Part shown: positions 1 to 64,000 of the stretch, piece by piece | Layout of the letters: every line of letters begins with the position of its first letter | Numbering within the stretch: the stretch's first letter is position 1 | Origin: Bacteroides sp. | Lineage (GTDB): Bacteria; Bacteroidota; Bacteroidia; Bacteroidales; Muribaculaceae | Assembly (NCBI GenBank): GCA_014801865.1 | Contig: JAAVDH010000044.1 | Coordinates: forward strand, 1-64,000 | Direction of reading: 5' to 3' | DNA length: 64,000 nucleotides | Translations under genes and position numbers: made by a program | The notes under the pieces: model-generated | What the model was told of the DNA's origin: nothing | The model's database searches: none | Seen by the model: only the letters and a program-made list of their open reading frames with translations

Positions 1-2
1 AT

Positions 3-239
3 GAGGAATTCATGAAGAAATATATCGATGCGAGCGGTGCATATCTTCAGCTTTACGATGGAGAGTACAAGAAATCACTCTCTTTCTCCTCGGAATACCA
101 GTACCCCGACGGATATGTATGGAATAAGTACATAGTCTATGTATTCGGCTACGACGGCGGAGTGAACACACCTCTGTACGCATACCTCGTCGACACCGGT
201 ACCGGAGAAGTGACCCCCTACCGCGTCCCCGAAAAATAA
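3..239 (+). CDS. C-terminal fragment of an unidentified protein, truncated by the window start
   Basis: Frame is open from base 3 with no stop before the taa at 237-239; followed by a terminator hairpin. Confidence 0.55.
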   Translation, partial: EEFMKKYIDASGAYLQLYDGEYKKSLSFSSEYQYPDGYVWNKYIVYVFGYDGGVNTPLYAYLVDTGTGEVTPYRVPEK

Positions 240-261
240 CCTCCCTATATCGAATCTATCG

Positions 262-300
262 TGAGGCTGTGTCAGTTCATTCCGACACAGCCTCATCTTT
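262..300 (+). terminator. Rho-independent-like terminator
   Basis: Perfect 12-bp stem tgaggctgtgtc (262-273) / gacacagcctca (284-295) followed by tcttt. Confidence 0.7.
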
Positions 301-329
301 ACCAGAGAGATACGCACTCTTCGCTGTCT

Positions 330-360
330 TTGCAAATTTGGCATGTAATTGGTAACTTTG
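330..360 (+). promoter_or_regulatory. Bacteroidetes-type promoter for the 447-4886 gene
   Basis: ttg (330-332), N20, taactttg (353-360), upstream of the ORF at 447. Confidence 0.6.
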
Positions 361-446
361 CATGCACTTACGTCTCTCTTTTTCACGTAGTAAACAGGAT
401 TCTATAAGTACACATATTAAGGATTCAACCAATTGTAATTATACTT

Positions 447-3400
447 ATGAAAAAATCATTGTCACAAGCGCTCATTATGCCGCTTGTTCTGGCCGGATGT
501 TTCACCGGGATATCAGCCCGGGCTGATGGAGACCTATCGCTGAAACGCGACAAGAGTCTCGGACGTCCGATTACGTCAACCCTCCTGCAACGGGCACCCC
601 AAAGGACTGCGGCTCCTGCCATAGCCACAAAAGCAAACGGCGCACGTCTGCGCGCTTCAGTGCTGTACACTGACTCATGGGAGAGCACCGGCTCCTACAA
701 ATTCGGCATCTACGAATTCCCGACCGAGGGCTCTTATTCATCCACACCCGTATATCTCAACGACGCCTTCGACCCTACCGGCGGAGCGGCGCTCATAGGC
801 GGCGACCGTTACCTCATGACCCACTCGGAGAGTGCCTACGGCTACACCTTTGTTAACCACCTCGTAACCTCCACCTCTGACTGGGGTTCATTCAAGACAT
901 ACGACGGCAACAATACGTCGATATCCCGCGACATGGCCTGGGACCACGTCAGCGGCAAACTCTACGGATGTTTCCGCACGGAAGACGGCAAGGGATGGGT
1001 GTTCGGCACACTTGACCCCGACAATCTCGATAAGGAGAGAACGAAAATATCGGAACTCACCGAACGCTGGGATGCCATGTCATTTGACCGCATAGGTCGC
1101 CTGTATGTAATCACCCAGTCGGGCAAACTGTGTAGAGTAGACAAAAGCAATGGCGCCATGACCCTCATAGGCGAGACCGGCTTGACCACTTCCTATAACA
1201 CTACCGGCGCTATAGACCCCGAAAGCGGTAAGTTCTACTTCCTCCCGGTACTCGACCAACCCACATACCTCTACGCCATCGACCTCGAAACGGCTCAGGC
1301 CACACCCGTCTACCGCATGAACGACGGCGAACAGCTTGCCGGCATGTACTTCGCAAAAGAGGCCGTAAACGCCTCGGCTCCCGCCGTAGCCACCAACCTG
1401 AGCGCAACCTTTGACCACAAGACATTCAAGGGCAGTGTGAGCTTCCGGATGCCCGCCACCACCGCAGGAGGCACCACCGCAAGCGGCACACTGACCTACA
1501 AAGTGTATGCCAATGGTGAGATCGCAGCTCAGGGCACCGGAACATACGGACAAAACATCACCGCCAACCTCACTCTCAAGGAGGGTGGCGAATACGCCTT
1601 CGAGATTGTGACCTCCAACGCCTCAGGCTCATCGGAGGGCGCGTGGACATCTGCCTTCGTAGGCCCCGATGCCCCCTCTGCTGTAGAATCCGTAGAGATG
1701 ATCAATGTCGGCGACCGTATCATACTGCAATGGAAGGCCGTAACCACGGCGGCCCACGGCGGCCTGATAGAGCCCGACGAAGTGACCTATACCGTGACCC
1801 GCTATCCCGAGGGTAAGGTAGTCGAGCAATCTACCAAGGCCACCGCCTTCACCGAAGTGCTTCCCGAGGGCGAACCGATGATGCTTTACTACACCGTGAC
1901 TCCCGAATATGGCTCACATAAGGGTGCGGAGACCAAGACCACAGAGATACTTTACGGAGCATTCAACACCCCCTACTTCGCAGACTTCACCAACAGCGAC
2001 GACCTGAAATACCTCACCATAGCCGATGCCAACGGTGACGGCCGCAGATTCAATCAGGGCCTCGACGACGACAACAACGCCTGTCTGTATCTTCCCGCAG
2101 CATCCATCACGTATGCCGACGACTATATCTTCTCAGCTCCGCTCAACCTTAAGAAGGGATTGCTCTACCGCCTGTCAGCCATCGTGTCGCCCCGCTACGC
2201 CAAGTATGGATGTAAGGAAAACATTGACCTCGTGCTCGCCTCGGCAGCCGACCCGTCGGCCGTAACCACCGAACTGCTCAAAAACGAACAGATCACCGAA
2301 TACAAGCAGGAGGCCAAGGCTATGTTTAAGGTGGATAATGACGGCGTATACTACGTAGCCATCCATGGTTGCGGCTCACCCGACGCTTTCGGACTCTACG
2401 CCTACAGCATGGAAGTAAGCTCCGACGCTCCCGTGACAGCCCCCGCCGCCCCTGCCCTCACGGCTGTGCGCAACGGCAAGAGCGTGAAAGTCACCGCCAC
2501 CGTACCCACCCGCCTCATCAACGGTGAGGAAGCCGGCGAAATCACCTCAATAGAGATATACCGCAACGACACTCCGATCGTAACCCGTCAGGCTCCCGCC
2601 AAGGGCTCCGAAATAGTATTTGACGACAACAATCTCGCCGACGGACTGTACGTATACTCTGCCGTAGCCTCCAACGCCAACGGCAACGGCGAAAGAGCCG
2701 AGGCACGCGCATATATCGGCGTGAACATACCCGGCGCACCCACCGATGCCGTAGCCAAGGAACACGACGACTGCCGCACCGTGACCGTGACATGGAAAGC
2801 CCCCGAATTTGACCGCGACGGATGCCCCATCGATGCTTCAGACATCACATACACCCTGGCCTCATACAACGAAAGCACCTTGAAGTGGATTCCAGCAGTG
2901 ACCAACATCAAGGGCACTTCCGTGACCTACAAGGCTCTTAACGACGGTAATCAGATATTGGTCAAGTACGGCGTGTTTGCCGAGACCTCAAAAGGTAAGA
3001 ACGAATACGACATGGCCGTGGCTCCGACAATAGCACTCGGTGACCCCTACCACATGCCCTACATCGAGACTTTCGGCGGCACATCGCTCACCGGAGTACT
3101 CGGCGAGGAGAATGAGAACGAGAGCGCAATGTGGCAGATAATGTACAACTACGACCAGGACGGCTCAGGCGGTTCACTCTTCTATACCGGCGCCAAGGAG
3201 AAGAAAGGCTCGGCATTTACAGGCAAGATACTTATAGAAGGTGAGAATCCCACATTCAGCTTCTGGTTCTGGAGTATACCGACTTCACCCGAGGGTGAAG
3301 GACTCACCGTATCGGTCAACGACGGCACTGGCTACCGCGAGATAGGCCACACTGAGATGAATCAGGGAGGCGACGACCAGCACTGGGAAAGATACTCAGT

Positions 3401-4886
3401 GGATGTCAGCGAATTTGTAGGCAAAACCGTTCAGTTTAAAATCACCTACCTCCTCAAGAAGTATGTGCTCTACATCGACAACATACGCCTCACGGAGACA
3501 TACTACAACAACCTGACCGTAAACTCCCTCGTAGGCTTCTCACACGTAAGCCCGGGCTATACCTACACCTACGTGGCCGAGATTGAAAACACCAGTGAGA
3601 GACAGACCCCCGAATACTCCGTGAGCATCGTAGGCAACGACGGCGTAACTTACGGCTCGGCTACAGTGCCCACACTCGAACCCGGCGAACGTTCATATCC
3701 CGAACTCAAGGTTTCGATTTCGCCCATGACACCCGCCGACCTGACGCTTACGGCAGTAATTGACGATGAAGACGAAAATCCCGATGACAATGCCAGCGCT
3801 CCCATGGCCGTCACGGTGGTACACGCCGACGTGCCCGTAGTTACCGACCTCAGCGCCACACGCAACAGTATCAACGCCGACCTCACCTGGAGCGAACCCG
3901 TGGCCGCCAATGAGTTTGAAAAAGTAACCGAAGGCGCCGACCGCCTCATAGCCTTCTCTACCGGATCATCAACCTCTAAGGTGCTCAACGACAATATCGG
4001 CGACTGGACAATGATCAATGCCGACGGTGCAGGCTCGGCCGGACTTGTAGGATTTGAACACCCCAATATCTTCAAGGAGTCCGACATGGCATTCATCGTA
4101 TGGAATCCCTCGCTCTTAGGCATAGTTGTGAAAGACTGGCAGCCCCGCTCGGGTCTGCAATCGTTTGTATGCCTGTTGGCCCCCGAAAAGGCCAACGACG
4201 ACTGGATGGTGTCACCTCTCCTCTCAGGCAAGCAGCAGACCGTGACCTTCTGGGCCAAGGCCGTCAACGACACCTATACCGAGACATTTGAATTCGGCTA
4301 CTCGACCTCTGGCACCGCCACCGCCGACTTCACCATGACCGAAAAGGTGAGCAAGGTGCCCGGCACATGGACACGCTACAGCTACACCATTCCCGCAGGT
4401 AGCACCCACTTCGCCATACGCTGCACATCCAACCGCCAGTTCGCACTCTTCATCGACGATATAGAATTTGAGCGAGCCAACCCCTCCTACGGAGTATCGC
4501 CCGACCACTACATCGTATATCGCGACGGTAAAGCTATCATACAGACTCCCCTCACCTCCTACTCCGACAAGACCCCCGACTCACACACCTATCGTGTGAC
4601 AGCCGTATATGACCAGCGCGGCGAATCGCAGGGCTCCAACGAAGTAACCGTAGGCTCCAACGCCGCCATCGGTGAGGTGTCAGTCACTCCCGCTCCCACA
4701 GCCATAGGCGGCCAAGGCTACATCGACATCTTCAATGCCGAGAGCCTCAACGTAACCGTGACAACCACCGACGGACGAATAGTAACCTGCTTCACCGCTC
4801 ACTCACCCGAAGTGCGCGTAGCTCTCCACCGCGGCATCTACCTCGTCTCTACAGGCAACGCTACCGCCAAAGTAATCGTTGACTAA
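447..4886 (+). CDS. Large secreted protein with fibronectin type III-like and choice-of-anchor J-like domains and a T9SS-like C-terminus
   Basis: 1479 aa ORF; signal peptide MKKSLSQALIMPLVLAGCFTGISARA; repeated P-PAVTNLSAT / VTWKAP segments; WSFW/DDIEF jelly-roll-like motifs; C-terminal TTDGRIV...LHRGIYLVSTGNATAKVIVD. Confidence 0.8.
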   Translation: MKKSLSQALIMPLVLAGCFTGISARADGDLSLKRDKSLGRPITSTLLQRAPQRTAAPAIATKANGARLRASVLYTDSWESTGSYKFGIYEFPTEGSYSSTPVYLNDAFDPTGGAALIGGDRYLMTHSESAYGYTFVNHLVTSTSDWGSFKTYDGNNTSISRDMAWDHVSGKLYGCFRTEDGKGWVFGTLDPDNLDKERTKISELTERWDAMSFDRIGRLYVITQSGKLCRVDKSNGAMTLIGETGLTTSYNTTGAIDPESGKFYFLPVLDQPTYLYAIDLETAQATPVYRMNDGEQLAGMYFAKEAVNASAPAVATNLSATFDHKTFKGSVSFRMPATTAGGTTASGTLTYKVYANGEIAAQGTGTYGQNITANLTLKEGGEYAFEIVTSNASGSSEGAWTSAFVGPDAPSAVESVEMINVGDRIILQWKAVTTAAHGGLIEPDEVTYTVTRYPEGKVVEQSTKATAFTEVLPEGEPMMLYYTVTPEYGSHKGAETKTTEILYGAFNTPYFADFTNSDDLKYLTIADANGDGRRFNQGLDDDNNACLYLPAASITYADDYIFSAPLNLKKGLLYRLSAIVSPRYAKYGCKENIDLVLASAADPSAVTTELLKNEQITEYKQEAKAMFKVDNDGVYYVAIHGCGSPDAFGLYAYSMEVSSDAPVTAPAAPALTAVRNGKSVKVTATVPTRLINGEEAGEITSIEIYRNDTPIVTRQAPAKGSEIVFDDNNLADGLYVYSAVASNANGNGERAEARAYIGVNIPGAPTDAVAKEHDDCRTVTVTWKAPEFDRDGCPIDASDITYTLASYNESTLKWIPAVTNIKGTSVTYKALNDGNQILVKYGVFAETSKGKNEYDMAVAPTIALGDPYHMPYIETFGGTSLTGVLGEENENESAMWQIMYNYDQDGSGGSLFYTGAKEKKGSAFTGKILIEGENPTFSFWFWSIPTSPEGEGLTVSVNDGTGYREIGHTEMNQGGDDQHWERYSVDVSEFVGKTVQFKITYLLKKYVLYIDNIRLTETYYNNLTVNSLVGFSHVSPGYTYTYVAEIENTSERQTPEYSVSIVGNDGVTYGSATVPTLEPGERSYPELKVSISPMTPADLTLTAVIDDEDENPDDNASAPMAVTVVHADVPVVTDLSATRNSINADLTWSEPVAANEFEKVTEGADRLIAFSTGSSTSKVLNDNIGDWTMINADGAGSAGLVGFEHPNIFKESDMAFIVWNPSLLGIVVKDWQPRSGLQSFVCLLAPEKANDDWMVSPLLSGKQQTVTFWAKAVNDTYTETFEFGYSTSGTATADFTMTEKVSKVPGTWTRYSYTIPAGSTHFAIRCTSNRQFALFIDDIEFERANPSYGVSPDHYIVYRDGKAIIQTPLTSYSDKTPDSHTYRVTAVYDQRGESQGSNEVTVGSNAAIGEVSVTPAPTAIGGQGYIDIFNAESLNVTVTTTDGRIVTCFTAHSPEVRVALHRGIYLVSTGNATAKVIVD

Positions 4887-4906
4887 TCTCCCGTCCCCCA
4901 ACAATA

Positions 4907-4946
4907 AAGGCCGTGCGTCGGAGCGACGCACGGCCTTATTTTTTTC
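4907..4946 (+). terminator. Rho-independent terminator
   Basis: 14-bp perfect stem aaggccgtgcgtcg / cgacgcacggcctt followed by attttttt. Confidence 0.9.
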
Positions 4947-4994
4947 CCCTCCCCCCCTCACTCCGAGAGGGTAAGTCGGGGGAGGGAGTTTAGG

Positions 4995-7055
4995 TTAATA
5001 CACCTCTTTGGCAACCTTTGTTTCGCCGGTTGACATCAGGCGCTTCACTACATACACCTCACCTTTGACGGGAGAAGCTATCTCTACGCCCTGGAGATTA
5101 TAGTAATATGTGCCTACAACTTCGCCGGCATCAGCACCGACATTGTCTACAGCCGCATCAAACATAACCTTACCGAACTTGCTCCATACAGCGTCAGATG
5201 CATAGGGCGAAGTAGAGAAATCGGCGTAAGGAATCCAGAGTGTAGCATTGGCATACTGCTTGTCACTGAATCCATTTTTAACTACCGGAGGTGTCAGAGG
5301 CTGTGACTTGATGGTCTGTAAGTCATTGTTGGCAGCACAGTCAAGCGACACAAGTTTCTTTACCGAGGGGCCGAGTACTATGGTCTTAAGAGTGGTGAGT
5401 CCGGCAAAAGGTTCTACTTCATAATGTATATTTGTAGCCATCTCAGTGTAGGTACCTTCCTGCAATTGACGTCCGATATGAAGATACTCTACAGGGGCAT
5501 CCTCAAACATTCTGCCCGGCCTTTTTATAACAGCGACTCCGGTCAGTCCTTCGTTGTATCCTACATGTAGATTCAAGGTATTCTCACTATCCTCAATCGT
5601 TACAGAGCGTAGAGATGTACAGCCCTTGAAGGTATCAGCTCCCACGCCCCATACATTTTTAGGTATGGTTATCTCTGTCAGGCTGGTACAATCCTTAAAC
5701 GTATCAAACTGTATACACATTGACTCTTTGGTAGGAATCGCAATCTCCGTCAGTCCCGTACATCCTTCGAAGCCGCCTATCATCACAAGTCCTTCCGGGA
5801 GCTTCACATTTTTTACCTGAGGTAGATTTGCAAGACATCCGGGAAACATATTTGTTATACCATCAGGTAGCTCTATGGTTTCTCCGAACAGACTGACACA
5901 ACCGTCAAATGCATTAGGATACAGCACACTGACATTTTCCCAATTGATAGACCGTAGATTGACGCAGTCTTTGAATCCCGAAAGACAAAACACCGTTTCG
6001 GGCAGAACCACCTCAGTCAGTTTGGTCCATCCGGCGAAAGCATCAGGGTATATCACACATACTCCATCCGGCAGTTCCAGACGCTCGCATTCAAGAAGCG
6101 GGCAGTTGGTAAACGCTGCCTCACCGATAACACTTAATGCTTTAGGTGTATTTATCTTATTGAGATTGGTACAGTTATCAAAGCCGCTGACAAAATATAC
6201 CGAATCCGGCAAAGTAATTTCTGTAAGTCCCTTACAGCCACTGAATGCATGGGGGAATATACACCTTAGGCTCTCAGGCAAAGAGATGGATGTAATAGGA
6301 GTTTCAGCAAAAGCCCATGGGCCTAATCGACCGAGATTGCGGGGGAGTTTCACAGAAGTAAGTGACGAGCATGCATAAAATCCCGACAGATATTCTATAC
6401 TGTCAGGCAACTCCAGAGTCTTAAGAACGTGATTTCCGGCAAATGCTGCGTTATTAATGATTTTCAGACTTGAAGGAAAGTGCAATTCTTTCAAAGGCAC
6501 ATTGGCAAACGCCATGTAATTTATAGAATCAAGACTTTCAGGAAATTTTATGCTCGTCAACGAATAACATCGGTTAAATGATTTTTGCCCTATGAACTTC
6601 ACTCCGTCGGGAAGATCTATATCCGACAGCGATGTGCAACCCTCAAAGCAACTCGCAGGCACTGAGCCGCTCATGCCGGGCACCTTCACCGAGGCCAATG
6701 ACTTACAATCCTTAAAAGCACTGTCGGGAAACTCCTTCAGACTCGCGGGAAGGGTCAGGGATTGAATACCGCTGTTGCCCTGTAAAACGCCATTCTTAAT
6801 ACCCATGACCAAAGGATGAACCTCTCCTCCGGAGAACTTCATGAGCGTGTCAAGTCTCTCAGGTATAATCACACTGCCCTTCACATCACCTGACACTGAA
6901 TGGATTCGGGCCGCCAGCTCATTGTCTGCAACACCGATACGCGACACTTCATAAGTAACTCCGTCCTGCGTTACCCTAATCTGGCCATTGGCCGATATGG
7001 CCATCGCTGACATACAACTGGCCACCACAAACGTCTTAAGTAGAGATTTTCGCAT
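4995..7055 (-). CDS. BspA-like leucine-rich repeat surface protein (LRR_5 type)
   Basis: 686 aa; signal peptide; repeated pattern 'F.GC..L..I.LP..v..I...AF..C..L'. Confidence 0.9.
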   Translation of the reverse strand: MRKSLLKTFVVASCMSAMAISANGQIRVTQDGVTYEVSRIGVADNELAARIHSVSGDVKGSVIIPERLDTLMKFSGGEVHPLVMGIKNGVLQGNSGIQSLTLPASLKEFPDSAFKDCKSLASVKVPGMSGSVPASCFEGCTSLSDIDLPDGVKFIGQKSFNRCYSLTSIKFPESLDSINYMAFANVPLKELHFPSSLKIINNAAFAGNHVLKTLELPDSIEYLSGFYACSSLTSVKLPRNLGRLGPWAFAETPITSISLPESLRCIFPHAFSGCKGLTEITLPDSVYFVSGFDNCTNLNKINTPKALSVIGEAAFTNCPLLECERLELPDGVCVIYPDAFAGWTKLTEVVLPETVFCLSGFKDCVNLRSINWENVSVLYPNAFDGCVSLFGETIELPDGITNMFPGCLANLPQVKNVKLPEGLVMIGGFEGCTGLTEIAIPTKESMCIQFDTFKDCTSLTEITIPKNVWGVGADTFKGCTSLRSVTIEDSENTLNLHVGYNEGLTGVAVIKRPGRMFEDAPVEYLHIGRQLQEGTYTEMATNIHYEVEPFAGLTTLKTIVLGPSVKKLVSLDCAANNDLQTIKSQPLTPPVVKNGFSDKQYANATLWIPYADFSTSPYASDAVWSKFGKVMFDAAVDNVGADAGEVVGTYYYNLQGVEIASPVKGEVYVVKRLMSTGETKVAKEVY

Positions 7056-7114
7056 AGCTAAATACTTAATTCATTAAAACTATAATAGCTTGAAACAAAA
7101 ATGATATTTCGCCC

Positions 7115-7122
7115 CAAATTTA
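7115..7122 (-). promoter_or_regulatory. Candidate -7 element (TAAATTTG) for the LRR gene
   Basis: Minus-strand taaatttg about 60 bp upstream of the start; no clear -33 TTG. Confidence 0.35.
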
Positions 7123-7426
7123 CTAATTAAAATTACCCCCCCCATTTTAAATTTATATTTAATATAATTTAACTTATTGATTATCTATATTAAAGCACTG
7201 ACAATTATTAACAATAATTAATGCTTACCATCCAAGGCAATAGGTGTTCAATAATTATTGCAGGCTTATTTTTACCATTATAAATTTTCTTTAGTGGCGA
7301 TACAATATGTATAATTCTATGCAATATAACAAATTTTGTCTAAATTGCAGCACCTTTCATACTGAAAAGGTGTGTTAGTAAGCGAGAACAATCTTTAATT
7401 ACCAAAATCATTAAAGCACTGGCGTC

Positions 7427-8878
7427 ATGAGAAATCAACTATTATTTATCCTGAGCGGATTGATGGCGACCGGCCTGACGGCTATGGGGGCGAACCGCGA
7501 GGTGACATTGCGCAGCAACGGTACGTCTGCCGACGTGGCGGTAACTGTCATTGACAATAAGCTTGCCACGGCTGATGAGGAGAATACGATACAAACCTCA
7601 TTGCTGCTCAACAGCGAACTGCGTGGCAGTGTGGAAGATGCAGGATGGTATTTCCCCGACAGTCTGACCCATAAACACCGCCAGGCGATGGATGGCCTCA
7701 TGCTCACCCAGGGGTGGAGCCGATATGACATTCCCGCAGCTATTGACGGCAGATATACTGAGGTTGAGTCAGAACTTGAAATAGGCCCCTCGATAGGTGG
7801 CATAGTTAAGTCACGCTGGAAAGGTAAGCCTATGAAGGATGTGGCCGTATTGACCTTGGCTCCATCAATGGGATACGTCGGTGAAGCAATTACCGATGAA
7901 AAAGGAGAATTCGTATTTACCGATAAGGATTTCCCTGACGGTACAAGATTTATATTTCAGGCACTGAATGAGAAAGGTGGTAACGAGGGCAATTTCGATA
8001 TTATTCCCGCAAAGTATCCCTCAGTAGCACCTATTAAATCCATTTACTCGTCTAAGGATAAAAGCCAAATTGAGGAAATGGCTGACTACGACTGGCGCAT
8101 AACCCACTCTGACGCTATTATGCTTGGCGAGGTATTAGTTGTGCAGAAAAAGCAGAGTGACTATGAGAACCCGATTGAGCTTATGGCGCGCGGTGAAGTT
8201 AGCTATAAGGATATAGAAGATAAGAACTTGAGAACTGTAGAGGATGTATTACGTACGATACCCGGTATTGTGGTTTATGAGCGTAAAGCATTTTATCAGG
8301 GAAGACCGGTTTCTTTCTGGGTTGATAATCTACCTTGGGAACCCATATCCGGGCTACCACAATCATCAGATTATGTAGCATCTCCAGGGAAGCTACTTAA
8401 TGCATCAAGACTGTTTCGTGGATACCATAGCACTTCGATTAGACTCCCACATACGTCGAAAGGTATAATTGAAACTCCTTTGGGAGAAATTGATCAGGTA
8501 TTGCCGGTTGATTTCATCAAAAAAATACAGTACTTTCCACCAACAGCCTCAAAGCTACTGAGTCCATGGACGGAAGGTGGTATTATTATGATTACGACAA
8601 AGGATGGTACAGAAAAGGTGTCGCGTCCTGACTGGAGGATGCGCTACGCTACCCCCTTGGGGTATCAGCGGAGCAAAACCTTCTACACCCCCAAGTACGA
8701 GCTGATGGCCGACTATGAACTCAACAATCGTCCGACACTATACTGGATTCCCAGTGCGACGGTTGACCGTTTCGGCAATCTGTCAATGCCCATTCCTGCC
8801 TCCGTTGAGAGCTGTACGCTGATAGCAGAAGGTATTGACACCGACGGACATCCCGTGAGAATCACCAAAACCATGTAA
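7427..8878 (+). CDS. Secreted protein resembling the C-terminal half (TonB plug-like region) of Bacteroidetes MG2/carboxypeptidase-regulatory proteins
   Basis: 483 aa; signal peptide; VAVTVIDNK...LLLNSELRGSVEDAGWYF...LMLTQGWSRYD motif series; then IGGIVKSRWKGKPMKDVAV regulatory-like domain; plug-like LRTVEDVLRTIPGIVV; GGIIMITTKDG. Confidence 0.65.
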   Translation: MRNQLLFILSGLMATGLTAMGANREVTLRSNGTSADVAVTVIDNKLATADEENTIQTSLLLNSELRGSVEDAGWYFPDSLTHKHRQAMDGLMLTQGWSRYDIPAAIDGRYTEVESELEIGPSIGGIVKSRWKGKPMKDVAVLTLAPSMGYVGEAITDEKGEFVFTDKDFPDGTRFIFQALNEKGGNEGNFDIIPAKYPSVAPIKSIYSSKDKSQIEEMADYDWRITHSDAIMLGEVLVVQKKQSDYENPIELMARGEVSYKDIEDKNLRTVEDVLRTIPGIVVYERKAFYQGRPVSFWVDNLPWEPISGLPQSSDYVASPGKLLNASRLFRGYHSTSIRLPHTSKGIIETPLGEIDQVLPVDFIKKIQYFPPTASKLLSPWTEGGIIMITTKDGTEKVSRPDWRMRYATPLGYQRSKTFYTPKYELMADYELNNRPTLYWIPSATVDRFGNLSMPIPASVESCTLIAEGIDTDGHPVRITKTM

Positions 8879-8912
8879 TACTCCCCATAACCCATATAAA
8901 TATAAAACCATT

Positions 8913-10184
8913 ATGAATATCAAGACCATAATATACCGGCTCCTATTTGTCGCGATAGCCATAGCGGCAGCCACTCCCGCAGCCACGGGCAGCGAACCTA
9001 CCGTGCCCTTTGACACCATAAGCGCCCGACTCGACTATCAGCGCTATGTGTTCCCGCAGGAAAAGATACACGTGACCACCGATCAGGGACGTTACGTGAC
9101 AGGCGACACGATATGGCTGCGCGCATGGGTGACCGACGCGGCCTCGGGCCATCAGGTAAACGCCAGCAAGTATGTGTACGTAGAGCTGCTGTCGCCCTTC
9201 GGCAAAGTAGAGAAGCGCATCAAGATTCGCGAGGATAACGGCCTCTACTCAGGCTATCTTGACCTTGACGAGGAGCTGCCCGAAGGCAACTACACCCTGG
9301 CGGCCTATACTACCTTTATGGAGGGACTCGGCACTGACTATTTCTTCAGAAAACCGTTGGGAGTAATCTCGCCCTACTCTACCCAGGCAGAGATAGTGAC
9401 CACCTTTGAGCCTGCCGATAATGATGAGTCGTTGAAGATGAGCCTGTCGTTTCAAGACCGCGAAGGAAAGCCCCTGCACTATGAAACTATGTACGTGACC
9501 TCCTCGACAGAGAAGCAGATGGAGGGCGGACGCGGCACACGCACACGCAACTTCACGCTGAAGCGCAAGGACTTTCCCGAACGTGTGGCGCTGGTGCAGC
9601 TCGATCACTACAAGAAGTATATAGTGCTCCCCCCGAAGGAGGGACTGCTTGACGTGACATTCCACCCCGAGGGTGGCTACCTGATACCCGGTGTGCCCTG
9701 CAAGGTTGGCTTCAAGGCCATCGACGGAGCGGGCGCAGGCGTAGACGTGACCGGAGTGATAACCACTTCGCGCGGCGACACTGTGGCCAATCTGCAGACC
9801 ATTCACAAGGGTATCGGCTCGGTGATGATTCTCCCCGTGGAGGGTGAGCGCTATACGGCCCACATCAACGGACACACATTTGAACTGCCCGCGACCAATG
9901 CGGAGGCAGCCGTGATACACGCCGACAACTCCAAGGGCGACTACTTAGACATCACCCCAGTAGGAAACGTGCCTGACGGCGCCATGGTGGTGGTGCAGAG
10001 CCACGGTGTGGCGCGCTATGCCGCACCTGCCGAAAAGGGCAAGACCTATCGCGTGCCCGCCACAGAGTTAGGCGACGGCGTAGTGCAGATACTCCTCATG
10101 ACTGCCGACATGCAGCCCCTGAGCGAACGCCTGATATTCAACTACCCCGCCCACGACACCATCCTGTCAGTGACCCGCCGATAA
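8913..10184 (+). CDS. Secreted protein with macroglobulin MG2-like domain (N-terminal half of the same family)
   Basis: 423 aa; signal peptide; YVFPQEKIHVTTDQGRYVTGDTIWLRAWVTDAASGHQVNASKYVYVELLSPFGKV...GNYTLAAYTTFM; ends at PLSERLIFNYPAHDTILSVTRR. Confidence 0.7.
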   Translation: MNIKTIIYRLLFVAIAIAAATPAATGSEPTVPFDTISARLDYQRYVFPQEKIHVTTDQGRYVTGDTIWLRAWVTDAASGHQVNASKYVYVELLSPFGKVEKRIKIREDNGLYSGYLDLDEELPEGNYTLAAYTTFMEGLGTDYFFRKPLGVISPYSTQAEIVTTFEPADNDESLKMSLSFQDREGKPLHYETMYVTSSTEKQMEGGRGTRTRNFTLKRKDFPERVALVQLDHYKKYIVLPPKEGLLDVTFHPEGGYLIPGVPCKVGFKAIDGAGAGVDVTGVITTSRGDTVANLQTIHKGIGSVMILPVEGERYTAHINGHTFELPATNAEAAVIHADNSKGDYLDITPVGNVPDGAMVVVQSHGVARYAAPAEKGKTYRVPATELGDGVVQILLMTADMQPLSERLIFNYPAHDTILSVTRR

Positions 10185-10202
10185 AACCCGCATACAGAAT
10201 CC

Positions 10203-10249
10203 AATTCCGCATAGGCGGAGTGCCCCCTGCACTCCGCCTATGCGGAATT
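10203..10249 (+). terminator. Strong hairpin between the MG2 gene and ruvX, probable terminator
   Basis: Perfect 20-bp stem aattccgcataggcggagtg (10203-10222) / cactccgcctatgcggaatt (10230-10249), 7-nt loop; no long T-run. Confidence 0.6.
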
Positions 10250-10327
10250 ATTTACATTATTCCACATCCATACTTTTATTCCGCCTATCCGAGGCGCCGG
10301 ATATTTCCTCAACTTACTTAATTTTCG

Positions 10328-10335
10328 TAACTTTG
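10328..10335 (+). promoter_or_regulatory. Candidate -7 element (TAACTTTG) for ruvX operon
   Basis: taactttg about 30 bp upstream of ATG at 10365; weak -33. Confidence 0.45.
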
Positions 10336-10364
10336 TAAGTGAAACGAAAATCCACCACATTTCT

Positions 10365-10808
10365 ATGAGCAGACTAATGGCAATTGACTATGGACGAAAA
10401 CGATGCGGAGTGGCCGTAACGGACTCTCTGCGTATTGTGGCCACAGCGCTCGCTACCGTGGAGACTGCCAGGCTCAATACATTCGTGACCGAATATATCG
10501 GGCGCGAGCAGGTTGACGCCATAATTGTGGGATGGCCACTGACCCTCACAGGCGAACCGTCGGAGTCCACGCGCTACATACGCCCCGGCATTGACCGCCT
10601 GCGCAAAGTGCTCCCCGAGAGCCTCCCGATCCTGTGGTATGACGAACGATTCACCTCCTCGATGGCCCACCGCTCGATGATAGACTCAGGCATGACGCGC
10701 ACACAACGGCGCGACAAAGCCCTGCCCGACCGAATGGCCGCCACGATTATACTCAACGACTTCCTCCAGAGCCGTGCCTACGAGGAGTTCAAACAACAAA
10801 CGAGATAA
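10365..10808 (+). CDS. ruvX: Putative pre-16S rRNA nuclease / Holliday junction resolvase RuvX (YqgF)
   Basis: 147 aa; MAIDYGRKRCGVAVTD, IIVGWPLTLTGE, WYDERFTS motifs. Confidence 0.95.
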   Translation: MSRLMAIDYGRKRCGVAVTDSLRIVATALATVETARLNTFVTEYIGREQVDAIIVGWPLTLTGEPSESTRYIRPGIDRLRKVLPESLPILWYDERFTSSMAHRSMIDSGMTRTQRRDKALPDRMAATIILNDFLQSRAYEEFKQQTR

Positions 10809-10824
10809 AAAACCACACTGAACG

Positions 10825-11394
10825 ATGAAATTACCCATATACCTGTACGGCCACCCCGTACTACGTAACATATCTGAAGATATCACGCCTGACTATCCCG
10901 ACTTCGGTAAACTGGTAAGCGACATGTTCGAGACCATGTATGAGTCTGACGGCGTAGGACTTGCTGCCCCGCAGATAGGACGCAACATACGCCTGGTGGT
11001 CATCGACGGATCCCCTCTTGCAGAGTCGTTCCACGAATGTGAGGGAATGAAAATGGTGCTCGTCAACCCCCGAATCGAAGTGCTCGAGGGCGACAAGGTG
11101 AGCCGCTCGGAGGGATGTCTCAGTCTCCCCGGCCTGTCGGAAAACGTCAACCGCGTGGAAAAAATACGCATGACATGGCTCGACGAAAACTTCACCCCCT
11201 GCGAAAAGGTGTTCGAGGGATTCGCCGCACGTATCATACAGCATGAGTGTGACCACCTTGAAGGCAAAGTGTATATCGACCACATATCACCCATACGCAA
11301 GCAGCTCATCAAGTCGAAGCTCAACAATATCGTTACCGGACGTACCCGCTGCGATTACCCCGTGAAATACGCTCCCGGAGTGCGCCGCAAGTAA
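10825..11394 (+). CDS. def: Peptide deformylase
   Basis: 189 aa; GVGLAAPQIG, EGCLSLPG, QHECDHLEG motifs. Confidence 0.97.
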   Translation: MKLPIYLYGHPVLRNISEDITPDYPDFGKLVSDMFETMYESDGVGLAAPQIGRNIRLVVIDGSPLAESFHECEGMKMVLVNPRIEVLEGDKVSRSEGCLSLPGLSENVNRVEKIRMTWLDENFTPCEKVFEGFAARIIQHECDHLEGKVYIDHISPIRKQLIKSKLNNIVTGRTRCDYPVKYAPGVRRK

Positions 11395-11445
11395 AAACAC
11401 TATCTAAATCACCATAAAGAACCCCATAACGAACTATTCCGATAC

Positions 11446-13134
11446 ATGGCAGACGATAAGAAAATCATATTTTCAATGGTAGGCGTAAGCAAGACCTACC
11501 CCCCTCAGAAAACAGTGCTGAAGAACATCTACCTGTCGTTTTTCTACGGCGCCAAGATAGGCATCATAGGTCTAAACGGCTCAGGTAAATCATCACTGCT
11601 GAAGATAATCGCCGGCATTGACAAAGAATATCAGGGCGAAGTAGTGTTCTCGCCCGGCTACACTGTGGGCTACCTCGAGCAGGAGCCTCAGCTTGACCCC
11701 ACGAAGACCGTCATAGAAGTAGTGCGCGAAGGCGTGCAGCCCGTGATGGACCTCCTGGCCGAATTTGATCAGGTAAACGAGGCCTTCGGCGACCCCGACG
11801 TGCTGGATGACCCCGATAAGATGGACGCTCTCATAGCCCGCCAGGCCGAACTCCAGGATAAGCTCGACGCCATGGACGCATGGAACATAGATTCACGCCT
11901 GGAACGTGCCATGGATGCACTGCAGTGTCCCCCTGACGACCAGCTTATCGAAACCCTCTCGGGTGGTGAACGCCGCCGTGTGGCTCTGTGCCGCCTGCTG
12001 CTCCAACAGCCCGACGTACTGCTCCTCGACGAACCTACCAACCACCTCGACGCCGAGTCCATCGACTGGCTCGAACAGCATCTCAATCAATATCCCGGCA
12101 CGGTGATAGCCATCACCCACGACCGTTACTTCCTTGACCACGTGGCAGGATGGATCCTCGAGCTTGACCGAGGCGAGGGTATACCCTGGAAGGGCAACTA
12201 CTCCTCATGGCTTGACCAGAAGACCAAGCGTATGGCTCAGGAAGAGAAGCAGGCCAGCAAGCGCCGCAAGACTCTCGAAAGAGAGCTCGAGTGGGTGCGC
12301 ATGGCACCCAAGGCACGTCAGGCCAAGGGAAAGGCACGTCTTAACAACTACGACCGTCTGCTCAACGAAGACCAGAAGCAGCGTGAGGAACGCCTGGAAA
12401 TATTCATTCCCAACGGTCCCCGTCTGGGCAACAAGGTAATCGAAGCTACCGGACTCTCTAAGGCGTTCGGCACCAAAAAACTGTTTGACAACCTCTCGTT
12501 CATGCTCCCACCCAATGGCATTGTGGGCGTCATTGGCCCCAACGGTGCGGGTAAAACCACTCTTTTCCGCCTCATTATGGGTCAGGAAGCACCCGACAGC
12601 GGCTCATTTGACGTGGGCGAAACCGTGAAGATAGCCTACGTTGACCAGCGCCACCACGATCTCGTGCCCGAAAAGAGCGTATATGAGGTAATCTCGCAGG
12701 GTGTTGAAAGCTTCCGCATGGGCGGACGTGACATAAACGCTCGTGCATATCTGAGCCGATTCAACTTCACCGGAGCCGACCAGGAAAAGAAGATAGCTGT
12801 GCTCTCGGGTGGTGAACGTAATCGCCTCCATCTGGCCATGGCGCTCAAAGAAGAAGGCAACGTACTGCTCCTTGACGAGCCCACCAACGATATCGACGTG
12901 AACACCCTGCGTGCGCTCGAAGAGGGTCTTGAGGACTTCGCCGGATGCGCCGTAGTCGTAAGCCACGACCGTTGGTTCCTTGACAGAATCTGTACCCATA
13001 TACTCTCATTCGAGGGCAATGGCGAGGTAGTGTTCTACGAGGGCACATACTCTGACTATGAGGACTACAAGCGCGCACGCAACGGAGGGAAAGAACTCCC
13101 ACGCCGCCGCTACCGTAAGCTCATGGCCGACTAA
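11446..13134 (+). CDS. ettA: Energy-dependent translational throttle protein EttA (ABC-F ATPase)
   Basis: 562 aa; two ABC cassettes (GLNGSGKSS, GPNGAGKTT; two LSGGERRR/LSGGERNR signatures) and the linker typical of EttA. Confidence 0.95.
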   Translation: MADDKKIIFSMVGVSKTYPPQKTVLKNIYLSFFYGAKIGIIGLNGSGKSSLLKIIAGIDKEYQGEVVFSPGYTVGYLEQEPQLDPTKTVIEVVREGVQPVMDLLAEFDQVNEAFGDPDVLDDPDKMDALIARQAELQDKLDAMDAWNIDSRLERAMDALQCPPDDQLIETLSGGERRRVALCRLLLQQPDVLLLDEPTNHLDAESIDWLEQHLNQYPGTVIAITHDRYFLDHVAGWILELDRGEGIPWKGNYSSWLDQKTKRMAQEEKQASKRRKTLERELEWVRMAPKARQAKGKARLNNYDRLLNEDQKQREERLEIFIPNGPRLGNKVIEATGLSKAFGTKKLFDNLSFMLPPNGIVGVIGPNGAGKTTLFRLIMGQEAPDSGSFDVGETVKIAYVDQRHHDLVPEKSVYEVISQGVESFRMGGRDINARAYLSRFNFTGADQEKKIAVLSGGERNRLHLAMALKEEGNVLLLDEPTNDIDVNTLRALEEGLEDFAGCAVVVSHDRWFLDRICTHILSFEGNGEVVFYEGTYSDYEDYKRARNGGKELPRRRYRKLMAD

Positions 13135-13210
13135 TCCAGCCGCCTGACATACATACTTTTTATCACTCCTCAATTTTTATCACTCCTCACCTCTACATTC
13201 AAAAGACTGA

Positions 13211-14176
13211 ATGATCGAACGAATAATAATACTCGAACAGGCTGACCCCGTAAGTTTTTACGGGGTCAATAATGCCAATCTGCAGCTCATACGCAACCTA
13301 TTTCCCAAACTGCGTATGGCCGCGCGCGGATCTGTAATCAAGGTCATCGGCGATGAACAGGAAACTGCCGACTTTGAAAAAAAGATTCATGAGCTTGAAA
13401 ACTACTGCGCCAAGTATAACTCACTGAATGAAGACGCCATACTTGACGTCCTGCGCGGAGAGACACCAAAGGATGTCAAGTCCGACGGTGTCATCATATT
13501 CGGCATCAACGGCAAACCCATATCGGCACGCAACGCCAATCAGCAACTGATGGTGCAGTCGGTGCTCAACAATGACCTGACATTTGCACTCGGCCCCGCC
13601 GGTACAGGTAAAACCTACATCGCCATAGCCCTGGCTGTGAGAGCACTCAAAAACAAGGAAGTACGCAAGATAATACTTTCGCGTCCCGCAGTAGAGGCCG
13701 GAGAAAAACTCGGATTTCTCCCCGGCGACATGAAGGATAAGATCGATCCGTATCTGCAACCGCTCTACGATGCGCTTGAAGATATGATTCCCGCCGCAAA
13801 GCTTAAAGAGTACATGGAGAACAACACCATACAGATAGCTCCCCTGGCTTTCATGAGAGGACGCACGCTCAACGATGCCGTGATAGTGCTTGACGAGGCG
13901 CAGAATACCACCACGCACCAGATAAAGATGTTCCTCACACGTCTGGGCATGAACGCCAAGATGATAATCACGGGCGACGTGACGCAGATCGACCTCCCGC
14001 GCTCGGTGCCCTCGGGACTCATGCAGGCGCTGAAAGTACTTAAGGATGTGCCGGGCATCGGACGCATCGAATATGGCAAAAAGGACATCGTACGCCACCC
14101 CCTGGTGCAGCGTATCGTACAGGCCTACGAGAAATTTCAGCCCGAGGAAGGAAGCGACACTCCCGCTACCACATAA
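13211..14176 (+). CDS. PhoH family ATPase
   Basis: 321 aa; ALGPAGTGKTYIA, LSRPAVEAGEKLGFLPGD, VLDEAQNTT motifs. Confidence 0.95.
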   Translation: MIERIIILEQADPVSFYGVNNANLQLIRNLFPKLRMAARGSVIKVIGDEQETADFEKKIHELENYCAKYNSLNEDAILDVLRGETPKDVKSDGVIIFGINGKPISARNANQQLMVQSVLNNDLTFALGPAGTGKTYIAIALAVRALKNKEVRKIILSRPAVEAGEKLGFLPGDMKDKIDPYLQPLYDALEDMIPAAKLKEYMENNTIQIAPLAFMRGRTLNDAVIVLDEAQNTTTHQIKMFLTRLGMNAKMIITGDVTQIDLPRSVPSGLMQALKVLKDVPGIGRIEYGKKDIVRHPLVQRIVQAYEKFQPEEGSDTPATT

Positions 14177-14186
14177 ACCCACTTCA

Positions 14187-14236
14187 CGTAAGTAAGCCCT
14201 AAAAATCACCCAAATTACCCTTAGGGTTTACTTACG
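14187..14236. repeat. 16-bp inverted repeat upstream of the exopolysaccharide operon
   Basis: cgtaagtaagccctaa (14187-14202) / ttagggtttacttacg (14221-14236), one non-Watson-Crick position, 18-nt loop. Confidence 0.8.
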
Positions 14237-14298
14237 ATAATAACTTGGCCACTGTCAACGTTATAAATTTACACCACCATTACATTGTCACTAATCAC

Positions 14299-15150
14299 AT
14301 GAAACTTGCTGCCGTCAAACTCGCGTCAAGGATAATACCGGTTATCGCCGCACTGGCGATTATGGCCGCCACATCGTCATGCAACTCCAAAACCAATCAG
14401 CTCACATACTTCAATAATCTTGAGGGAAAGTTGAGCGGCGAACTTGCTACTACCGCCTATAAGGTGCGTATTGTACCCGATGACGAACTGGCCATTACCG
14501 TTAACTCTCAGTCAGCTGCAGCTACTGCACCATATAATCTGCCTATGTTTAACGATATGACACAGGCCGATTTGGTAAACTCGGCATTAGGTGAATCATA
14601 TACCAACACGCCTAAAACACAGACCTATATAGTTAATTCTCAGGGAAATATCACTATGCCCGGCATAGGTGAGATACACGTGGCGGGAATGACGCTTGAT
14701 GAACTCACCGGATACATCACAGCTAAGGTCAGCAACGAAGTAAAGGACCCGATTGTACGTGTAACTTTAGTTAATTTTACAGTAAATGTACTCGGTGAAG
14801 TGGAAAATCCCAAGCGAATTAACGTACGCACCGAACGTTTCTCAGTACTTGATGCCCTTGCGGAGTCCGGAGATCTCACGGAATACGGTAAACGCGACAA
14901 CGTAATAGTGATACGCGAGCAGGACGGCAAGGTCACCTATCAGCGTCTCGACCTGCGCGATGCCAATATCGTGTCATCGCCCTACTACTACCTTCAGCAG
15001 AACGACGTAGTATACGTAGAGCCTAATAATATCAAGGCCTCCAACTCGCGCTACAACACCATGAACAGCTACAAGCTTTCAGCCATATCCACTACGGTAA
15101 GCGCCGTATCAGTTATAGCATCACTCATTATCGCACTCGCTGTAAAGTAA
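14299..15150 (+). CDS. Polysaccharide biosynthesis/export protein (Wza-like lipoprotein)
   Basis: ORF track gives a TTG start at 14245; ATG at 14299 places a lipoprotein signal (IMAATSSCNS) in register. YKVRIVPDDELAITV, GNITMPGIGEIHVAGMT, SLBB-like VNVLGEVENP. Confidence 0.9.
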   Translation: MKLAAVKLASRIIPVIAALAIMAATSSCNSKTNQLTYFNNLEGKLSGELATTAYKVRIVPDDELAITVNSQSAAATAPYNLPMFNDMTQADLVNSALGESYTNTPKTQTYIVNSQGNITMPGIGEIHVAGMTLDELTGYITAKVSNEVKDPIVRVTLVNFTVNVLGEVENPKRINVRTERFSVLDALAESGDLTEYGKRDNVIVIREQDGKVTYQRLDLRDANIVSSPYYYLQQNDVVYVEPNNIKASNSRYNTMNSYKLSAISTTVSAVSVIASLIIALAVK

Positions 15151-15154
15151 TTAC

Positions 15155-16429
15155 GTGATTAAGCTTGACCGCATATGCGTATGGTTGTTCATCATCAATC
15201 TCACATTGATGACGCTCAACCAATTGTACTTCTCGCTTGCTGACGAAGTGCTGAGCTATCTCATGGGCATGGCGGCTCTGGCTGACTGTATATTCAACAG
15301 AAACTGGAGGCAATATAAGCTCCTCGGACTTATAATGGGGGTGCTCGGAGTGTATTGGGTCAACACCATACTCTTCCGCAGCTACAATACCCCGCTTTAC
15401 GTCACTTTCGACTATCTGATGATGCTTAAACCGTTCCTGCCGCTATGCGTATTCTACGGTATGGGTATCGAACTTACTCCCAAAGAAAAGCAAGCTACCC
15501 GTTGGGCCTGCTATTTCAATATAGCCCTGTTGCTCATCTGCCTGCCGTTAGGCGAACTCCGCGCCCAGCAATATATCCTCTCCTATATAGCCTTTTTCGG
15601 TCAGACATGTATCTCGGTAGCTCTAATCTATCTTTGGGTATCAATTGATGATAATGGAAAAATATCCCAAAGCACTCTTCTATTCATCGTATTCACTCTA
15701 TTACTGGGAATTTGGTGTGGTCGCTCAAAGTATTATGGTGAATGCATATTGTTCTTCTTTTTCCTGTTTATATATCGTCCGGGAATAGTAACTAAAATGT
15801 CATTCAGAAATATGATTGTGCTCATCATTCTCTTCGGTATAATATTAGCTGTCATTTGGAAGAAATTGACCTATTATTACCTGAATCCGGATATTGATAT
15901 GGAGGAAGCTGAGCAATCAGTTGCACGTATGGCATTACTATTAGGCTTATATTTGTCATTATGTGAGTATCCTGTCTTAGGAGCAGGACTCGCATCATTT
16001 GGTTCAACCCCCTCTGTCTGGAATTATTCGGGATTTTATATTGAAACTGGCCTGGATAAAGTGTGGGGATTAAGTCCTACCAAGAATGATTTTATATGTG
16101 ATAACTTCCTGGCTACTATCGGAGGCGAGTTTGGAGCACTTGGTATCATTCTTTTCCTATATCTCTCTCTTTGGCTTTACCGTAGGATGCGACCATTTCT
16201 TCACACTCGATATCCACGTTATAAATATTACTTTATCTGTGGAGTCGTAGCAATTTTAAGCAGTTTGATAGAAAATTCAAACGGGAATCTATTCATGACT
16301 CCGGGAGCTATCACAATTTACAGTATGATCGGCTCACTGGCTGCCCACGGGAACAAGGTTGCCCGGGATGAATCAGAAAATAAGTCTGCTACTCTTCAAT
16401 ACATTTCTGAAAAAACTAACTACGCATGA
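15155..16429 (+). CDS. O-antigen ligase/polymerase-like (Wzy-type) membrane protein
   Basis: 424 aa, multiple hydrophobic segments, GTG start; lies between export and chain-length genes. Confidence 0.75.
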   Translation: MIKLDRICVWLFIINLTLMTLNQLYFSLADEVLSYLMGMAALADCIFNRNWRQYKLLGLIMGVLGVYWVNTILFRSYNTPLYVTFDYLMMLKPFLPLCVFYGMGIELTPKEKQATRWACYFNIALLLICLPLGELRAQQYILSYIAFFGQTCISVALIYLWVSIDDNGKISQSTLLFIVFTLLLGIWCGRSKYYGECILFFFFLFIYRPGIVTKMSFRNMIVLIILFGIILAVIWKKLTYYYLNPDIDMEEAEQSVARMALLLGLYLSLCEYPVLGAGLASFGSTPSVWNYSGFYIETGLDKVWGLSPTKNDFICDNFLATIGGEFGALGIILFLYLSLWLYRRMRPFLHTRYPRYKYYFICGVVAILSSLIENSNGNLFMTPGAITIYSMIGSLAAHGNKVARDESENKSATLQYISEKTNYA

Positions 16430-18438
16430 ACACCATAACTAACTCCATCGATTTAAGACGCTACTTCCGTACAGCAAAGAAATTGTGGTGGCTATACCTG
16501 CTTGCCTTCATCGTCTTTATGGGAGGTGCCACATTCTATGCATATTACCGTATGCCGTCATTTGAAACCCAAGCCACAATGATTATTGAGGACTCAGGTG
16601 ATAATAGTCCCGCAGGTGGACTTTCAAGTTTGCTTGGACGTTCTTTCTCTATCGGAGGCTTCGGCAGTTCATCCGTAAGCAATGAGATTTTCGTCCTTAA
16701 CTCTCATGATCTCCTCATTAATGCATCGCGTAGAAACAGGCTCAATAGAAACTACATAGCTCATGACGGAATCATACGCTCAGTGCTTTATCCCGATTCA
16801 CCTATTGAACTGGTGGCCGATGACGTGTATTTTGACACATTACAATCAAGCTATCAGATTAATGTAAAAATCAAACCCGATGGAGCGGCTGACATAGAGT
16901 TTGTAAGAGGTCGTTTCTTTCCCAAGAAGCTCTACAGCACTACTGTAAAGTCACTTCCTTATGTTTGCGACAATCCGGCTTATCCAGTCATCATTGCTCC
17001 TACAACGTATTACAACCGTGGTGAGAAATATGATATCACTATCAATGTAAATTCCAACGAGGTTATCGCCAATAAAATTCTCAAAGAGGTCGTCACATTG
17101 ACTCCCGACAAAATAGCCGATGTAATACAGCTCACCTATGAAGGACCTAATAAAGAGTATAACAAACTTCTCTTGAACAGTCTGCTTAATGAATATAACA
17201 ACCTGCGCGTAGAACGTCGCAAGGAGAATGCCCGCCGCGAGGTGGAGTTCCTGGATAACCGTCTGGCCGAACAGCTTGCTATGCTAACCGAGAGCGAAAA
17301 GGAGATCGAGCAGTACAAATCCGACCATAATCTCTCGGATATTGCTGAGGAGATGAAGCTACTCGTAGGGCAATCTGTTGAGAGTGAAAAGGAATTGATA
17401 CAGCTCCGCAGTAGCCGAGACTACTATCGCGAGGTGCTTGCCGCCATTCGCAGTCCCAAAGCAAATGATCAGCTGATACCCGTAGCAGAAGATCTCAGCA
17501 GCCCCATGATTGAGAACTATAATACCCTGATGCTTCAACGTAAGCAGTTGGCCCTGTCGGCGACTCCAGACAATGCATCGCTCAAAATCATGGACAGCAA
17601 CCTCAGCGATCTCCGCTCATCGATTGAGAAGAATGCCGAAGGTACCATAGCCCAAAGTACCATCCTCATTAACTCAATACTTGAGAATAATAAAGCTACT
17701 GAGGGACGACTCAAAAACATGCCTGCTATAGAGCGTCGCTTCTTTGAACTGACACGTGATACTCAGCTTCAGAACGAACTGTACCTCTTCCTTACCGAGA
17801 AGCGCGAGAACGCCATGCTGAAATATCAGTCAAATTCCACATTGGGATTCATCGTGGAAGAAGCATTCTGCGCCATAAAACCATCAAAAAAGAAGACTTA
17901 TTTAGCCTTTGCAGCATGTTTCGTACTTGCCTTACTGTGTCCTTCGTTATTGGTAATCTTCATTACTGCACGCAATCGTAAGGTTTCTTCACCTATTGAC
18001 CTCAATTTTAACGGACTCGAACAGCAGTCAATGACACTTACAGGCACTTCTACCGAAGATTTACGCCCCCTGCGCCGTGTCTTAACCGATATGCCCGATA
18101 AGAAGCGTCTCTACTGTATCAACGCTACTAACGACGCTGAAATACTGCGCAATCTGGCAATCTCCTTTGGCAATATAAATACTCGAGCTGAGGTCATTAG
18201 CTCTTACAATAGTAATGACGCTCTTATGACTGCACTCAGTAAGGTTGATGATGCGTCATATATCATGCTTATCAACGTACCTCAACCGGAACATGTGGCA
18301 GACTTCACGTCATGTATCAATAAGGAGGATGGACTGCTTATTGTTATTACAGCCAAAAACAGTCTGTCCATTGATTTCTTCAAGACACTGATTAGCAATG
18401 GTGTCAAATCTTCAAATATCATTACCGCCATAGTGTAA
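16426..18438 (+). CDS. Wzz/GumC-type chain-length determinant protein with degenerate C-terminal BY-kinase-like domain
   Basis: 670 aa; N-terminal TM, Wzz domain, coiled coil, second TM (KKTYLAFAACFVLALLCPSLLVIFI); ATGA overlap with upstream gene. Confidence 0.85.
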   Translation: MNTITNSIDLRRYFRTAKKLWWLYLLAFIVFMGGATFYAYYRMPSFETQATMIIEDSGDNSPAGGLSSLLGRSFSIGGFGSSSVSNEIFVLNSHDLLINASRRNRLNRNYIAHDGIIRSVLYPDSPIELVADDVYFDTLQSSYQINVKIKPDGAADIEFVRGRFFPKKLYSTTVKSLPYVCDNPAYPVIIAPTTYYNRGEKYDITINVNSNEVIANKILKEVVTLTPDKIADVIQLTYEGPNKEYNKLLLNSLLNEYNNLRVERRKENARREVEFLDNRLAEQLAMLTESEKEIEQYKSDHNLSDIAEEMKLLVGQSVESEKELIQLRSSRDYYREVLAAIRSPKANDQLIPVAEDLSSPMIENYNTLMLQRKQLALSATPDNASLKIMDSNLSDLRSSIEKNAEGTIAQSTILINSILENNKATEGRLKNMPAIERRFFELTRDTQLQNELYLFLTEKRENAMLKYQSNSTLGFIVEEAFCAIKPSKKKTYLAFAACFVLALLCPSLLVIFITARNRKVSSPIDLNFNGLEQQSMTLTGTSTEDLRPLRRVLTDMPDKKRLYCINATNDAEILRNLAISFGNINTRAEVISSYNSNDALMTALSKVDDASYIMLINVPQPEHVADFTSCINKEDGLLIVITAKNSLSIDFFKTLISNGVKSSNIITAIV

Positions 18439-18447
18439 AACGGAGAG

Positions 18448-19713
18448 ATGAAAATCTTACAGATCAACGCATACAACTATATTCGTGGCGGATCTGAGAG
18501 TGTGTTTAAAAACACATCCTCCCTACTTGAGGCCCATGGTCACGAGGTAATGACCTACACCCTGAAATGGCCGGAGAATCTTCCCTCTAAGTATTCAACA
18601 TACTTTCCAGAGTCAAAAGAAACACGCAGCGGGGTATTAAGAATTCCACGTAATATCCTGACGTACTTTTACAATGACGAGGCCGCACGCAATCTTGACC
18701 GCCTGCTGAGAGAAGAAAAACCGGACATCGCTCACGTGCATCTTATCTGGGGTCAGCTCACACCTTCTATCCTCCCTGTACTTCACCGCCATGGTATACC
18801 TGTAGTTCACACTGCTCATGACTACCGTATGATATGTCCGGCATACTCACTACGCAACGGTAAAGGAGAGATATGCCATAAATGCGCCGATGGAAACTTT
18901 ATGCATTGCGTAATAGAGAAATGTAATAAGAACAACCGGATGTTAAGCGCGATGATGGCGGCCGAGCAGTATTATCGTAATCACCGTTTTAATCCGTCTG
19001 ACAATCTTGACGGTATAATCTATGTAAGTGACTTTTCGCGCGATACCCATCAACGATTGATGCCATCGCTTGCTAAAGTCCCATCAGAGAAGATTTATAA
19101 CTTTTCAACTTCAATTGCAACCGAACCTTTTGCAAAGAGCAGGGTAAATAAAAGAATTTCTGATTCATATTACCTTTATTACGGACGTCTGTCGCATGAA
19201 AAAGGATTAATCACACTTCTGAAGGCTTTCTCAGATTTGGCTGACATAAAGTTAAAGATCATGGGTAGCGGACCTCTGGAATCGCAACTTAAGCAATTTG
19301 CAGAAGAACGAGCCATGACTAACGTCAGCTTTATAGGACGCCAGACGGGACATGAATTAATGGAAATCGTTGGTCAGGCCGAGTTCGTAATTCTCCCCTC
19401 AGAGTGTTATGAAAATAATCCTATGACCATCATCGAGCCCTACTCCTTAGGAGTACCTGTGATTGGAGCCAATATCGGTGGCATACCAGAAATAATCACA
19501 CCGGATACGGGACTGACATTCAGTAGTGGAGATGCAGATTCACTGAAAGAGGCTGTGCGTAAGTCATCGGCTTTGTCAGACGAAAGATATAATGAACTGG
19601 CTAACGGAGCACTGCAATTTGCCCGTAACAATTTTGAACCCGAAGAGTATTACAATCGGCTTATAAAGTTTTATACGCGCATAATCTCATCATATAAACA
19701 AAAGACTAAATAA
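18448..19713 (+). CDS. Glycosyltransferase family 4 protein
   Basis: 421 aa; IRGGSESVFKNTSSLLEAHGHEV, YYGRLSHEKGLITLLKAF, PSECYENNPMTIIEPYSLGVPVIGANIGGIPE. Confidence 0.93.
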   Translation: MKILQINAYNYIRGGSESVFKNTSSLLEAHGHEVMTYTLKWPENLPSKYSTYFPESKETRSGVLRIPRNILTYFYNDEAARNLDRLLREEKPDIAHVHLIWGQLTPSILPVLHRHGIPVVHTAHDYRMICPAYSLRNGKGEICHKCADGNFMHCVIEKCNKNNRMLSAMMAAEQYYRNHRFNPSDNLDGIIYVSDFSRDTHQRLMPSLAKVPSEKIYNFSTSIATEPFAKSRVNKRISDSYYLYYGRLSHEKGLITLLKAFSDLADIKLKIMGSGPLESQLKQFAEERAMTNVSFIGRQTGHELMEIVGQAEFVILPSECYENNPMTIIEPYSLGVPVIGANIGGIPEIITPDTGLTFSSGDADSLKEAVRKSSALSDERYNELANGALQFARNNFEPEEYYNRLIKFYTRIISSYKQKTK

Positions 19714-19806
19714 TTCTAAACAGAAAATTAGATTATTCAATACTTTACTACAACTATTCAACGGCTTGAGGTGTTGATAAAGTATCATCACATATCAGCT
19801 CCGCTT

Positions 19807-20253
19807 ATGAACAGCCAAAGACAATCCATCTCATCACTGTTGGTTATACTCCTGACTACGATTCTCACCCTCGGTGCATGTAACAATGATGTCAATGAAG
19901 AACTTCGACCATCTATCTCGACATTTATCACACGTTACTTTCCTATGGAGTCCGTGCAGACCTATACCGAGAATTCCAACGGCACCTATACAGTGATTAT
20001 CCACAACGGCACAGAGATACTCTTTGATGCCAATCAGGAGTGGACATCGATCAGCGGTAGAGGCAACACTTTACCTGAAGTACTGATTGAGGATCAGTGT
20101 CCATCCCCACTGGTACAGTATATTACCGAGATGGAATTTCTTGATCAGGTCTATGAATTAAGCCGTACGAATAATAGCTATCACGTAGTATTCCTGAATA
20201 CATACATAGACTATTCTACAGATGACGGCAAAATCACATATCCTCAGAAATAA
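19807..20253 (+). CDS. PepSY-like (DUF2874-type) lipoprotein
   Basis: ATG at 19807 preferred over the track's GTG at 19771; lipobox LTLGACNN; ISTFITRYFPMESVQTYTENSNGTYTVIIHNGTEILFDANQEWTSI. Confidence 0.7.
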   Translation: MNSQRQSISSLLVILLTTILTLGACNNDVNEELRPSISTFITRYFPMESVQTYTENSNGTYTVIIHNGTEILFDANQEWTSISGRGNTLPEVLIEDQCPSPLVQYITEMEFLDQVYELSRTNNSYHVVFLNTYIDYSTDDGKITYPQK

Positions 20254-21295
20254 CACATCAAATCCAACTCATTCTGAGAATCCTCCTCATAATACCGCTA
20301 ACAGAAAGCGATACCTCTTCATTGATATAGCTAAAGGTATCGCAATAATTCTTGTCGTAATAGGTCATTTCTATCCTGATTCGTCACCCTTTTACTACGA
20401 ATGTATCCATCGTATTATATATACTTTCCATATGCCACTATTCATGATGGCAAGTGGATTTCTATATATAGCGACCCGACATGAGGTCAGCTATCTGTCA
20501 TTTGTGCGTAAAAAAACGCTTCGGTTGATGATTCCCTATATTGCTACTTCCATAATAATCCTTACTATAAAGCTGTTAACACAGGGACAAATGACAGTGG
20601 ATCATCCTGTAGATTTACATTCTTTTATAGAATGCTTGTATTTACCGGTCGCAGGTTATTTCCTATGGTTTCTTTGGGCCCTGTGGATTATGTTTCTTAT
20701 CGTCTATAATTTTACTACCCGTAGCTCTCGCATACTACTGGCGGTCATTGCGTTAGCAATATATTTATGTCCTATACAATTCCCAAGTATATTTTGCCTC
20801 GAGCAATTTCGCAGGATGTTTATTTACTTCATGGGAGGAATAATATTTTATGATTGGAAACATTATTTTTCTTCACTATCAATTAATACTTTCGGGTGTA
20901 TTATAACCATACTCTTCCTATTTGGAGAGATGGCTTACATAGCACTCGGTTTTAATAGATATCTGGAAATAATACTTCCCTGGTTAGGAATTGCAACGAC
21001 TCTATTTGTCGGTATGCTAATACAGAAAAATACACACTCGCTTATTTATCGCAGTATAATCAGAATATCATCCTACTCATTCTTTATCTATCTCTTTCAT
21101 ACTACTTTCATGGGGCCGGCCAAAGGTATTCTCATGAAGTTGCCTTTTTTCATTAACAGTTCGGAGATTTCGTTTTTAATCCTTGCAATTTCGATAGTAA
21201 CAATGGGTATTATCGCTCCTATTCTTACTGACCGATATCTGATACGGAAGTCCTCTGTGCTCTCATTTATATTCGGACAGAAGCCTATTCGTTAG
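20222..21295 (+). CDS. Acyltransferase family 3 membrane protein
   Basis: 357 aa; RYLFIDIAKGIAIILVVIGHF, FHMPLFMMASGFLY, many TM segments. The true start may be downstream of the overlap with the preceding gene. Confidence 0.9.
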   Translation: MTAKSHILRNNTSNPTHSENPPHNTANRKRYLFIDIAKGIAIILVVIGHFYPDSSPFYYECIHRIIYTFHMPLFMMASGFLYIATRHEVSYLSFVRKKTLRLMIPYIATSIIILTIKLLTQGQMTVDHPVDLHSFIECLYLPVAGYFLWFLWALWIMFLIVYNFTTRSSRILLAVIALAIYLCPIQFPSIFCLEQFRRMFIYFMGGIIFYDWKHYFSSLSINTFGCIITILFLFGEMAYIALGFNRYLEIILPWLGIATTLFVGMLIQKNTHSLIYRSIIRISSYSFFIYLFHTTFMGPAKGILMKLPFFINSSEISFLILAISIVTMGIIAPILTDRYLIRKSSVLSFIFGQKPIR

Positions 21296-22290
21296 GGGCG
21301 GGCGAAGCGGAGGGTCGCGCGAAGGAGTGGAAGGCTGAGAGTCAGGAGACGGTTGCCTTCCGAGAAGGTGGCGTAGGCCTCATCAGTATGGCAGCGGAAT
21401 TGCGTATCATACCACTTCAGTTCGTATTGCCCCGCAAAAGGGGATGGAGTAAGGACACCCTTTAGCATTCCGCAACGCCATTGGTCAGCACCGGTTTCGG
21501 CTCCAGTATAGTATATGATGTCGTATCCGTCTTCCGCATTGCTGACAAGTATCACCTGATATTTGCCGCCAAGCCGTGATACGGCAGGGTCCATTTCGCG
21601 GTCAAGATAGCGCCAATATCCCTCGTGGGAGTCTTGAACCTCAGCAGCATAGTGCTCGAGGCTGTCGCGCGTCCATGATGTTGCCACCTTGCGCCACGCA
21701 GGATAACACTCCTCCACTACGGCATAATCCATTTTGACATTACCCCGTGTCAGAAAGTGACATTCCCTGACCGATGCGATGTGTCCACAAATACCCTCCG
21801 GAAGTGTTGCTATATGTTCAAGAAGTTCCGAGCCACCATATACCGTTATCGCGCCCTTAGCCACCTCTACTGACAGGGTATTATAGCCCGAGGTAGCCGC
21901 CATTCCTTTAGAGATAACCCGGTCATACAGACTGCGATCGTCTAACGTAGCCACAATCCTCAGTGACGGGTCTGTCACTATCTCATCATTCATTGAGTAG
22001 TCTTTTGCGGCACGCATCAATTCTATATTACATGTACGACCGTCATCAGTAGTCCACCCCAAACCCCAGACGGTATTTCTTCTCCGTCCCTCCAGGGCTG
22101 CACGTGCCTCAAAAATCCATTTCACAGCCGCAGTATCAACACTGAAACTTACGGAAGTGTCAGCCACATTATCAGGAAGCTCAATGTAACGGAGCTTTGC
22201 ATCGTAGTGCTCCGTACCCCACAGATTACCGGTGCTACCCGTGAGACCCAGCAATATGGCTATTACAACACACCTGAATAGGCTCCTCAT
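21292..22290 (-). CDS. Hypothetical secreted protein
   Basis: 332 aa, N-terminal signal peptide MRSLFRCVVIAILLGLTGSTGNLWG; no family recognised. Confidence 0.7.
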   Translation of the reverse strand: MRSLFRCVVIAILLGLTGSTGNLWGTEHYDAKLRYIELPDNVADTSVSFSVDTAAVKWIFEARAALEGRRRNTVWGLGWTTDDGRTCNIELMRAAKDYSMNDEIVTDPSLRIVATLDDRSLYDRVISKGMAATSGYNTLSVEVAKGAITVYGGSELLEHIATLPEGICGHIASVRECHFLTRGNVKMDYAVVEECYPAWRKVATSWTRDSLEHYAAEVQDSHEGYWRYLDREMDPAVSRLGGKYQVILVSNAEDGYDIIYYTGAETGADQWRCGMLKGVLTPSPFAGQYELKWYDTQFRCHTDEAYATFSEGNRLLTLSLPLLRATLRFARP

Positions 22291-22303
22291 ACCAAGACGG
22301 ATA

Positions 22304-23212
22304 TTACTTTAACCTCTCGGCTATATGGGATAAGAACTCATCTTCAGGCATGTCCCATGCCATCCAGTCAATCGTAAAACCTCTGCGCTCCATGCCCCTG
22401 AACCAGGTCATCTGTCGCTTGGCGAACTGATGTATGGCAGTTTCAAGCCCTTTCACCATATCATCGTAGGTCATCTGACCGGTCACATATAGTGTAAGAA
22501 ACTTGTACTCCAATCCGTAATAAATCAAATCTTCAGGCGCCACGCCGCTATCAATGAGACGACGCACCTCATCTACCATACCTGACTCAAGGCGTGAATG
22601 AAGACGCTCAGTGATGCGTCTGCGACGTGTATCCCGATCTATGTCAATACCTATTATCACGGCATCCTTCACGGGTTCAGGGCGTGTAGCTACCGCCAGT
22701 TCAGGATGCTCAAGATAGTACGTCTGTATCTCTATGGCTCGAATCGCACGTTTACACGTATCCACATCCGTAACGTTATGCAGTGTCTTCATTCTCTCAA
22801 GCCGACGGGTTAGTTCTTCAAGAGTCTGTCCCTCGAGCTCCTTTCGCAGACCTTCATTGACCGGCACCTCCGGCAGAGCCAGACCGTTAAGCAGAGCCTC
22901 GACGTACATGCCGGTACCGCCGCACACCACCGCCAACCTGTCACGACCTTCGATATCACGCCGGACAGCAGATGCATCGCGCAGATACTCAAACAGATTA
23001 TACTTGTCACCGGCGGGACGTATGTCTATAAGATGATAGGGCACTCCGTCATACTCCTCAAGGTCCTTACCGGTACCAAGGTCCATACCACGGTATATCT
23101 GTCGCGAGTCAGCCGATATTATCTCGCCTCCAAACCGCTTTGTCACACTAACTGCACGATTCGTTTTGCCCGATGCCGTAGGGCCCACGATAACCAATAG
23201 TTTACCCATCAC
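22304..23212 (-). CDS. miaA: tRNA dimethylallyltransferase
   Basis: 302 aa; VIVGPTASGKTNRAV, ISADSRQIYRGMDLGTGK, QFAKRQMTWFR. Confidence 0.97.
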   Translation of the reverse strand: MMGKLLVIVGPTASGKTNRAVSVTKRFGGEIISADSRQIYRGMDLGTGKDLEEYDGVPYHLIDIRPAGDKYNLFEYLRDASAVRRDIEGRDRLAVVCGGTGMYVEALLNGLALPEVPVNEGLRKELEGQTLEELTRRLERMKTLHNVTDVDTCKRAIRAIEIQTYYLEHPELAVATRPEPVKDAVIIGIDIDRDTRRRRITERLHSRLESGMVDEVRRLIDSGVAPEDLIYYGLEYKFLTLYVTGQMTYDDMVKGLETAIHQFAKRQMTWFRGMERRGFTIDWMAWDMPEDEFLSHIAERLK

Positions 23213-23257
23213 ACGCAGCTCTTCTGATTATTTGCTTGATATTTCAGTCAATCCCGC

Positions 23258-24595
23258 TCACTCAATCAGCCCCATGACGTACTTACGCCAGAACTCCCTT
23301 AACTTCCAGAAAGGTACGTCCTCGTTATTGTCAGACACATATAGCCAATTGGGGTCGTCATAGTCAACCTCCCACTCCTTCACATCGCGCAGACGGAAGG
23401 ACGGGCGATAATGCTTTATCTTATACAACCGACGACCGTCATGGCTATAAGACTTCCAAGCCATAGCCACTTTATAGAGCCTATAAAGCTCCGCCGTGAA
23501 GAACGGGCTGAATAAGCCCTTCTCCGACATGACGTCAAGTTCCTCAGCCGTCATCCACACGGCCGAAGGATAGCGCTCGTCAAGTTCCTTCTTTTGGGAG
23601 GGGGTGGGGAAACACAGAAAATGGAAAATATTAAAATCTGCATTGCCAATTCCATTGGAATACATATATCTGATATCCAACCCCTGCATTCTGGTGAAGT
23701 TTGTAAAGATTTTATACCCCTCATCACGTGACATCGTGCTGCGAAACGGTACCATTAGCTTAAATGGAGTATCCATTTTGCGTTCCACGGGCGCAAGGTC
23801 GGCGGACTCGTCAGGCACCTTTACCATGATCTTATCTTCGTAGATTACAATCATTCTGGTGCGTGTATATCGTCCCTGACGCTGCCAGCTACCTTCGAGA
23901 TTCTGGTTGTAATAATTCCAAACTCCGGCATATCGTATACCACAGTGAATGCCTACGATGATATATACCAACACGGGAATCCAAATGAATACGAATTTAT
24001 CAGCGCTATTGAGATTGACATTAATATAGCTAATCAAATAGTATGCCCAGACGGTCACACTCAGCAGTGAGTAGACAATTACCATCAATCGCAACTGATA
24101 TCGGTTCTCCTGACTGTAAGTGCGTCCTACGAATCCACGTTCCACCGACAGTCCGTTGCGTCTGATACAAGCCTTACAGTAGGCCAGTTCCTGTCCACGT
24201 CTATAGGCGATATAGGCCACGACAGATGCTATGGGCGCTACAATCAGCACAGTCAGAAAAGACATGTCAGCATTGAGCAGATCAGGGTCAAAAAACATAT
24301 TTACCCATCCTTGGTCATAGGCCACGATATTCACTACCATCACAACCGCAGTCCAGAAGAGAGTCCTCGATGCCAGATGTTCCATCAGGCTACATGCGGG
24401 AGACTTTTGCTGTGACTGCCGTCGCATAATAGACACCAGCAAGATGTCAAGCACAATGGCCACAACAGGATGCCATACGCGCGGCACCCACAGGTCCAGC
24501 ACTATTAACAGTGTGAGCGCACCTGTAGCAGTGAGCCAATCGGTCCACAGACTAAAGATACTTCTCAGGTGATTGTCTTTAATGCTCTTCTGCAT
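23258..24595 (-). CDS. Hypothetical membrane protein
   Basis: 445 aa with several N-terminal TM segments and a soluble C-terminal half; no family recognised. Confidence 0.7.
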   Translation of the reverse strand: MQKSIKDNHLRSIFSLWTDWLTATGALTLLIVLDLWVPRVWHPVVAIVLDILLVSIMRRQSQQKSPACSLMEHLASRTLFWTAVVMVVNIVAYDQGWVNMFFDPDLLNADMSFLTVLIVAPIASVVAYIAYRRGQELAYCKACIRRNGLSVERGFVGRTYSQENRYQLRLMVIVYSLLSVTVWAYYLISYINVNLNSADKFVFIWIPVLVYIIVGIHCGIRYAGVWNYYNQNLEGSWQRQGRYTRTRMIVIYEDKIMVKVPDESADLAPVERKMDTPFKLMVPFRSTMSRDEGYKIFTNFTRMQGLDIRYMYSNGIGNADFNIFHFLCFPTPSQKKELDERYPSAVWMTAEELDVMSEKGLFSPFFTAELYRLYKVAMAWKSYSHDGRRLYKIKHYRPSFRLRDVKEWEVDYDDPNWLYVSDNNEDVPFWKLREFWRKYVMGLIE

Positions 24596-24639
24596 ACTCT
24601 AAAACAATCAGGTAGGGGTGCTACCCGATATATTACATA

Positions 24640-26844
24640 TTACTTAAGATTCTTATTGAAATAGTCGATCAAGCGTCCGTACACCACGGAACGTGAGTTA
24701 CAGCCGTTGATCGAATGATTCATGTTGGGGAAAGCCATCATGTCACACCACTTGCCCACGCCCTGAAGCGCACCGACAAACTCGATGGTATTGGCGGGAT
24801 GCACATTGTCATCAAGGGTGCCATACATAATCAGTGTAGGACATGCCAGTGAGCTGACTCTATTCATAGGCGCTGATTCACGATAGCCCTGCTCATTTTC
24901 CTGAGGGGTGAGCATGTAGCGCTCGGCATAGACAGTATCATAGAGGCGCCAGTCAGTAACGGGAGCCACGGCCACGGCCGCAGCAAACGGCGTATTGGGA
25001 GCAGTAGCGAGCATCAGAGTCTCATAACCACCATAGCTCCATCCATGGATACCTATGCGCGAAGCGTCAACAAACGGCAGTGAGCCTATGTAACGAGCGG
25101 CATTAATCTGGTCAATGGTCTCATAGTAGCCCAAACGGCGGTATACCACATCCATGAAAGCGCGTCCACGTCCTCCTGTGCCACGTCCGTCAACACAAAC
25201 CACTACATAACCCTGAGTGGCTGCATAGTCGGTCCAGTCAACTTTCCATCTATTGAGCACCTCCTGAGAGCCTGGGCCACTATACTGATACATAATCACC
25301 GGACAGCGACGCCCATCGGCATCAGCCGGACGAATCATGTAGCCATTAAGTTCCACGTCATCACTGCGGAAGGTAAAGAACTCACGTTTGGTAAGCGAGG
25401 CATAGCGGCGCGCATAGTCGGCATTATCAGATATTACACGCACAGACTTGCCTGTGGGTGCGGCACACATAGTATAGACGGGCACCTTCTCAGCCGTAGA
25501 GTAATTGAGAGCGAAGTAGTTCATCGCCGGGCTGAAATGAGCTACAGCGTAACCCTTAGCGGGTGACAACGCAGTCACCACACCCTTGCGATCCACGGCA
25601 CTTACCGTGCGGTCAAGCGGGCTTGACGAAGCCGCCTGATAATAGTGAAGTCCCTTGGCAGCATCATAGCCGTAGTATGCGGTCACGTCATAGTCGCCCG
25701 TAGTGATACGTCGCTGCAAAGCTCCGGAATAGGAATAGCGGTACAGCTGGTCATAGCCGGTGCGCGACGAGAACATGACGAATCCGTCACTCTCCAGCGT
25801 GAGGTCCTCATACACATTGGTGCTGAGCCAGCACTTACTCTCTTCGGTAAGTATGGACTTTGCCACAGCCGAACGGGGATTAGCCATATACAGCTCCATA
25901 CGAGTCTGCGCACGGTTGAGCGTAGTAATCATAACGTCATTTCCGCCCGGTGCAAACGCTATGCGCGGTATATACTCAATGCGCGGGTCAGTAAGTGCAA
26001 TATCCTTGTTCTTGCGGGTCTCCACGTCGTAGGAGTGTACCGATGCCTTTGCATTGACCTGTCCGGCCACGGGGTATTTATATACAAACTGTCCGGGATA
26101 GAGCGAATATTGGCTCAGAGGGTCACAACTGCCCTCAAACAGCTGTAGAGTATAGCTCGGCACAGCAGCTTCATTATATTTGATGTAGCACAGCGACAGA
26201 TTGTCGGCTGACCAGGCCATAGACGATGTAGTGGCAAACTCCTCCTGATATGTCCAATCGGGCACACCGTTGATAACCTCATTGACCACACCATCGGTAG
26301 TTACAGGTACCTCAGTGAGATAATCGAGTTTCTTGATGAAGATATTATTATCGGCCATAAAGGCTATCATACGTCCGTTGGGCGAGAATACCGGAGCCTG
26401 CTGACGCTTATGCTCCGTCGAGAGAGGCCGCAGCAGACGACTACGAATCTCGTAGAAATAATACTCGGCATCAAACGAATGGCGGTATATGGGACGTGAA
26501 TTGGTCCACACCATCACTTTGGTTCCATCGGGACTTAATTCAAAGCCATCGAAAGAGTCAATCGTATTTTCACGTGTATGGGTAGCGTCGACCACCACCT
26601 CAATAACCTTTCCGGTCTTGGTATCAAATCGCTCAATCTTGCGATTGTCGTCCGAGAGCTGAAGATAACTCAATCCGTCGGGCATGAAACAATAGGCGGG
26701 CATTCCGGGCACTCTTGCCTGACGCTCGACATAATTCTCAATACCTCTGAAGTCAGTAAGGCCTGCCGCCTCTGCGGGGGCAAAGGCCATCATACCTGTT
26801 GCGACAGCGGCTATAAGATTCAGTTTTACTCTATAATGTTTCAT
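24640..26844 (-). CDS. S9 family peptidase, dipeptidyl-peptidase IV type
   Basis: 734 aa; DPP4-like propeller (MAFMADNNIFIKKL), GIHGWSYGGYETLML catalytic Ser, DDNVHPANT, NMNHSI. Confidence 0.95.
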   Translation of the reverse strand: MKHYRVKLNLIAAVATGMMAFAPAEAAGLTDFRGIENYVERQARVPGMPAYCFMPDGLSYLQLSDDNRKIERFDTKTGKVIEVVVDATHTRENTIDSFDGFELSPDGTKVMVWTNSRPIYRHSFDAEYYFYEIRSRLLRPLSTEHKRQQAPVFSPNGRMIAFMADNNIFIKKLDYLTEVPVTTDGVVNEVINGVPDWTYQEEFATTSSMAWSADNLSLCYIKYNEAAVPSYTLQLFEGSCDPLSQYSLYPGQFVYKYPVAGQVNAKASVHSYDVETRKNKDIALTDPRIEYIPRIAFAPGGNDVMITTLNRAQTRMELYMANPRSAVAKSILTEESKCWLSTNVYEDLTLESDGFVMFSSRTGYDQLYRYSYSGALQRRITTGDYDVTAYYGYDAAKGLHYYQAASSSPLDRTVSAVDRKGVVTALSPAKGYAVAHFSPAMNYFALNYSTAEKVPVYTMCAAPTGKSVRVISDNADYARRYASLTKREFFTFRSDDVELNGYMIRPADADGRRCPVIMYQYSGPGSQEVLNRWKVDWTDYAATQGYVVVCVDGRGTGGRGRAFMDVVYRRLGYYETIDQINAARYIGSLPFVDASRIGIHGWSYGGYETLMLATAPNTPFAAAVAVAPVTDWRLYDTVYAERYMLTPQENEQGYRESAPMNRVSSLACPTLIMYGTLDDNVHPANTIEFVGALQGVGKWCDMMAFPNMNHSINGCNSRSVVYGRLIDYFNKNLK

Positions 26845-26900
26845 TTTTACGACTTACTTAACAGTGTGAATAATGAATGGGTTCATTTTAGGGGTATAGG

Positions 26901-28547
26901 TTACCAGAGGGACATCTGCGCATCGTTGTCAATATGCTGACGGCGTGGGGGTGCCTTATATCCGAAATCATCCTCGGCCTGCGGTTCCTTAGGCTGTCGC
27001 GGGGCGGGTGGTGGCGGAGGAGGGGTAGATACCATCCAGTCAGATCCATCGAGCAGTTCGTCTATGGCAGATATCGCCGGCTTCACTTTGCGCTTTGACT
27101 TTACGGAAGCTTCGGGAGCGGGTGGTACAGTAGCTGCAGTATTCATCAGTTCCGGAGCTGCGCTATAATCGGGCAGAATGGAGGAGGAAGTATCGGGGGT
27201 TTTGGAACAATCGGAATAATTGGAGCCATCGGATCTTTCAGAGGGAGAGACTGATGCGGCAGAGGGGATGGAGGAGGGGCCGGGGTTAGAGGTGGGTGCA
27301 GAGGTAGGTGTCGAGGTGGAGGGTTGGGATGTGGATTTAGAGGAGGATTTTGCAGGGCGACCTCTGCGACGGCGGGGGGCGGTAGCTTCCTTGATACGTT
27401 CTTCGGCTTCCACTACCGTGGTACGTGCGGCCTTGAAGCGCTCTTCCGATTCATTAAGACGAGTCTCTGTATCCCGGAGACGAAGCTCAGTATCATTAAG
27501 GCGGGATTCGGTATCATGGAGGCGTGTCTCTGACTCGCGGAGCTTGGCCTTTAGGTCAGTGATATCATTTCTCAGACTTTCGCACTCGCTTGTAAGGCGG
27601 TGTGCCGAAGCATTTGCCTGAGCTACCATCACGTCGCGGCGCTTACGTATGTCATCCAACTCCGTGGCGCGGGCTTTCGCTTCCTCTGCGGTTTTCGTGA
27701 GTGATACGTTTTCTTCGGTAAGACGGGTGTTATCGTCAGTGAGGCGAGTGATTTCAGCTTTCAGTCGGTCAAGTTCTTCACTGAGTCGACTTAATTCAGC
27801 TTCATGGTCACTGCGGCTCACCATATCCTCGGCAGGTAGCGGTGGAGCAGGTACTTCGGCTGAATCCGTTGTGGCGACAGCAGTGGTGTCGGTCACGGTA
27901 TCACAGCTATCGGCGGAGTGTACGGTATGGTCCAACGAAGCCACACGGAGCTTATTGAGCATACTTCGGTTTTCGAGCTGATACTGCTCCTTTTCGGCCT
28001 CGAGCTGAGCGACCTGTCCCTCCAGGTCATGCACTCTATCGGAGAGAGCACGCTTCTGGCGGTCTGCACTAAGCTGGGCTGTCTTCATTACCTTGCGCTT
28101 CTCTTCAAGCTGGTCATTGCGCTTCTTCAGTTCAGTAACTTCCTCGGAGGCGCGTCGGCGATCAACTTCTACCATGGCAAGTGCATGAGCTTTAGCTGCA
28201 TCCACAGCCTCGTGCAGCGACTGGCGCAACTTTTCGTCAATGGCATTGAGCAGATATGCACGCTGCGCCTCAGTGTTGAGACAGCTGCTTACAAACTCAG
28301 GCTGCCACTCGTTGAACAGACGTATGGTCTCATCAAAGATTTTACCGGTCAGAGCCTCATCAGGTTCGGGCATCGGGCCACAGTCGGCCACCTCTGCATG
28401 TGAATCACCCGCACTCACGCCGACTGTTGACGAAGCATCCTCGGCAACAGTCTCTTCTCCGGAAGAGAGAAGGTTGTCATATTCCTCATCTTCATCCTCA
28501 GAGGGGGAAAATCCCAGGGCACACTTAATTTTGCTAAATACTGACAT
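26901..28547 (-). CDS. Coiled-coil hypothetical protein with basic/Ser-Thr-Pro-rich linker
   Basis: 548 aa; long heptad stretches (SRLSEELDRLKAEITRLTDDNTRLTEENVSLTK; SRLNDTELRLRDTETRLNESEERF), then RRRRGRPAKSSSKSTSQPSTSTPTSAPTS. Confidence 0.75.
   Translation of the reverse strand: MSVFSKIKCALGFSPSEDEDEEYDNLLSSGEETVAEDASSTVGVSAGDSHAEVADCGPMPEPDEALTGKIFDETIRLFNEWQPEFVSSCLNTEAQRAYLLNAIDEKLRQSLHEAVDAAKAHALAMVEVDRRRASEEVTELKKRNDQLEEKRKVMKTAQLSADRQKRALSDRVHDLEGQVAQLEAEKEQYQLENRSMLNKLRVASLDHTVHSADSCDTVTDTTAVATTDSAEVPAPPLPAEDMVSRSDHEAELSRLSEELDRLKAEITRLTDDNTRLTEENVSLTKTAEEAKARATELDDIRKRRDVMVAQANASAHRLTSECESLRNDITDLKAKLRESETRLHDTESRLNDTELRLRDTETRLNESEERFKAARTTVVEAEERIKEATAPRRRRGRPAKSSSKSTSQPSTSTPTSAPTSNPGPSSIPSAASVSPSERSDGSNYSDCSKTPDTSSSILPDYSAAPELMNTAATVPPAPEASVKSKRKVKPAISAIDELLDGSDWMVSTPPPPPPAPRQPKEPQAEDDFGYKAPPRRQHIDNDAQMSLW
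27451..27534 (-). repeat. 21-bp (heptad) tandem repeats within the coiled-coil gene
   Basis: Units tcattaagacgagtctctgta / tcccggagacgaagctcagta / tcattaaggcgggattcggta / tcatggaggcgtgtctctgac. Confidence 0.85.
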
Positions 28548-28587
28548 CGGCTCAGCTTACTTATGACATGTATCTTATGATTGGTTT

Positions 28588-31500
28588 TTACATCGCGGGA
28601 GAGGATTGTGACCCGGAATCTGAGCGGAAATCAGGTTTGGCCACAACGCCGGTGCGTGTGCGGCCATTGATACCGATAGGCAGAGCGCGCTCAAACCGCA
28701 CCACTCTTACCCGCTCGGACTCATACTCAGCCGGGAGACGGTCAAGATACTCATAGTCAAAGAGTCCACCACCCTCAGCATAGGGATCGACAGTAAAGTA
28801 GCCCACACCGAAGGAAGTAAGATTCTGGAAGAAGTGAGTGCCCTGACTCGGCTCAATACGATATCCTTTAAGAGCGCACTCCACGATGAGTCTCGCCGAT
28901 GAAATCTGAGGCCACCGCACGGGAATACCCAGTGCCGTGTCGCTTGATCCCCAGCGTCCGGGGCCTATAAGAATATAGCCCTCCCCGTTGGCTGTAAAGT
29001 TACGATTTATTTTCTCAATTTCCTGAGCGAGAGCCGAATTATTTGTAGAATCGAAAGTTTCGGGACGTACATATACCACACACTTCACATTCTCGGGCAT
29101 ACCATTGCCCAACGCGGCATTGCTGCGGAGTATCAAGTCGCTGTCAGGCAGCCCGAGCAGAGTGCTATCCACGGTCTCCTTCCTGTCGACGATAGGACGT
29201 ATCTGGAGCCAGTACATCTTGCCCGGATGAGTGCGGTCGGCATCAATAACTCCGGCGAACTCCACTTCTACAGGTCGCGCCATTTCATGCTGTCCGGTGG
29301 TGAGCATGAAGTCAACGGCCTTAGCCAGAGGGAATGCGTCATGACGCAGGATATTATTGAACGTCACCACCCGACGGCCGTCGCCCATGTCATTGTCGGT
29401 CAGGATACCATTGCGGAAGTCAAAGGTAGACACCATATAGCGCAACGCACCGGTGCCCGCCATATCCTGTATGAGCGGCTTCTTGAGGTTGAAACTATCA
29501 TCAACCTGAAACGGGGGCAGTTCTTCGTAACGCCCGGAGGTCTCCTTACCTACACCAAGGGCATAGAAGCGCGTCTGGGTGTCGCGCAGAGCGAGTTTAA
29601 GCTCAGAGGTCTGGAGCACATTGGCCGGATGACGCGGCGAGAAACGCAGCGCCAGGCCACCATCAACAATATATTTACCCAGTCCTACGGCCACTTCCGC
29701 AACACCTTCTTCGGGCCTTTCGCGCCCTACGGGATAGTAATTGAGCGAGCGACCCACACCGGAGAATGAGGGGAAATACAGGTCATTGACCTCACGGCCA
29801 ACTACCTCCTGAATTATCACGGCCATCTTCTCCTGGTCGATAACATTGCTCGTAGCGGTCATGTAAGCCTTGGAATCGCGATAGAATACCGAGGCATACA
29901 CCCCCTTGATGGCATCAGTAAGGCGGTGTAACATCACTTCTCGGTCATCAAGGCGAGGTATCATATAGGTAGAATATATACCTGCAAACGGCTGATAGTG
30001 GGAGTCTTCGAGCAGGCTGGAGCTACGGATAGCCAACGGACAGTCCACGACCTCGAATAGCGCCATGAAGTCCTCCTTGACGCGGGTGGGGAGCTTAGCC
30101 TTAAGGAAACCTTCGAGAATAATAGAGTCGGGAGCATCGCTCAGGGCCAAGGGGTAGAGCCCGTTGGTGCGCATAAATTCGTCGAAGATATCGGTGCAGA
30201 GCACCACTGTACGGGGTATGGAAATGGATATACCCTCGAAATTGTCGCACTCGGGATGGTTCTTGATGATATGGTCAATGAAGGCAAGGCCGCGTCCCTT
30301 ACCGCCCATAGAGCCCTCGCCTATACGGGCAAAGTTGGAGTAATGGTCGAAACGGTCCTTGCGGAACACGGCCACCACTCCCCTATTTTTCATTCTGCGG
30401 TACTTGACTATCAGGTCAAAGAACAAGCGGCGCACTTCAGGAGCCTTACGTATATCCCTGAAGCGATGTTGCCTGATGGCATTGGCCAGCGGGAAGAGCT
30501 GACGGGAGTAGAGCCAACGTGAGATATCGTTGTTGCGCGCATAATGCAGCAACGCCTCCGACGGTATGTCAAACATGCGATACTGCATGTCCTTAAGGTC
30601 ATGGAGCCTCATTATCTCCTGGCCTGTAGAGGGGTCGCGGAGCACGAAGTCGCCGAAACGAAACTGATTGCATATTGCATCGGCCAAGTCGACGGGCAAC
30701 TTCTTGGAATTCTTGTCAAGGAAGACACATCCGAGTTCGCCTACCGGTCCGGCATTCTCCACGTCGGACGACTCAATGATGATGGGTAGCGTGGGGTCCT
30801 TATGACGCAGATACTCGGCGAGGCGCAGTCCGGCCTTGGAGTCCTTGACTCCTCCGCGATGGAAGGAGACATCGCTGATGACACCCAGCATATTGTGGCC
30901 ATAACGCTCATAGAGCTGCATGGCTTCTTCGTAGTCGCGGGCAAGCATCACCTTGGGGCGTCCGCGCATGCGCAGCATCTGTTCATGCTCGTTGAGGGCT
31001 TCGGTGGCCGACTCCATCGACTGCCTGAGCAGTGTGCGGTAGATATGTGGGAGAACTGAGGAATAGAATCTCACGGAGTCTTCCACTACCATTATCATCT
31101 GTACCCCCACGGTGTTGATATCATTTTCGGCATTGAGCTTGTCTTCAAGCAACTTGATGATACCGAGCATCAGATCCATATTGCCCAGCCAGGAGAATAC
31201 GTAGTCGATACCGGTGAGGTCGGCGCTGGCCAATCTTCGCGACACTTCCTTGGAGAAGGGGGTGAGCACCACTATGGGTAAGCGGGGACGGATGGCCTTG
31301 ATACGGCGTGCTCCCGAGAATGTCTCACCGAGATCTACACCGGGCATCATCACCACCAGGTTGAAGTCTTTCTGCTTTATGGCTTCGATAGCCTCGTCGG
31401 GGGATGTCACCTTGGTCACGCGGGGAGGCGAACTTAGGTTGAGGGCCACGTACTCGAAGTATAATTGCTCCTCAATACGTCCGTCCTCCTCGAGCATGAA

Positions 31501-31608
31501 GGCATCGTAGGGTGAGGCCACAAGCAACACATTGAATATACGCTGCTGCATGAGATTCTGAAAGGCAGTGTCCTTAAGGTACATCTGGCTCAGTGCTTCT
31601 TCATTCAT
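28588..31608 (-). CDS. PEP/pyruvate-binding domain protein fused to N-terminal receiver-like domains
   Basis: 1006 aa; N-term FNVLLVASPYDAFMLEEDGRIEE and VQMIMVVEDSVRFYSS receiver-like segments; C-term GEGSMGGKGRGLAFID, LAIRSSSLLEDSHYQPFAGIYSTY, EVEFAGVID, ILIGPGRWGSSD. Confidence 0.85.
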   Translation of the reverse strand: MNEEALSQMYLKDTAFQNLMQQRIFNVLLVASPYDAFMLEEDGRIEEQLYFEYVALNLSSPPRVTKVTSPDEAIEAIKQKDFNLVVMMPGVDLGETFSGARRIKAIRPRLPIVVLTPFSKEVSRRLASADLTGIDYVFSWLGNMDLMLGIIKLLEDKLNAENDINTVGVQMIMVVEDSVRFYSSVLPHIYRTLLRQSMESATEALNEHEQMLRMRGRPKVMLARDYEEAMQLYERYGHNMLGVISDVSFHRGGVKDSKAGLRLAEYLRHKDPTLPIIIESSDVENAGPVGELGCVFLDKNSKKLPVDLADAICNQFRFGDFVLRDPSTGQEIMRLHDLKDMQYRMFDIPSEALLHYARNNDISRWLYSRQLFPLANAIRQHRFRDIRKAPEVRRLFFDLIVKYRRMKNRGVVAVFRKDRFDHYSNFARIGEGSMGGKGRGLAFIDHIIKNHPECDNFEGISISIPRTVVLCTDIFDEFMRTNGLYPLALSDAPDSIILEGFLKAKLPTRVKEDFMALFEVVDCPLAIRSSSLLEDSHYQPFAGIYSTYMIPRLDDREVMLHRLTDAIKGVYASVFYRDSKAYMTATSNVIDQEKMAVIIQEVVGREVNDLYFPSFSGVGRSLNYYPVGRERPEEGVAEVAVGLGKYIVDGGLALRFSPRHPANVLQTSELKLALRDTQTRFYALGVGKETSGRYEELPPFQVDDSFNLKKPLIQDMAGTGALRYMVSTFDFRNGILTDNDMGDGRRVVTFNNILRHDAFPLAKAVDFMLTTGQHEMARPVEVEFAGVIDADRTHPGKMYWLQIRPIVDRKETVDSTLLGLPDSDLILRSNAALGNGMPENVKCVVYVRPETFDSTNNSALAQEIEKINRNFTANGEGYILIGPGRWGSSDTALGIPVRWPQISSARLIVECALKGYRIEPSQGTHFFQNLTSFGVGYFTVDPYAEGGGLFDYEYLDRLPAEYESERVRVVRFERALPIGINGRTRTGVVAKPDFRSDSGSQSSPAM

Positions 31609-31614
31609 AGGAAC

Positions 31615-31659
31615 GGGACAATTGGAACGATTGGAGCAATTGGAGTAACCGGAGAGGTG
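31615..31659. repeat. Degenerate 9-bp tandem repeat (gggacaatt/ggaacgatt/ggagcaatt/ggagtaacc/ggagaggtg)
   Basis: Direct reading of five consecutive 9-mers between bioD and the PEP/pyruvate-binding gene. Confidence 0.7.
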
Positions 31660-31680
31660 GGGAGTAAAGCGATGAGGGGG

Positions 31681-32319
31681 TCAGAGGACAGGGACGAGGA
31701 GGAATTCAGCCTCGGGGAAGTGGCGGCGTACGTAGCGCTCTACGAATCCGCGTGTATCAGCATCAATCAGGGCGTCGGTGCCGTCATAGAAGGTATTGTA
31801 CATCACGCTGTGAAGCCGGAGGCCATGGCGCTTCACGGCTTCGAAGGTGAGGAGGGTGTGATTAATGGATCCGAGGCGGCTGTTGGTGACTACCGCTACA
31901 GGTAAATCGCGCGAGGCTATGTAGTCGATGGTAAGGAAATCGTCGGTAACGGGGGCCATGATACCTCCGGCACCTTCGATGAGCACTACATCAAATTCTG
32001 CGGCAAGGCGCTCCGTAGCCTCGTCAATGAGGCGAAGATCTATGTCGCGGCCATCAAGGCGGGCGGCCAACTGGGCGGAGGCGGGATGGGTGAAGATTAT
32101 AGGGGCGGTAACATGGGCTTTGTCAACTTCCATGAGGGGTATGCCCATAAGGCGACGGTGCGCTTCGATGTCTTCTGACATGTCGATGTTGCCGGTCTGA
32201 ATGAACTTCTGTGTAGCTACACTAAGGCCACGGTCCATGAGGATACGGGCATACCATCCGGCGGCATACGTCTTTCCGGCATCGGTATCGATGCCTGTGA
32301 TAAATATTTTTTGTGACAC
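31681..32319 (-). CDS. bioD: Dethiobiotin synthase
   Basis: 212 aa, GTG start; FITGIDTDAGKTYAAGW, QKFIQTG, VLIEGAGGIMAPV. Confidence 0.95.
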   Translation of the reverse strand: MSQKIFITGIDTDAGKTYAAGWYARILMDRGLSVATQKFIQTGNIDMSEDIEAHRRLMGIPLMEVDKAHVTAPIIFTHPASAQLAARLDGRDIDLRLIDEATERLAAEFDVVLIEGAGGIMAPVTDDFLTIDYIASRDLPVAVVTNSRLGSINHTLLTFEAVKRHGLRLHSVMYNTFYDGTDALIDADTRGFVERYVRRHFPEAEFLLVPVL

Positions 32320-32379
32320 GATTTATCGGGAATAATCGAGATTTATCAAGAATTAACGGGATTTAGCGGGAATGGGGGG
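32320..32379. repeat. Three degenerate 20-bp tandem repeats between lgt and bioD
   Basis: gatttatcgggaataatcga / gatttatcaagaattaacgg / gatttagcgggaatgggggg. Confidence 0.7.
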
Positions 32380-33229
32380 TGCGCGATTGGAGTTCTTCAG
32401 CGAACTTACCGGGATAGTCTATGTGGACTTTAGGTCGGGTCATGGCGTAGAGCACAAAGAAGATGCCAATAGCTATGAAGGGGAGGCTCAGCTGTTGCCC
32501 GATGTTGATAGACATGGTGGCTTCGCGGGCTACCTGGTCGTTCTTGATAAACTCAATGAGGAATCGCGAGCCGAAGAGCCATATCAGGAATACTCCGAAT
32601 ATGAGGCCGGGGCGTTCTCCGGCATTTTTCTTCCAGTACATCCACATAAGGAGAGCGAATAGTGCGAAGTAGCAGAGCGCTTCGTATATCTGGGTGGGGT
32701 GGCAGGCCTGGCCTTCGTAGAGCATGTGCCACTCGCGGGAACGCACGAACATGAATCCCCAGGGGAGATCGGTAGCGTGGCCGAATATCTCGGAGTTCAT
32801 CAGATTGCCTATACGTATGAGGCCTCCGACAAGGGCTATGGGTATCACGAGGCGGTCAAATGTCCAGAGGGGATTGCGCCGTGTGGTGAATATGGAGTAG
32901 AGTATGACGGCGAGGATGATGGCTATGGTACCACCGTGGCTCGCAAGTCCTCCTTCCCAAATCTTCACGATGTCGAGGGGGTGCTGACTATAGTATTCCC
33001 ATTCGTAGAAAAAGACATGTCCGAGTCGGGCACCTATGATAGTGGCACAGGCTACCCAGATGAGCAGTATACCTACCCATCGTTCGGGTGCTCCTTCGCG
33101 CTTGTACATGCGGCTCAGTATTTCGTAGCCCACCATGAAACCTATGGCAAACATCAGGCCGTACCATCGTATATTTACCGGCCATGTCAAGAGGTCGGGA
33201 CTCACATTCCAAACTACGTAATTAAGCAT
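32363..33229 (-). CDS. lgt: Prolipoprotein diacylglyceryl transferase
   Basis: 288 aa; IRWYGLMFAIGFMVGY, GGLASHGGTIAII, RIGNLMNSEIFGHAT, HPTQIYEAL, GSRFLIEFIKNDQ. Confidence 0.97.
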   Translation of the reverse strand: MLNYVVWNVSPDLLTWPVNIRWYGLMFAIGFMVGYEILSRMYKREGAPERWVGILLIWVACATIIGARLGHVFFYEWEYYSQHPLDIVKIWEGGLASHGGTIAIILAVILYSIFTTRRNPLWTFDRLVIPIALVGGLIRIGNLMNSEIFGHATDLPWGFMFVRSREWHMLYEGQACHPTQIYEALCYFALFALLMWMYWKKNAGERPGLIFGVFLIWLFGSRFLIEFIKNDQVAREATMSINIGQQLSLPFIAIGIFFVLYAMTRPKVHIDYPGKFAEELQSRTPHSR

Positions 33230-33289
33230 AATCGTCGTGACTTTCTATTTACTTTTGTCAATCTACAAAGTTACTAACTTTTTTCATTA

Positions 33290-33333
33290 GGGCATAAGAA
33301 AAAGGCCGCGTGTCATCAACGACACACGACCTT
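33290..33333 (-). terminator. Rho-independent terminator for the 33408-36161 gene
   Basis: Minus strand aaggtcgtgtgtc gttgat gacacgcggcctttttctt; the two non-Watson-Crick positions are G-U only in the minus-strand RNA. Confidence 0.85.
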
Positions 33334-33407
33334 CAGTGGATGATTTATGAATAGTTACACTATTAGTGCAATATTTATTACGAGTATTTATTACGTCGGG
33401 GATGATA

Positions 33408-36161
33408 TTACTTCATGATGCCGGCCTTGATAGTCTCAGTGGCACCGTCAGCATAGATGATGTTGACAACATATACGCCTGAGGTGAGGTTGCCGAGGCT
33501 TACTACAGAGCAGTATTCGTTGACAGCCTTGCGGTCTACGAGGGCACCTGTAAGGTCATATACATTGACGGCTTCGATGAGAGCTGCGCTCTCGAGTACC
33601 AGGTCGTTGCCTACCATCTTGACGTTTACACGGGTAGCGTCAATGGTGTTGATGGCATTGAGGATACCGTTGGTCATGTATACAGGGATGGTATATTCGG
33701 GGCTGAGGAGGTCGTTGGACGAAAGCACGATAGCAGCTTCGTAGAAGGCGGTCTCGAGCTTAGAGGCATCAAGAGTAGCCTTGACGTCAACGAATCCACC
33801 GGGTTCTACGGTGAAGTCCTTCTTGTCGAGGTTGATCCATGAAATTTCGGGGGTTCTCTCACCGGTGAGGTTGATACGCACGCAGAGGTTGTGCTTCTGA
33901 CCGAGGTCGGTGAGTGACCACCATCCGTTGCCGCCTACGTTGATCATGTCGCCGTAGCCCTGAACGGCTGTCGAACCGTCGATACCGATGTAGTATTTGC
34001 CAGACTCCATGCCGTTGATACGAACACCGAACCACATGTCATCACCTGTGATTTCGAGGGTCTTGTCAAGAACGATGTGGTTCATGCTATCAGCCTTGGG
34101 GGTGAATGACTGCTGATAGAGCAGTGCGCCTGAAGCATCCTGGCTATAGGGGCCGTAGATTTCGATAGCTGCACTTTCGGGGGCTTCAGCGATGAATACA
34201 TCAATGCTGGCTACCTTCATACCCTTAACACTGCGAAGCACATCGGCGGGATAGTAGTGACCGAATACGGCAGATGAGTAGTTGCCTACGCTAATAGCGC
34301 TCTCAAAGCCGGTGTCCATACGGAGGGTGTATTCCCCGTCATCTTCCTTCTTGGCAGAGGGAGCCTTGAACATTACATTGTCATTGTTGACATCCGCTAC
34401 GGGAGCTGCCTGAATCTGAATGTCGGGCATGTCGGCTCTCTTGACATTTGTAGCTTTCTTAAGGGGAAGCATGGGGAGAGAGTAGTCTACTCGGGCGGTT
34501 ACGTTGAGGTCATCGCCACCATCGTTACCTACAGAAATAAGGAAGTCCTTAATGGGATCTTCTCCGTTGGTGTGGTGGTCGATTTCAGCGAGCTCGGGCT
34601 TGATGATAGGATCGTCGTCATGGAGCACTACATTGAGGGTATAGTCCTCTGTCTCACCGGCCTGATAGGTACCGCAGGCACCGAATTTGGTGGTGTATGA
34701 CATCACGATACGCATAACGTGGGGACCGGCCTTAAGACCTGACACGGCGGGGATAGAGATATTGAACTTACCGAGAGCGTTAAGACCGTAAGACTCACCT
34801 GCATCATCAAATACACCATTGTCGTTCCAGTCAACCCATACGGCGATATTGTATTCGTCGCCGGGCTCTACGGTCAGGGGCAGAGTCTCGCCGGGAGCGA
34901 TATCGGTAGAGATATGGGTATAGTCGGTGTAACCTGACTGGCTGGCTCCGGAGATGTTGTTAATGTCACCGATGCGCACACGCTTGATAGCGCAGTAGTC
35001 AAGGTAAATCTGAGACTTTGAGTCGCAGATCATACCGTTCTGGGGGTGCATAAGGGTGGTGGTGATTGTATTGGTGCTGATTCCGGCATCACCGGGGGTC
35101 ATGTTCTTCACCATGATCTCATGATAACCGGGAGTTGAGAGGTCGGCACGGGCACGGAAGGTATAGTGACGTATCTCACCTGCGGGAATGCTGATGGGGA
35201 GTGTTTCAAAACCCATGGGGATGCCATCGACATAGAGACCGAGCTGTGCGTCGTTGATGGTCTTGCCGCCTACGTTTTCGATCTCTACCTGTACTTTCTC
35301 GTACTTGTTGGTTGAGGTCTGGCTATCGTTGATGCTCAGGAAGCGGCGGAGCTTAAGAGCCTTACCATCCACGATGAGTTCACCGCTGCCGTGGAAGCAG
35401 TATACCAGGGGGCTACTAACGTTCATCCATCCATAAGACGATGTTTCGGCAATGGCTCTTCCGTCTTCGTCGTCATAGTCGTTGGTTGATGCGTGGGCAC
35501 CTACCAGACCGAACCAGAATTCTTCGTTGTTGTCCATATCAACGGCAGTAATGGAGAACCAACCGTTGTAGAGAGCTACCTCTTCACCGAGGTCGGCATG
35601 GAAGCGGTAGAAGCATGAGAAGGGCTCAAGGTCAAGACGCTCGTATCCCACGGGGAGACGTTCGCCCATGACTTCGACTTCCTTCCAGTATACCTCATCA
35701 CCGGGGAAGCCGTTATTGTCGGTGTAGAATGCGATTTCGACGGTGAGGGGTGCGATGAAGTCGCCCTTTGCATCTACGCAGCTGCTACGCTGACCGTAGT
35801 ATGTGGGGTCGGGGTATCCGTAGTGGGAGAAGTTGCCGTAGAATGTAATACCGTCAACCGTGTACTTACAGTCTTTGAATGACTGGTAGACACGGGTGGT
35901 CATATTGGTACGTGCCTGGTCAGAGCTGCTCACACCGGTGTATGTATCGTGGAGATCGTAGGCACGGTTATGAACTATTCGGTCGGGAGTACATGCCATT
36001 ACGTCAACTACGTCCTGGCTGGCACGCAGAGGTGAGTTTACAGCCTCGACAGTAATTTCTTTCGTAGGCTTTGAGACTGAGACCTCATTACTTGTTGACT
36101 GGCCCCACATGTTGCCGCCCAGGAAGCAACTGATGGCTAAAGTCAAGAGAACTTTTTTCAT
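33408..36161 (-). CDS. Secreted GEVED-domain protein with T9SS-like C-terminal sorting region
   Basis: 917 aa; signal peptide; EYNIAVWVDWNDNGVFDDAGESYGL...GAC-GTYQAGETEDYTL (GEVED); C-term VNVYDLTGALVDRK...LTSGVYVVNIIYADGATETIKAGIMK. Confidence 0.88.
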   Translation of the reverse strand: MKKVLLTLAISCFLGGNMWGQSTSNEVSVSKPTKEITVEAVNSPLRASQDVVDVMACTPDRIVHNRAYDLHDTYTGVSSSDQARTNMTTRVYQSFKDCKYTVDGITFYGNFSHYGYPDPTYYGQRSSCVDAKGDFIAPLTVEIAFYTDNNGFPGDEVYWKEVEVMGERLPVGYERLDLEPFSCFYRFHADLGEEVALYNGWFSITAVDMDNNEEFWFGLVGAHASTNDYDDEDGRAIAETSSYGWMNVSSPLVYCFHGSGELIVDGKALKLRRFLSINDSQTSTNKYEKVQVEIENVGGKTINDAQLGLYVDGIPMGFETLPISIPAGEIRHYTFRARADLSTPGYHEIMVKNMTPGDAGISTNTITTTLMHPQNGMICDSKSQIYLDYCAIKRVRIGDINNISGASQSGYTDYTHISTDIAPGETLPLTVEPGDEYNIAVWVDWNDNGVFDDAGESYGLNALGKFNISIPAVSGLKAGPHVMRIVMSYTTKFGACGTYQAGETEDYTLNVVLHDDDPIIKPELAEIDHHTNGEDPIKDFLISVGNDGGDDLNVTARVDYSLPMLPLKKATNVKRADMPDIQIQAAPVADVNNDNVMFKAPSAKKEDDGEYTLRMDTGFESAISVGNYSSAVFGHYYPADVLRSVKGMKVASIDVFIAEAPESAAIEIYGPYSQDASGALLYQQSFTPKADSMNHIVLDKTLEITGDDMWFGVRINGMESGKYYIGIDGSTAVQGYGDMINVGGNGWWSLTDLGQKHNLCVRINLTGERTPEISWINLDKKDFTVEPGGFVDVKATLDASKLETAFYEAAIVLSSNDLLSPEYTIPVYMTNGILNAINTIDATRVNVKMVGNDLVLESAALIEAVNVYDLTGALVDRKAVNEYCSVVSLGNLTSGVYVVNIIYADGATETIKAGIMK

Positions 36162-36491
36162 TGCAAATAATGATCAATATTGATTTAGTAAAGAAATAAA
36201 TTTAGTTGTGTATAGTGATGAGCGGGGAAAGTATCTTTGCCCCCTATATAATGGTCACAAAAATACATCAAATACCACATAGAGCAATACTTATGTATAT
36301 AATTATAGAATAGTGTTAACATTATTTAACCACGTGCTTTCGGATTTGAATATCAAGTAGCATACGGCGTCGCCAGGAGGGATTGGAGTGTATCAAAATG
36401 ACAGTGATATCCAGAGCGGGAGAATGGCAGTGACAGGTTTTGAGGCATAACGTAAGCATGGTGATATGATATGACATGATATGACACAAGA

Positions 36492-36524
36492 ACGGCCGTG
36501 AGTCAATGTATGACACACGGCCGT
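36492..36524 (-). terminator. Hairpin downstream of prs, probable terminator
   Basis: acggccgtgagtca / tgacacacggccgt, 5-nt loop, one mismatch; weak T tract on the minus strand. Confidence 0.6.
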
Positions 36525-36563
36525 AGAGTATGTGTTACGGATCGCGCTCCGGAGTGCTTTTTT

Positions 36564-37508
36564 TTATTTAAAGATGTAGTTGGTGGAGATGGAGCGGTTG
36601 TTGTGAACGCGTGAGATGGTGTCGGCAATGAGTGAAGCTACGCTGAGCACGGTGGCTTTCTTGCAATCCTTCTTGAAAGGGATTGAGTCGGTGAAAATCA
36701 TCTCGGTGAGAGCGCTGTCATCAACGCGCTGTGAGGCGGGGTCGCTCATGATGGCGTGTGAGGCGAGTGCGCGTACGCTCTTGGCGCCTTTTTCCTTCAT
36801 GAGGTTTGCGGCCTTTGCGATGGTGCCGGCGGTGTCGACCATGTCGTCGATGAGGATTACGTTTTTGCCTTCGACTTCGCCGATTACAGTCATGTTTTCA
36901 ACCACATTGGCTTTGGCGCGCTGTTTGTGGCAGAGTACCAGGGGCACATCAAGGTATTTGGCGTAGGAGTTGGCTCGCTTGGCACCACCTACGTCGGGGG
37001 TTGCGATTACGAGGTCTTCGAGGTTAAGCGACTTGATGTAGGGGATAAACACGGACGATGCGTAGAGATGGTCAACGGGCACATTGAAGAAGCCCTGAAT
37101 CTGGTCGGCATGGAGGTCCATGGTGATGATGCGGTTGACACCGGCAGCGCTGAGGAGGTCGGCCACGAGCTTTGCGGCGATGCTTACGCGGGGCTTGTCC
37201 TTGCGGTCCTGACGTGCCCATCCGAAGTAGGGCATCACGGCTATGATAGAGTGGGCCGAAGCACGCTTGGCGGCGTCTATCATAAGGAGCAGCTCCATAA
37301 GATTGTCGCTGTTGGGGAATGTTGACTGTACGAGATAGACCTCGCAGCCGCGGATGGGTTCCTCAAATGACACTTCAAATTCTCCGTCGGCGAAGTGCTG
37401 GATGTTCATTTTGCCCAGCTCCATGCCGAGATCGCGGCATATAGCCTCGCCCATATAGCGGGAATTGGTGCCTGCGAAAATCTTGATGGGGTGAATTATT
37501 GATTCCAT
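36564..37508 (-). CDS. prs: Ribose-phosphate pyrophosphokinase
   Basis: 314 aa; FAGTNSRYMGEAICRDLG, DLHADQIQGFFNVPVDHLYAS, VILIDDMVDTAGTI. Confidence 0.97.
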   Translation of the reverse strand: MESIIHPIKIFAGTNSRYMGEAICRDLGMELGKMNIQHFADGEFEVSFEEPIRGCEVYLVQSTFPNSDNLMELLLMIDAAKRASAHSIIAVMPYFGWARQDRKDKPRVSIAAKLVADLLSAAGVNRIITMDLHADQIQGFFNVPVDHLYASSVFIPYIKSLNLEDLVIATPDVGGAKRANSYAKYLDVPLVLCHKQRAKANVVENMTVIGEVEGKNVILIDDMVDTAGTIAKAANLMKEKGAKSVRALASHAIMSDPASQRVDDSALTEMIFTDSIPFKKDCKKATVLSVASLIADTISRVHNNRSISTNYIFK

Positions 37509-37578
37509 GACAGGGTATAGTGATAGGATTGTATGATCAGAGATTCACACTGCGGTAGAAGCCGCGTTTATACGGCTG

Positions 37579-37609
37579 CAAAATTAGTGCTTTTATCGGA
37601 GTGGCACAA
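37579..37609 (-). promoter_or_regulatory. Bacteroidetes-type promoter for prs
   Basis: Minus strand ttg-N20-taattttg; overlaps the 3' end of the upstream amylase ORF (37593). Confidence 0.75.
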
Positions 37610-39299
37610 TTTTTTTGTGGCGTATCTTCCAGACGACGGCATCGTAGGGGGCAACAAGGGTGTCAAAGGTACGCTCGGGGGTGAAGTCCTTGCACATGGT
37701 ATCGCCGGTGAGAAGCTCCGTGGCCTTGACTTCACCTTCGGGAATGGCGAGGGTGTCGAAGGCATGACGGGGAATACGTATGCGTAGGTCTGCGGTGGTG
37801 TCAGCGAAGTTGACCGCTATCAGGAGGGTTTCGTCGGGGGTGGAGCGCAGGAATACGTACTGACGATGGGGGTTGAGAGCAGGGTTGTCGTAGTTGACGT
37901 ACATGAGGTCAAAGAAGCGTCCGCTATTGATGGCCGGCTCGGTATTGCAGAGGTTGAGTATGGTGGCGTAACGGCTGCGCAGGTGGCGTTGGGAGTCGGT
38001 AAGGGCCGCTTCGGAGGGGGTGCCACGGTTGAGCCAGCGGCGTACGCTCTCTAAGCTCCAGTAGTCGAAGATGGTGGTGCGTCCGTCGCGTCCGCTGAAT
38101 CCTTCCTGATCCATGCCGGGCTCGCCAAGTTCCTGGCCGAAGTATATCATCATGGGGCCGGTGGACATCATGCTGCTGACGACGAGCGAGGGGATGGCTT
38201 TGGCTGGGTCGCCGGCGTAGAACTGAGAGGCGAAGCGCTGTTCGTCGTGGTTCTCAAGAAAGTTGAGCATTTGGGGCTGTATGCCTTCGACGGTCTGCCA
38301 GCAGTTTGTGAGCTGTGCAGCAGACCAGTTGTCGCACTGTATGCCGCGGAGGGTATCGTAGAGGTTGACTTTGTCGTAGAGATAGTCAAAGCCTGCGTCA
38401 TAGATGTAGGGGCGGTAGAGGCCTATGTCGTAGATTTCGGCTATGAATATGACGTCGGGGTATTGGGATTTGACATTGCCGATGGCCCAGTGCCAGAATT
38501 CGATGGGTACCATGTGGGCCATGTCGCAACGAAATCCGTCTACTCCCCTGGAGGCCCAGTAGAGTAGGATGTGGAGCATCTTGAACCATGTGTCGGGGAT
38601 GGGATGGAAGTGGCGATGGCCACCGCCGCAATAGTCGATGCCGTAGTTGAGCTTCACGGTTTCGTACCAGTCGTTGCGTCCGGGGAAGGCGTGGAAGCAG
38701 TCGTTGCCGGATGCTTTGGCGGGGAATTCGACGTAGGCATCGTCGCCCGAGCCGAGGTCAATGGAGGGGGAGAATTGCTGGCGGGTGATGTAGTAGAAAT
38801 TGTTGGAGGGAGAGAAGCCCATTTCGGGGTTGTCGTCGCTGCCGAGGTCGCGGACGCCTTCGGGTTTGGCATCGGAGGAGTACTGACGCGCCACGTGGTT
38901 GGGTACGAAGTCGATTATAACTTTCATGCCGGCATCGTGGGTGCGGCGAACCAAGGCGTCAAACTCTTCCAGACGACGGTCTACGTCTACCGCTATGTCG
39001 GGATCTATGTCGTAGTAGTCGGTGATGGCGTAGGGTGATCCGGCCTGACCCTTGACTATATGGGGATTCTGGCGGGCGATGCCGTAGGAGGTGTAGTCGG
39101 GGCAATGGGCGTGTTCAATTACTCCGGTGTACCAGACATGGGTGGCGCCAAGTGATTTGATGGAATCGAGTATGGCGGCATTAATGTCGTTGAGCTTGCC
39201 GGAGCCGTTTTGCTCAATGGTACCCGAGGGTACGCATGAGTCATTATAGTTGGTAAACAGGCGCGGGATAAGCTGATAGATGATTGGTTTGACAAGCAT
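37593..39299 (-). CDS. Alpha-amylase family (GH13) glycosidase
   Basis: 568 aa; VIIDFVPNHVARQY, GVDGFRCDMAHM, VIFIAEIYD, FLENHDEQRFAS. Confidence 0.93.
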   Translation of the reverse strand: MLVKPIIYQLIPRLFTNYNDSCVPSGTIEQNGSGKLNDINAAILDSIKSLGATHVWYTGVIEHAHCPDYTSYGIARQNPHIVKGQAGSPYAITDYYDIDPDIAVDVDRRLEEFDALVRRTHDAGMKVIIDFVPNHVARQYSSDAKPEGVRDLGSDDNPEMGFSPSNNFYYITRQQFSPSIDLGSGDDAYVEFPAKASGNDCFHAFPGRNDWYETVKLNYGIDYCGGGHRHFHPIPDTWFKMLHILLYWASRGVDGFRCDMAHMVPIEFWHWAIGNVKSQYPDVIFIAEIYDIGLYRPYIYDAGFDYLYDKVNLYDTLRGIQCDNWSAAQLTNCWQTVEGIQPQMLNFLENHDEQRFASQFYAGDPAKAIPSLVVSSMMSTGPMMIYFGQELGEPGMDQEGFSGRDGRTTIFDYWSLESVRRWLNRGTPSEAALTDSQRHLRSRYATILNLCNTEPAINSGRFFDLMYVNYDNPALNPHRQYVFLRSTPDETLLIAVNFADTTADLRIRIPRHAFDTLAIPEGEVKATELLTGDTMCKDFTPERTFDTLVAPYDAVVWKIRHKKIVPLR

Positions 39300-39311
39300 A
39301 AGTCTTCAGAA

Positions 39312-40121
39312 TTATAGTACCATCATCGACACACGCGAGGGCTTGCGGAATCCGGCCTCAAGGAGGGTGTGGACGGTTTCGGAGTATCCGGCACGGTACA
39401 CACGCTCAATGTCGCTGAGACTGAATACATTGTGGTCGCCGATAGAGTCGGTGGACACCACCATGTCGCAAATACGTAGATCCTCTTCGATATTGCTGCG
39501 CAGCATCATATGATAGGAGCGCATGGCAATATCCACTATAGAATTGGATACCAACCCACCGGGCATAGGTGAGCAATTGACTCCTATGAGGTACTTGCAC
39601 TTGTCCCTGATGGTCCATGCCGGAAGATTGTGAAGCACTCCCCCGTCGACATAGCGAACACCGTCGATAACCACGGGGCGAAACACTATGGGTATGGAGC
39701 ACGAAGCCACCACACGCTCTACCAGCGGTCCGGATTCAAAACATGCCTTGACACAATTGTCAAAGTCAGTGACTCCGACGGCTACCGGCAGCGGCAAGTC
39801 CTCAAGATTCTCATATGGCACATGGTCGCTGAGAAACTTTCTGAACCGCTCCAGAGAGAAGAATCCCTGTCGCGGCACACCGATTTCGGCGAAGTCAGAG
39901 AAGCGGGCCTCCTTGAAAGCCTCTACGATCTCCTCGGGACGCATGCCACCGGCATACATCACCGCAGCTACCGATCCGGCGCTGACTCCGGCCAGGATAT
40001 CGGGGCGAATACCCATATCTTCCATTGCCTTGAGTGCTCCGGCATGAGCGAATCCACGGGCACCACCCCCGCTGAGGGCCACACCGATTCTATAAGGTGT
40101 CTTAGATAGAAATTTAAACAT
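39312..40121 (-). CDS. Patatin-like phospholipase
   Basis: 269 aa; GVALSGGGARGFAHAGAL, ILAGVSAGSVAAV, YVDGGVLHNLPA. Confidence 0.95.
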   Translation of the reverse strand: MFKFLSKTPYRIGVALSGGGARGFAHAGALKAMEDMGIRPDILAGVSAGSVAAVMYAGGMRPEEIVEAFKEARFSDFAEIGVPRQGFFSLERFRKFLSDHVPYENLEDLPLPVAVGVTDFDNCVKACFESGPLVERVVASCSIPIVFRPVVIDGVRYVDGGVLHNLPAWTIRDKCKYLIGVNCSPMPGGLVSNSIVDIAMRSYHMMLRSNIEEDLRICDMVVSTDSIGDHNVFSLSDIERVYRAGYSETVHTLLEAGFRKPSRVSMMVL

Positions 40122-40335
40122 AAGCTAATAAACGGAATAGTGAAACAGTGAACAACAGAGGCTCAGACTCTTCTACAGACCATCTGTTATCGCTTCAGGA
40201 CCCATACAAGAGAGTATCGAGATCTTTCCGCTTAAGCCTCACAAAATTAACAAAAAAAATGCCTTTTTGGGTCACTCGTCCGCCAAATTTCCATCATTCC
40301 TTCCTTGTGAGCGCCCAAAACACGTCAGGATTTCG

Positions 40336-40343
40336 TACTTTTG
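40336..40343 (+). promoter_or_regulatory. Candidate -7 element (TACTTTTG) for the GT2 gene
   Basis: tacttttg about 75 bp upstream of ATG 40420; no clear -33. Confidence 0.4.
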
Positions 40344-40419
40344 CAGCAAGTAAGTCGCAACGATTGTTTAATCCTCTCGCCCTCCTATGGCTGTTGAAGA
40401 CTGACTTGTAAGACTGACA

Positions 40420-41439
40420 ATGACGATATCCACTGATAATATGATGGTGAGCGTGATAATGATCACGTATAATCAGGAGAAATTCATCGAAAAGGCTGTG
40501 CGAAGCGTGATGGCTCAGCGCACTGACTTTGCTTTTGAGCTTGTCATAGCCGATGATGCATCAAAAGATTCGACGCCGGCGATATGTCGAAGACTCTCAG
40601 CGGAATTTCCCGACAAGATAAAGCTGATAACCCGAAGTAATAACCTCGGGGCGTCAGGCAACTATCTTGATGCCTGGAGTCGATGTTCGGGTAAATACGT
40701 GGCTATCTGTGAAGGAGATGACTGGTGGATAACCACAGATAAACTTGCAAGACAGGTGGAATACATGGAGGAGCATCCCGAATGTACGGTATGTTTCCAC
40801 AGGGTTGCCAACTATTACCCCGCCAAACACAATTGGTCGCTCTGCGGCAAGCCGGCGAGCTATGATTTCGGACTTACAGAGCTTGCCAAGGGCAACATTA
40901 TCACCAATCTCTCAGTGATGTACCGCGCTATTAGACGAGAAGATATACCCGAATGGGTCAATGAGACCCCTCTCTTTGACTATGCCATGCACTCACTGCA
41001 TGCAGCGCGTGGCCGTGTGCATTTCATGCCTGCGGTGATGGCGGCGTATCGCAAACACAGCTACGGGATATGGAGCGGCGACGCACTGAGAGCGCGCCGA
41101 CTTGCGACCCAGATTCGCAGACTGCTGATCGGCCATTTTCATGAATCGCATCCCGAAGCGACAGCCGTATGGCTCGGTAAGTATTACGAAAACGCCATAG
41201 CTCTCTGCGCCGCGCTGCTCCGACAGAATAACGCCAATGATAATAAGGAGTATGACAAGGTGATTGAAGAGATAAAAGAGACTACCGCGAAGTATGGGCG
41301 ACCTGTCGGCGAGGATGAGATACACAGAGCGATAGAGAGCTACTCACCGCCCAAAGAGACCGCCGGTCAGCGCACCAAACGCTACATAGCCCGCAGCATC
41401 ACTAAACTTCTACCCATATCTCTCGCCGCCAAACTATAA
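40420..41439 (+). CDS. Glycosyltransferase family 2 protein
   Basis: 339 aa; VSVIMITYNQEKFIEKAVRSVMAQ, LVIADDASKDSTPAI, ICEGDDWW. Confidence 0.95.
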   Translation: MTISTDNMMVSVIMITYNQEKFIEKAVRSVMAQRTDFAFELVIADDASKDSTPAICRRLSAEFPDKIKLITRSNNLGASGNYLDAWSRCSGKYVAICEGDDWWITTDKLARQVEYMEEHPECTVCFHRVANYYPAKHNWSLCGKPASYDFGLTELAKGNIITNLSVMYRAIRREDIPEWVNETPLFDYAMHSLHAARGRVHFMPAVMAAYRKHSYGIWSGDALRARRLATQIRRLLIGHFHESHPEATAVWLGKYYENAIALCAALLRQNNANDNKEYDKVIEEIKETTAKYGRPVGEDEIHRAIESYSPPKETAGQRTKRYIARSITKLLPISLAAKL

Positions 41440-41515
41440 GTAAGTCTGCCGGAGCACTCCATAAAAGAAGTGTTTAAATCACATATTTTAAATCAATTGT
41501 GAGCGCGGGAAATAG

Positions 41516-41545
41516 TTGTGGATTAGAAAAATATCACTACCTTTG
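41516..41545 (+). promoter_or_regulatory. Bacteroidetes-type promoter for rpsA
   Basis: ttg-N19-tacctttg. Confidence 0.8.
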
Positions 41546-41633
41546 CAGGCGAATTGGCGATGTCCGCCCCGCAGTGGGTCATAGTGTCATCGTCCCTTCA
41601 CTCTAAATTAACTTATTTTACTAACTTATTTAA

Positions 41634-43427
41634 ATGACTGAAGAACTGAAAACTTCACCCATCGAGGATTTCGACTGGGAAGCCTATGAAAAGGGCGAGA
41701 CTCAGGGCGCAAAGACTCGCGAGGAGCTCACCAAAACTTACGATGAGAGCCTCAACACCGTCAAGGACAAAGAAGTAATCGAAGGTACCATCATCGCCCT
41801 CAACAAGCGCGAAGCAGTGGTTAACATCGGATACAAGAGCGACGGTATCATCCCCATGAACGAATTCCGCTACAATCCCGACATCAAGATCGGCGACACC
41901 GTGGAAGTGTTCATCGAAAACCAGGAGGACAAGAAAGGCCAGCTCATCCTCTCACACCGCAAGGCCCGCGCCGCCCGCTCATGGGAGCGCATCAACCAGG
42001 CCCTCGAAAATGATGAAATCATCAAGGGTCTCATCAAGTGCCGTACCAAAGGCGGCATGATCGTCGATGTGTTCGGTATCGAGGCATTCCTCCCCGGCTC
42101 ACAGATCGACGTTCGTCCCATCCGCGACTACGATATCTTCGTTGGCAAGACCATGGAGTTCAAGGTAGTCAAGATCAATCAGGAATTCAAGAACGTGGTA
42201 GTGTCACACAAAGCACTCATCGAAGCCGAACTCGAGCAGCAGAAGCGCGAAATCATCGCCAAGCTCGAAAAGGGTCAGGTGCTCGAAGGCACTGTCAAGA
42301 ATATCACCACCTATGGCGTATTCATCGACCTCGGCGGTGTCGACGGTCTTATCCACATCACCGACCTCTCATGGGGCCGTGTCAGCCACCCCGAAGAAGT
42401 GGTGCAGCTTGATCAGAAGCTCAATGTGGTTATCCTCGACTTCGACGACGAGAAGAAGCGCATAGCCCTCGGCCTCAAGCAGCTCCAGGCTCATCCCTGG
42501 GATGCCCTCAACCCCGACCTCAAGGTTGGCGACAAGGTTACCGGCCGCGTAGTGGTAATGGCCGACTACGGTGCATTCATCGAAATCGCTCCCGGTGTAG
42601 AAGGTCTTATCCATGTCAGCGAAATGTCATGGAGCCAGCACCTGCGCTCAGCTCAGGACTTCATGAAGGTAGGTGACGAGATCGAAGCCGTTATCCTTAC
42701 CCTCGACCGCGAAGACCGCAAGATGTCACTCGGCATCAAGCAGCTTAAGAAGGATCCCTGGGAAGATATCGAAATCAAGTATCCCGTTGGTTCACGCCAC
42801 ACCGCCAAGGTGCGCAACTTCACCAACTTCGGTGTATTCGTTGAAATCGAAGAGGGCGTAGACGGCCTCATCCACATCAGCGACCTCAGCTGGACCAAGA
42901 AGATCAAGCACCCCTCAGAATTCACTCAGATCGGTGCCGATATCGAAGTACAGGTTCTCGAAATCGACAAGGACAACCGTCGTCTGAGCCTCGGTCACAA
43001 GCAGCTCGAAGAGAATCCCTGGGATGTATTCGAGACAGTATTCACCGTTGGTTCTATCCACGAAGGTACCATCATCGAAATGGTAGAGAAGGGTGCTGTT
43101 ATCGCACTCCCCTACGGTGTTGAAGGCTTCGCTACTCCCAAGCACCTCGTTAAGGAAGACGGCTCACAGGCCAAGGTTGACGAAAAGCTCAACTTCAAGG
43201 TTATTGAGTTCAACAAGGATAGCAAGCGTATCATCCTCTCACACAGCCGCATCTTCGAAGATGAAGCTAAGGCAGAACGCAACGAAGCCCGCAAGGCTAA
43301 GCGTCAGGCTGCTCCCAAGCGTCAGGCTGAAGAGCCCGCAGCTCTGCCCCAGGCTGAAAAGCGCGCCACCCTCGGCGACCTCGAAGCCCTCGCAGAACTC
43401 CGCGACAAACTCGCTGCCAAGAAGTAA
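41634..43427 (+). CDS. rpsA: 30S ribosomal protein S1
   Basis: 597 aa with repeated S1 domains (GVFIDLGGVDGLIHITDLSWGRVSHPEE, GAFIEIAPGVEGLIHVSEMSW, GVFVEIEEGVDGLIHISDLSWTKK). Confidence 0.97.
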   Translation: MTEELKTSPIEDFDWEAYEKGETQGAKTREELTKTYDESLNTVKDKEVIEGTIIALNKREAVVNIGYKSDGIIPMNEFRYNPDIKIGDTVEVFIENQEDKKGQLILSHRKARAARSWERINQALENDEIIKGLIKCRTKGGMIVDVFGIEAFLPGSQIDVRPIRDYDIFVGKTMEFKVVKINQEFKNVVVSHKALIEAELEQQKREIIAKLEKGQVLEGTVKNITTYGVFIDLGGVDGLIHITDLSWGRVSHPEEVVQLDQKLNVVILDFDDEKKRIALGLKQLQAHPWDALNPDLKVGDKVTGRVVVMADYGAFIEIAPGVEGLIHVSEMSWSQHLRSAQDFMKVGDEIEAVILTLDREDRKMSLGIKQLKKDPWEDIEIKYPVGSRHTAKVRNFTNFGVFVEIEEGVDGLIHISDLSWTKKIKHPSEFTQIGADIEVQVLEIDKDNRRLSLGHKQLEENPWDVFETVFTVGSIHEGTIIEMVEKGAVIALPYGVEGFATPKHLVKEDGSQAKVDEKLNFKVIEFNKDSKRIILSHSRIFEDEAKAERNEARKAKRQAAPKRQAEEPAALPQAEKRATLGDLEALAELRDKLAAKK

Positions 43428-43459
43428 ATTTCTTAAAGCATCATAACTTTGAATATCTG

Positions 43460-43500
43460 AGGCGCAGTGTCACGCACGTGACACTGCGCCTTGTATTTTT
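43460..43500 (+). terminator. Rho-independent terminator after rpsA
   Basis: 15-bp stem aggcgcagtgtcacg / cgtgacactgcgcct, followed by tgtattttttt. Confidence 0.9.
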
Positions 43501-43506
43501 TTATAT

Positions 43507-43587
43507 TGGAGGAATTGGAATAATCAGAGTTATTGGAGCTGAGATGGCTATTGTAGCTATTATATCTATTTTAGCTATGATAGTTGG
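43507..43587. repeat. Degenerate 9-bp tandem repeat array
   Basis: ggaggaatt ggaataatc agagttatt ggagctgag atggctatt gtagctatt atatctatt ttagctatg atagttggg. Confidence 0.65.
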
Positions 43588-43844
43588 GGCTGGGGGTGAT
43601 CAGGCAAAAAAAATTTGAGCTGTCACCATCCCCGACATTCTCACCGGAGCTGCCGGGAATGTGGGGGAGGTAGATGCTCAATCCAATCAAAATAGCTAAA
43701 CTGATCCGACTACATGCTCCTTCACCACGGGGCGCGATGAGGCATCGCCGGTCAAATCTCAATCCCTGTCTCACAGACAATAAACAAAATCAAAACGTAT
43801 GCCTCTATAACGCGGCAAAGGCTCTAAAGGTTCACAGAAAATAG

Positions 43845-43875
43845 TTGTTAATCAACACTAATTTTTGTAATTTTG
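43845..43875 (+). promoter_or_regulatory. Bacteroidetes-type promoter for the TonB receptor operon
   Basis: ttg-N20-taattttg, leaving a leader of about 120 nt. Confidence 0.75.
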
Positions 43876-43998
43876 GGTGCCATTCCCGACCTGTCAGAAA
43901 CGTATGGGGGTGCAGTGTGTGATACTACTACACGCCAGGTATAGGTCGACGGATGACGGCAATGGAAATCATAAACAAAATCAATAACTACTAATTTT

Positions 43999-46725
43999 AT
44001 GAGAATCAAATTGTTTATGCTGCTTTTGCTGACAGTAGCCTTACCGGCACTGGCTCAGAAAGCCGCAATCAATGGTACCGTGGTTGACGGATATACCGGT
44101 CAGCCCGTTTCAGGTGCCGTAGTGATGCTCACAGGTCAGGGAGAGTCCGTGACCACCAATGCTTACGGCAATTTCACCATCGGCACTGCTGAGAAGGGCA
44201 CTGATGTACTTCTTGTAGGCGCCTACGGATATGCCGAATATGCACTGCAGGTGCATTTCAAGAGTGGTACCACTACCCTGCCCGACATCAAACTCACTCC
44301 CGAGAACCTCAACGACATCTACTACACCGATCAGGAGGACATGCTCTTTGACCAGTCAGTACTTGACGATGAGGAGGGCAATTCGCAGACTATCGGTTCG
44401 CTCACCGGTGCCTCGGACAATGTGTATTACAATGCCGCCAACTACGACTTCAACGTGATGCGTTTCCGCGTGCGTGGTTATGATTCGGAGTATAATACTA
44501 CTTACATCAACGGCATCAACCTCAACGACATGGCCCGTGGCCGTTTCAGCTACTCATCGCTCGGAGGCCTCAACCGTGCATTCCGCAACCGCACCACCAC
44601 CTCGGGTCTCAACTCTTCGACCTACGGATTCGGCAATATAGGCGGCAGCTCAAACATCAACACTCTTGCAAGCTCCTACTCACCCGGATTCAACGGTTCG
44701 GTAGCCTACACCAACGCCAACTACATGATGCGCGCCATGCTTCTCTACTCTACCGGAGTGAAGAGCAACGGTTGGGGTCTCACCGTAGGTGCTATCGGCC
44801 GATATGCTCCGGAGGGTATAATTCCCGGCACATTCTACAACTCGGCAGGTTACTTCCTGTCGCTCGAAAAGGTGCTGAACAATCACCACTCACTGTCGCT
44901 CACCACTTATGGAGCACCCACTCAGCGAGCCACCAACTCAGCTACCTATCTCGAAGCTTACGCACTGGCCGACAACAATCTCTACAACCCCAACTGGGGC
45001 TGGCAGGACGGCAAGAAGCGCAGCTCGAAGATAGTGGAGACTTTCGACCCCACAATCCTCCTCAACTGGATATGGAAACCCTCTAACGGTACTTCGCTCA
45101 ACACCGGTGCAGCCGTGCGCTGGGTCAACTACTCCACCTCAGCACTTAACTGGTATAACGCCGCCGATCCCCGTCCCGACTACTACCGTTATCTGCCCTC
45201 ATACTTCGCTGACAATCAGGAAGCGTTTGACCTTTATACCGACCTGTGGCATGACGAATCATTCCGTCAGCTCGACTGGAACTCGATGTATCAGACCAAC
45301 TACAACAACTCTGAGGACAATACAGGTTCGACTTACATACTCGAAAACCGTCACAGCAATCAGTTTAACGTAATCCTCAACTCAACCCTCAACCACCGTA
45401 TCAACTCAGCGATGAGCCTTCAGGGTGGTGTATCATTCAACTATACCCGCGCCAACTACTTCAAGACCATGCGCGATCTCCTCGGAGGTGACTACTGGGT
45501 GGACATCGACCAGTTCTCAGAGCGCGACTATCCCGATAATCCCGAACTGGCTCAGAACGACCTGCGCAATCCTAACCGCAAAATCTATAACGGCGACCGA
45601 TTCGGCTACGACTACAACATCTACGCCCTGCGCGCCAATGCCTGGTTACAGAATATCATCTCACTGCCCCGCTGGGATATCCACTATGGTATGAGCATGA
45701 CCTACACACAGTTCTACCGCGACGGCAAAATGCAGAACGGACGTGCACCCTCCAACTCATACGGCAAGGGTGAGACCCACCGCTTCGACGATGCTATGCT
45801 CAAGGCCGGTGCCACATTCAAGGTCAACGGCCGCAACTACATCTCGCTCAATGCCGAGTACGGTACCGTGGCTCCCCTCTTTGAATACGCCTACATCTCA
45901 CCCCGCATCAAGGACACGGCTATCGACGGCCTCAAGAGCCAGCGCATAGCCACTGTAGACCTTACCTATACATGGAATTACCGCCGTCTGCGCGGTTCTA
46001 TCGGCGGATTCTACACCGATATGCGTAACCTCACCGAGCGTACATCATACTATGACGACCAGTACTCGACATTCATGAACTATGTGCTCAAGGACGTAAA
46101 CCGCGTATATAAGGGCGTGGAACTCGGCGTAGCCTACAAAATCACCGGCTCACTCACCGCATCGTTTGCCGGCACCATAGCCTCATACCGCTACAAGAAC
46201 AATCCCATGGGTACCCGCTCGTATGAAAACGGCATGATGCCCGACGTAACCACCCGCACCTATCTCAAAAATTACCATGTAGGCGGCACACCTCAGACAG
46301 CGGCCAACATCGGTCTGGATTGGGCTGCACCCCGCCAGTGGTTCTTCAATATCAACGCTTCATGGATGGGCAATGCATACGTAAATCAGTCACCCATACG
46401 CCACGAATCAATCGAAGACCTCTGGACCGCTTATCCCTCTGAGGAAGCACTTCAGGCAGCCATCAACGAGCTGTCAAACGAGGACAAGCTCAACAATGCC
46501 TTCATACTCAATGCCTCAATCGGCAAGATAGTGTATATCAATCGTAAACTCTCGCTGAACTTCAACCTCAACGTCGAGAACATACTCAACAACCGCGACA
46601 TCATGACCTACGGTTATCAGCAGGGCCGATTTGACTACACTAACTTCAACAACATGAAGTATCCCAACCGCTACTACTTCGCTCAGGGCACCAAGGTGTT
46701 CTTCAATGTAGGCATACGTTTCTGA
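43999..46725 (+). CDS. TonB-dependent receptor with carboxypeptidase-regulatory-like N-terminal domain
   Basis: 908 aa; AAINGTVVDGYTGQPVSGAVVMLTGQGESVTTNAYGNFTI; plug (MRFRVRGYDSEYNTTYINGINLND); beta-barrel with terminal FFNVGIRF. Confidence 0.95.
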   Translation: MRIKLFMLLLLTVALPALAQKAAINGTVVDGYTGQPVSGAVVMLTGQGESVTTNAYGNFTIGTAEKGTDVLLVGAYGYAEYALQVHFKSGTTTLPDIKLTPENLNDIYYTDQEDMLFDQSVLDDEEGNSQTIGSLTGASDNVYYNAANYDFNVMRFRVRGYDSEYNTTYINGINLNDMARGRFSYSSLGGLNRAFRNRTTTSGLNSSTYGFGNIGGSSNINTLASSYSPGFNGSVAYTNANYMMRAMLLYSTGVKSNGWGLTVGAIGRYAPEGIIPGTFYNSAGYFLSLEKVLNNHHSLSLTTYGAPTQRATNSATYLEAYALADNNLYNPNWGWQDGKKRSSKIVETFDPTILLNWIWKPSNGTSLNTGAAVRWVNYSTSALNWYNAADPRPDYYRYLPSYFADNQEAFDLYTDLWHDESFRQLDWNSMYQTNYNNSEDNTGSTYILENRHSNQFNVILNSTLNHRINSAMSLQGGVSFNYTRANYFKTMRDLLGGDYWVDIDQFSERDYPDNPELAQNDLRNPNRKIYNGDRFGYDYNIYALRANAWLQNIISLPRWDIHYGMSMTYTQFYRDGKMQNGRAPSNSYGKGETHRFDDAMLKAGATFKVNGRNYISLNAEYGTVAPLFEYAYISPRIKDTAIDGLKSQRIATVDLTYTWNYRRLRGSIGGFYTDMRNLTERTSYYDDQYSTFMNYVLKDVNRVYKGVELGVAYKITGSLTASFAGTIASYRYKNNPMGTRSYENGMMPDVTTRTYLKNYHVGGTPQTAANIGLDWAAPRQWFFNINASWMGNAYVNQSPIRHESIEDLWTAYPSEEALQAAINELSNEDKLNNAFILNASIGKIVYINRKLSLNFNLNVENILNNRDIMTYGYQQGRFDYTNFNNMKYPNRYYFAQGTKVFFNVGIRF

Positions 46726-46765
46726 TCTCTCCCATCCAACTCATAATTCCATATAACTTAAAGAT

Positions 46766-48100
46766 ATGAAACTATATAAACTGCTCCTCATGCTCACGGC
46801 CATGATCATGGCCACAAGCTGCTCAGAAGAGCTCAACAGGCCGCCCATGGTCATCCCCGAATGTGACTGGGAGCCTACCATGTCAATCCTCGACTTCAAG
46901 AAGATGGTATGGAGCAACGACCGCAACTACGCCAATGAGGTATATCGTACTCCCGGCGGAGAGGATGTGATAATCCGCGGACGCGTCATAGCCAACGACT
47001 CTACAAGCAACATCTACCAGAAGGTATACTTCCAGGATGCTACCGGCGCCGTATGTGTGTATGTCAACTCCAAGACACTCGCCAACGAATACAAGGTAGG
47101 TGAAGAGATGTTTATCAATGTCACCGGACTATTTGCCGGACGCTCCAACAACTCGTTCCAGATAGGCGCATACAGCCTATATCAGGGTACAACCGTGGAG
47201 ACCGGACGTATGGAAGAGGACGTATTCGAGGCTCACAGCCGCGTAAACGGATTCCCTCAGATAAGCAAGCTCGACACTATTACCCTTAGCCTCAACCGTC
47301 TCAACTCCATAGCAGCCAATCCTGACTCGATGATGAAGTATGAGGGACAGCTCGTGCGCTTCGACGGTGTAAGCTTCGAGGGAGGCGGTCGCCTTACCTG
47401 GGCTGACGCCGCCACCAATACCAACCGCACTCTCAAGGATGCCGCAGGTAATTCAGTTACCGTGCGCAACAGCGGCTACTCCACCTTTGCCGAAGAGGTG
47501 ATGCCCGCCGGCACAGGCTCTGTAGTGGCTATACTCGCCTATTATAGCAACGCATGGCAACTGCTGGTACGCAGCCCGGCAGACTGCATAGACTTCGACG
47601 GTGAGATGCCCGAGGAAACACCCAAGCCAGCCGACCCCGAAGAAGTGGCCACATTCGTTGCAGTTGACGGTACCGACCTTGTGTCAGGCAACTACTATGT
47701 AATGACCATCGGCAATCAGCTCGCTACGGCTATCAACTCCACTTATTCCTACGGACGCCTCGCGCTGGCTGATATTTCCATCACCGACGGTGCATTGCAG
47801 ACCAAGATGGCCAATGCCATCATGGTACTCTCTACCGACGAGGGCTACCTGCTCATCGACGGCTACGGACGATATCTGGCCATGGATGATGACGAATCGC
47901 ACAAGACCTTCCAGCTTTACAACGGTGTGCAGCCCGGATGCCTCTGGAGCGCTGAGGCCGAGGGCAACGGAACATGGCGCTTCACAAACAATGTGCGCAC
48001 AGGTTACTCCATAGCCCAGGAAGGCAAATACACCAACGTCGCACCCACGACATCAACTACGGACGTAGTGTATCCGCGTCTCTATCAGCTTGTGAAATAA
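46766..48100 (+). CDS. DUF5689-type surface lipoprotein
   Basis: 444 aa; lipobox MIMATSCSEE; TMSILDFKKMVW...DVIIRGRVIANDSTSNIYQKVYFQDATGAVCVYVN. Confidence 0.85.
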   Translation: MKLYKLLLMLTAMIMATSCSEELNRPPMVIPECDWEPTMSILDFKKMVWSNDRNYANEVYRTPGGEDVIIRGRVIANDSTSNIYQKVYFQDATGAVCVYVNSKTLANEYKVGEEMFINVTGLFAGRSNNSFQIGAYSLYQGTTVETGRMEEDVFEAHSRVNGFPQISKLDTITLSLNRLNSIAANPDSMMKYEGQLVRFDGVSFEGGGRLTWADAATNTNRTLKDAAGNSVTVRNSGYSTFAEEVMPAGTGSVVAILAYYSNAWQLLVRSPADCIDFDGEMPEETPKPADPEEVATFVAVDGTDLVSGNYYVMTIGNQLATAINSTYSYGRLALADISITDGALQTKMANAIMVLSTDEGYLLIDGYGRYLAMDDDESHKTFQLYNGVQPGCLWSAEAEGNGTWRFTNNVRTGYSIAQEGKYTNVAPTTSTTDVVYPRLYQLVK

Positions 48101-48137
48101 ATCAGAACCCCACACAACAGAAAAATAACAGACTGCT

Positions 48138-50786
48138 ATGTCATTTAAATCATATCTTTCGGCCTTCGTAGGCTCCGTGGCGGCTCTCATGGGCTTCACC
48201 GCCTGTCAGGACGACGTGGATGCTCCCTCATTCACCGCTCCCGTGGCCACCATTGAGGCCAACACCAGCATACTTGATCTCAAAACCAAGTACTGGAACA
48301 ACGACGCCAACTATATAGACACCGTGCGCCTTACCGAAAGCGGCGAACATGTCGTCATCGCCGGACGCGTCGTTTCTTCAGACAAAGACGGTAATATCTA
48401 TAAGAATCTCGTCATTCAGGATGGCACCGCCGCCCTGACACTCTCTATAAACGCCAATTCGCTCTATACCTCATATCCTATCGGACAGGAGGTGGTGGTC
48501 GACGTGACCGACATGTATATCGGTAAATACAGCTCGCTTCAGCAGCTGGGATTTCCCGACTATGCCACAGGTTACGGCTGGCAGGCAACGTTCATGCCCT
48601 ACGAATTCTTCCGCGGCCATGCGCAACTCAACGGTCTGCCCCAGCCCGAGAAGATTGACACTCTGCTCACCACCATTGACAAACTGTCAAAGGACGAGGC
48701 TTCGCTGCGTCAGTGGCAGAGCCAGCTCATACGCCTCAACAACGTGCACTTTGAGGAGGGCGGGGAAGCAGCCTTCTGTACCGAGCACAAGGTGAACACC
48801 AACCGCACTCTGGTTGATGACAACGGCAATACCATCATAGTACGTACCAGCGGCTACGCCCGCTTCTGGAGCACGATACTCCCCGCCGAAAAGGGCGATG
48901 TAGTAGGTATACTCAGCTACAACGGTTCGGGCTCATCGGCCAACTGGCAGATACTTCTGCGTTCGACAGATGACCTCATGAACTTCGGCAATCCTACACT
49001 CCCCGTAGGTACTGAAGAGAATCCCTACTCAATCATCGAGGCCGTGGCTTTCGCAGATGCAGGCAAGAACATGACCGCATGGACAAGCGGCTATATCGTG
49101 GGTGCCGTGAAGGCTGAATTGACCGAAGTGAAGAGTGACAGCGACATCGAATGGGGCGCTCCCACGGAGATGAACAATACCATTATCATCGGTCAGACAG
49201 CCGATACCCGCTCACTTGACGAGGCTCTGCTCGTTCAGCTCCCTCAGAACTCCAAGCTGCGCGAGATGGCCAACCTGCGCGACAATCCCGAAGTGTATGG
49301 CAAGCAGATACTCATCTACGGTACATTCGCCAAGGATATGGGTACATTCGCCATCACCAATAATCAGGGTACACTCAATGAATTCCGCATCGATGGCGTA
49401 GAAGCCGGAGGCGCGATACCCAACGGTAGCGGTACAGAGGCCTCACCCTACAGCGCCGCTCAGGTCAACGCTATGGGCACCTCAGCCTCACAGAGCAATG
49501 TGTATGTCAAGGGCTACATCGTGGGCTGGATCGACAACTCGTCACAGACCTACGGCGACGAAAAGAACTGCATGTTCAGCGTGCCCGCGACAGTACCCAC
49601 CAACATCCTCATCGCCAATACTCCCGACGAACAGGACTACAGCAAGTGTGTGGCCGTCAACCTTCCTTCAGGTGATATCCGTAAGGCTATCAATCTTGTT
49701 GACAATCCTGCCAATCTCGGCAAATGGGTAGTTGTCAAGGGTAATATCATCAAGTACTTCGCCCTCCCCGGCGTGAAGGACGTGACCGCCTATACACTTC
49801 AGGGCGGCAGTGCTCCCGAAAATCCCGATACTCCCGTGACTCCTGCCGACCCCGTGACCTCGCTCAATGTCAATTTCGACGGCGTTACCTCAATCAATCA
49901 GCTCACCGGATGGAGCGTGGAGACACCCTCGGGCAATAAGCCCTGGTTCTTCCGCGAAATGCAGAGCAACTATCGCGCCGAGTGTACCGCCTTCGGCAGC
50001 AACGCTCAGGCCGGAGCCGACGGCTTCGTGTCATGGCTTATCACTCCCCCCCTCAATGTGGCCGGCATGTCTGAGAAGGTTATCAGCTTCAAGACTATTG
50101 TAGGCTACTCAGGCAACGGTACTCTCGAGGTATTCGCAATGACTACTCCCGATCCTGCCACAGCCACTCTCACTCCCCTGAGCTGCACCATACCGCAGCC
50201 CACGGGACAGTTCGGCGACTGGGTACCCTCGGGCAATATCAGCCTGTCGCAGTTCTCGGGCAATATCTATATAGGATTCCGCTATAAGGCAGCTGAGGGC
50301 AGTTCGTATACTACCTACGCTATCGATGACGTAGTGGCCGGCACATCATCGTCGACAACTACTCCCGACACTCCGGATACTCCTGACACCCCCGAGCTTA
50401 CAGGCGACGGCACACAGGCTAAGCCTTATACTCCGGCAGATCTCTACAAAATCAATCCTCAGGACAGTAGTCTGCCTGCCAACTATGCCTATGGTTCAAA
50501 GTGGGTTGAGGGTGTAATCGTGGGTACATGTACCTCAAGCGTTATCTCAAGCGCAACATTCTCTGCTGAAAATGCCAGCGACAGCAATATCATACTTGGT
50601 CCTTCGGCTGACTGCAAGGATATAAGTCAATGTGTAGTCGTACAGCTGCCCACTAAGGTTCGCGATGGTTTGTCGCTTAAGCGCAAACCCGAAATGCTCG
50701 GCAAGACCGTAGAACTCCAGGGTGATATACTCAAGTACTTCGGAGGCCCCGGCGTCAAGAACATATCTGAATATGTGGTGAAGTAA
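48138..50786 (+). CDS. Multidomain lipoprotein: DUF5689-like, three DUF6359/OB-fold-like modules and a choice-of-anchor J-like module
   Basis: 882 aa; lipobox MGFTACQDD; HVVIAGRVVSSDKDGNIYKNLVIQDGTAALTLSIN; three modules starting G-T-E/QA-NPY/SPY/KPY; DGVTSINQLTGWSVETPSG...YAIDDVVAG. Confidence 0.85.
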   Translation: MSFKSYLSAFVGSVAALMGFTACQDDVDAPSFTAPVATIEANTSILDLKTKYWNNDANYIDTVRLTESGEHVVIAGRVVSSDKDGNIYKNLVIQDGTAALTLSINANSLYTSYPIGQEVVVDVTDMYIGKYSSLQQLGFPDYATGYGWQATFMPYEFFRGHAQLNGLPQPEKIDTLLTTIDKLSKDEASLRQWQSQLIRLNNVHFEEGGEAAFCTEHKVNTNRTLVDDNGNTIIVRTSGYARFWSTILPAEKGDVVGILSYNGSGSSANWQILLRSTDDLMNFGNPTLPVGTEENPYSIIEAVAFADAGKNMTAWTSGYIVGAVKAELTEVKSDSDIEWGAPTEMNNTIIIGQTADTRSLDEALLVQLPQNSKLREMANLRDNPEVYGKQILIYGTFAKDMGTFAITNNQGTLNEFRIDGVEAGGAIPNGSGTEASPYSAAQVNAMGTSASQSNVYVKGYIVGWIDNSSQTYGDEKNCMFSVPATVPTNILIANTPDEQDYSKCVAVNLPSGDIRKAINLVDNPANLGKWVVVKGNIIKYFALPGVKDVTAYTLQGGSAPENPDTPVTPADPVTSLNVNFDGVTSINQLTGWSVETPSGNKPWFFREMQSNYRAECTAFGSNAQAGADGFVSWLITPPLNVAGMSEKVISFKTIVGYSGNGTLEVFAMTTPDPATATLTPLSCTIPQPTGQFGDWVPSGNISLSQFSGNIYIGFRYKAAEGSSYTTYAIDDVVAGTSSSTTTPDTPDTPDTPELTGDGTQAKPYTPADLYKINPQDSSLPANYAYGSKWVEGVIVGTCTSSVISSATFSAENASDSNIILGPSADCKDISQCVVVQLPTKVRDGLSLKRKPEMLGKTVELQGDILKYFGGPGVKNISEYVVK
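50361..50396 (+). repeat. 9-bp repeats encoding a (T-P-D) linker
   Basis: actcccgac actccggat actcctgac acccccgag = TPDTPDTPDTPE. Confidence 0.85.
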
Positions 50787-50811
50787 AATCCTTCTCACTC
50801 CCCTATAAATC

Positions 50812-50860
50812 CGCGGGGCGAAGCGTCGGCTGTTGACGCTTCGCCCCGCGATTGTATTAT
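50812..50860 (+). terminator. Rho-independent-like terminator after the DUF5689 operon
   Basis: 16-bp stem cgcggggcgaagcgtc (50812-50827) / gacgcttcgccccgcg (50835-50850), then attgtattatt. Confidence 0.85.
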
Positions 50861-50890
50861 TAAGCACCTTACTACGACACCCAGAGATGG

Positions 50891-50940
50891 TGGACAAAAA
50901 ACATGAGGCTGCATCGGCAATAAGCGCCGTTGCAGCCTCA
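50891..50940 (-). terminator. Terminator for gpmI
   Basis: Minus strand tgaggctgcaacggc ... gccgatgcagcctcatgttttttg. Confidence 0.8.
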
Positions 50941-50992
50941 AAAAGTTATGATTGTGCAGTTATATTTGCTATTGGTGTTGTATTACCTCTGA

Positions 50993-52504
50993 TTAGATAA
51001 GGGCGTCGCCTGTCATTTCAGCCGGCTGGGGAAGACCCATGATCTTAAGCAGGGTGGGAGCCACGTCAGCCAGACGGCCGTCCTTAACGGTGGCACCTTC
51101 GCGTGAGGTAACGTATACGCAGGGTACGGGATTGAGCGAGTGGGCGGTGTTGGGGCTACCGTCGGCGTTCACAGCGTTGTCGGCATTACCATGGTCGGCT
51201 ATGATGATTACCTCATAGTCGGCTTCCTTGGCAGCTTCTACGGTGTCGCGCACACATTCGTCAACAGCCTTCACAGCCTTTTCGATGGCTTCGTACACAC
51301 CGGTGTGACCTACCATGTCGCCGTTGGCATAGTTTACAACGATGAAGTCAAACTCCTTTGAGCGGATGGCATCTACAAGCTTGTCCTTTACCTCGTATGC
51401 ACTCATCTCGGGCTTGAGGTCATAGGTGGCTACCTTGGGAGAAGCTACGAGAATACGTTCCTCACCTTCAAAGGGCGCTTCGCGTCCGCCGTTGAAGAAG
51501 AAGGTCACATGGGCATACTTTTCTGTTTCGGCAATGTGGAGCTGCTTCTTGTCGAGGCTTGAGAGGTATTCGCCAAGGGTGTTGCCTACGTTTTCCTTAT
51601 CGAAGAGGATATGCACTCCGGTGAATGAAGCGTCGTAGGGGGTCATGCAGTAATACTGCAGGCCGGGGATGGTAGTCATGCCGGCTTCGGGGATGTCGTG
51701 CTGAGTGAGAGCTACGGTGAGTTCCTTGGCGCGGTCGTTGCGGTAGTTGAAGAATATTACGGCGTCACCTTCCTTGATGGTGCCGTCAACGGTGGCGTTG
51801 TTGATGGGCTTAACGAATTCGTCGGTAACATCGTTGTCATACGACTTCTGCATGGCCTTAACCATGTCGGTGGCCTGCTCGCCTTCTCCCTTGACGAGAA
51901 GGTCGTAAGCTACCTTTACGCGCTCCCAGCGCTTGTCGCGGTCCATGGCGTAGTAGCGTCCTACGATTGAGGCTATAACGCCGGCAGACTTGGCACAGTG
52001 GTCCTGAAGCTGACGAATGAAGCCGATACCGCTGCGAGGATCGGTGTCACGACCGTCCATAAAGCAGTGGATGTAAACCTTCTCCAGGCCGTACTGCTTA
52101 GCTATGTCGCAGAGGGCGAAGAGGTGGTCGAGGCTGGAGTGTACACCGCCGTCGGAGGTGAGACCCATGAAGTGTATGGCCTTGCCATGTTCCTTGGCGT
52201 AGCCGAAGGCGCTCTTTATCTGGGGATTTTCCATGATAGAGCCATCGCGACAAGCCTTGTTGATTTTAACGAGGTCCTGATATACGATACGGCCGGCACC
52301 TATATTGAGATGGCCCACCTCGGAGTTGCCCATCTGACCGTCAGGCAGACCTACATTCTCTCCCGAAGCCTGAAGCTCGGAGTGGGGGTAGTTGGCCAAC
52401 AGGTAGTCCCAGTAGGGAGTGGGGGTGGAGTAAATCACATCGCTCTTTGAATGGTCGCCTATGCCCCATCCGTCGAGTATCATCAGCAATGCTTTCTTTG
52501 CCAT
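50993..52504 (-). CDS. gpmI: 2,3-bisphosphoglycerate-independent phosphoglycerate mutase
   Basis: Track ORF begins at 52582 but [17 protein letters not shown] starts at 52504; [36 protein letters not shown]. Confidence 0.97.
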
Positions 52505-52652
52505 GTCTTGTGTTAGTGTTTTAGGATATATGTTGTAAAAAGATTCGTTTACGCAGCGCGAAATTACAAAAAATGCGACCAATAATCAACGTCTCAGTCA
52601 ACTTATTCACGATGCGAAGCGTTAAAACATATACAGTTAGCGCAAAAATGTG

Positions 52653-52660
52653 TATATTTG
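52653..52660 (+). promoter_or_regulatory. Candidate -7 element (TATATTTG)
   Basis: tatatttg about 33 bp upstream of ATG 52694. Confidence 0.45.
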
Positions 52661-52693
52661 CGAATTATTGTCTAACCCCTACACACAACGATT

Positions 52694-52906
52694 ATGACTA
52701 CTGAAACTATTGGCACATGGGCCGGTCTGGCCTGGCAAGCACTTTACGAGGCAGACGTACTCGACCTCAAGCAGCTCAGAAAGATAGCCAAGCTCAAGGA
52801 CAAGGAGCTCTGTATGGCTCTCGGATGGCTCGCACGCGAAGGCAAAATCGCTTTCGTGGAGAGCGATGATGACAAGGAAATTCTCGTAAAATTAACCGAT
52901 TGCTAA
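52694..52906 (+). CDS. Winged helix-turn-helix domain protein (PF10771-like)
   Basis: 70 aa; TIGTWAGLAWQAL...LKQLRKIAKLKDKELCMALGWLAREGKIAF. Confidence 0.88.
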   Translation: MTTETIGTWAGLAWQALYEADVLDLKQLRKIAKLKDKELCMALGWLAREGKIAFVESDDDKEILVKLTDC

Positions 52907-52951
52907 TCAGGCGCTGTCAGATTGTCAGATACATACCTGATTGAAAAGCAG

Positions 52952-54184
52952 TTATCTACGGGCTATGGCGTCGGCATGCTTCATCACCAATGACGGAGGC
53001 AGGCCGCGATGGAGGCAGTCGCGCATGAAGTCCATGTAGGGAGCTACGTGGGCAAAGAATTTGCGATAGCCCTCGCAGAGGTAATTGAGGCCGGGCTCCC
53101 CGTCGGGAGTGGTGGCAAAACGATTTTTAGGGCACTCCCCGTGGCAGGCGAAGTTCCAGCGACACTCGCGGCACTGCTTCGGGAGGCCCTTTGTCTTTAC
53201 AGCCCCGAAGGCAAGTTGCTTATCTGACATCATCATGTCAATGAGCGAGCGGTCGGCTATGTTGCCAAGTCTGTACTGAGGAAATACGAAGTGGTCGCAC
53301 GAGTATACCTCGCCGTCATACTCCATCACGGCCGCATGGCCGCAACTCGGTGAGAGGGTGCACAGTCCAGGCATCTCGCCAACCCAGTTGGCCAACGTGG
53401 CATCGAATATCTGTACGAACACCTGACCTACATCGTGCCTTACCCAACGGTCGAAGACGCGACAGAGGAAGTCACCCCACTGCTCGGGCGTGACGGAATA
53501 GGGGGTGAGTGAACCTTCGCCGTCAACGGCCTCAACCGGTGAGCCCTCGCCACGGCTGCGCTCCACGATGGGAGTAAACTGGAGGTAGCGGCACCCCATG
53601 TTCTTGAAGAATCGGTAGAAGTCTTCCGGGAAATCGGCGTTGTAGTCGTTGATGACGGCCATAGCGTTCCACTCCACGTGGTGGCGCTTAAGCATCTCTA
53701 TGGCTTTCATCACCGTGCGGTGCGACGGGCGGTCACCGGCCATGCGGCGGTATTCGTCGTGGAAGTCGGCCGGGCCGTCGATGGATATGCCCACCAGCCA
53801 GTTATTGTCATGGAGAAAGCGGCACCACTCCTCATCGAGGAGGGTGCCGTTGGTTTGCAGACAGTTGAGTATGGGACGTCCGTCGCCGTAGCGCTTCTGA
53901 AGCTCTACAGCCTTGCGGTAAAAATCGAGGGGGCGTATGGTGGCTTCGCCGCCATGCCACGTAAACACGATTTCTCCAGCAGTCTGAGCCTCGATATAGC
54001 GGCGCGTGAACAGTTCAAGCGTAGCCTCTGTCATAAGGCGTGTGCGCTCGGGAGCGGCATATACCGCGCTTTTGTTGCTGTAATAGCAGTAGGCACATCG
54101 CATATTGCAGGCGTCGCCCACGGGCTTCACCATGCAATACAGCGGGCGTGAGAATGGATTGCTTACAGGTCGGTTGTCCATCAT
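52952..54184 (-). CDS. Anaerobic sulfatase maturase (radical SAM/SPASM)
   Basis: 410 aa; KPVGDACNMRCAYCYYSNK, TWHGGEATIRPLDFY, C-terminal Cys-rich CRECRWNFACHGECPKNRF. Confidence 0.95.
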   Translation of the reverse strand: MMDNRPVSNPFSRPLYCMVKPVGDACNMRCAYCYYSNKSAVYAAPERTRLMTEATLELFTRRYIEAQTAGEIVFTWHGGEATIRPLDFYRKAVELQKRYGDGRPILNCLQTNGTLLDEEWCRFLHDNNWLVGISIDGPADFHDEYRRMAGDRPSHRTVMKAIEMLKRHHVEWNAMAVINDYNADFPEDFYRFFKNMGCRYLQFTPIVERSRGEGSPVEAVDGEGSLTPYSVTPEQWGDFLCRVFDRWVRHDVGQVFVQIFDATLANWVGEMPGLCTLSPSCGHAAVMEYDGEVYSCDHFVFPQYRLGNIADRSLIDMMMSDKQLAFGAVKTKGLPKQCRECRWNFACHGECPKNRFATTPDGEPGLNYLCEGYRKFFAHVAPYMDFMRDCLHRGLPPSLVMKHADAIARR

Positions 54185-55422
54185 TTACCTGCTGACTCCC
54201 CTGTTATTTCAGTGAGAGGCATTTTGAGGAACCACAGGCGGTAGCCTCCCTGATGGGTGGGACCTGCATTTTCAACAGCTTCTTCGGTGAGCACACCGAG
54301 TGATCCGTCGGGAAGTATGGCCATGGATGAATATGCGGCGGGACCCCACGTAATCTGACGGAACACGGGGAAGGTCTTGCCACCGTCAAAACTGCCGTAC
54401 ACACCGATATCGGCGCGTTCCAACGATGTGCCTTGAACGGGCTTGAAGTCAGGGTCGATCTTAATGACCGCGGGCATTGACTGCAGGAGCAACTGACGGC
54501 CGTTATAGTCACAAACGATGAAGTCGCCGTTGCAGGCGGGGTCGGGCAGATCGTCTATTAACACGGGGTCGCTCCATGTCTTGCCGCGGTCGTGAGAGTA
54601 GGAGAAGGAGCGATGACCAAACTTCTGACGAGAACGGATGCTCATGATGACAGTACCGTCCTCGAGCTGTGCCACCTTGGCTTCGTCACCGTCGCCGGTA
54701 GCGGGATTTTCGGCAACCTGCCATGTGTGACCGCCGTCGTCACTATAGATAGCGTAATTATAGAATCCTCCGCGGCCACGCTCACGCACCACGAGGGAGA
54801 ACATCAGGCGCCCGTTGTCGAGCTGCAGGGCGGCTCCCGACGAAGCGAAGGCTCCGGCTACATTCTTGATGGGCTGAGGACCATCCTTCTCGGCGGTGAG
54901 TATCATGGGGTTGATATTGAGCGGCTCGCCCCAGGTGCGGCCATTGTCGGTGCTACGCACTACGGTGATATTGGCCGGAGCATCCTGCCAGAGGCCGTTG
55001 CCGTGGCTGCATATTACGATAACATCGCCGGTGTTGCGGTCTACTACTACAGCGGGGTCGCCGTAGCCACCTATCGAGTCATTCTCAAGGATTGTGAAGA
55101 AATCACCCCAAGTGCGGCCATTGTCGGTAGAAATACGGCCTACCACGTCAATACGTCCGGGCAGGTCCGACAGTTTGTCAATACGCTTGTCGGCCACGGC
55201 GAGCAGATTGCCGTCAGACATCACGGCCAGAGCCGGAATACGGTAAAACTTTGAGTCATAGTCTCCTGGGCTGAATACAAGAGTGCGCTCCACATCGTCA
55301 GGACGACGATCGTCAGCCGAAACTGTGAAAGCTACCATAGAAGAGGCCAGGCAGGCAACTGCCATGCAACCTGTGCGAAGGAATGAACTTACTCTCATTG
55401 TAAAAGATGTTTGAGATGGCAT
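54181..55422 (-). CDS. Exo-alpha-sialidase (GH33-like)
   Basis: 413 aa; signal peptide; YRIPALAVMSDGNLLAVADKR; Asp-box repeats STDNGRTWGD, STDNGRTWGE, SDDGGHTWQV, SHDRGKTWSD. Confidence 0.93.
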   Translation of the reverse strand: MPSQTSFTMRVSSFLRTGCMAVACLASSMVAFTVSADDRRPDDVERTLVFSPGDYDSKFYRIPALAVMSDGNLLAVADKRIDKLSDLPGRIDVVGRISTDNGRTWGDFFTILENDSIGGYGDPAVVVDRNTGDVIVICSHGNGLWQDAPANITVVRSTDNGRTWGEPLNINPMILTAEKDGPQPIKNVAGAFASSGAALQLDNGRLMFSLVVRERGRGGFYNYAIYSDDGGHTWQVAENPATGDGDEAKVAQLEDGTVIMSIRSRQKFGHRSFSYSHDRGKTWSDPVLIDDLPDPACNGDFIVCDYNGRQLLLQSMPAVIKIDPDFKPVQGTSLERADIGVYGSFDGGKTFPVFRQITWGPAAYSSMAILPDGSLGVLTEEAVENAGPTHQGGYRLWFLKMPLTEITGESAGK

Positions 55423-55441
55423 TAAAGTAAAGTGTCAACCG

Positions 55442-55449
55442 CAAAGATA
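55442..55449 (-). promoter_or_regulatory. Candidate -7 element (TATCTTTG) for the sialidase gene
   Basis: Minus-strand tatctttg just upstream of the sialidase start. Confidence 0.4.
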
Positions 55450-55567
55450 CTCTTTTTTTGCATACCTGCGTAAAAAATCCTCTTAATAAGTAAGTACGTT
55501 CTAAAAAATAAAACGTCGTATGTGAACAAAGACTCACACCATCTACGGTAACAAGTTAGAGCGAGTG

Positions 55568-55598
55568 TTGGTCACTAACCTTAATTTCCGTAAATTTG
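55568..55598 (+). promoter_or_regulatory. Bacteroidetes-type promoter for riboflavin synthase
   Basis: ttg (55568-55570), N20, taaatttg (55591-55598). Confidence 0.8.
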
Positions 55599-55732
55599 CA
55601 ATTCCAATCAGAATACTTTGCGGAAGATTCATTATTAGCCGCAGAGAGGATAACGTAAATACTACAGAATAATATATTTATAAAGTATTATCTCTGTATC
55701 ATAAACATCAGTATCATAAGTTTTAAGAATAT

Positions 55733-56335
55733 ATGTTTTCAGGAATCGTAGAAGAGGCTGCCCGCGTAGTGGCCGCTGAAAGAGAGGGTGGTAATCTCCA
55801 CCTTACACTCTCATGCTCGTTTGCCGACGAACTCAAGATAGATCAGTCTGTAGCACATAATGGTGTGTGTCTCACCGTAGTAGCGCTTCCGGGCGACTCG
55901 ACATATACCGTAACCGCCATACAAGAGACTCTCGACCGCAGTAATCTTGGCGGTCTTCGCCCCGGCGACCTCGTGAACCTCGAGCGCTCCATGTTGATGA
56001 ACGGACGTCTTGACGGCCACATCGTGCAGGGTCATGTAGACTGCACCGCCGTGTGCGAGAGCGTGGAGGAGGTCGACGGCAGCCGCTACTATAAGTTCCG
56101 CTACTCTGTGCCCCGCGAAATGGCCCTCAAAGGCTACATGACCGTTGAGAAAGGCTCAGTGACTGTCAATGGTGTAAGCCTTACGGTATGTGACTCCGAG
56201 GCCGATTCATTCCGTGTGGCCATCATACCATACACTTTCGAGCACACCAACTTCTGCCGTATAGAGCCGGGCACGGTGGTCAATCTCGAGTTTGACATCA
56301 TAGGCAAGTATCTTGCACGCCTCGCTTCGCTCTAA
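55733..56335 (+). CDS. Riboflavin synthase (alpha chain)
   Basis: 200 aa; MFSGIVEEAARV; two lumazine-binding repeats; GHVDCTAVCESV; SVTVNGVSLTV. Confidence 0.95.
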   Translation: MFSGIVEEAARVVAAEREGGNLHLTLSCSFADELKIDQSVAHNGVCLTVVALPGDSTYTVTAIQETLDRSNLGGLRPGDLVNLERSMLMNGRLDGHIVQGHVDCTAVCESVEEVDGSRYYKFRYSVPREMALKGYMTVEKGSVTVNGVSLTVCDSEADSFRVAIIPYTFEHTNFCRIEPGTVVNLEFDIIGKYLARLASL

Positions 56336-56412
56336 CCCTCCATCATCACGCCATATACCCGTAAGAGTCGTACGACTCAAGATACGACTCAGGACCAATC
56401 CATTTTCACCAA

Positions 56413-58248
56413 ATGAAAGACCTCTGGAAACTTCTGAAGCGCTTTGTGCCCCCATATAAGCGCTATCTCGTGCTCAACATGGTGTTCAACCTCCTGTCGG
56501 CGGTGCTCACCCTGTTTTCGTTTGCCGTCATCATACCCATTCTGGAGATGCTCTTTCAGATACGCGAGTCGGGCTACACCTATATGCGCATCGGCGAAGC
56601 CTCGCTTAAGGATGTGGCCATCAACGACTTCTACTACTGGACTCAGGAGGCTATCGCCGCGTGGGGTCCTACCGCCACGCTCGGTGCACTGGCCGTGCTG
56701 CTGGTGGTGATGACCGGACTCAAGACCGGCGCCACCTTCCTCAGCTCCTACTTCGTCATACCTATGCGCTCCGGTATTGTCAGAGACATACGCAACTATG
56801 TCTATGACAAGATAGTAACCCTGCCCATATCATTCTTCACCGTCGAGCGCAAGGGCGATGTAATGGCCCGCATGAGCGGTGACGTAGCCGAAATCGAAAA
56901 CTCCATCATGTCATCTCTCGACATGCTGTTCAAGAATCCGGTGATGATCATCATGTCGCTGGCCGTCATGATAGCCCTCAGTTGGCAATTGACACTCTTC
57001 GTGCTGGTACTCCTGCCAATAGCCGGACTCTGCATGGGGCGCGCGGGCAAACGCCTTAAGCGCACATCGCTCGAGGGTCAGGCTCAGTGGGGAGTGCTTA
57101 TGAGTAATATCGAGGAAACCCTTGGCGGACTGCGCGTAATCAAAGCCTTCAATGCGGAAGACAAGGTGCGTATGCGCTTCCACCGCGACAACCAGGTGTT
57201 CTACACCCTCTCCAACCGCGTGGCACGCCGCCAGGCTCTTGCCCATCCTCTGAGCGAATTTCTCGGCACACTGACCATAGCCATCGTGCTGTGGTTCGGC
57301 GGCACACTGATACTAAGCGGTGCATCGAGCATCACCGCCCCCTCGTTTATTTACTACATGGTAGTGTTCTACTCTATCATCAACCCCGCCAAGGACCTCT
57401 CCAAGGCTATGTATTCCATACAGAAAGGCCTCGCCTCGATGGAGCGTGTAGACCGCATACTCGGAGCCGAAAATCCCATTCAGGATCCCGAAAAGCCTGC
57501 TACAATTGACCACCTTAAGGGTGAGGTCACTTACGACAATGTGACCTTCGGCTACACTGACGGCACCCCCGTGGTGGAAGACGTGAGCCTCACCATACGC
57601 CCGGGCGAGACAGTGGCTCTCGTAGGCCAGAGCGGCAGTGGTAAATCAACGCTCGCTGACCTGCTGCCCCGCTTCTACGACGTGCAGAAGGGGCGTATCA
57701 CCGTCGACGGCATTGACGTACGCGACCTCAAAGTCCACGACCTACGCTCATTTATGGGCAACGTCAATCAGGAGGCTATACTCTTCAACGATACCTTCTA
57801 CAACAATATCACTTTCGGAGTGCAGAACGCCACCCGCGAGCAAGTGGAGCATGCTGCCCGTATAGCCAATGCCCACGACTTCATCATGGAGACCCCCGAC
57901 GGCTATGACACCAACATCGGTGACCGTGGATGTCGCCTCTCGGGCGGTCAGCGTCAGCGCCTCTCCATAGCCCGCGCCATACTTAAGAATCCTCCCATAC
58001 TGATTCTTGACGAGGCCACCTCTGCCCTCGACAGCGAGAGCGAACAACTGGTGCAGCAGGCCCTCGACCGACTCATGAAAGACCGTACCACACTGGTCAT
58101 CGCCCACCGCCTCTCGACCATCAAGAACGCCACCCAGATATGCGTGCTCCACGAAGGCCGCATCGTCGAGCGCGGCACCCACAACGAACTCCTCGCCCTC
58201 AACGGCTACTACACCCGCCTCGTCGAAATGCAATCCATGGCCGAATAG
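56413..58248 (+). CDS. ABC transporter ATP-binding/permease protein (MsbA-like)
   Basis: 611 aa; N-terminal TM domain; [49 protein letters not shown]. Confidence 0.93.
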
Positions 58249-58399
58249 CATCCCCCCTCTCTCCTCCCTTAAATAAGTTAATACTTGAAAGTACTGCGAA
58301 ATCTGTTTCTCCCCGCTCTCTGAAAGACACCCATCTGATTTCGAGTTCATTACAAGAAGATATTAGTATAGCTATAACCGTTTTAAACATCTTACAAAA

Positions 58400-58810
58400 A
58401 TGAAACTAAACTTGTTTGATAAGGTTTGTGGCTATATTAAATGCTATCTTGATAAGAGTGAGATAACACATGTTGGGGTTACATATACCCTCGTGGTGTC
58501 AACTATTTTTGTAATGTTTCCATGGGCGGATATTTTGAGATTTGTTCTGTATCCTTATGTGCCATTTGGGGTAACAAAAGATGATATCCTGGACGCCGTA
58601 TTATGTATACCGCCAATAATTGTAGTAATAGTCTGTTACTTTAGATGGATACGGCATGACAGATGGGAGAAGATAATGGAAGCACCCTGCTTTCATCGGA
58701 GAAGAGCCCCTTATATCGGACTTGCCATTCGTAATGGTGCCATGATGATATGTCTTCTATATCCTTATTTTCGCTATTGGCTGTTCGTTCACGTTTTTGG
58801 AATATATTAG
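58400..58810 (+). CDS. Small membrane protein, type A copy 1
   Basis: 136 aa, about 3-4 hydrophobic segments; RWEKIMEAPCFHRRRAPYIGLAIR; homologous to 59376-59795. Confidence 0.75.
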   Translation: MKLNLFDKVCGYIKCYLDKSEITHVGVTYTLVVSTIFVMFPWADILRFVLYPYVPFGVTKDDILDAVLCIPPIIVVIVCYFRWIRHDRWEKIMEAPCFHRRRAPYIGLAIRNGAMMICLLYPYFRYWLFVHVFGIY

Positions 58811-58834
58811 TTTGAATTATAATTATCTTTTGCA

Positions 58835-59269
58835 ATGTTAATCCTTAAATTCTTATTTAAAAAGATATGGAGTTACCAGTCAACAACCGGATGGAAGGAT
58901 GAGCCTCTATATACTTGCTTTAGAATCTATTGGGCAATATTCTTCTATTTTGGCGCTCCACTAATGCTCACTATACATTATTGGGTAAGAGGGCTGACGA
59001 AAGGATATGAAATGCCATTGATCATTACAGGTCCTACAGCTTTTGCTATTCCTCTACCATTTGCTTTGTTGGCATATTGGGTGTTCGTACGAAAGGGAAA
59101 GTATCGTGAACTGATAAAAGCGCCGGAAGAGTATAGTAAATCATCAAAATTCGTTGGATGGTGGTTTTATTGGGGAGGAGGTATTTTTACTTTCTTATGG
59201 TTAATTGTCTTTATTCCCAAAGTTTACCCTTATGCAGAGCCTTTGTTACGACAGATTTTCAAGCAATAG
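58835..59269 (+). CDS. Small membrane protein, type B copy 1
   Basis: 144 aa; RKGKYRELIKAPEEYSKSSKFVGWWFYWGGGIFT; homologous to 59811-60239. Confidence 0.75.
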   Translation: MLILKFLFKKIWSYQSTTGWKDEPLYTCFRIYWAIFFYFGAPLMLTIHYWVRGLTKGYEMPLIITGPTAFAIPLPFALLAYWVFVRKGKYRELIKAPEEYSKSSKFVGWWFYWGGGIFTFLWLIVFIPKVYPYAEPLLRQIFKQ

Positions 59270-59375
59270 TCTCTTTTGAGGAGAGGCCGCATAGGGCTGT
59301 ACTAAATAATTTATTACGAGTTACTTAAATAATGGACACATGGCACGTTTGCCAGAATAATTAAATCTATATAAT

Positions 59376-59795
59376 ATGAAACTATCGTGGTTTGATAAGA
59401 TATGTGGCTATCTTAGATGTGCTGACATTCGATATGGCTCTGCGGATGAATTCGTAGTTAACAATATGCTCGCTGCACTAACAATATTTATGATTTTCCC
59501 ATTCATTGATATAATTAAATATGTATTATACCCCTATGTACATAATTTCTTATCTAAGAATGAATTTGTGCATATAGTATTGTTTGCTCCACTGATTACT
59601 GTTTATATCATTAGTTATTTCACCTGGATCTTTCATGACAGGTATGAGAAAATAATGGAAGCCCCTTGCTTCCATACAAAGAAAGCGCCATATATCGGAC
59701 TTGCCATTCGGACAGTTCCATTAATGATTATACTTATATATCCTTGGATAAATGACTGGGTATTAATTCATGTATTCGGGATAGATAAAATATAA
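59376..59795 (+). CDS. Small membrane protein, type A copy 2
   Basis: 139 aa; RYEKIMEAPCFHTKKAPYIGLAIR. Confidence 0.75.
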   Translation: MKLSWFDKICGYLRCADIRYGSADEFVVNNMLAALTIFMIFPFIDIIKYVLYPYVHNFLSKNEFVHIVLFAPLITVYIISYFTWIFHDRYEKIMEAPCFHTKKAPYIGLAIRTVPLMIILIYPWINDWVLIHVFGIDKI

Positions 59796-59810
59796 TATAC
59801 ACTAATTCTA

Positions 59811-60239
59811 ATGTTGTTACTCAAGTTTTTATTCAAGAAGCTTTGGAGCTATCAGTCCACAACCGGATGGAAAAACGAGCCATTATATACCTGCTACAGA
59901 CTATATTGGACAGCTTTCTTCTATTTCTCAGCTCCCCTAATGCTTACGATTGATCTTTGGACTAAGGCATATACAGGGGATGGCCTACCCGATATAATTT
60001 TCGGACCTACTGCATATATCATTCCTCTACCATTTGCTTTAATTGCGTATTGGGTATTTGTACGAAAGGGAAAATATCGTGAACTGAAAAAAGCGCCGGA
60101 AGAGTACAGTAAATCATCAAAATTCGTTGGATGGTGGTTTTATTGGGGAGGAGGTATATTTACCGCTGTGTGGTTCTTTACGGTTGCTCTCAATGGCTTC
60201 CCTTATGCAGAGCCTTTGTTACGGCAGATTTTCAAGTAA
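59811..60239 (+). CDS. Small membrane protein, type B copy 2
   Basis: 142 aa; RKGKYRELKKAPEEYSKSSKFVGWWFYWGGGIFT. Confidence 0.75.
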   Translation: MLLLKFLFKKLWSYQSTTGWKNEPLYTCYRLYWTAFFYFSAPLMLTIDLWTKAYTGDGLPDIIFGPTAYIIPLPFALIAYWVFVRKGKYRELKKAPEEYSKSSKFVGWWFYWGGGIFTAVWFFTVALNGFPYAEPLLRQIFK

Positions 60240-60366
60240 TAGTCTGTGGGGAGAGGCCGCATAGGACTTGCCTTAAATAGTTTTTACGGCTTACTTCGAT
60301 AATGGACGCTTGGCAAGCTCGCCGGGATATTTCGCCTATGGGTTCGGAATAGTGGTGGATGAGTTA

Positions 60367-60397
60367 TTGCCGTTGTGAAGGATTATTGCTACCTTTG
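60367..60397 (+). promoter_or_regulatory. Bacteroidetes-type promoter for recJ-recQ
   Basis: ttg (60367-60369), N20, tacctttg (60390-60397). Confidence 0.7.
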
Positions 60398-60515
60398 TGG
60401 TTGGGTAATAGTGCAAGTCTTCACGACATCGCGCAGTTGGCGCCGATGACCGCAGCGAGCGGCATCACTCCCCTATCCTCTCGTCACCTCTCTATGCGCC
60501 TGATAATGCCATGTA

Positions 60516-60541
60516 TAGTTAGCTCATTTAGTTAGCTCATT
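60516..60541 (+). repeat. Perfect 13-bp tandem repeat in recJ leader
   Basis: tagttagctcatt x2. Confidence 0.9.
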
Positions 60542-60592
60542 GCCGTGTTGACCGCCCACCGCGACTTGAAATAAAAAAAAGAAACAACATAA

Positions 60593-62317
60593 ATGACTAA
60601 CAGATGGAATTATCTGCCCCTTACCACAGAAGAGCAAATAATCGAGTCGGAACTATCTAAGAAGTATTCCGATTGTCCGCCCATTTGCGAGCTGCTCGTG
60701 CAGCGCGGCATAAACTCGGTGCGCGAGGCCGAAAAGTTTTTCCACCCCTCGCTGCGTGACCTCCACGACCCTTTCCTCATGCCGGGAATGGACAAAGCCG
60801 TGGCTCGTCTCAACCGTGCTATGGGCGCCAAGGAGAGAATAATGGTATACGGCGACTACGATGTGGACGGCACTACAGCCGTGGCACTCGTGTATAAGTA
60901 TCTCCAGAACTTCTACTCCAACATCGAGTATTATATACCCACTCGTTACGACGAGGGATATGGCATCTCCACTCGCAGCATAGATTATGCTGCCTCACAA
61001 GGGGTGAAACTGATCATCATCCTCGACTGCGGCATAAAAGCCATCGAGGAGATACGATATGCCCGCACCCTGGGCATAGACTTCATCATCTGCGACCATC
61101 ATGTGCCCGACGACGAACTACCCGAAGCCGTGGCCATACTCAATCCAAAGCTTGAGGGGTCGCCCTATCCCTGCCCACATCTGTCGGGCTGCGGGGTAGG
61201 ATTCAAATTCATGCAGGCCTTCGCCAAGAGCAACGGCATACCCGCCTCTGACCTTGAGGGACTGCTTGATCTGGTGGCCGTGAGCATCGCCGCCGACATA
61301 GTGCCTATGGTTGACGAGAACCGTATCATGGCCTATCACGGACTGCGCCGCCTGAACACTAATCCCAACATGGGGCTTCGCGCCATAATACGCATCTGCG
61401 GACTCACCAACAAGGAGATTACCATATCGGACGTAATCTTCAAGATAGGTCCCCGCATCAATGCTTCAGGACGTATGCAGAGTGGTCGTGAGGCCGTGGA
61501 TCTGCTTGTGGCCCGCGACGCCGCCGATGCCTACGAAAAGGGGAAAGCCATCGACCAGTACAACAAAGACCGCAAGGAACTTGACAAGCATATCACCGAA
61601 GAGGCCAATGCCATTCTCGAAGAGCGCGGAGAGATGGATTCAGACAAGAAATCCATAGTCATATATAACAAGGACTGGCACAAGGGCATCATCGGTATCG
61701 TAGCCTCGCGCCTTACCGAACTGTATTACAAACCTTCGGTAGTTCTAACGCTCTCAAACGGACTTGCCACGGGGTCATCTCGCTCCGTGCAGGGATTTGA
61801 CATCTACAAGGCTGTAGACGCTTCGCGTGACTTGCTCGAGAACTTCGGAGGCCACACCTATGCCGTAGGGCTCTCGCTCAAGGAGGAGAATATACCGGAG
61901 TTTACACGCCGATTCGAGGAGTATGTGGCCGCCAACATACAGCCCGGCCAGATGCAGCCTCAGATAGATATAGACACCTACCTGACGTTTGCCGACATAA
62001 CACCGGAGTTCACCTCGCTGCTGAGACGCTTCAACCCCTTCGGTCCGGGCAATCAGAAGCCACTGTTCTGTACCCGTGGAGTCACTGACTTCGGCTCATC
62101 GAAGCTCGTGGGACGCAATCTCGAACATATCAAGCTCGAACTAGTGGACGACACCTCAGGAAAGGTGCTCAACGCCATTGCGTTCAATGCAGCCAAGTAC
62201 TTCCCCCACATTCACTCCGGCAAGCCATTCGATATCTGCTACACCATTGAGGAGAACCGCCACCTGCCCGGCACAAACGCCATACAGCTCTTTATAAAGG
62301 AGATAGATATTGACTGA
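60593..62317 (+). CDS. recJ: Single-stranded-DNA-specific exonuclease RecJ
   Basis: 574 aa; VYGDYDVDGTTAVALVYK, ILDCGIKA, CDHHVPDDELPEAVAILNPK, GPRINASGRM. Confidence 0.97.
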   Translation: MTNRWNYLPLTTEEQIIESELSKKYSDCPPICELLVQRGINSVREAEKFFHPSLRDLHDPFLMPGMDKAVARLNRAMGAKERIMVYGDYDVDGTTAVALVYKYLQNFYSNIEYYIPTRYDEGYGISTRSIDYAASQGVKLIIILDCGIKAIEEIRYARTLGIDFIICDHHVPDDELPEAVAILNPKLEGSPYPCPHLSGCGVGFKFMQAFAKSNGIPASDLEGLLDLVAVSIAADIVPMVDENRIMAYHGLRRLNTNPNMGLRAIIRICGLTNKEITISDVIFKIGPRINASGRMQSGREAVDLLVARDAADAYEKGKAIDQYNKDRKELDKHITEEANAILEERGEMDSDKKSIVIYNKDWHKGIIGIVASRLTELYYKPSVVLTLSNGLATGSSRSVQGFDIYKAVDASRDLLENFGGHTYAVGLSLKEENIPEFTRRFEEYVAANIQPGQMQPQIDIDTYLTFADITPEFTSLLRRFNPFGPGNQKPLFCTRGVTDFGSSKLVGRNLEHIKLELVDDTSGKVLNAIAFNAAKYFPHIHSGKPFDICYTIEENRHLPGTNAIQLFIKEIDID

Positions 62318-64000
62318 GCCAGTACAGAAACCGCCCGAACAGATTGTGCCCGAACAGATACTGCTGAAATACTGGGGTCACAGCTCCTTCAGGCCAATGC
62401 AGCGCGAGATTATCGACTCCGTGCTGGCCGGCAACGACACCCTCGGCCTGCTCCCTACCGGAGGAGGTAAGTCCATCACCTTTCAGGTGCCGGCGATGCT
62501 GCTTGATGGCCTTACCATAGTGGTCACTCCACTGATTTCGCTCATGAAGGACCAGGTGGACAACCTGGGTCGTGCGGGCATCAAGGCTCTGTATCTTCAC
62601 TCGGGTCTCACCCGTGCCGAACACCGTCTGGCCATTGACCGCATGACCCTCGGCAAGGTGAAGATAGTCTACGTATCGCCCGAGAAGCTTCGTACCGAGA
62701 GTTTTATCAGTTCGTTGCGCTTATGCCGGGTGAGTCTCATCGTGGTTGACGAGGCACATTGTATCTCGCAATGGGGCTATGACTTCCGCCCCTCCTATCT
62801 GCAGATAGCCGTGCTGCGCGACATATTCCCTAAGGTGCCCATACTGGCTCTGACAGCTTCGGCCACTCCGGATGTGGCGGCCGACATCATGAAGCAGTTG
62901 AGGTTTGGCAAAGGGGCAAAGGTATATTCACGCAGTTTCTCACGCTCCAACCTGTCATATATCGTGCGCTACTGTGACCATAAGGAGGAGCAGTTGCTGA
63001 GGGTGCTCCACGCCACACACGGGTCGGCCATAGTATATGTGCGCTCACGCGTGCGCACCCGCGAGACCGCCGAATACCTGCGCTCCAACGGTATAAGCGC
63101 CGACTACTACCACGCCGGACTGTCCCCCGAGGAGAAAAACGACAAGCAAAACCGCTGGAAGGATGACCAGACGCGCGTAATGGTGGCCACCAACGCCTTC
63201 GGCATGGGCATAGATAAACCCGATGTAAGGGTCGTGGTGCATCTCGACCTCCCTTCTTCGCTCGAAGAGTACTATCAGGAGGCGGGACGTGCCGGGCGCG
63301 ACGGACTCCACTCATTCGCCGTAGTGCTCGCCTCGCGTCACGACAAAGGCCTGCTTACACGCCGTCTCTCCGACAACTTCCCCGACAAAGACTTCATACG
63401 CCGCGTCTATGAACTTGCGGGCAATTTCCTCAATGTAGCCGTCGAAGAGGGTTACGGCCGCATGTATGAGTTTGATTTCAACATCTTCTGCGAGCGATTC
63501 AAGCTCGCCCCCGTGCCTACACGCAGTGCTCTGATACTGCTTACCCGCGCCGAATATATAGAATATCTTGACGAAATCACCACACGTTCGCGCCTGATGG
63601 TGGTCATGGAGCGTCATGAGCTCTATGAACTTCGCCTCGACCCGGTCACCGACCGCGTGTTTCAATTCATACTGCGCCGCTATACGGGTCTGTTTGCTGA
63701 CTATGTAAACATTGACGAGGGATTCATAGCCCGTACCCTGTCGCTCACTCCCCAGCAGGTCTACGAGTCGCTACTGACTCTCACACGCGCTTCGGCCATA
63801 CACTACATACCCCGCAAATCGTCGCCCTATATCTACTACACGACCTCGCGCGAAGAGCCGCGTCATGTGCAGCTGCCCACTGCCGTCTACGAGGATATGC
63901 GCGAACGGATGGCACGACGCATAGAAGCCATGAAGCGCTTTGTCTACAACACTGACTCCTGCCGTGTCAGGGGGATGCTCAGCTACTTCGGAGAGACAGA
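62310..64000 (+). CDS. recQ: ATP-dependent DNA helicase RecQ, truncated by the window end
   Basis: Not in the ORF track because no stop falls inside the window. Reading from TTG 62310: LTEPVQKPPEQIVPEQILLKYWGHSSFRPMQREIIDSVLAGNDTLGLLPTGGGKSITFQVPA; VVDEAHCISQWGYDFRP; frame open to 64000. Confidence 0.95.
   Translation, partial: MTEPVQKPPEQIVPEQILLKYWGHSSFRPMQREIIDSVLAGNDTLGLLPTGGGKSITFQVPAMLLDGLTIVVTPLISLMKDQVDNLGRAGIKALYLHSGLTRAEHRLAIDRMTLGKVKIVYVSPEKLRTESFISSLRLCRVSLIVVDEAHCISQWGYDFRPSYLQIAVLRDIFPKVPILALTASATPDVAADIMKQLRFGKGAKVYSRSFSRSNLSYIVRYCDHKEEQLLRVLHATHGSAIVYVRSRVRTRETAEYLRSNGISADYYHAGLSPEEKNDKQNRWKDDQTRVMVATNAFGMGIDKPDVRVVVHLDLPSSLEEYYQEAGRAGRDGLHSFAVVLASRHDKGLLTRRLSDNFPDKDFIRRVYELAGNFLNVAVEEGYGRMYEFDFNIFCERFKLAPVPTRSALILLTRAEYIEYLDEITTRSRLMVVMERHELYELRLDPVTDRVFQFILRRYTGLFADYVNIDEGFIARTLSLTPQQVYESLLTLTRASAIHYIPRKSSPYIYYTTSREEPRHVQLPTAVYEDMRERMARRIEAMKRFVYNTDSCRVRGMLSYFGET

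What the first reader, a model, noticed from the sequence alone, without database searches (positions are those of the whole stretch)
7427..10184. Split and order-swapped halves of an MG2/TonB-plug-type secreted protein
Seen: the upstream ORF (483 aa) opens, right after its signal peptide, with VAVTVIDNK...LLLNSELRGSVEDAGWYF...LMLTQGWSRYD and ends with a regulatory/plug-like part. The downstream ORF (423 aa) has the MG2-like start (EKIHVTTDQGRYVTGDTIWLRAWV...) and stops just after PLSERLIFNYP. Known: in many Bacteroidetes these segments occur in one protein of roughly 800-900 aa, in the order MG2, SERL(V/I)F, then LLL(S/N)SELRG...LMLTQGW, then plug. Inference: here the C-terminal half precedes the N-terminal half and each has its own signal peptide. 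This could be a circularly permuted or fissioned two-subunit version that reassembles in the periplasm or outer membrane, or the residue of a tandem duplication with loss of the outer halves.
Basis: partly seen in the sequence, partly recalled or inferred. Interest (0 to 1): 0.8.

Follow-up and report, generated by a model that had tools for sequence, protein, structure and literature searches.

The report
One secreted protein split, halves swapped
A secreted protein that most gut Bacteroidales make as one chain is made here, and in about half of the sampled species of a related genus including what appears to be a cultured mouse-gut strain, as two separate secreted chains encoded in reversed order, often with several versions of the second half per single first half; this points to a mix-and-match two-part protein that can be tested in a cultivable gut bacterium.

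Summary
ORF 7427-8878 (483 aa) is the C-terminal half and ORF 8913-10184 (423 aa) the N-terminal half of a family that is otherwise a single secreted protein, mostly 790-960 aa. The halves do not overlap: about 5 residues are missing at the cut, which falls in a predicted loop between two beta-strands of a macroglobulin-like domain. Each half has its own signal peptide. It is neither an assembly error nor debris: the genome holds a second C-half (74% identical, dN/dS about 0.18), and split loci with order C(-C)-N occur in other Muribaculaceae, including a closed genome whose length (3,306,969 bp) exactly matches Muribaculum intestinale YL27. AU tests reject a single origin for all split loci, so fission happened at least twice. 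Tandem fused copies are common, which fits tandem duplication with loss of the outer halves. Five split genomes carry one detected N but 2-4 C copies; in these the part next to the cut is conserved and the plug-like part hypervariable. I infer a two-subunit protein, one constant N subunit with interchangeable C subunits. Physical reassembly and function are untested. The fold is alpha-2-macroglobulin/C3-like, with no thioester domain detected.

The parts
7354..7426 (+). Leader shared with the second C-half copy on contig C23 (likely promoter/5' UTR duplicated with the gene); not found elsewhere in the genome
7427..8878 (+). C-half gene (483 aa): signal peptide, MG-type strands B/C, helical LLLNSELRG...LMLTQGW segment, CarboxypepD_reg-like domain, plug-like domain, C-terminal beta region
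7427..7492 (+). Signal peptide of the C-half (aa 1-22, cleavage site approximate, no lipobox)
   Evidence: sequence
7493..7561 (+). Start of mature C-half (aa 23-45, NREVTLRSNGTSADVAVTVID..): strands B and C of the MG-type domain that is cut
7772..8002 (+). CarboxypepD_reg-like region (aa 116-192), below Pfam cut-off
8117..8611 (+). Plug-like region (aa 231-395), weak Pfam Plug match; hypervariable between C copies
8879..8912 (+). 34-bp gap between the two genes; co-transcription likely (inference)
8913..10184 (+). N-half gene (423 aa): signal peptide, MG2 domain and further MG-type beta-sandwiches
9063..9311 (+). MG2 domain (aa 51-133, E=8.8e-7, just below the Pfam cut-off)
10155..10181 (+). 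Tail DTILSVTRR of the N-half: strand A of the MG-type domain whose other strands are in the C-half

Best explanation
The pair is a fissioned alpha-2-macroglobulin-like secreted protein. Shown: a family that is normally one chain (MG domains - CarboxypepD_reg-like - plug-like - C-terminal beta region) has been cut once, without overlap, in a loop of an MG-type domain; each half has its own signal peptide; the genes lie 34 bp apart in the order C then N; C copies in this genome, and N and C orthologues in relatives, are under purifying selection. Inferred: the order arose from a tandem duplication (N1-C1-N2-C2, a state seen in relatives) that lost the outer halves N1 and C2, since losing the inner halves only restores a fused gene. 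Inferred: the two chains meet in the periplasm or at the outer membrane and rebuild the ancestral assembly, possibly with the N tail donating strand A to the open MG domain of the C chain. Because one N gene coexists with 2-4 C genes that share the part next to the cut but differ strongly in the plug-like part, the N chain is probably a common subunit serving several alternative C chains.
For: Complementary coverage with about 5 residues lost. Cut in a predicted loop. Second C copy, dN/dS about 0.18. Same C(-C)-N arrangement in G507, G532, G492, G592, G636, G580; G507 is one closed contig with the exact length of M. intestinale YL27. At least two origins. Tandem fused genes in L114, G538, G513, G560. 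N of YL27 vs G532 dN/dS 0.08, C orthologues 0.08-0.17. Every one of the nine genomes with a split N also has a C. Conserved junction side, variable plug side in C copies.
Against: No direct evidence that the chains bind. One N gene per several C genes, and C copies far from any N, could also mean that C chains act alone. G565 probably has N-C order and G586 has other genes between C and N, so order and adjacency are not strictly kept. No half-decayed tandem intermediate was seen. The C-half model is of low confidence.
Confidence: 0.65

Rival explanations
1. The gene was split, but the halves no longer work together: each has become an independent secreted protein (subfunctionalisation), and the shared locus is a relic.
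For: Lone C copies away from N in G000, G507, G532 and G565; unequal copy numbers; in the window the MG domain at the cut is incomplete in each chain.
Against: N and C co-occur in all nine split genomes and are adjacent in most. The C part next to the cut is the most conserved part of the paralogues. Two origins ended with the same adjacent arrangement.
Confidence: 0.27
2. Real split pair, but the swapped order came from another route: fission in N-C order followed by duplication or transposition of the C gene to the upstream side and loss of the original.
For: C genes duplicate and move on their own. In G565 a C-half sits directly upstream of tolC where YL27 has N, and N is followed by a new signal-peptide ORF, suggesting N-C order there.
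Against: Two separate clades reached C-N, which tandem duplication with outer loss predicts directly; tandem fused pairs are frequent.
Confidence: 0.35
3. Assembly error, frameshift or pseudogene debris of a fused gene.
For: The window genome is a fragmented assembly, 70.8% complete. Broken fused genes do exist in the family: G016, G242, G444, G455, G660, L120.
Against: Those broken genes keep N-C order and give the C part no signal peptide. The architecture recurs in a closed single-contig genome, and the second C copy is old and under constraint.
Confidence: 0.02

Closest known systems
Single-chain Bacteroidales MG2 / CarboxypepD_reg-like / plug-like secreted protein (e.g. L113 CANOLV010000038.1, tandem L114 JAIDSM010000231.1)
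   Same: Homologous along the whole length: 44.6% (N) and 37.4% (C) to L113; same motif order within each half
   Different: One chain, one signal peptide, N before C; here two chains, two signal peptides, C gene before N gene
Alpha-2-macroglobulin / complement C3 superfamily (MG-domain arrays)
   Same: MG2 match and fold similarity of the fused relative to C3, CD109, TEP1 and bacterial A2M
   Different: Much shorter; no thioester domain found; carries a CarboxypepD_reg/plug-like insert
TonB-dependent receptor plug domain
   Same: Weak Plug match in the C-half and in L113; weak profile matches to a SusC homologue and the colicin I receptor
   Different: No beta-barrel in the frame; match below the Pfam cut-off
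Circular permutation by duplication (e.g. saposin/swaposin, PMC3320104)
   Same: Tandem duplication followed by loss of redundant outer parts swaps the order of halves
   Different: The result here is two separate genes, not one permuted chain, and it happened at least twice in one family

Membership tests
Bacteroidales MG2/CarboxypepD_reg/plug-like secreted protein family | Sequence homology over the full length, in order within each half | tested here: met
Bacteroidales MG2/CarboxypepD_reg/plug-like secreted protein family | Single polypeptide, N part before C part | tested here: not met
   two ORFs in reversed order, so this is a split variant
Bacteroidales MG2/CarboxypepD_reg/plug-like secreted protein family | Signal peptide | tested here: met
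   by inspection of sequence, one on each half; no signal-peptide program run
Alpha-2-macroglobulin superfamily | Array of MG domains | tested here: met
   MG2 E=8.8e-7, just below the Pfam cut-off; fold matches of the fused relative
Alpha-2-macroglobulin superfamily | Thioester domain | tested here: not met
   No such Pfam hit in either half or in fused relatives; many superfamily members lack a working thioester
TonB-dependent receptor | Plug domain | tested here: inconclusive
   E=0.03 in the window, 0.0012 in L113, both below the cut-off
TonB-dependent receptor | 22-strand outer-membrane barrel | tested here: not met
   483 aa, no barrel hit
Two-subunit (heteromeric) protein | Physical association of the two chains | not testable with these tools
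   no two-chain modelling or experiment available

The most novel reading that the evidence does not exclude
A combinatorial secreted system: one constant N subunit (MG-domain arm) pairs with a set of C subunits that share the region next to the cut but carry recombining, hypervariable plug-like modules (synonymous sites near or at saturation in the plug region, dS 0.2-0.7 in the region before it). Fission of a single-chain ancestor would have made the plug module exchangeable, and this was selected at least twice in Muribaculaceae.
Probability: 0.4. Interest if true: 0.75.

Novelty: new variant of a known kind. Interest (0 to 1): 0.6.

Why it matters
It is a natural, repeated experiment in which the same protein family was cut in two with the order of the halves reversed. 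Fused, tandem and split states all survive in living relatives, so the route from one chain to two subunits can be followed. Because a split locus lies in a genome whose length matches a cultured gnotobiotic strain (M. intestinale YL27), whether such halves reassemble, and whether one subunit serves several hypervariable partners in a gut commensal's envelope, can be tested directly.

Tried and rejected
A scan of the genome collection with the N-half alone found no relative; the C-half alignment did. The GC difference between the halves (N 57.6%, C 47.2%) was considered as a sign of separate origins and rejected: the fused relative shows the same asymmetry (66% vs 54%). A mobile leader-plus-signal-peptide cassette was considered and not supported: only the two C copies carry it. 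Short frames in G016, G242, G444, G455, G660 and L120 looked like further splits but appear to be frameshifts or stops in N-C order; those in G485, G550, G535, G440, G501 and G781 are cut by contig ends. The C-half model (mean pLDDT 49) was used only for rough secondary structure. Literature searches found no study of this family in the library.

Full report
WHAT IS THERE. Two + strand ORFs lie 34 bp apart: 7427-8878 (483 aa) and 8913-10184 (423 aa), each with a signal peptide by inspection and no lipobox Cys. The downstream one carries the MG2 domain (E=8.8e-7). The upstream one has weak CarboxypepD_reg (E=0.005) and Plug (E=0.03) matches; all three are below Pfam cut-offs. In fused relatives these segments form one chain. 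On the closest (L113, 910 aa) the downstream ORF aligns to 12-415 and the upstream one to 447-905. The stretch between is the start of a small MG-type domain. The N-half ends ...SERLIFNYPAHDTILSVTRR and the mature C-half starts NREVTLRSNGTSADVAVTVID, whereas fused proteins read, for example, SERLLFARTEHADSTRITPSRPYYENRDKVTLTIDLDGYADPTSSVAVAVTD. So the cut loses about 5 residues and duplicates none. In the model of L113 it lies between strands 418-421 and 427-431, although confidence there is only about 60 (the mapping is my reading of the alignment).

NOT AN ARTEFACT. The same genome holds a second C-half on another contig (G000:C23:18309-19889, 527 aa, 74% identical). Homology starts 73 bp before the ATG and stops at the end of the coding region; no N-half lies near it. 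Between the copies dN=0.174 and dS=0.954: an old duplication under purifying selection. A single N-half was found (genome 70.8% complete).

RELATIVES. In the 33 other species of the genus only distant fused homologues (about 30% identity) were seen, in a minority of genomes. In 393 genomes of the order nearly all hits are single frames of about 790-1,580 aa, with some shorter ones from another shorter architecture, broken genes or contig ends. The family is taken to be Muribaculaceae because contigs of G754 and G758 have the lengths of records L115 and L116, the former titled Muribaculaceae. Searches of 397 genomes of the family with each half found many fused proteins at 35-45% identity, several as tandem pairs (L114, G538, G513, G560), and further split loci: G507 C(523)-C(543)-N; G532 C-N; G492 and G636 C-N; G592 C-C-N; G580 C-N; G586 C and N with other genes between; G565 N followed by a new signal-peptide ORF at a contig end, with a C-half directly upstream of tolC on another contig. 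In the genus of G507, 7 of 14 held species carry split loci. G507 is one contig of 3,306,969 bp, exactly the published length of Muribaculum intestinale YL27, CP021421 (PMC5646386).

HOW MANY FISSIONS. In the N tree G492, G636, G592, G580 and G586 form one clade (100), apart from the clade (88) with the window, G507, G532, G565 and the fused G544. The C tree agrees on the separation and places the window's C copies beside fused G544 (98). Holding all split loci as one clade is rejected (N p=0.0007; C p=0.023). Holding the window with the G507 group is not (p=0.061 and 0.371). The groups were named after the trees were seen, so the p-values are somewhat optimistic. So there were at least two fissions, possibly three. 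The cut is between strands A and B in the window and in clade A, but before strand A in the G507 group.

WHY THE ORDER IS SWAPPED. From a tandem pair N1-C1-N2-C2, losing the inner halves only restores a fused gene, whereas losing the outer halves leaves C1-N2 as two genes. This predicts C-N order, and tandem pairs are observed. It resembles permutation by duplication (PMC3320104). It is inference: no half-decayed intermediate was seen, C genes also move on their own, and G565 suggests that the order can change.

WHAT THE PROTEIN IS. A profile search of solved structures gives A2ML1 (E=1.4e-4). The model of the fused relative matches complement C3, CD109, TEP1 and bacterial alpha-2-macroglobulins (E about 1e-17 to 1e-14, low global TM-score). 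There is no thioester-domain hit and no barrel. It is best described as a short alpha-2-macroglobulin-like MG array with an inserted CarboxypepD_reg/plug-like module, of unknown function in the literature searched.

HOW IT MAY WORK. N and C copy numbers are unequal: window genome 1:2, YL27 1:4, G532 1:2, G565 1:2, G592 1:2 (only G507 is closed). Among C copies of one genome, aa 23-192 are mostly 83-99% identical while the plug-like region is 39-62% identical with many gaps. Synonymous divergence is 0.2-0.73 in the former and 1.9 to saturated in the latter. Uneven dS suggests that the 5' part is homogenised, or the plug part exchanged, by recombination, so conservation of the 5' part is not by itself proof of selection for docking; low dN there (0.04-0.08) is. 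The simplest working model is one N subunit docking on the conserved face of several C subunits with different plug-like modules, perhaps by donating strand A. Signal peptides and purifying selection are supported; binding, location and function are not tested. The rival, independent function of each half, remains open.

Noticed in passing
L113 (G544) 8049-8939 +: About 650 bp downstream of the fused gene lies a 297-aa ORF with a signal peptide that matches only the CarboxypepD_reg/plug-like part of the C-half: an even smaller secreted derivative of the family.
   Followed up: no
window 7354-7426; L156 upstream of both C genes: The leader before duplicated C genes is as conserved as, or more than, the genes themselves (about 95% in the window pair; nearly identical about 85 bp before the two operon C genes of G507). 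Promoter, UTR or trace of gene conversion.
   Followed up: partly
L205, L206, L207 and L231, L232, L230 (G492, G580, G592): These genomes carry both a split C-N locus and a fused paralogue (935-964 aa) elsewhere, whereas in G507, G532, G565 and the window genome no fused close homologue was found.
   Followed up: partly
L158 5511-5665 and L213 (G565): The N-half contig ends inside a new signal-peptide ORF and another contig starts inside a C-half followed by tolC: probably N-C order in this species, unlike its relatives.
   Followed up: partly
window 447-4886 and L158 1-4128: A large secreted protein of similar layout (1,479 and at least 1,375 aa) lies upstream of the split genes both in the window and in G565; possibly shared context, possibly chance.
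   Followed up: no

Follow-up and report, generated by a model that had tools for sequence, protein, structure and literature searches.

The C-terminal regions of Rhs proteins are commonly toxins, with the immunity gene as the next gene. For channel-forming effectors, immunity is almost always conferred by a polytopic membrane protein (PMC12744356), and the ionophore toxins of CdiA pair with hydrophobic CdiI proteins (PMC11630599). Bfe1, a T6SS effector of Bacteroides fragilis 638R, kills when directed to the periplasm (PMC6692515). When 724 genomes of Bacteroides and Parabacteroides were surveyed, the gene for the immunity partner of Bfe1, bfi1, was found only beside bfe1 and was absent from immunity islands (PMC6692515). 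Bfe1 is probably the toxin now called Bte3; this identification was made by elimination, because 638R is listed with two effectors, one of which should be the VasX-like Bte2. In Staphylococcus aureus, stopping the extracellular toxin EsxX takes both ExiC and ExiD, a pair that is also found as an orphan in antitoxin islands (PMC12744356).

The window analysed here, a 64,000-nt stretch of DNA from a Bacteroides sp. of the Muribaculaceae, contains four ORFs in the order A-B-A-B between an msbA-like gene and recJ, the neighbours being taken from the ORF list (Table 1). The initial annotation had described two different small multi-TM protein genes duplicated as a pair together with a non-coding tail, and the locus bore this out. 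A1 and A2 are 51% identical at the protein level, and B1 and B2 are 76% identical. The two tail copies share 74% identity over 86 nt, and the tail repeat runs in register with that of the genes, the copies being spaced 970-976 nt apart. The island had also been called more AT-rich than its flanks; its GC content was indeed 0.34-0.39, whereas the msbA-like gene and recJ on either side had 0.53-0.58. The island may have been acquired from outside. An Rfam search of the tail and island gave no match, a tRNA search of the island found none, and the ORF translations from the msbA-like gene to recJ contained no ORF of note besides A and B. Between the array and recJ, TAGTTAGCTCATT is present as two perfect tandem copies (window 60516-60541). 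The best match of recJ is to a Paramuribaculum MAG (85% identity), followed by other Muribaculaceae, which points to a probable origin in this family. The msbA-recJ interval was rejected as an empty-site comparison: the adjacency is not conserved in the relatives examined, in which an MscS-like gene or others precede recJ, and none of them offered a clean empty site.

Table 1. Features of the A-B-A-B array in the window and of the related small TM proteins encoded on contig C35 of the same genome.
Feature	Coordinates	Strand	Description	Evidence
A1	58400-58810	+	136-aa predicted 3-TM inner-membrane protein; candidate A-type immunity protein	ORF, AF2, Bfi1-like profile
B1	58835-59269	+	144-aa candidate B-type immunity protein with charged VRKGKYRELIKAPEEY loop	ORF, AF2, Bfi1-like profile
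Unit 1 non-coding tail (GAGAGGCCGCATAGG...), duplicated	59277-59362	.		repeat D3
A2	59376-59795	+	139-aa paralogue of A1	ORF, Bfi1-like profile
B2	59811-60239	+	142-aa paralogue of B1	ORF, Bfi1-like profile
Unit 2 non-coding tail	60247-60332	.		repeat D3
AT-rich island	58249-60592	.	from the end of the msbA-like gene to the start of recJ	GC profile
Small TM proteins on C35			C, 136 aa; D, 127 aa; A3, homologue of A; B3, homologue of B	

The window copies are genuine coding paralogues, with a resemblance well beyond chance. The dN and dS values were 0.39 and about 2.8 for A1/A2, and 0.16 and 1.03 for B1/B2. With dN/dS at about 0.14-0.16 for A and B and third codon positions the most diverged, both pairs are under purifying selection, indicating that the A and B genes have been selectively kept. 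In the comparison of B1 with B2, synonymous sites were saturated in the first 60 codons and dS was 0.46 in the remainder. This contrast suggests later gene conversion between the B copies in the 3' part.

A layout common to A and B had been proposed from the sequence, and AlphaFold2 models of A1 and B1, run with the family alignment, showed matching predicted architectures. In A1 (pLDDT 90.9), helices were predicted at residues 5-20, 24-53, 60-84, 88-92 and 103-131. The helix order in B1 (pLDDT 87.8) was the same, with an N-terminal helix, a long TM1, TM2, a short charged-loop helix and TM3. Searches of solved structures with the window proteins, by sequence and by fold, returned nothing significant. 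The proposal that A and B share an ancestor fared differently according to the sequences used: when the homologues from contig C35 (described below) were included, profile-profile comparison aligned 125 columns with a score of 34.4, where 40 column shuffles reached at most 15.0, whereas the window pairs compared by themselves scored 19.4 against 21.4 for shuffles. The profiles, once the C35 homologues are added, and the matching predicted architecture thus support descent of A and B from a common ancestor. A profile built from A only matched B3 (1e-5) and D (9e-5), and also took up one unrelated 4-TM ORF at 2e-4. Since it matched B3 and D, a single superfamily seems to unite A, B and D; the C protein is less certain. 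Homologues of both A and B are encoded on C35, and this distribution indicates that the A/B split is older than the duplication of the pair.

Profile searches located the only other relatives of A and B in this genome on C35; weak matches at G000:C8 and C23 were rejected. The gene order there is rhs-C-B3-A3-D, with the array of small TM genes directly downstream of the Rhs gene. The encoded Rhs/YD-repeat protein (2029 aa; matches to RHS_repeat, DUF6443 and Rhs_assc_core) has a signal-peptide-like start, and its hydrophobic tail ends 191 residues past the core; the C-terminal domain is encoded at L009:12317-12889. Its last ~80 residues weakly resemble the end domain of other Bacteroidales Rhs proteins. 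The match to other tails was marginal, at E 0.01-0.14 and ranked just behind family members, the value of 0.01 being obtained with an eight-sequence toxin-tail profile; beside this marginal match, the C35 tail is placed by position and motif. Neither the Rhs protein nor its toxin had a match in the window. The gene just upstream of the Rhs gene (L009:5754-6806) encodes a 350-aa protein with a Por_Secre_tail match (3.8e-4) below the cut-off. A 202-bp, 97% direct repeat made up of the frdB 3' end and a terminator (L009:5448-5649 and 13797-13998, on C35 of G000) brackets rhs-C-B3, and A3-D lie beyond the second copy. The repeat resembles the footprint that recombination would leave on entry of the C35 toxin unit, and its position around rhs-C-B3 is a sign that such units are acquired when shared flanks recombine; immunity arrays may grow through successive insertion. 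The T9SS marker SprA was found in this genome, and the T6SS marker TssN was not detected in it (71% complete). Because the start of the C35 Rhs protein is signal-peptide-like, T9SS or surface display would be a more likely route for the C35 toxin than T6SS.

We then considered Rhs tails and their neighbours in other genomes. From the genus, 25 Rhs C-termini were parsed. Three had C35-type tails (C35, G118 and G226), all with small 3-TM neighbours; the family profile recognised no neighbour for the other 22. In G118, two 3-TM proteins are encoded in tandem downstream of the Rhs gene, and a third immunity-like gene (123 aa; L054:12301-12672) lies upstream of it. A profile made only of toxin tails, from four sequences, was used to search 384 genomes of the order and detected nine loci, spread over eight genomes other than this one, with G673 already in the profile. 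At every one of these loci, a small protein of 129-151 aa, mostly with three TM segments, was encoded downstream of the toxin. The N-terminal helix of these neighbours is aromatic, and most of them have a charged loop with K-x-(K/R)-Y. The toxin frame was broken or partial in G415 and G496. The Bfe1-like toxin locus of G499 carries several tandem immunity-like genes (L059:2-316, 959-1267, 1809-2213 and 2216-2623), partly truncated or chimeric, one of them fused to an unrelated coding sequence.

Several of these toxin tails matched NF053698 (Bfe1) in its C-terminal part, with E values of 4.6e-5, 0.0024, 0.0067 and 0.02, and nine toxin neighbours matched the Bfi1 immunity family model NF053699, with E values from 1e-18 to 1.6e-4; all of these matches lie below the curated cut-offs, the best neighbour reaching 67.5 bits (E 1e-18). 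Since the tails match the one model and the neighbours the other, two separate family models agree, by sequence similarity, on the identity of toxin and partner. One weak point is that the G226 and G415 neighbours, and C on C35, are placed more by position and layout than by sequence. The alignment of the toxin tails predicted a hydrophobic, GP-containing hairpin.

Pfam, NCBIfam and PADLOC gave nothing usable for A or B, in agreement with the initial annotation, which had recognised no family and suggested no function. A match of A1 to PF04834 (adenovirus E3 14.5 kDa; 0.004) was rejected, being below the cut-off, limited to a single member and a matter of TM composition. NF053699 gave no match at E<=10 to any of A1, B1, A2 and B2 and matched nothing else in their genome, and they do not belong to the curated Bfi1 family (NF053699, cut-off 100 bits). 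A Bfi1-like profile, built from the eight proteins of other genomes with the strongest Bfi1 likeness, was run against 1244 ORFs from the loci examined. It gave E values of 6e-8 for B1, 2e-6 for B2, 1.9e-5 for A2 and 9.5e-4 for A1, and all four ranked above every non-family ORF (best unrelated, 0.017). When shuffled sequences had served as the background in a previous run, B1, B2 and A1 came out much the same, with A2 falling among the shuffles. Profile-profile comparison of B with the Bfi1-like group aligned 123 columns (prob 96, E 6e-9, score 54; shuffle maximum 15), and in the reverse search the B profile matched Bfi1-like proteins. For A, the probability was 28-43% and the score 29, against 14 for shuffles. 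By their profile similarity to toxin-linked proteins that match NF053699, A and B are thus distant members of a wider Bfi1-type superfamily, reached through intermediates. The label "undescribed" used in the initial annotation holds as far as direct family membership goes; it does not hold for these distant relatives. Homologues of the window proteins stand immediately downstream of a toxin domain, as polymorphic-toxin immunity genes do, both on C35 and throughout the set found with the toxin-tail profile (9/9).

Occurrence was very patchy. Of 297 genomes from the same family, only the one analysed here carried B, and a search of 196 other genomes for relatives of A found none. A scan of the genome collection with the B alignment found no relative, nor did plasmid searches using B or a Bfi1-like relative as the query. 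Matches in G423 and G297 were rejected, one being an unlinked 4-TM ORF and the other a frame with seven stops.

Taken together, we think it quite probable that the array is an orphan immunity island, whose inner-membrane proteins would block Bfe1-type membrane toxins. Its genes stand without an adjacent toxin gene, and duplication of the A-B cassette as a unit, without a toxin, fits an orphan shield. A rival would deliver a Bfe1-like toxin to the cell envelope, where the hydrophobic, GP-containing C-terminal hairpin would insert in the inner membrane and cause depolarisation. A and B, as residents of the inner membrane, would bind the hairpin and stop its insertion or assembly. The killing by Bfe1 in the periplasm fits a toxin that is met by an inner-membrane guard. 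The depolarising action is deduced from the hydrophobic GP-turn hairpin and by analogy with similarly arranged systems (PMC11630599, PMC12744356); in the literature we found no demonstration of pore formation by this Bfe1-like toxin type. A and B were probably retained and duplicated jointly because the pair works together, and the second, diverged A-B copy would broaden the range of toxin variants blocked.

The joint duplication bears on a refinement that is compatible with the orphan-island explanation, in which A and B form an obligate hetero-oligomeric membrane immunity complex. We put this forward tentatively, as a possibility. The pair was duplicated along with its tail, and the staphylococcal ExiC and ExiD protect only jointly and travel together as orphans (PMC12744356). 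The C-B3 order on C35 would repeat that of the window if C is A-like, as a tree suggested (92/99), but the C-A grouping joins long branches and was flagged as unreliable. A single immunity gene at many homologous loci elsewhere also argues against an obligate pair. More doubtful is a fuller version, in which A and B would be the halves of such a complex and an independent counterpart of ExiCD in Bacteroidota, spreading as a toxin-free two-gene cassette and duplicated against several variants of Bfe1-like Rhs/T6SS toxins. The pair model would be the part of most interest to specialists.

The island might instead be a second immunity reservoir for the genome's own toxin, either the C35 Rhs toxin, whose locus includes the homologues A3 and B3, or one encoded in the missing 29%, the assembly being 70.8% complete, such that a cognate toxin could be absent from it. 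We regard this as unlikely, given that the C35 toxin already has its adjacent C, B3, A3, D array and that identity between the window proteins and those of C35 is just 43% for B and 32% for A; moreover, ionophoric CDI immunity is usually specific for the cognate toxin (PMC11630599). It is very improbable that A and B are envelope proteins with no immunity role (small transporter, stress or regulatory proteins) and that the toxin link is a multi-TM coincidence: TM-rich sequences do yield spurious profile matches, as with PF04834 and at L017, but shuffled and reversed controls and the 1244 real ORFs score far lower, the close homologues A3 and B3 lie within a toxin locus, and the restriction of B to a single genome of the family does not fit such a role.

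On the orphan-island explanation, the unannotated A/B family gains a probable function. The T6SS effector Bfe1 is also linked, by profile similarity, to a domain at the C-terminus of Rhs proteins from several Bacteroidales, which has its corresponding 3-TM immunity family. Two ideas become testable: that Bfe1-type toxins act through a helical hairpin that enters the inner membrane, and that orphan shields against them occur in Muribaculaceae, none having been found for bfi1 in the Bacteroides and Parabacteroides survey (PMC6692515). Immunity arrays and Rhs toxin/immunity pairs are kinds already known; what is new is the placing of the A/B family, the orphan Bfi1-type immunity genes and the tandem A-B cassette.

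Among known systems, the CdiI proteins of ionophoric CDI are likewise hydrophobic immunity proteins encoded right after a membrane-active toxin tail (PMC11630599), although the described CDI systems come from E. coli and relatives and are likened to ours by arrangement. The rAID/AID systems of gut Bacteroidales are likewise arrays of orphan immunity genes (PMC12247911). They differ in being recombinase-associated, with SUKH proteins as the studied members, whereas the window island encodes membrane proteins and, as judged from the ORF translations of its surroundings, has no associated recombinase gene. ExiC and ExiD, which act against the depolarising toxin EsxX, are likewise two different multi-TM proteins that may be toxin-borne or orphan (PMC12744356); they have six predicted TM helices each and belong to another phylum and to a T7SS. 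The likeness would be one of analogy only. Bfi1 resembles the window proteins through the intermediates that match NF053699. The window proteins have no direct NF053699 match, and they form a duplicated A-B pair with no toxin; the Bfe1-like domains found here stand at the ends of Rhs/YD-repeat proteins, whereas Bfe1 itself is a T6SS effector. The length is nevertheless the same, the layout is similar (an N-terminal aromatic helix, TMs, a K-x-(K/R)-Y charged loop and a TM), and relatives of the window proteins, like Bfi1, adjoin Bfe1-like C-terminal domains.
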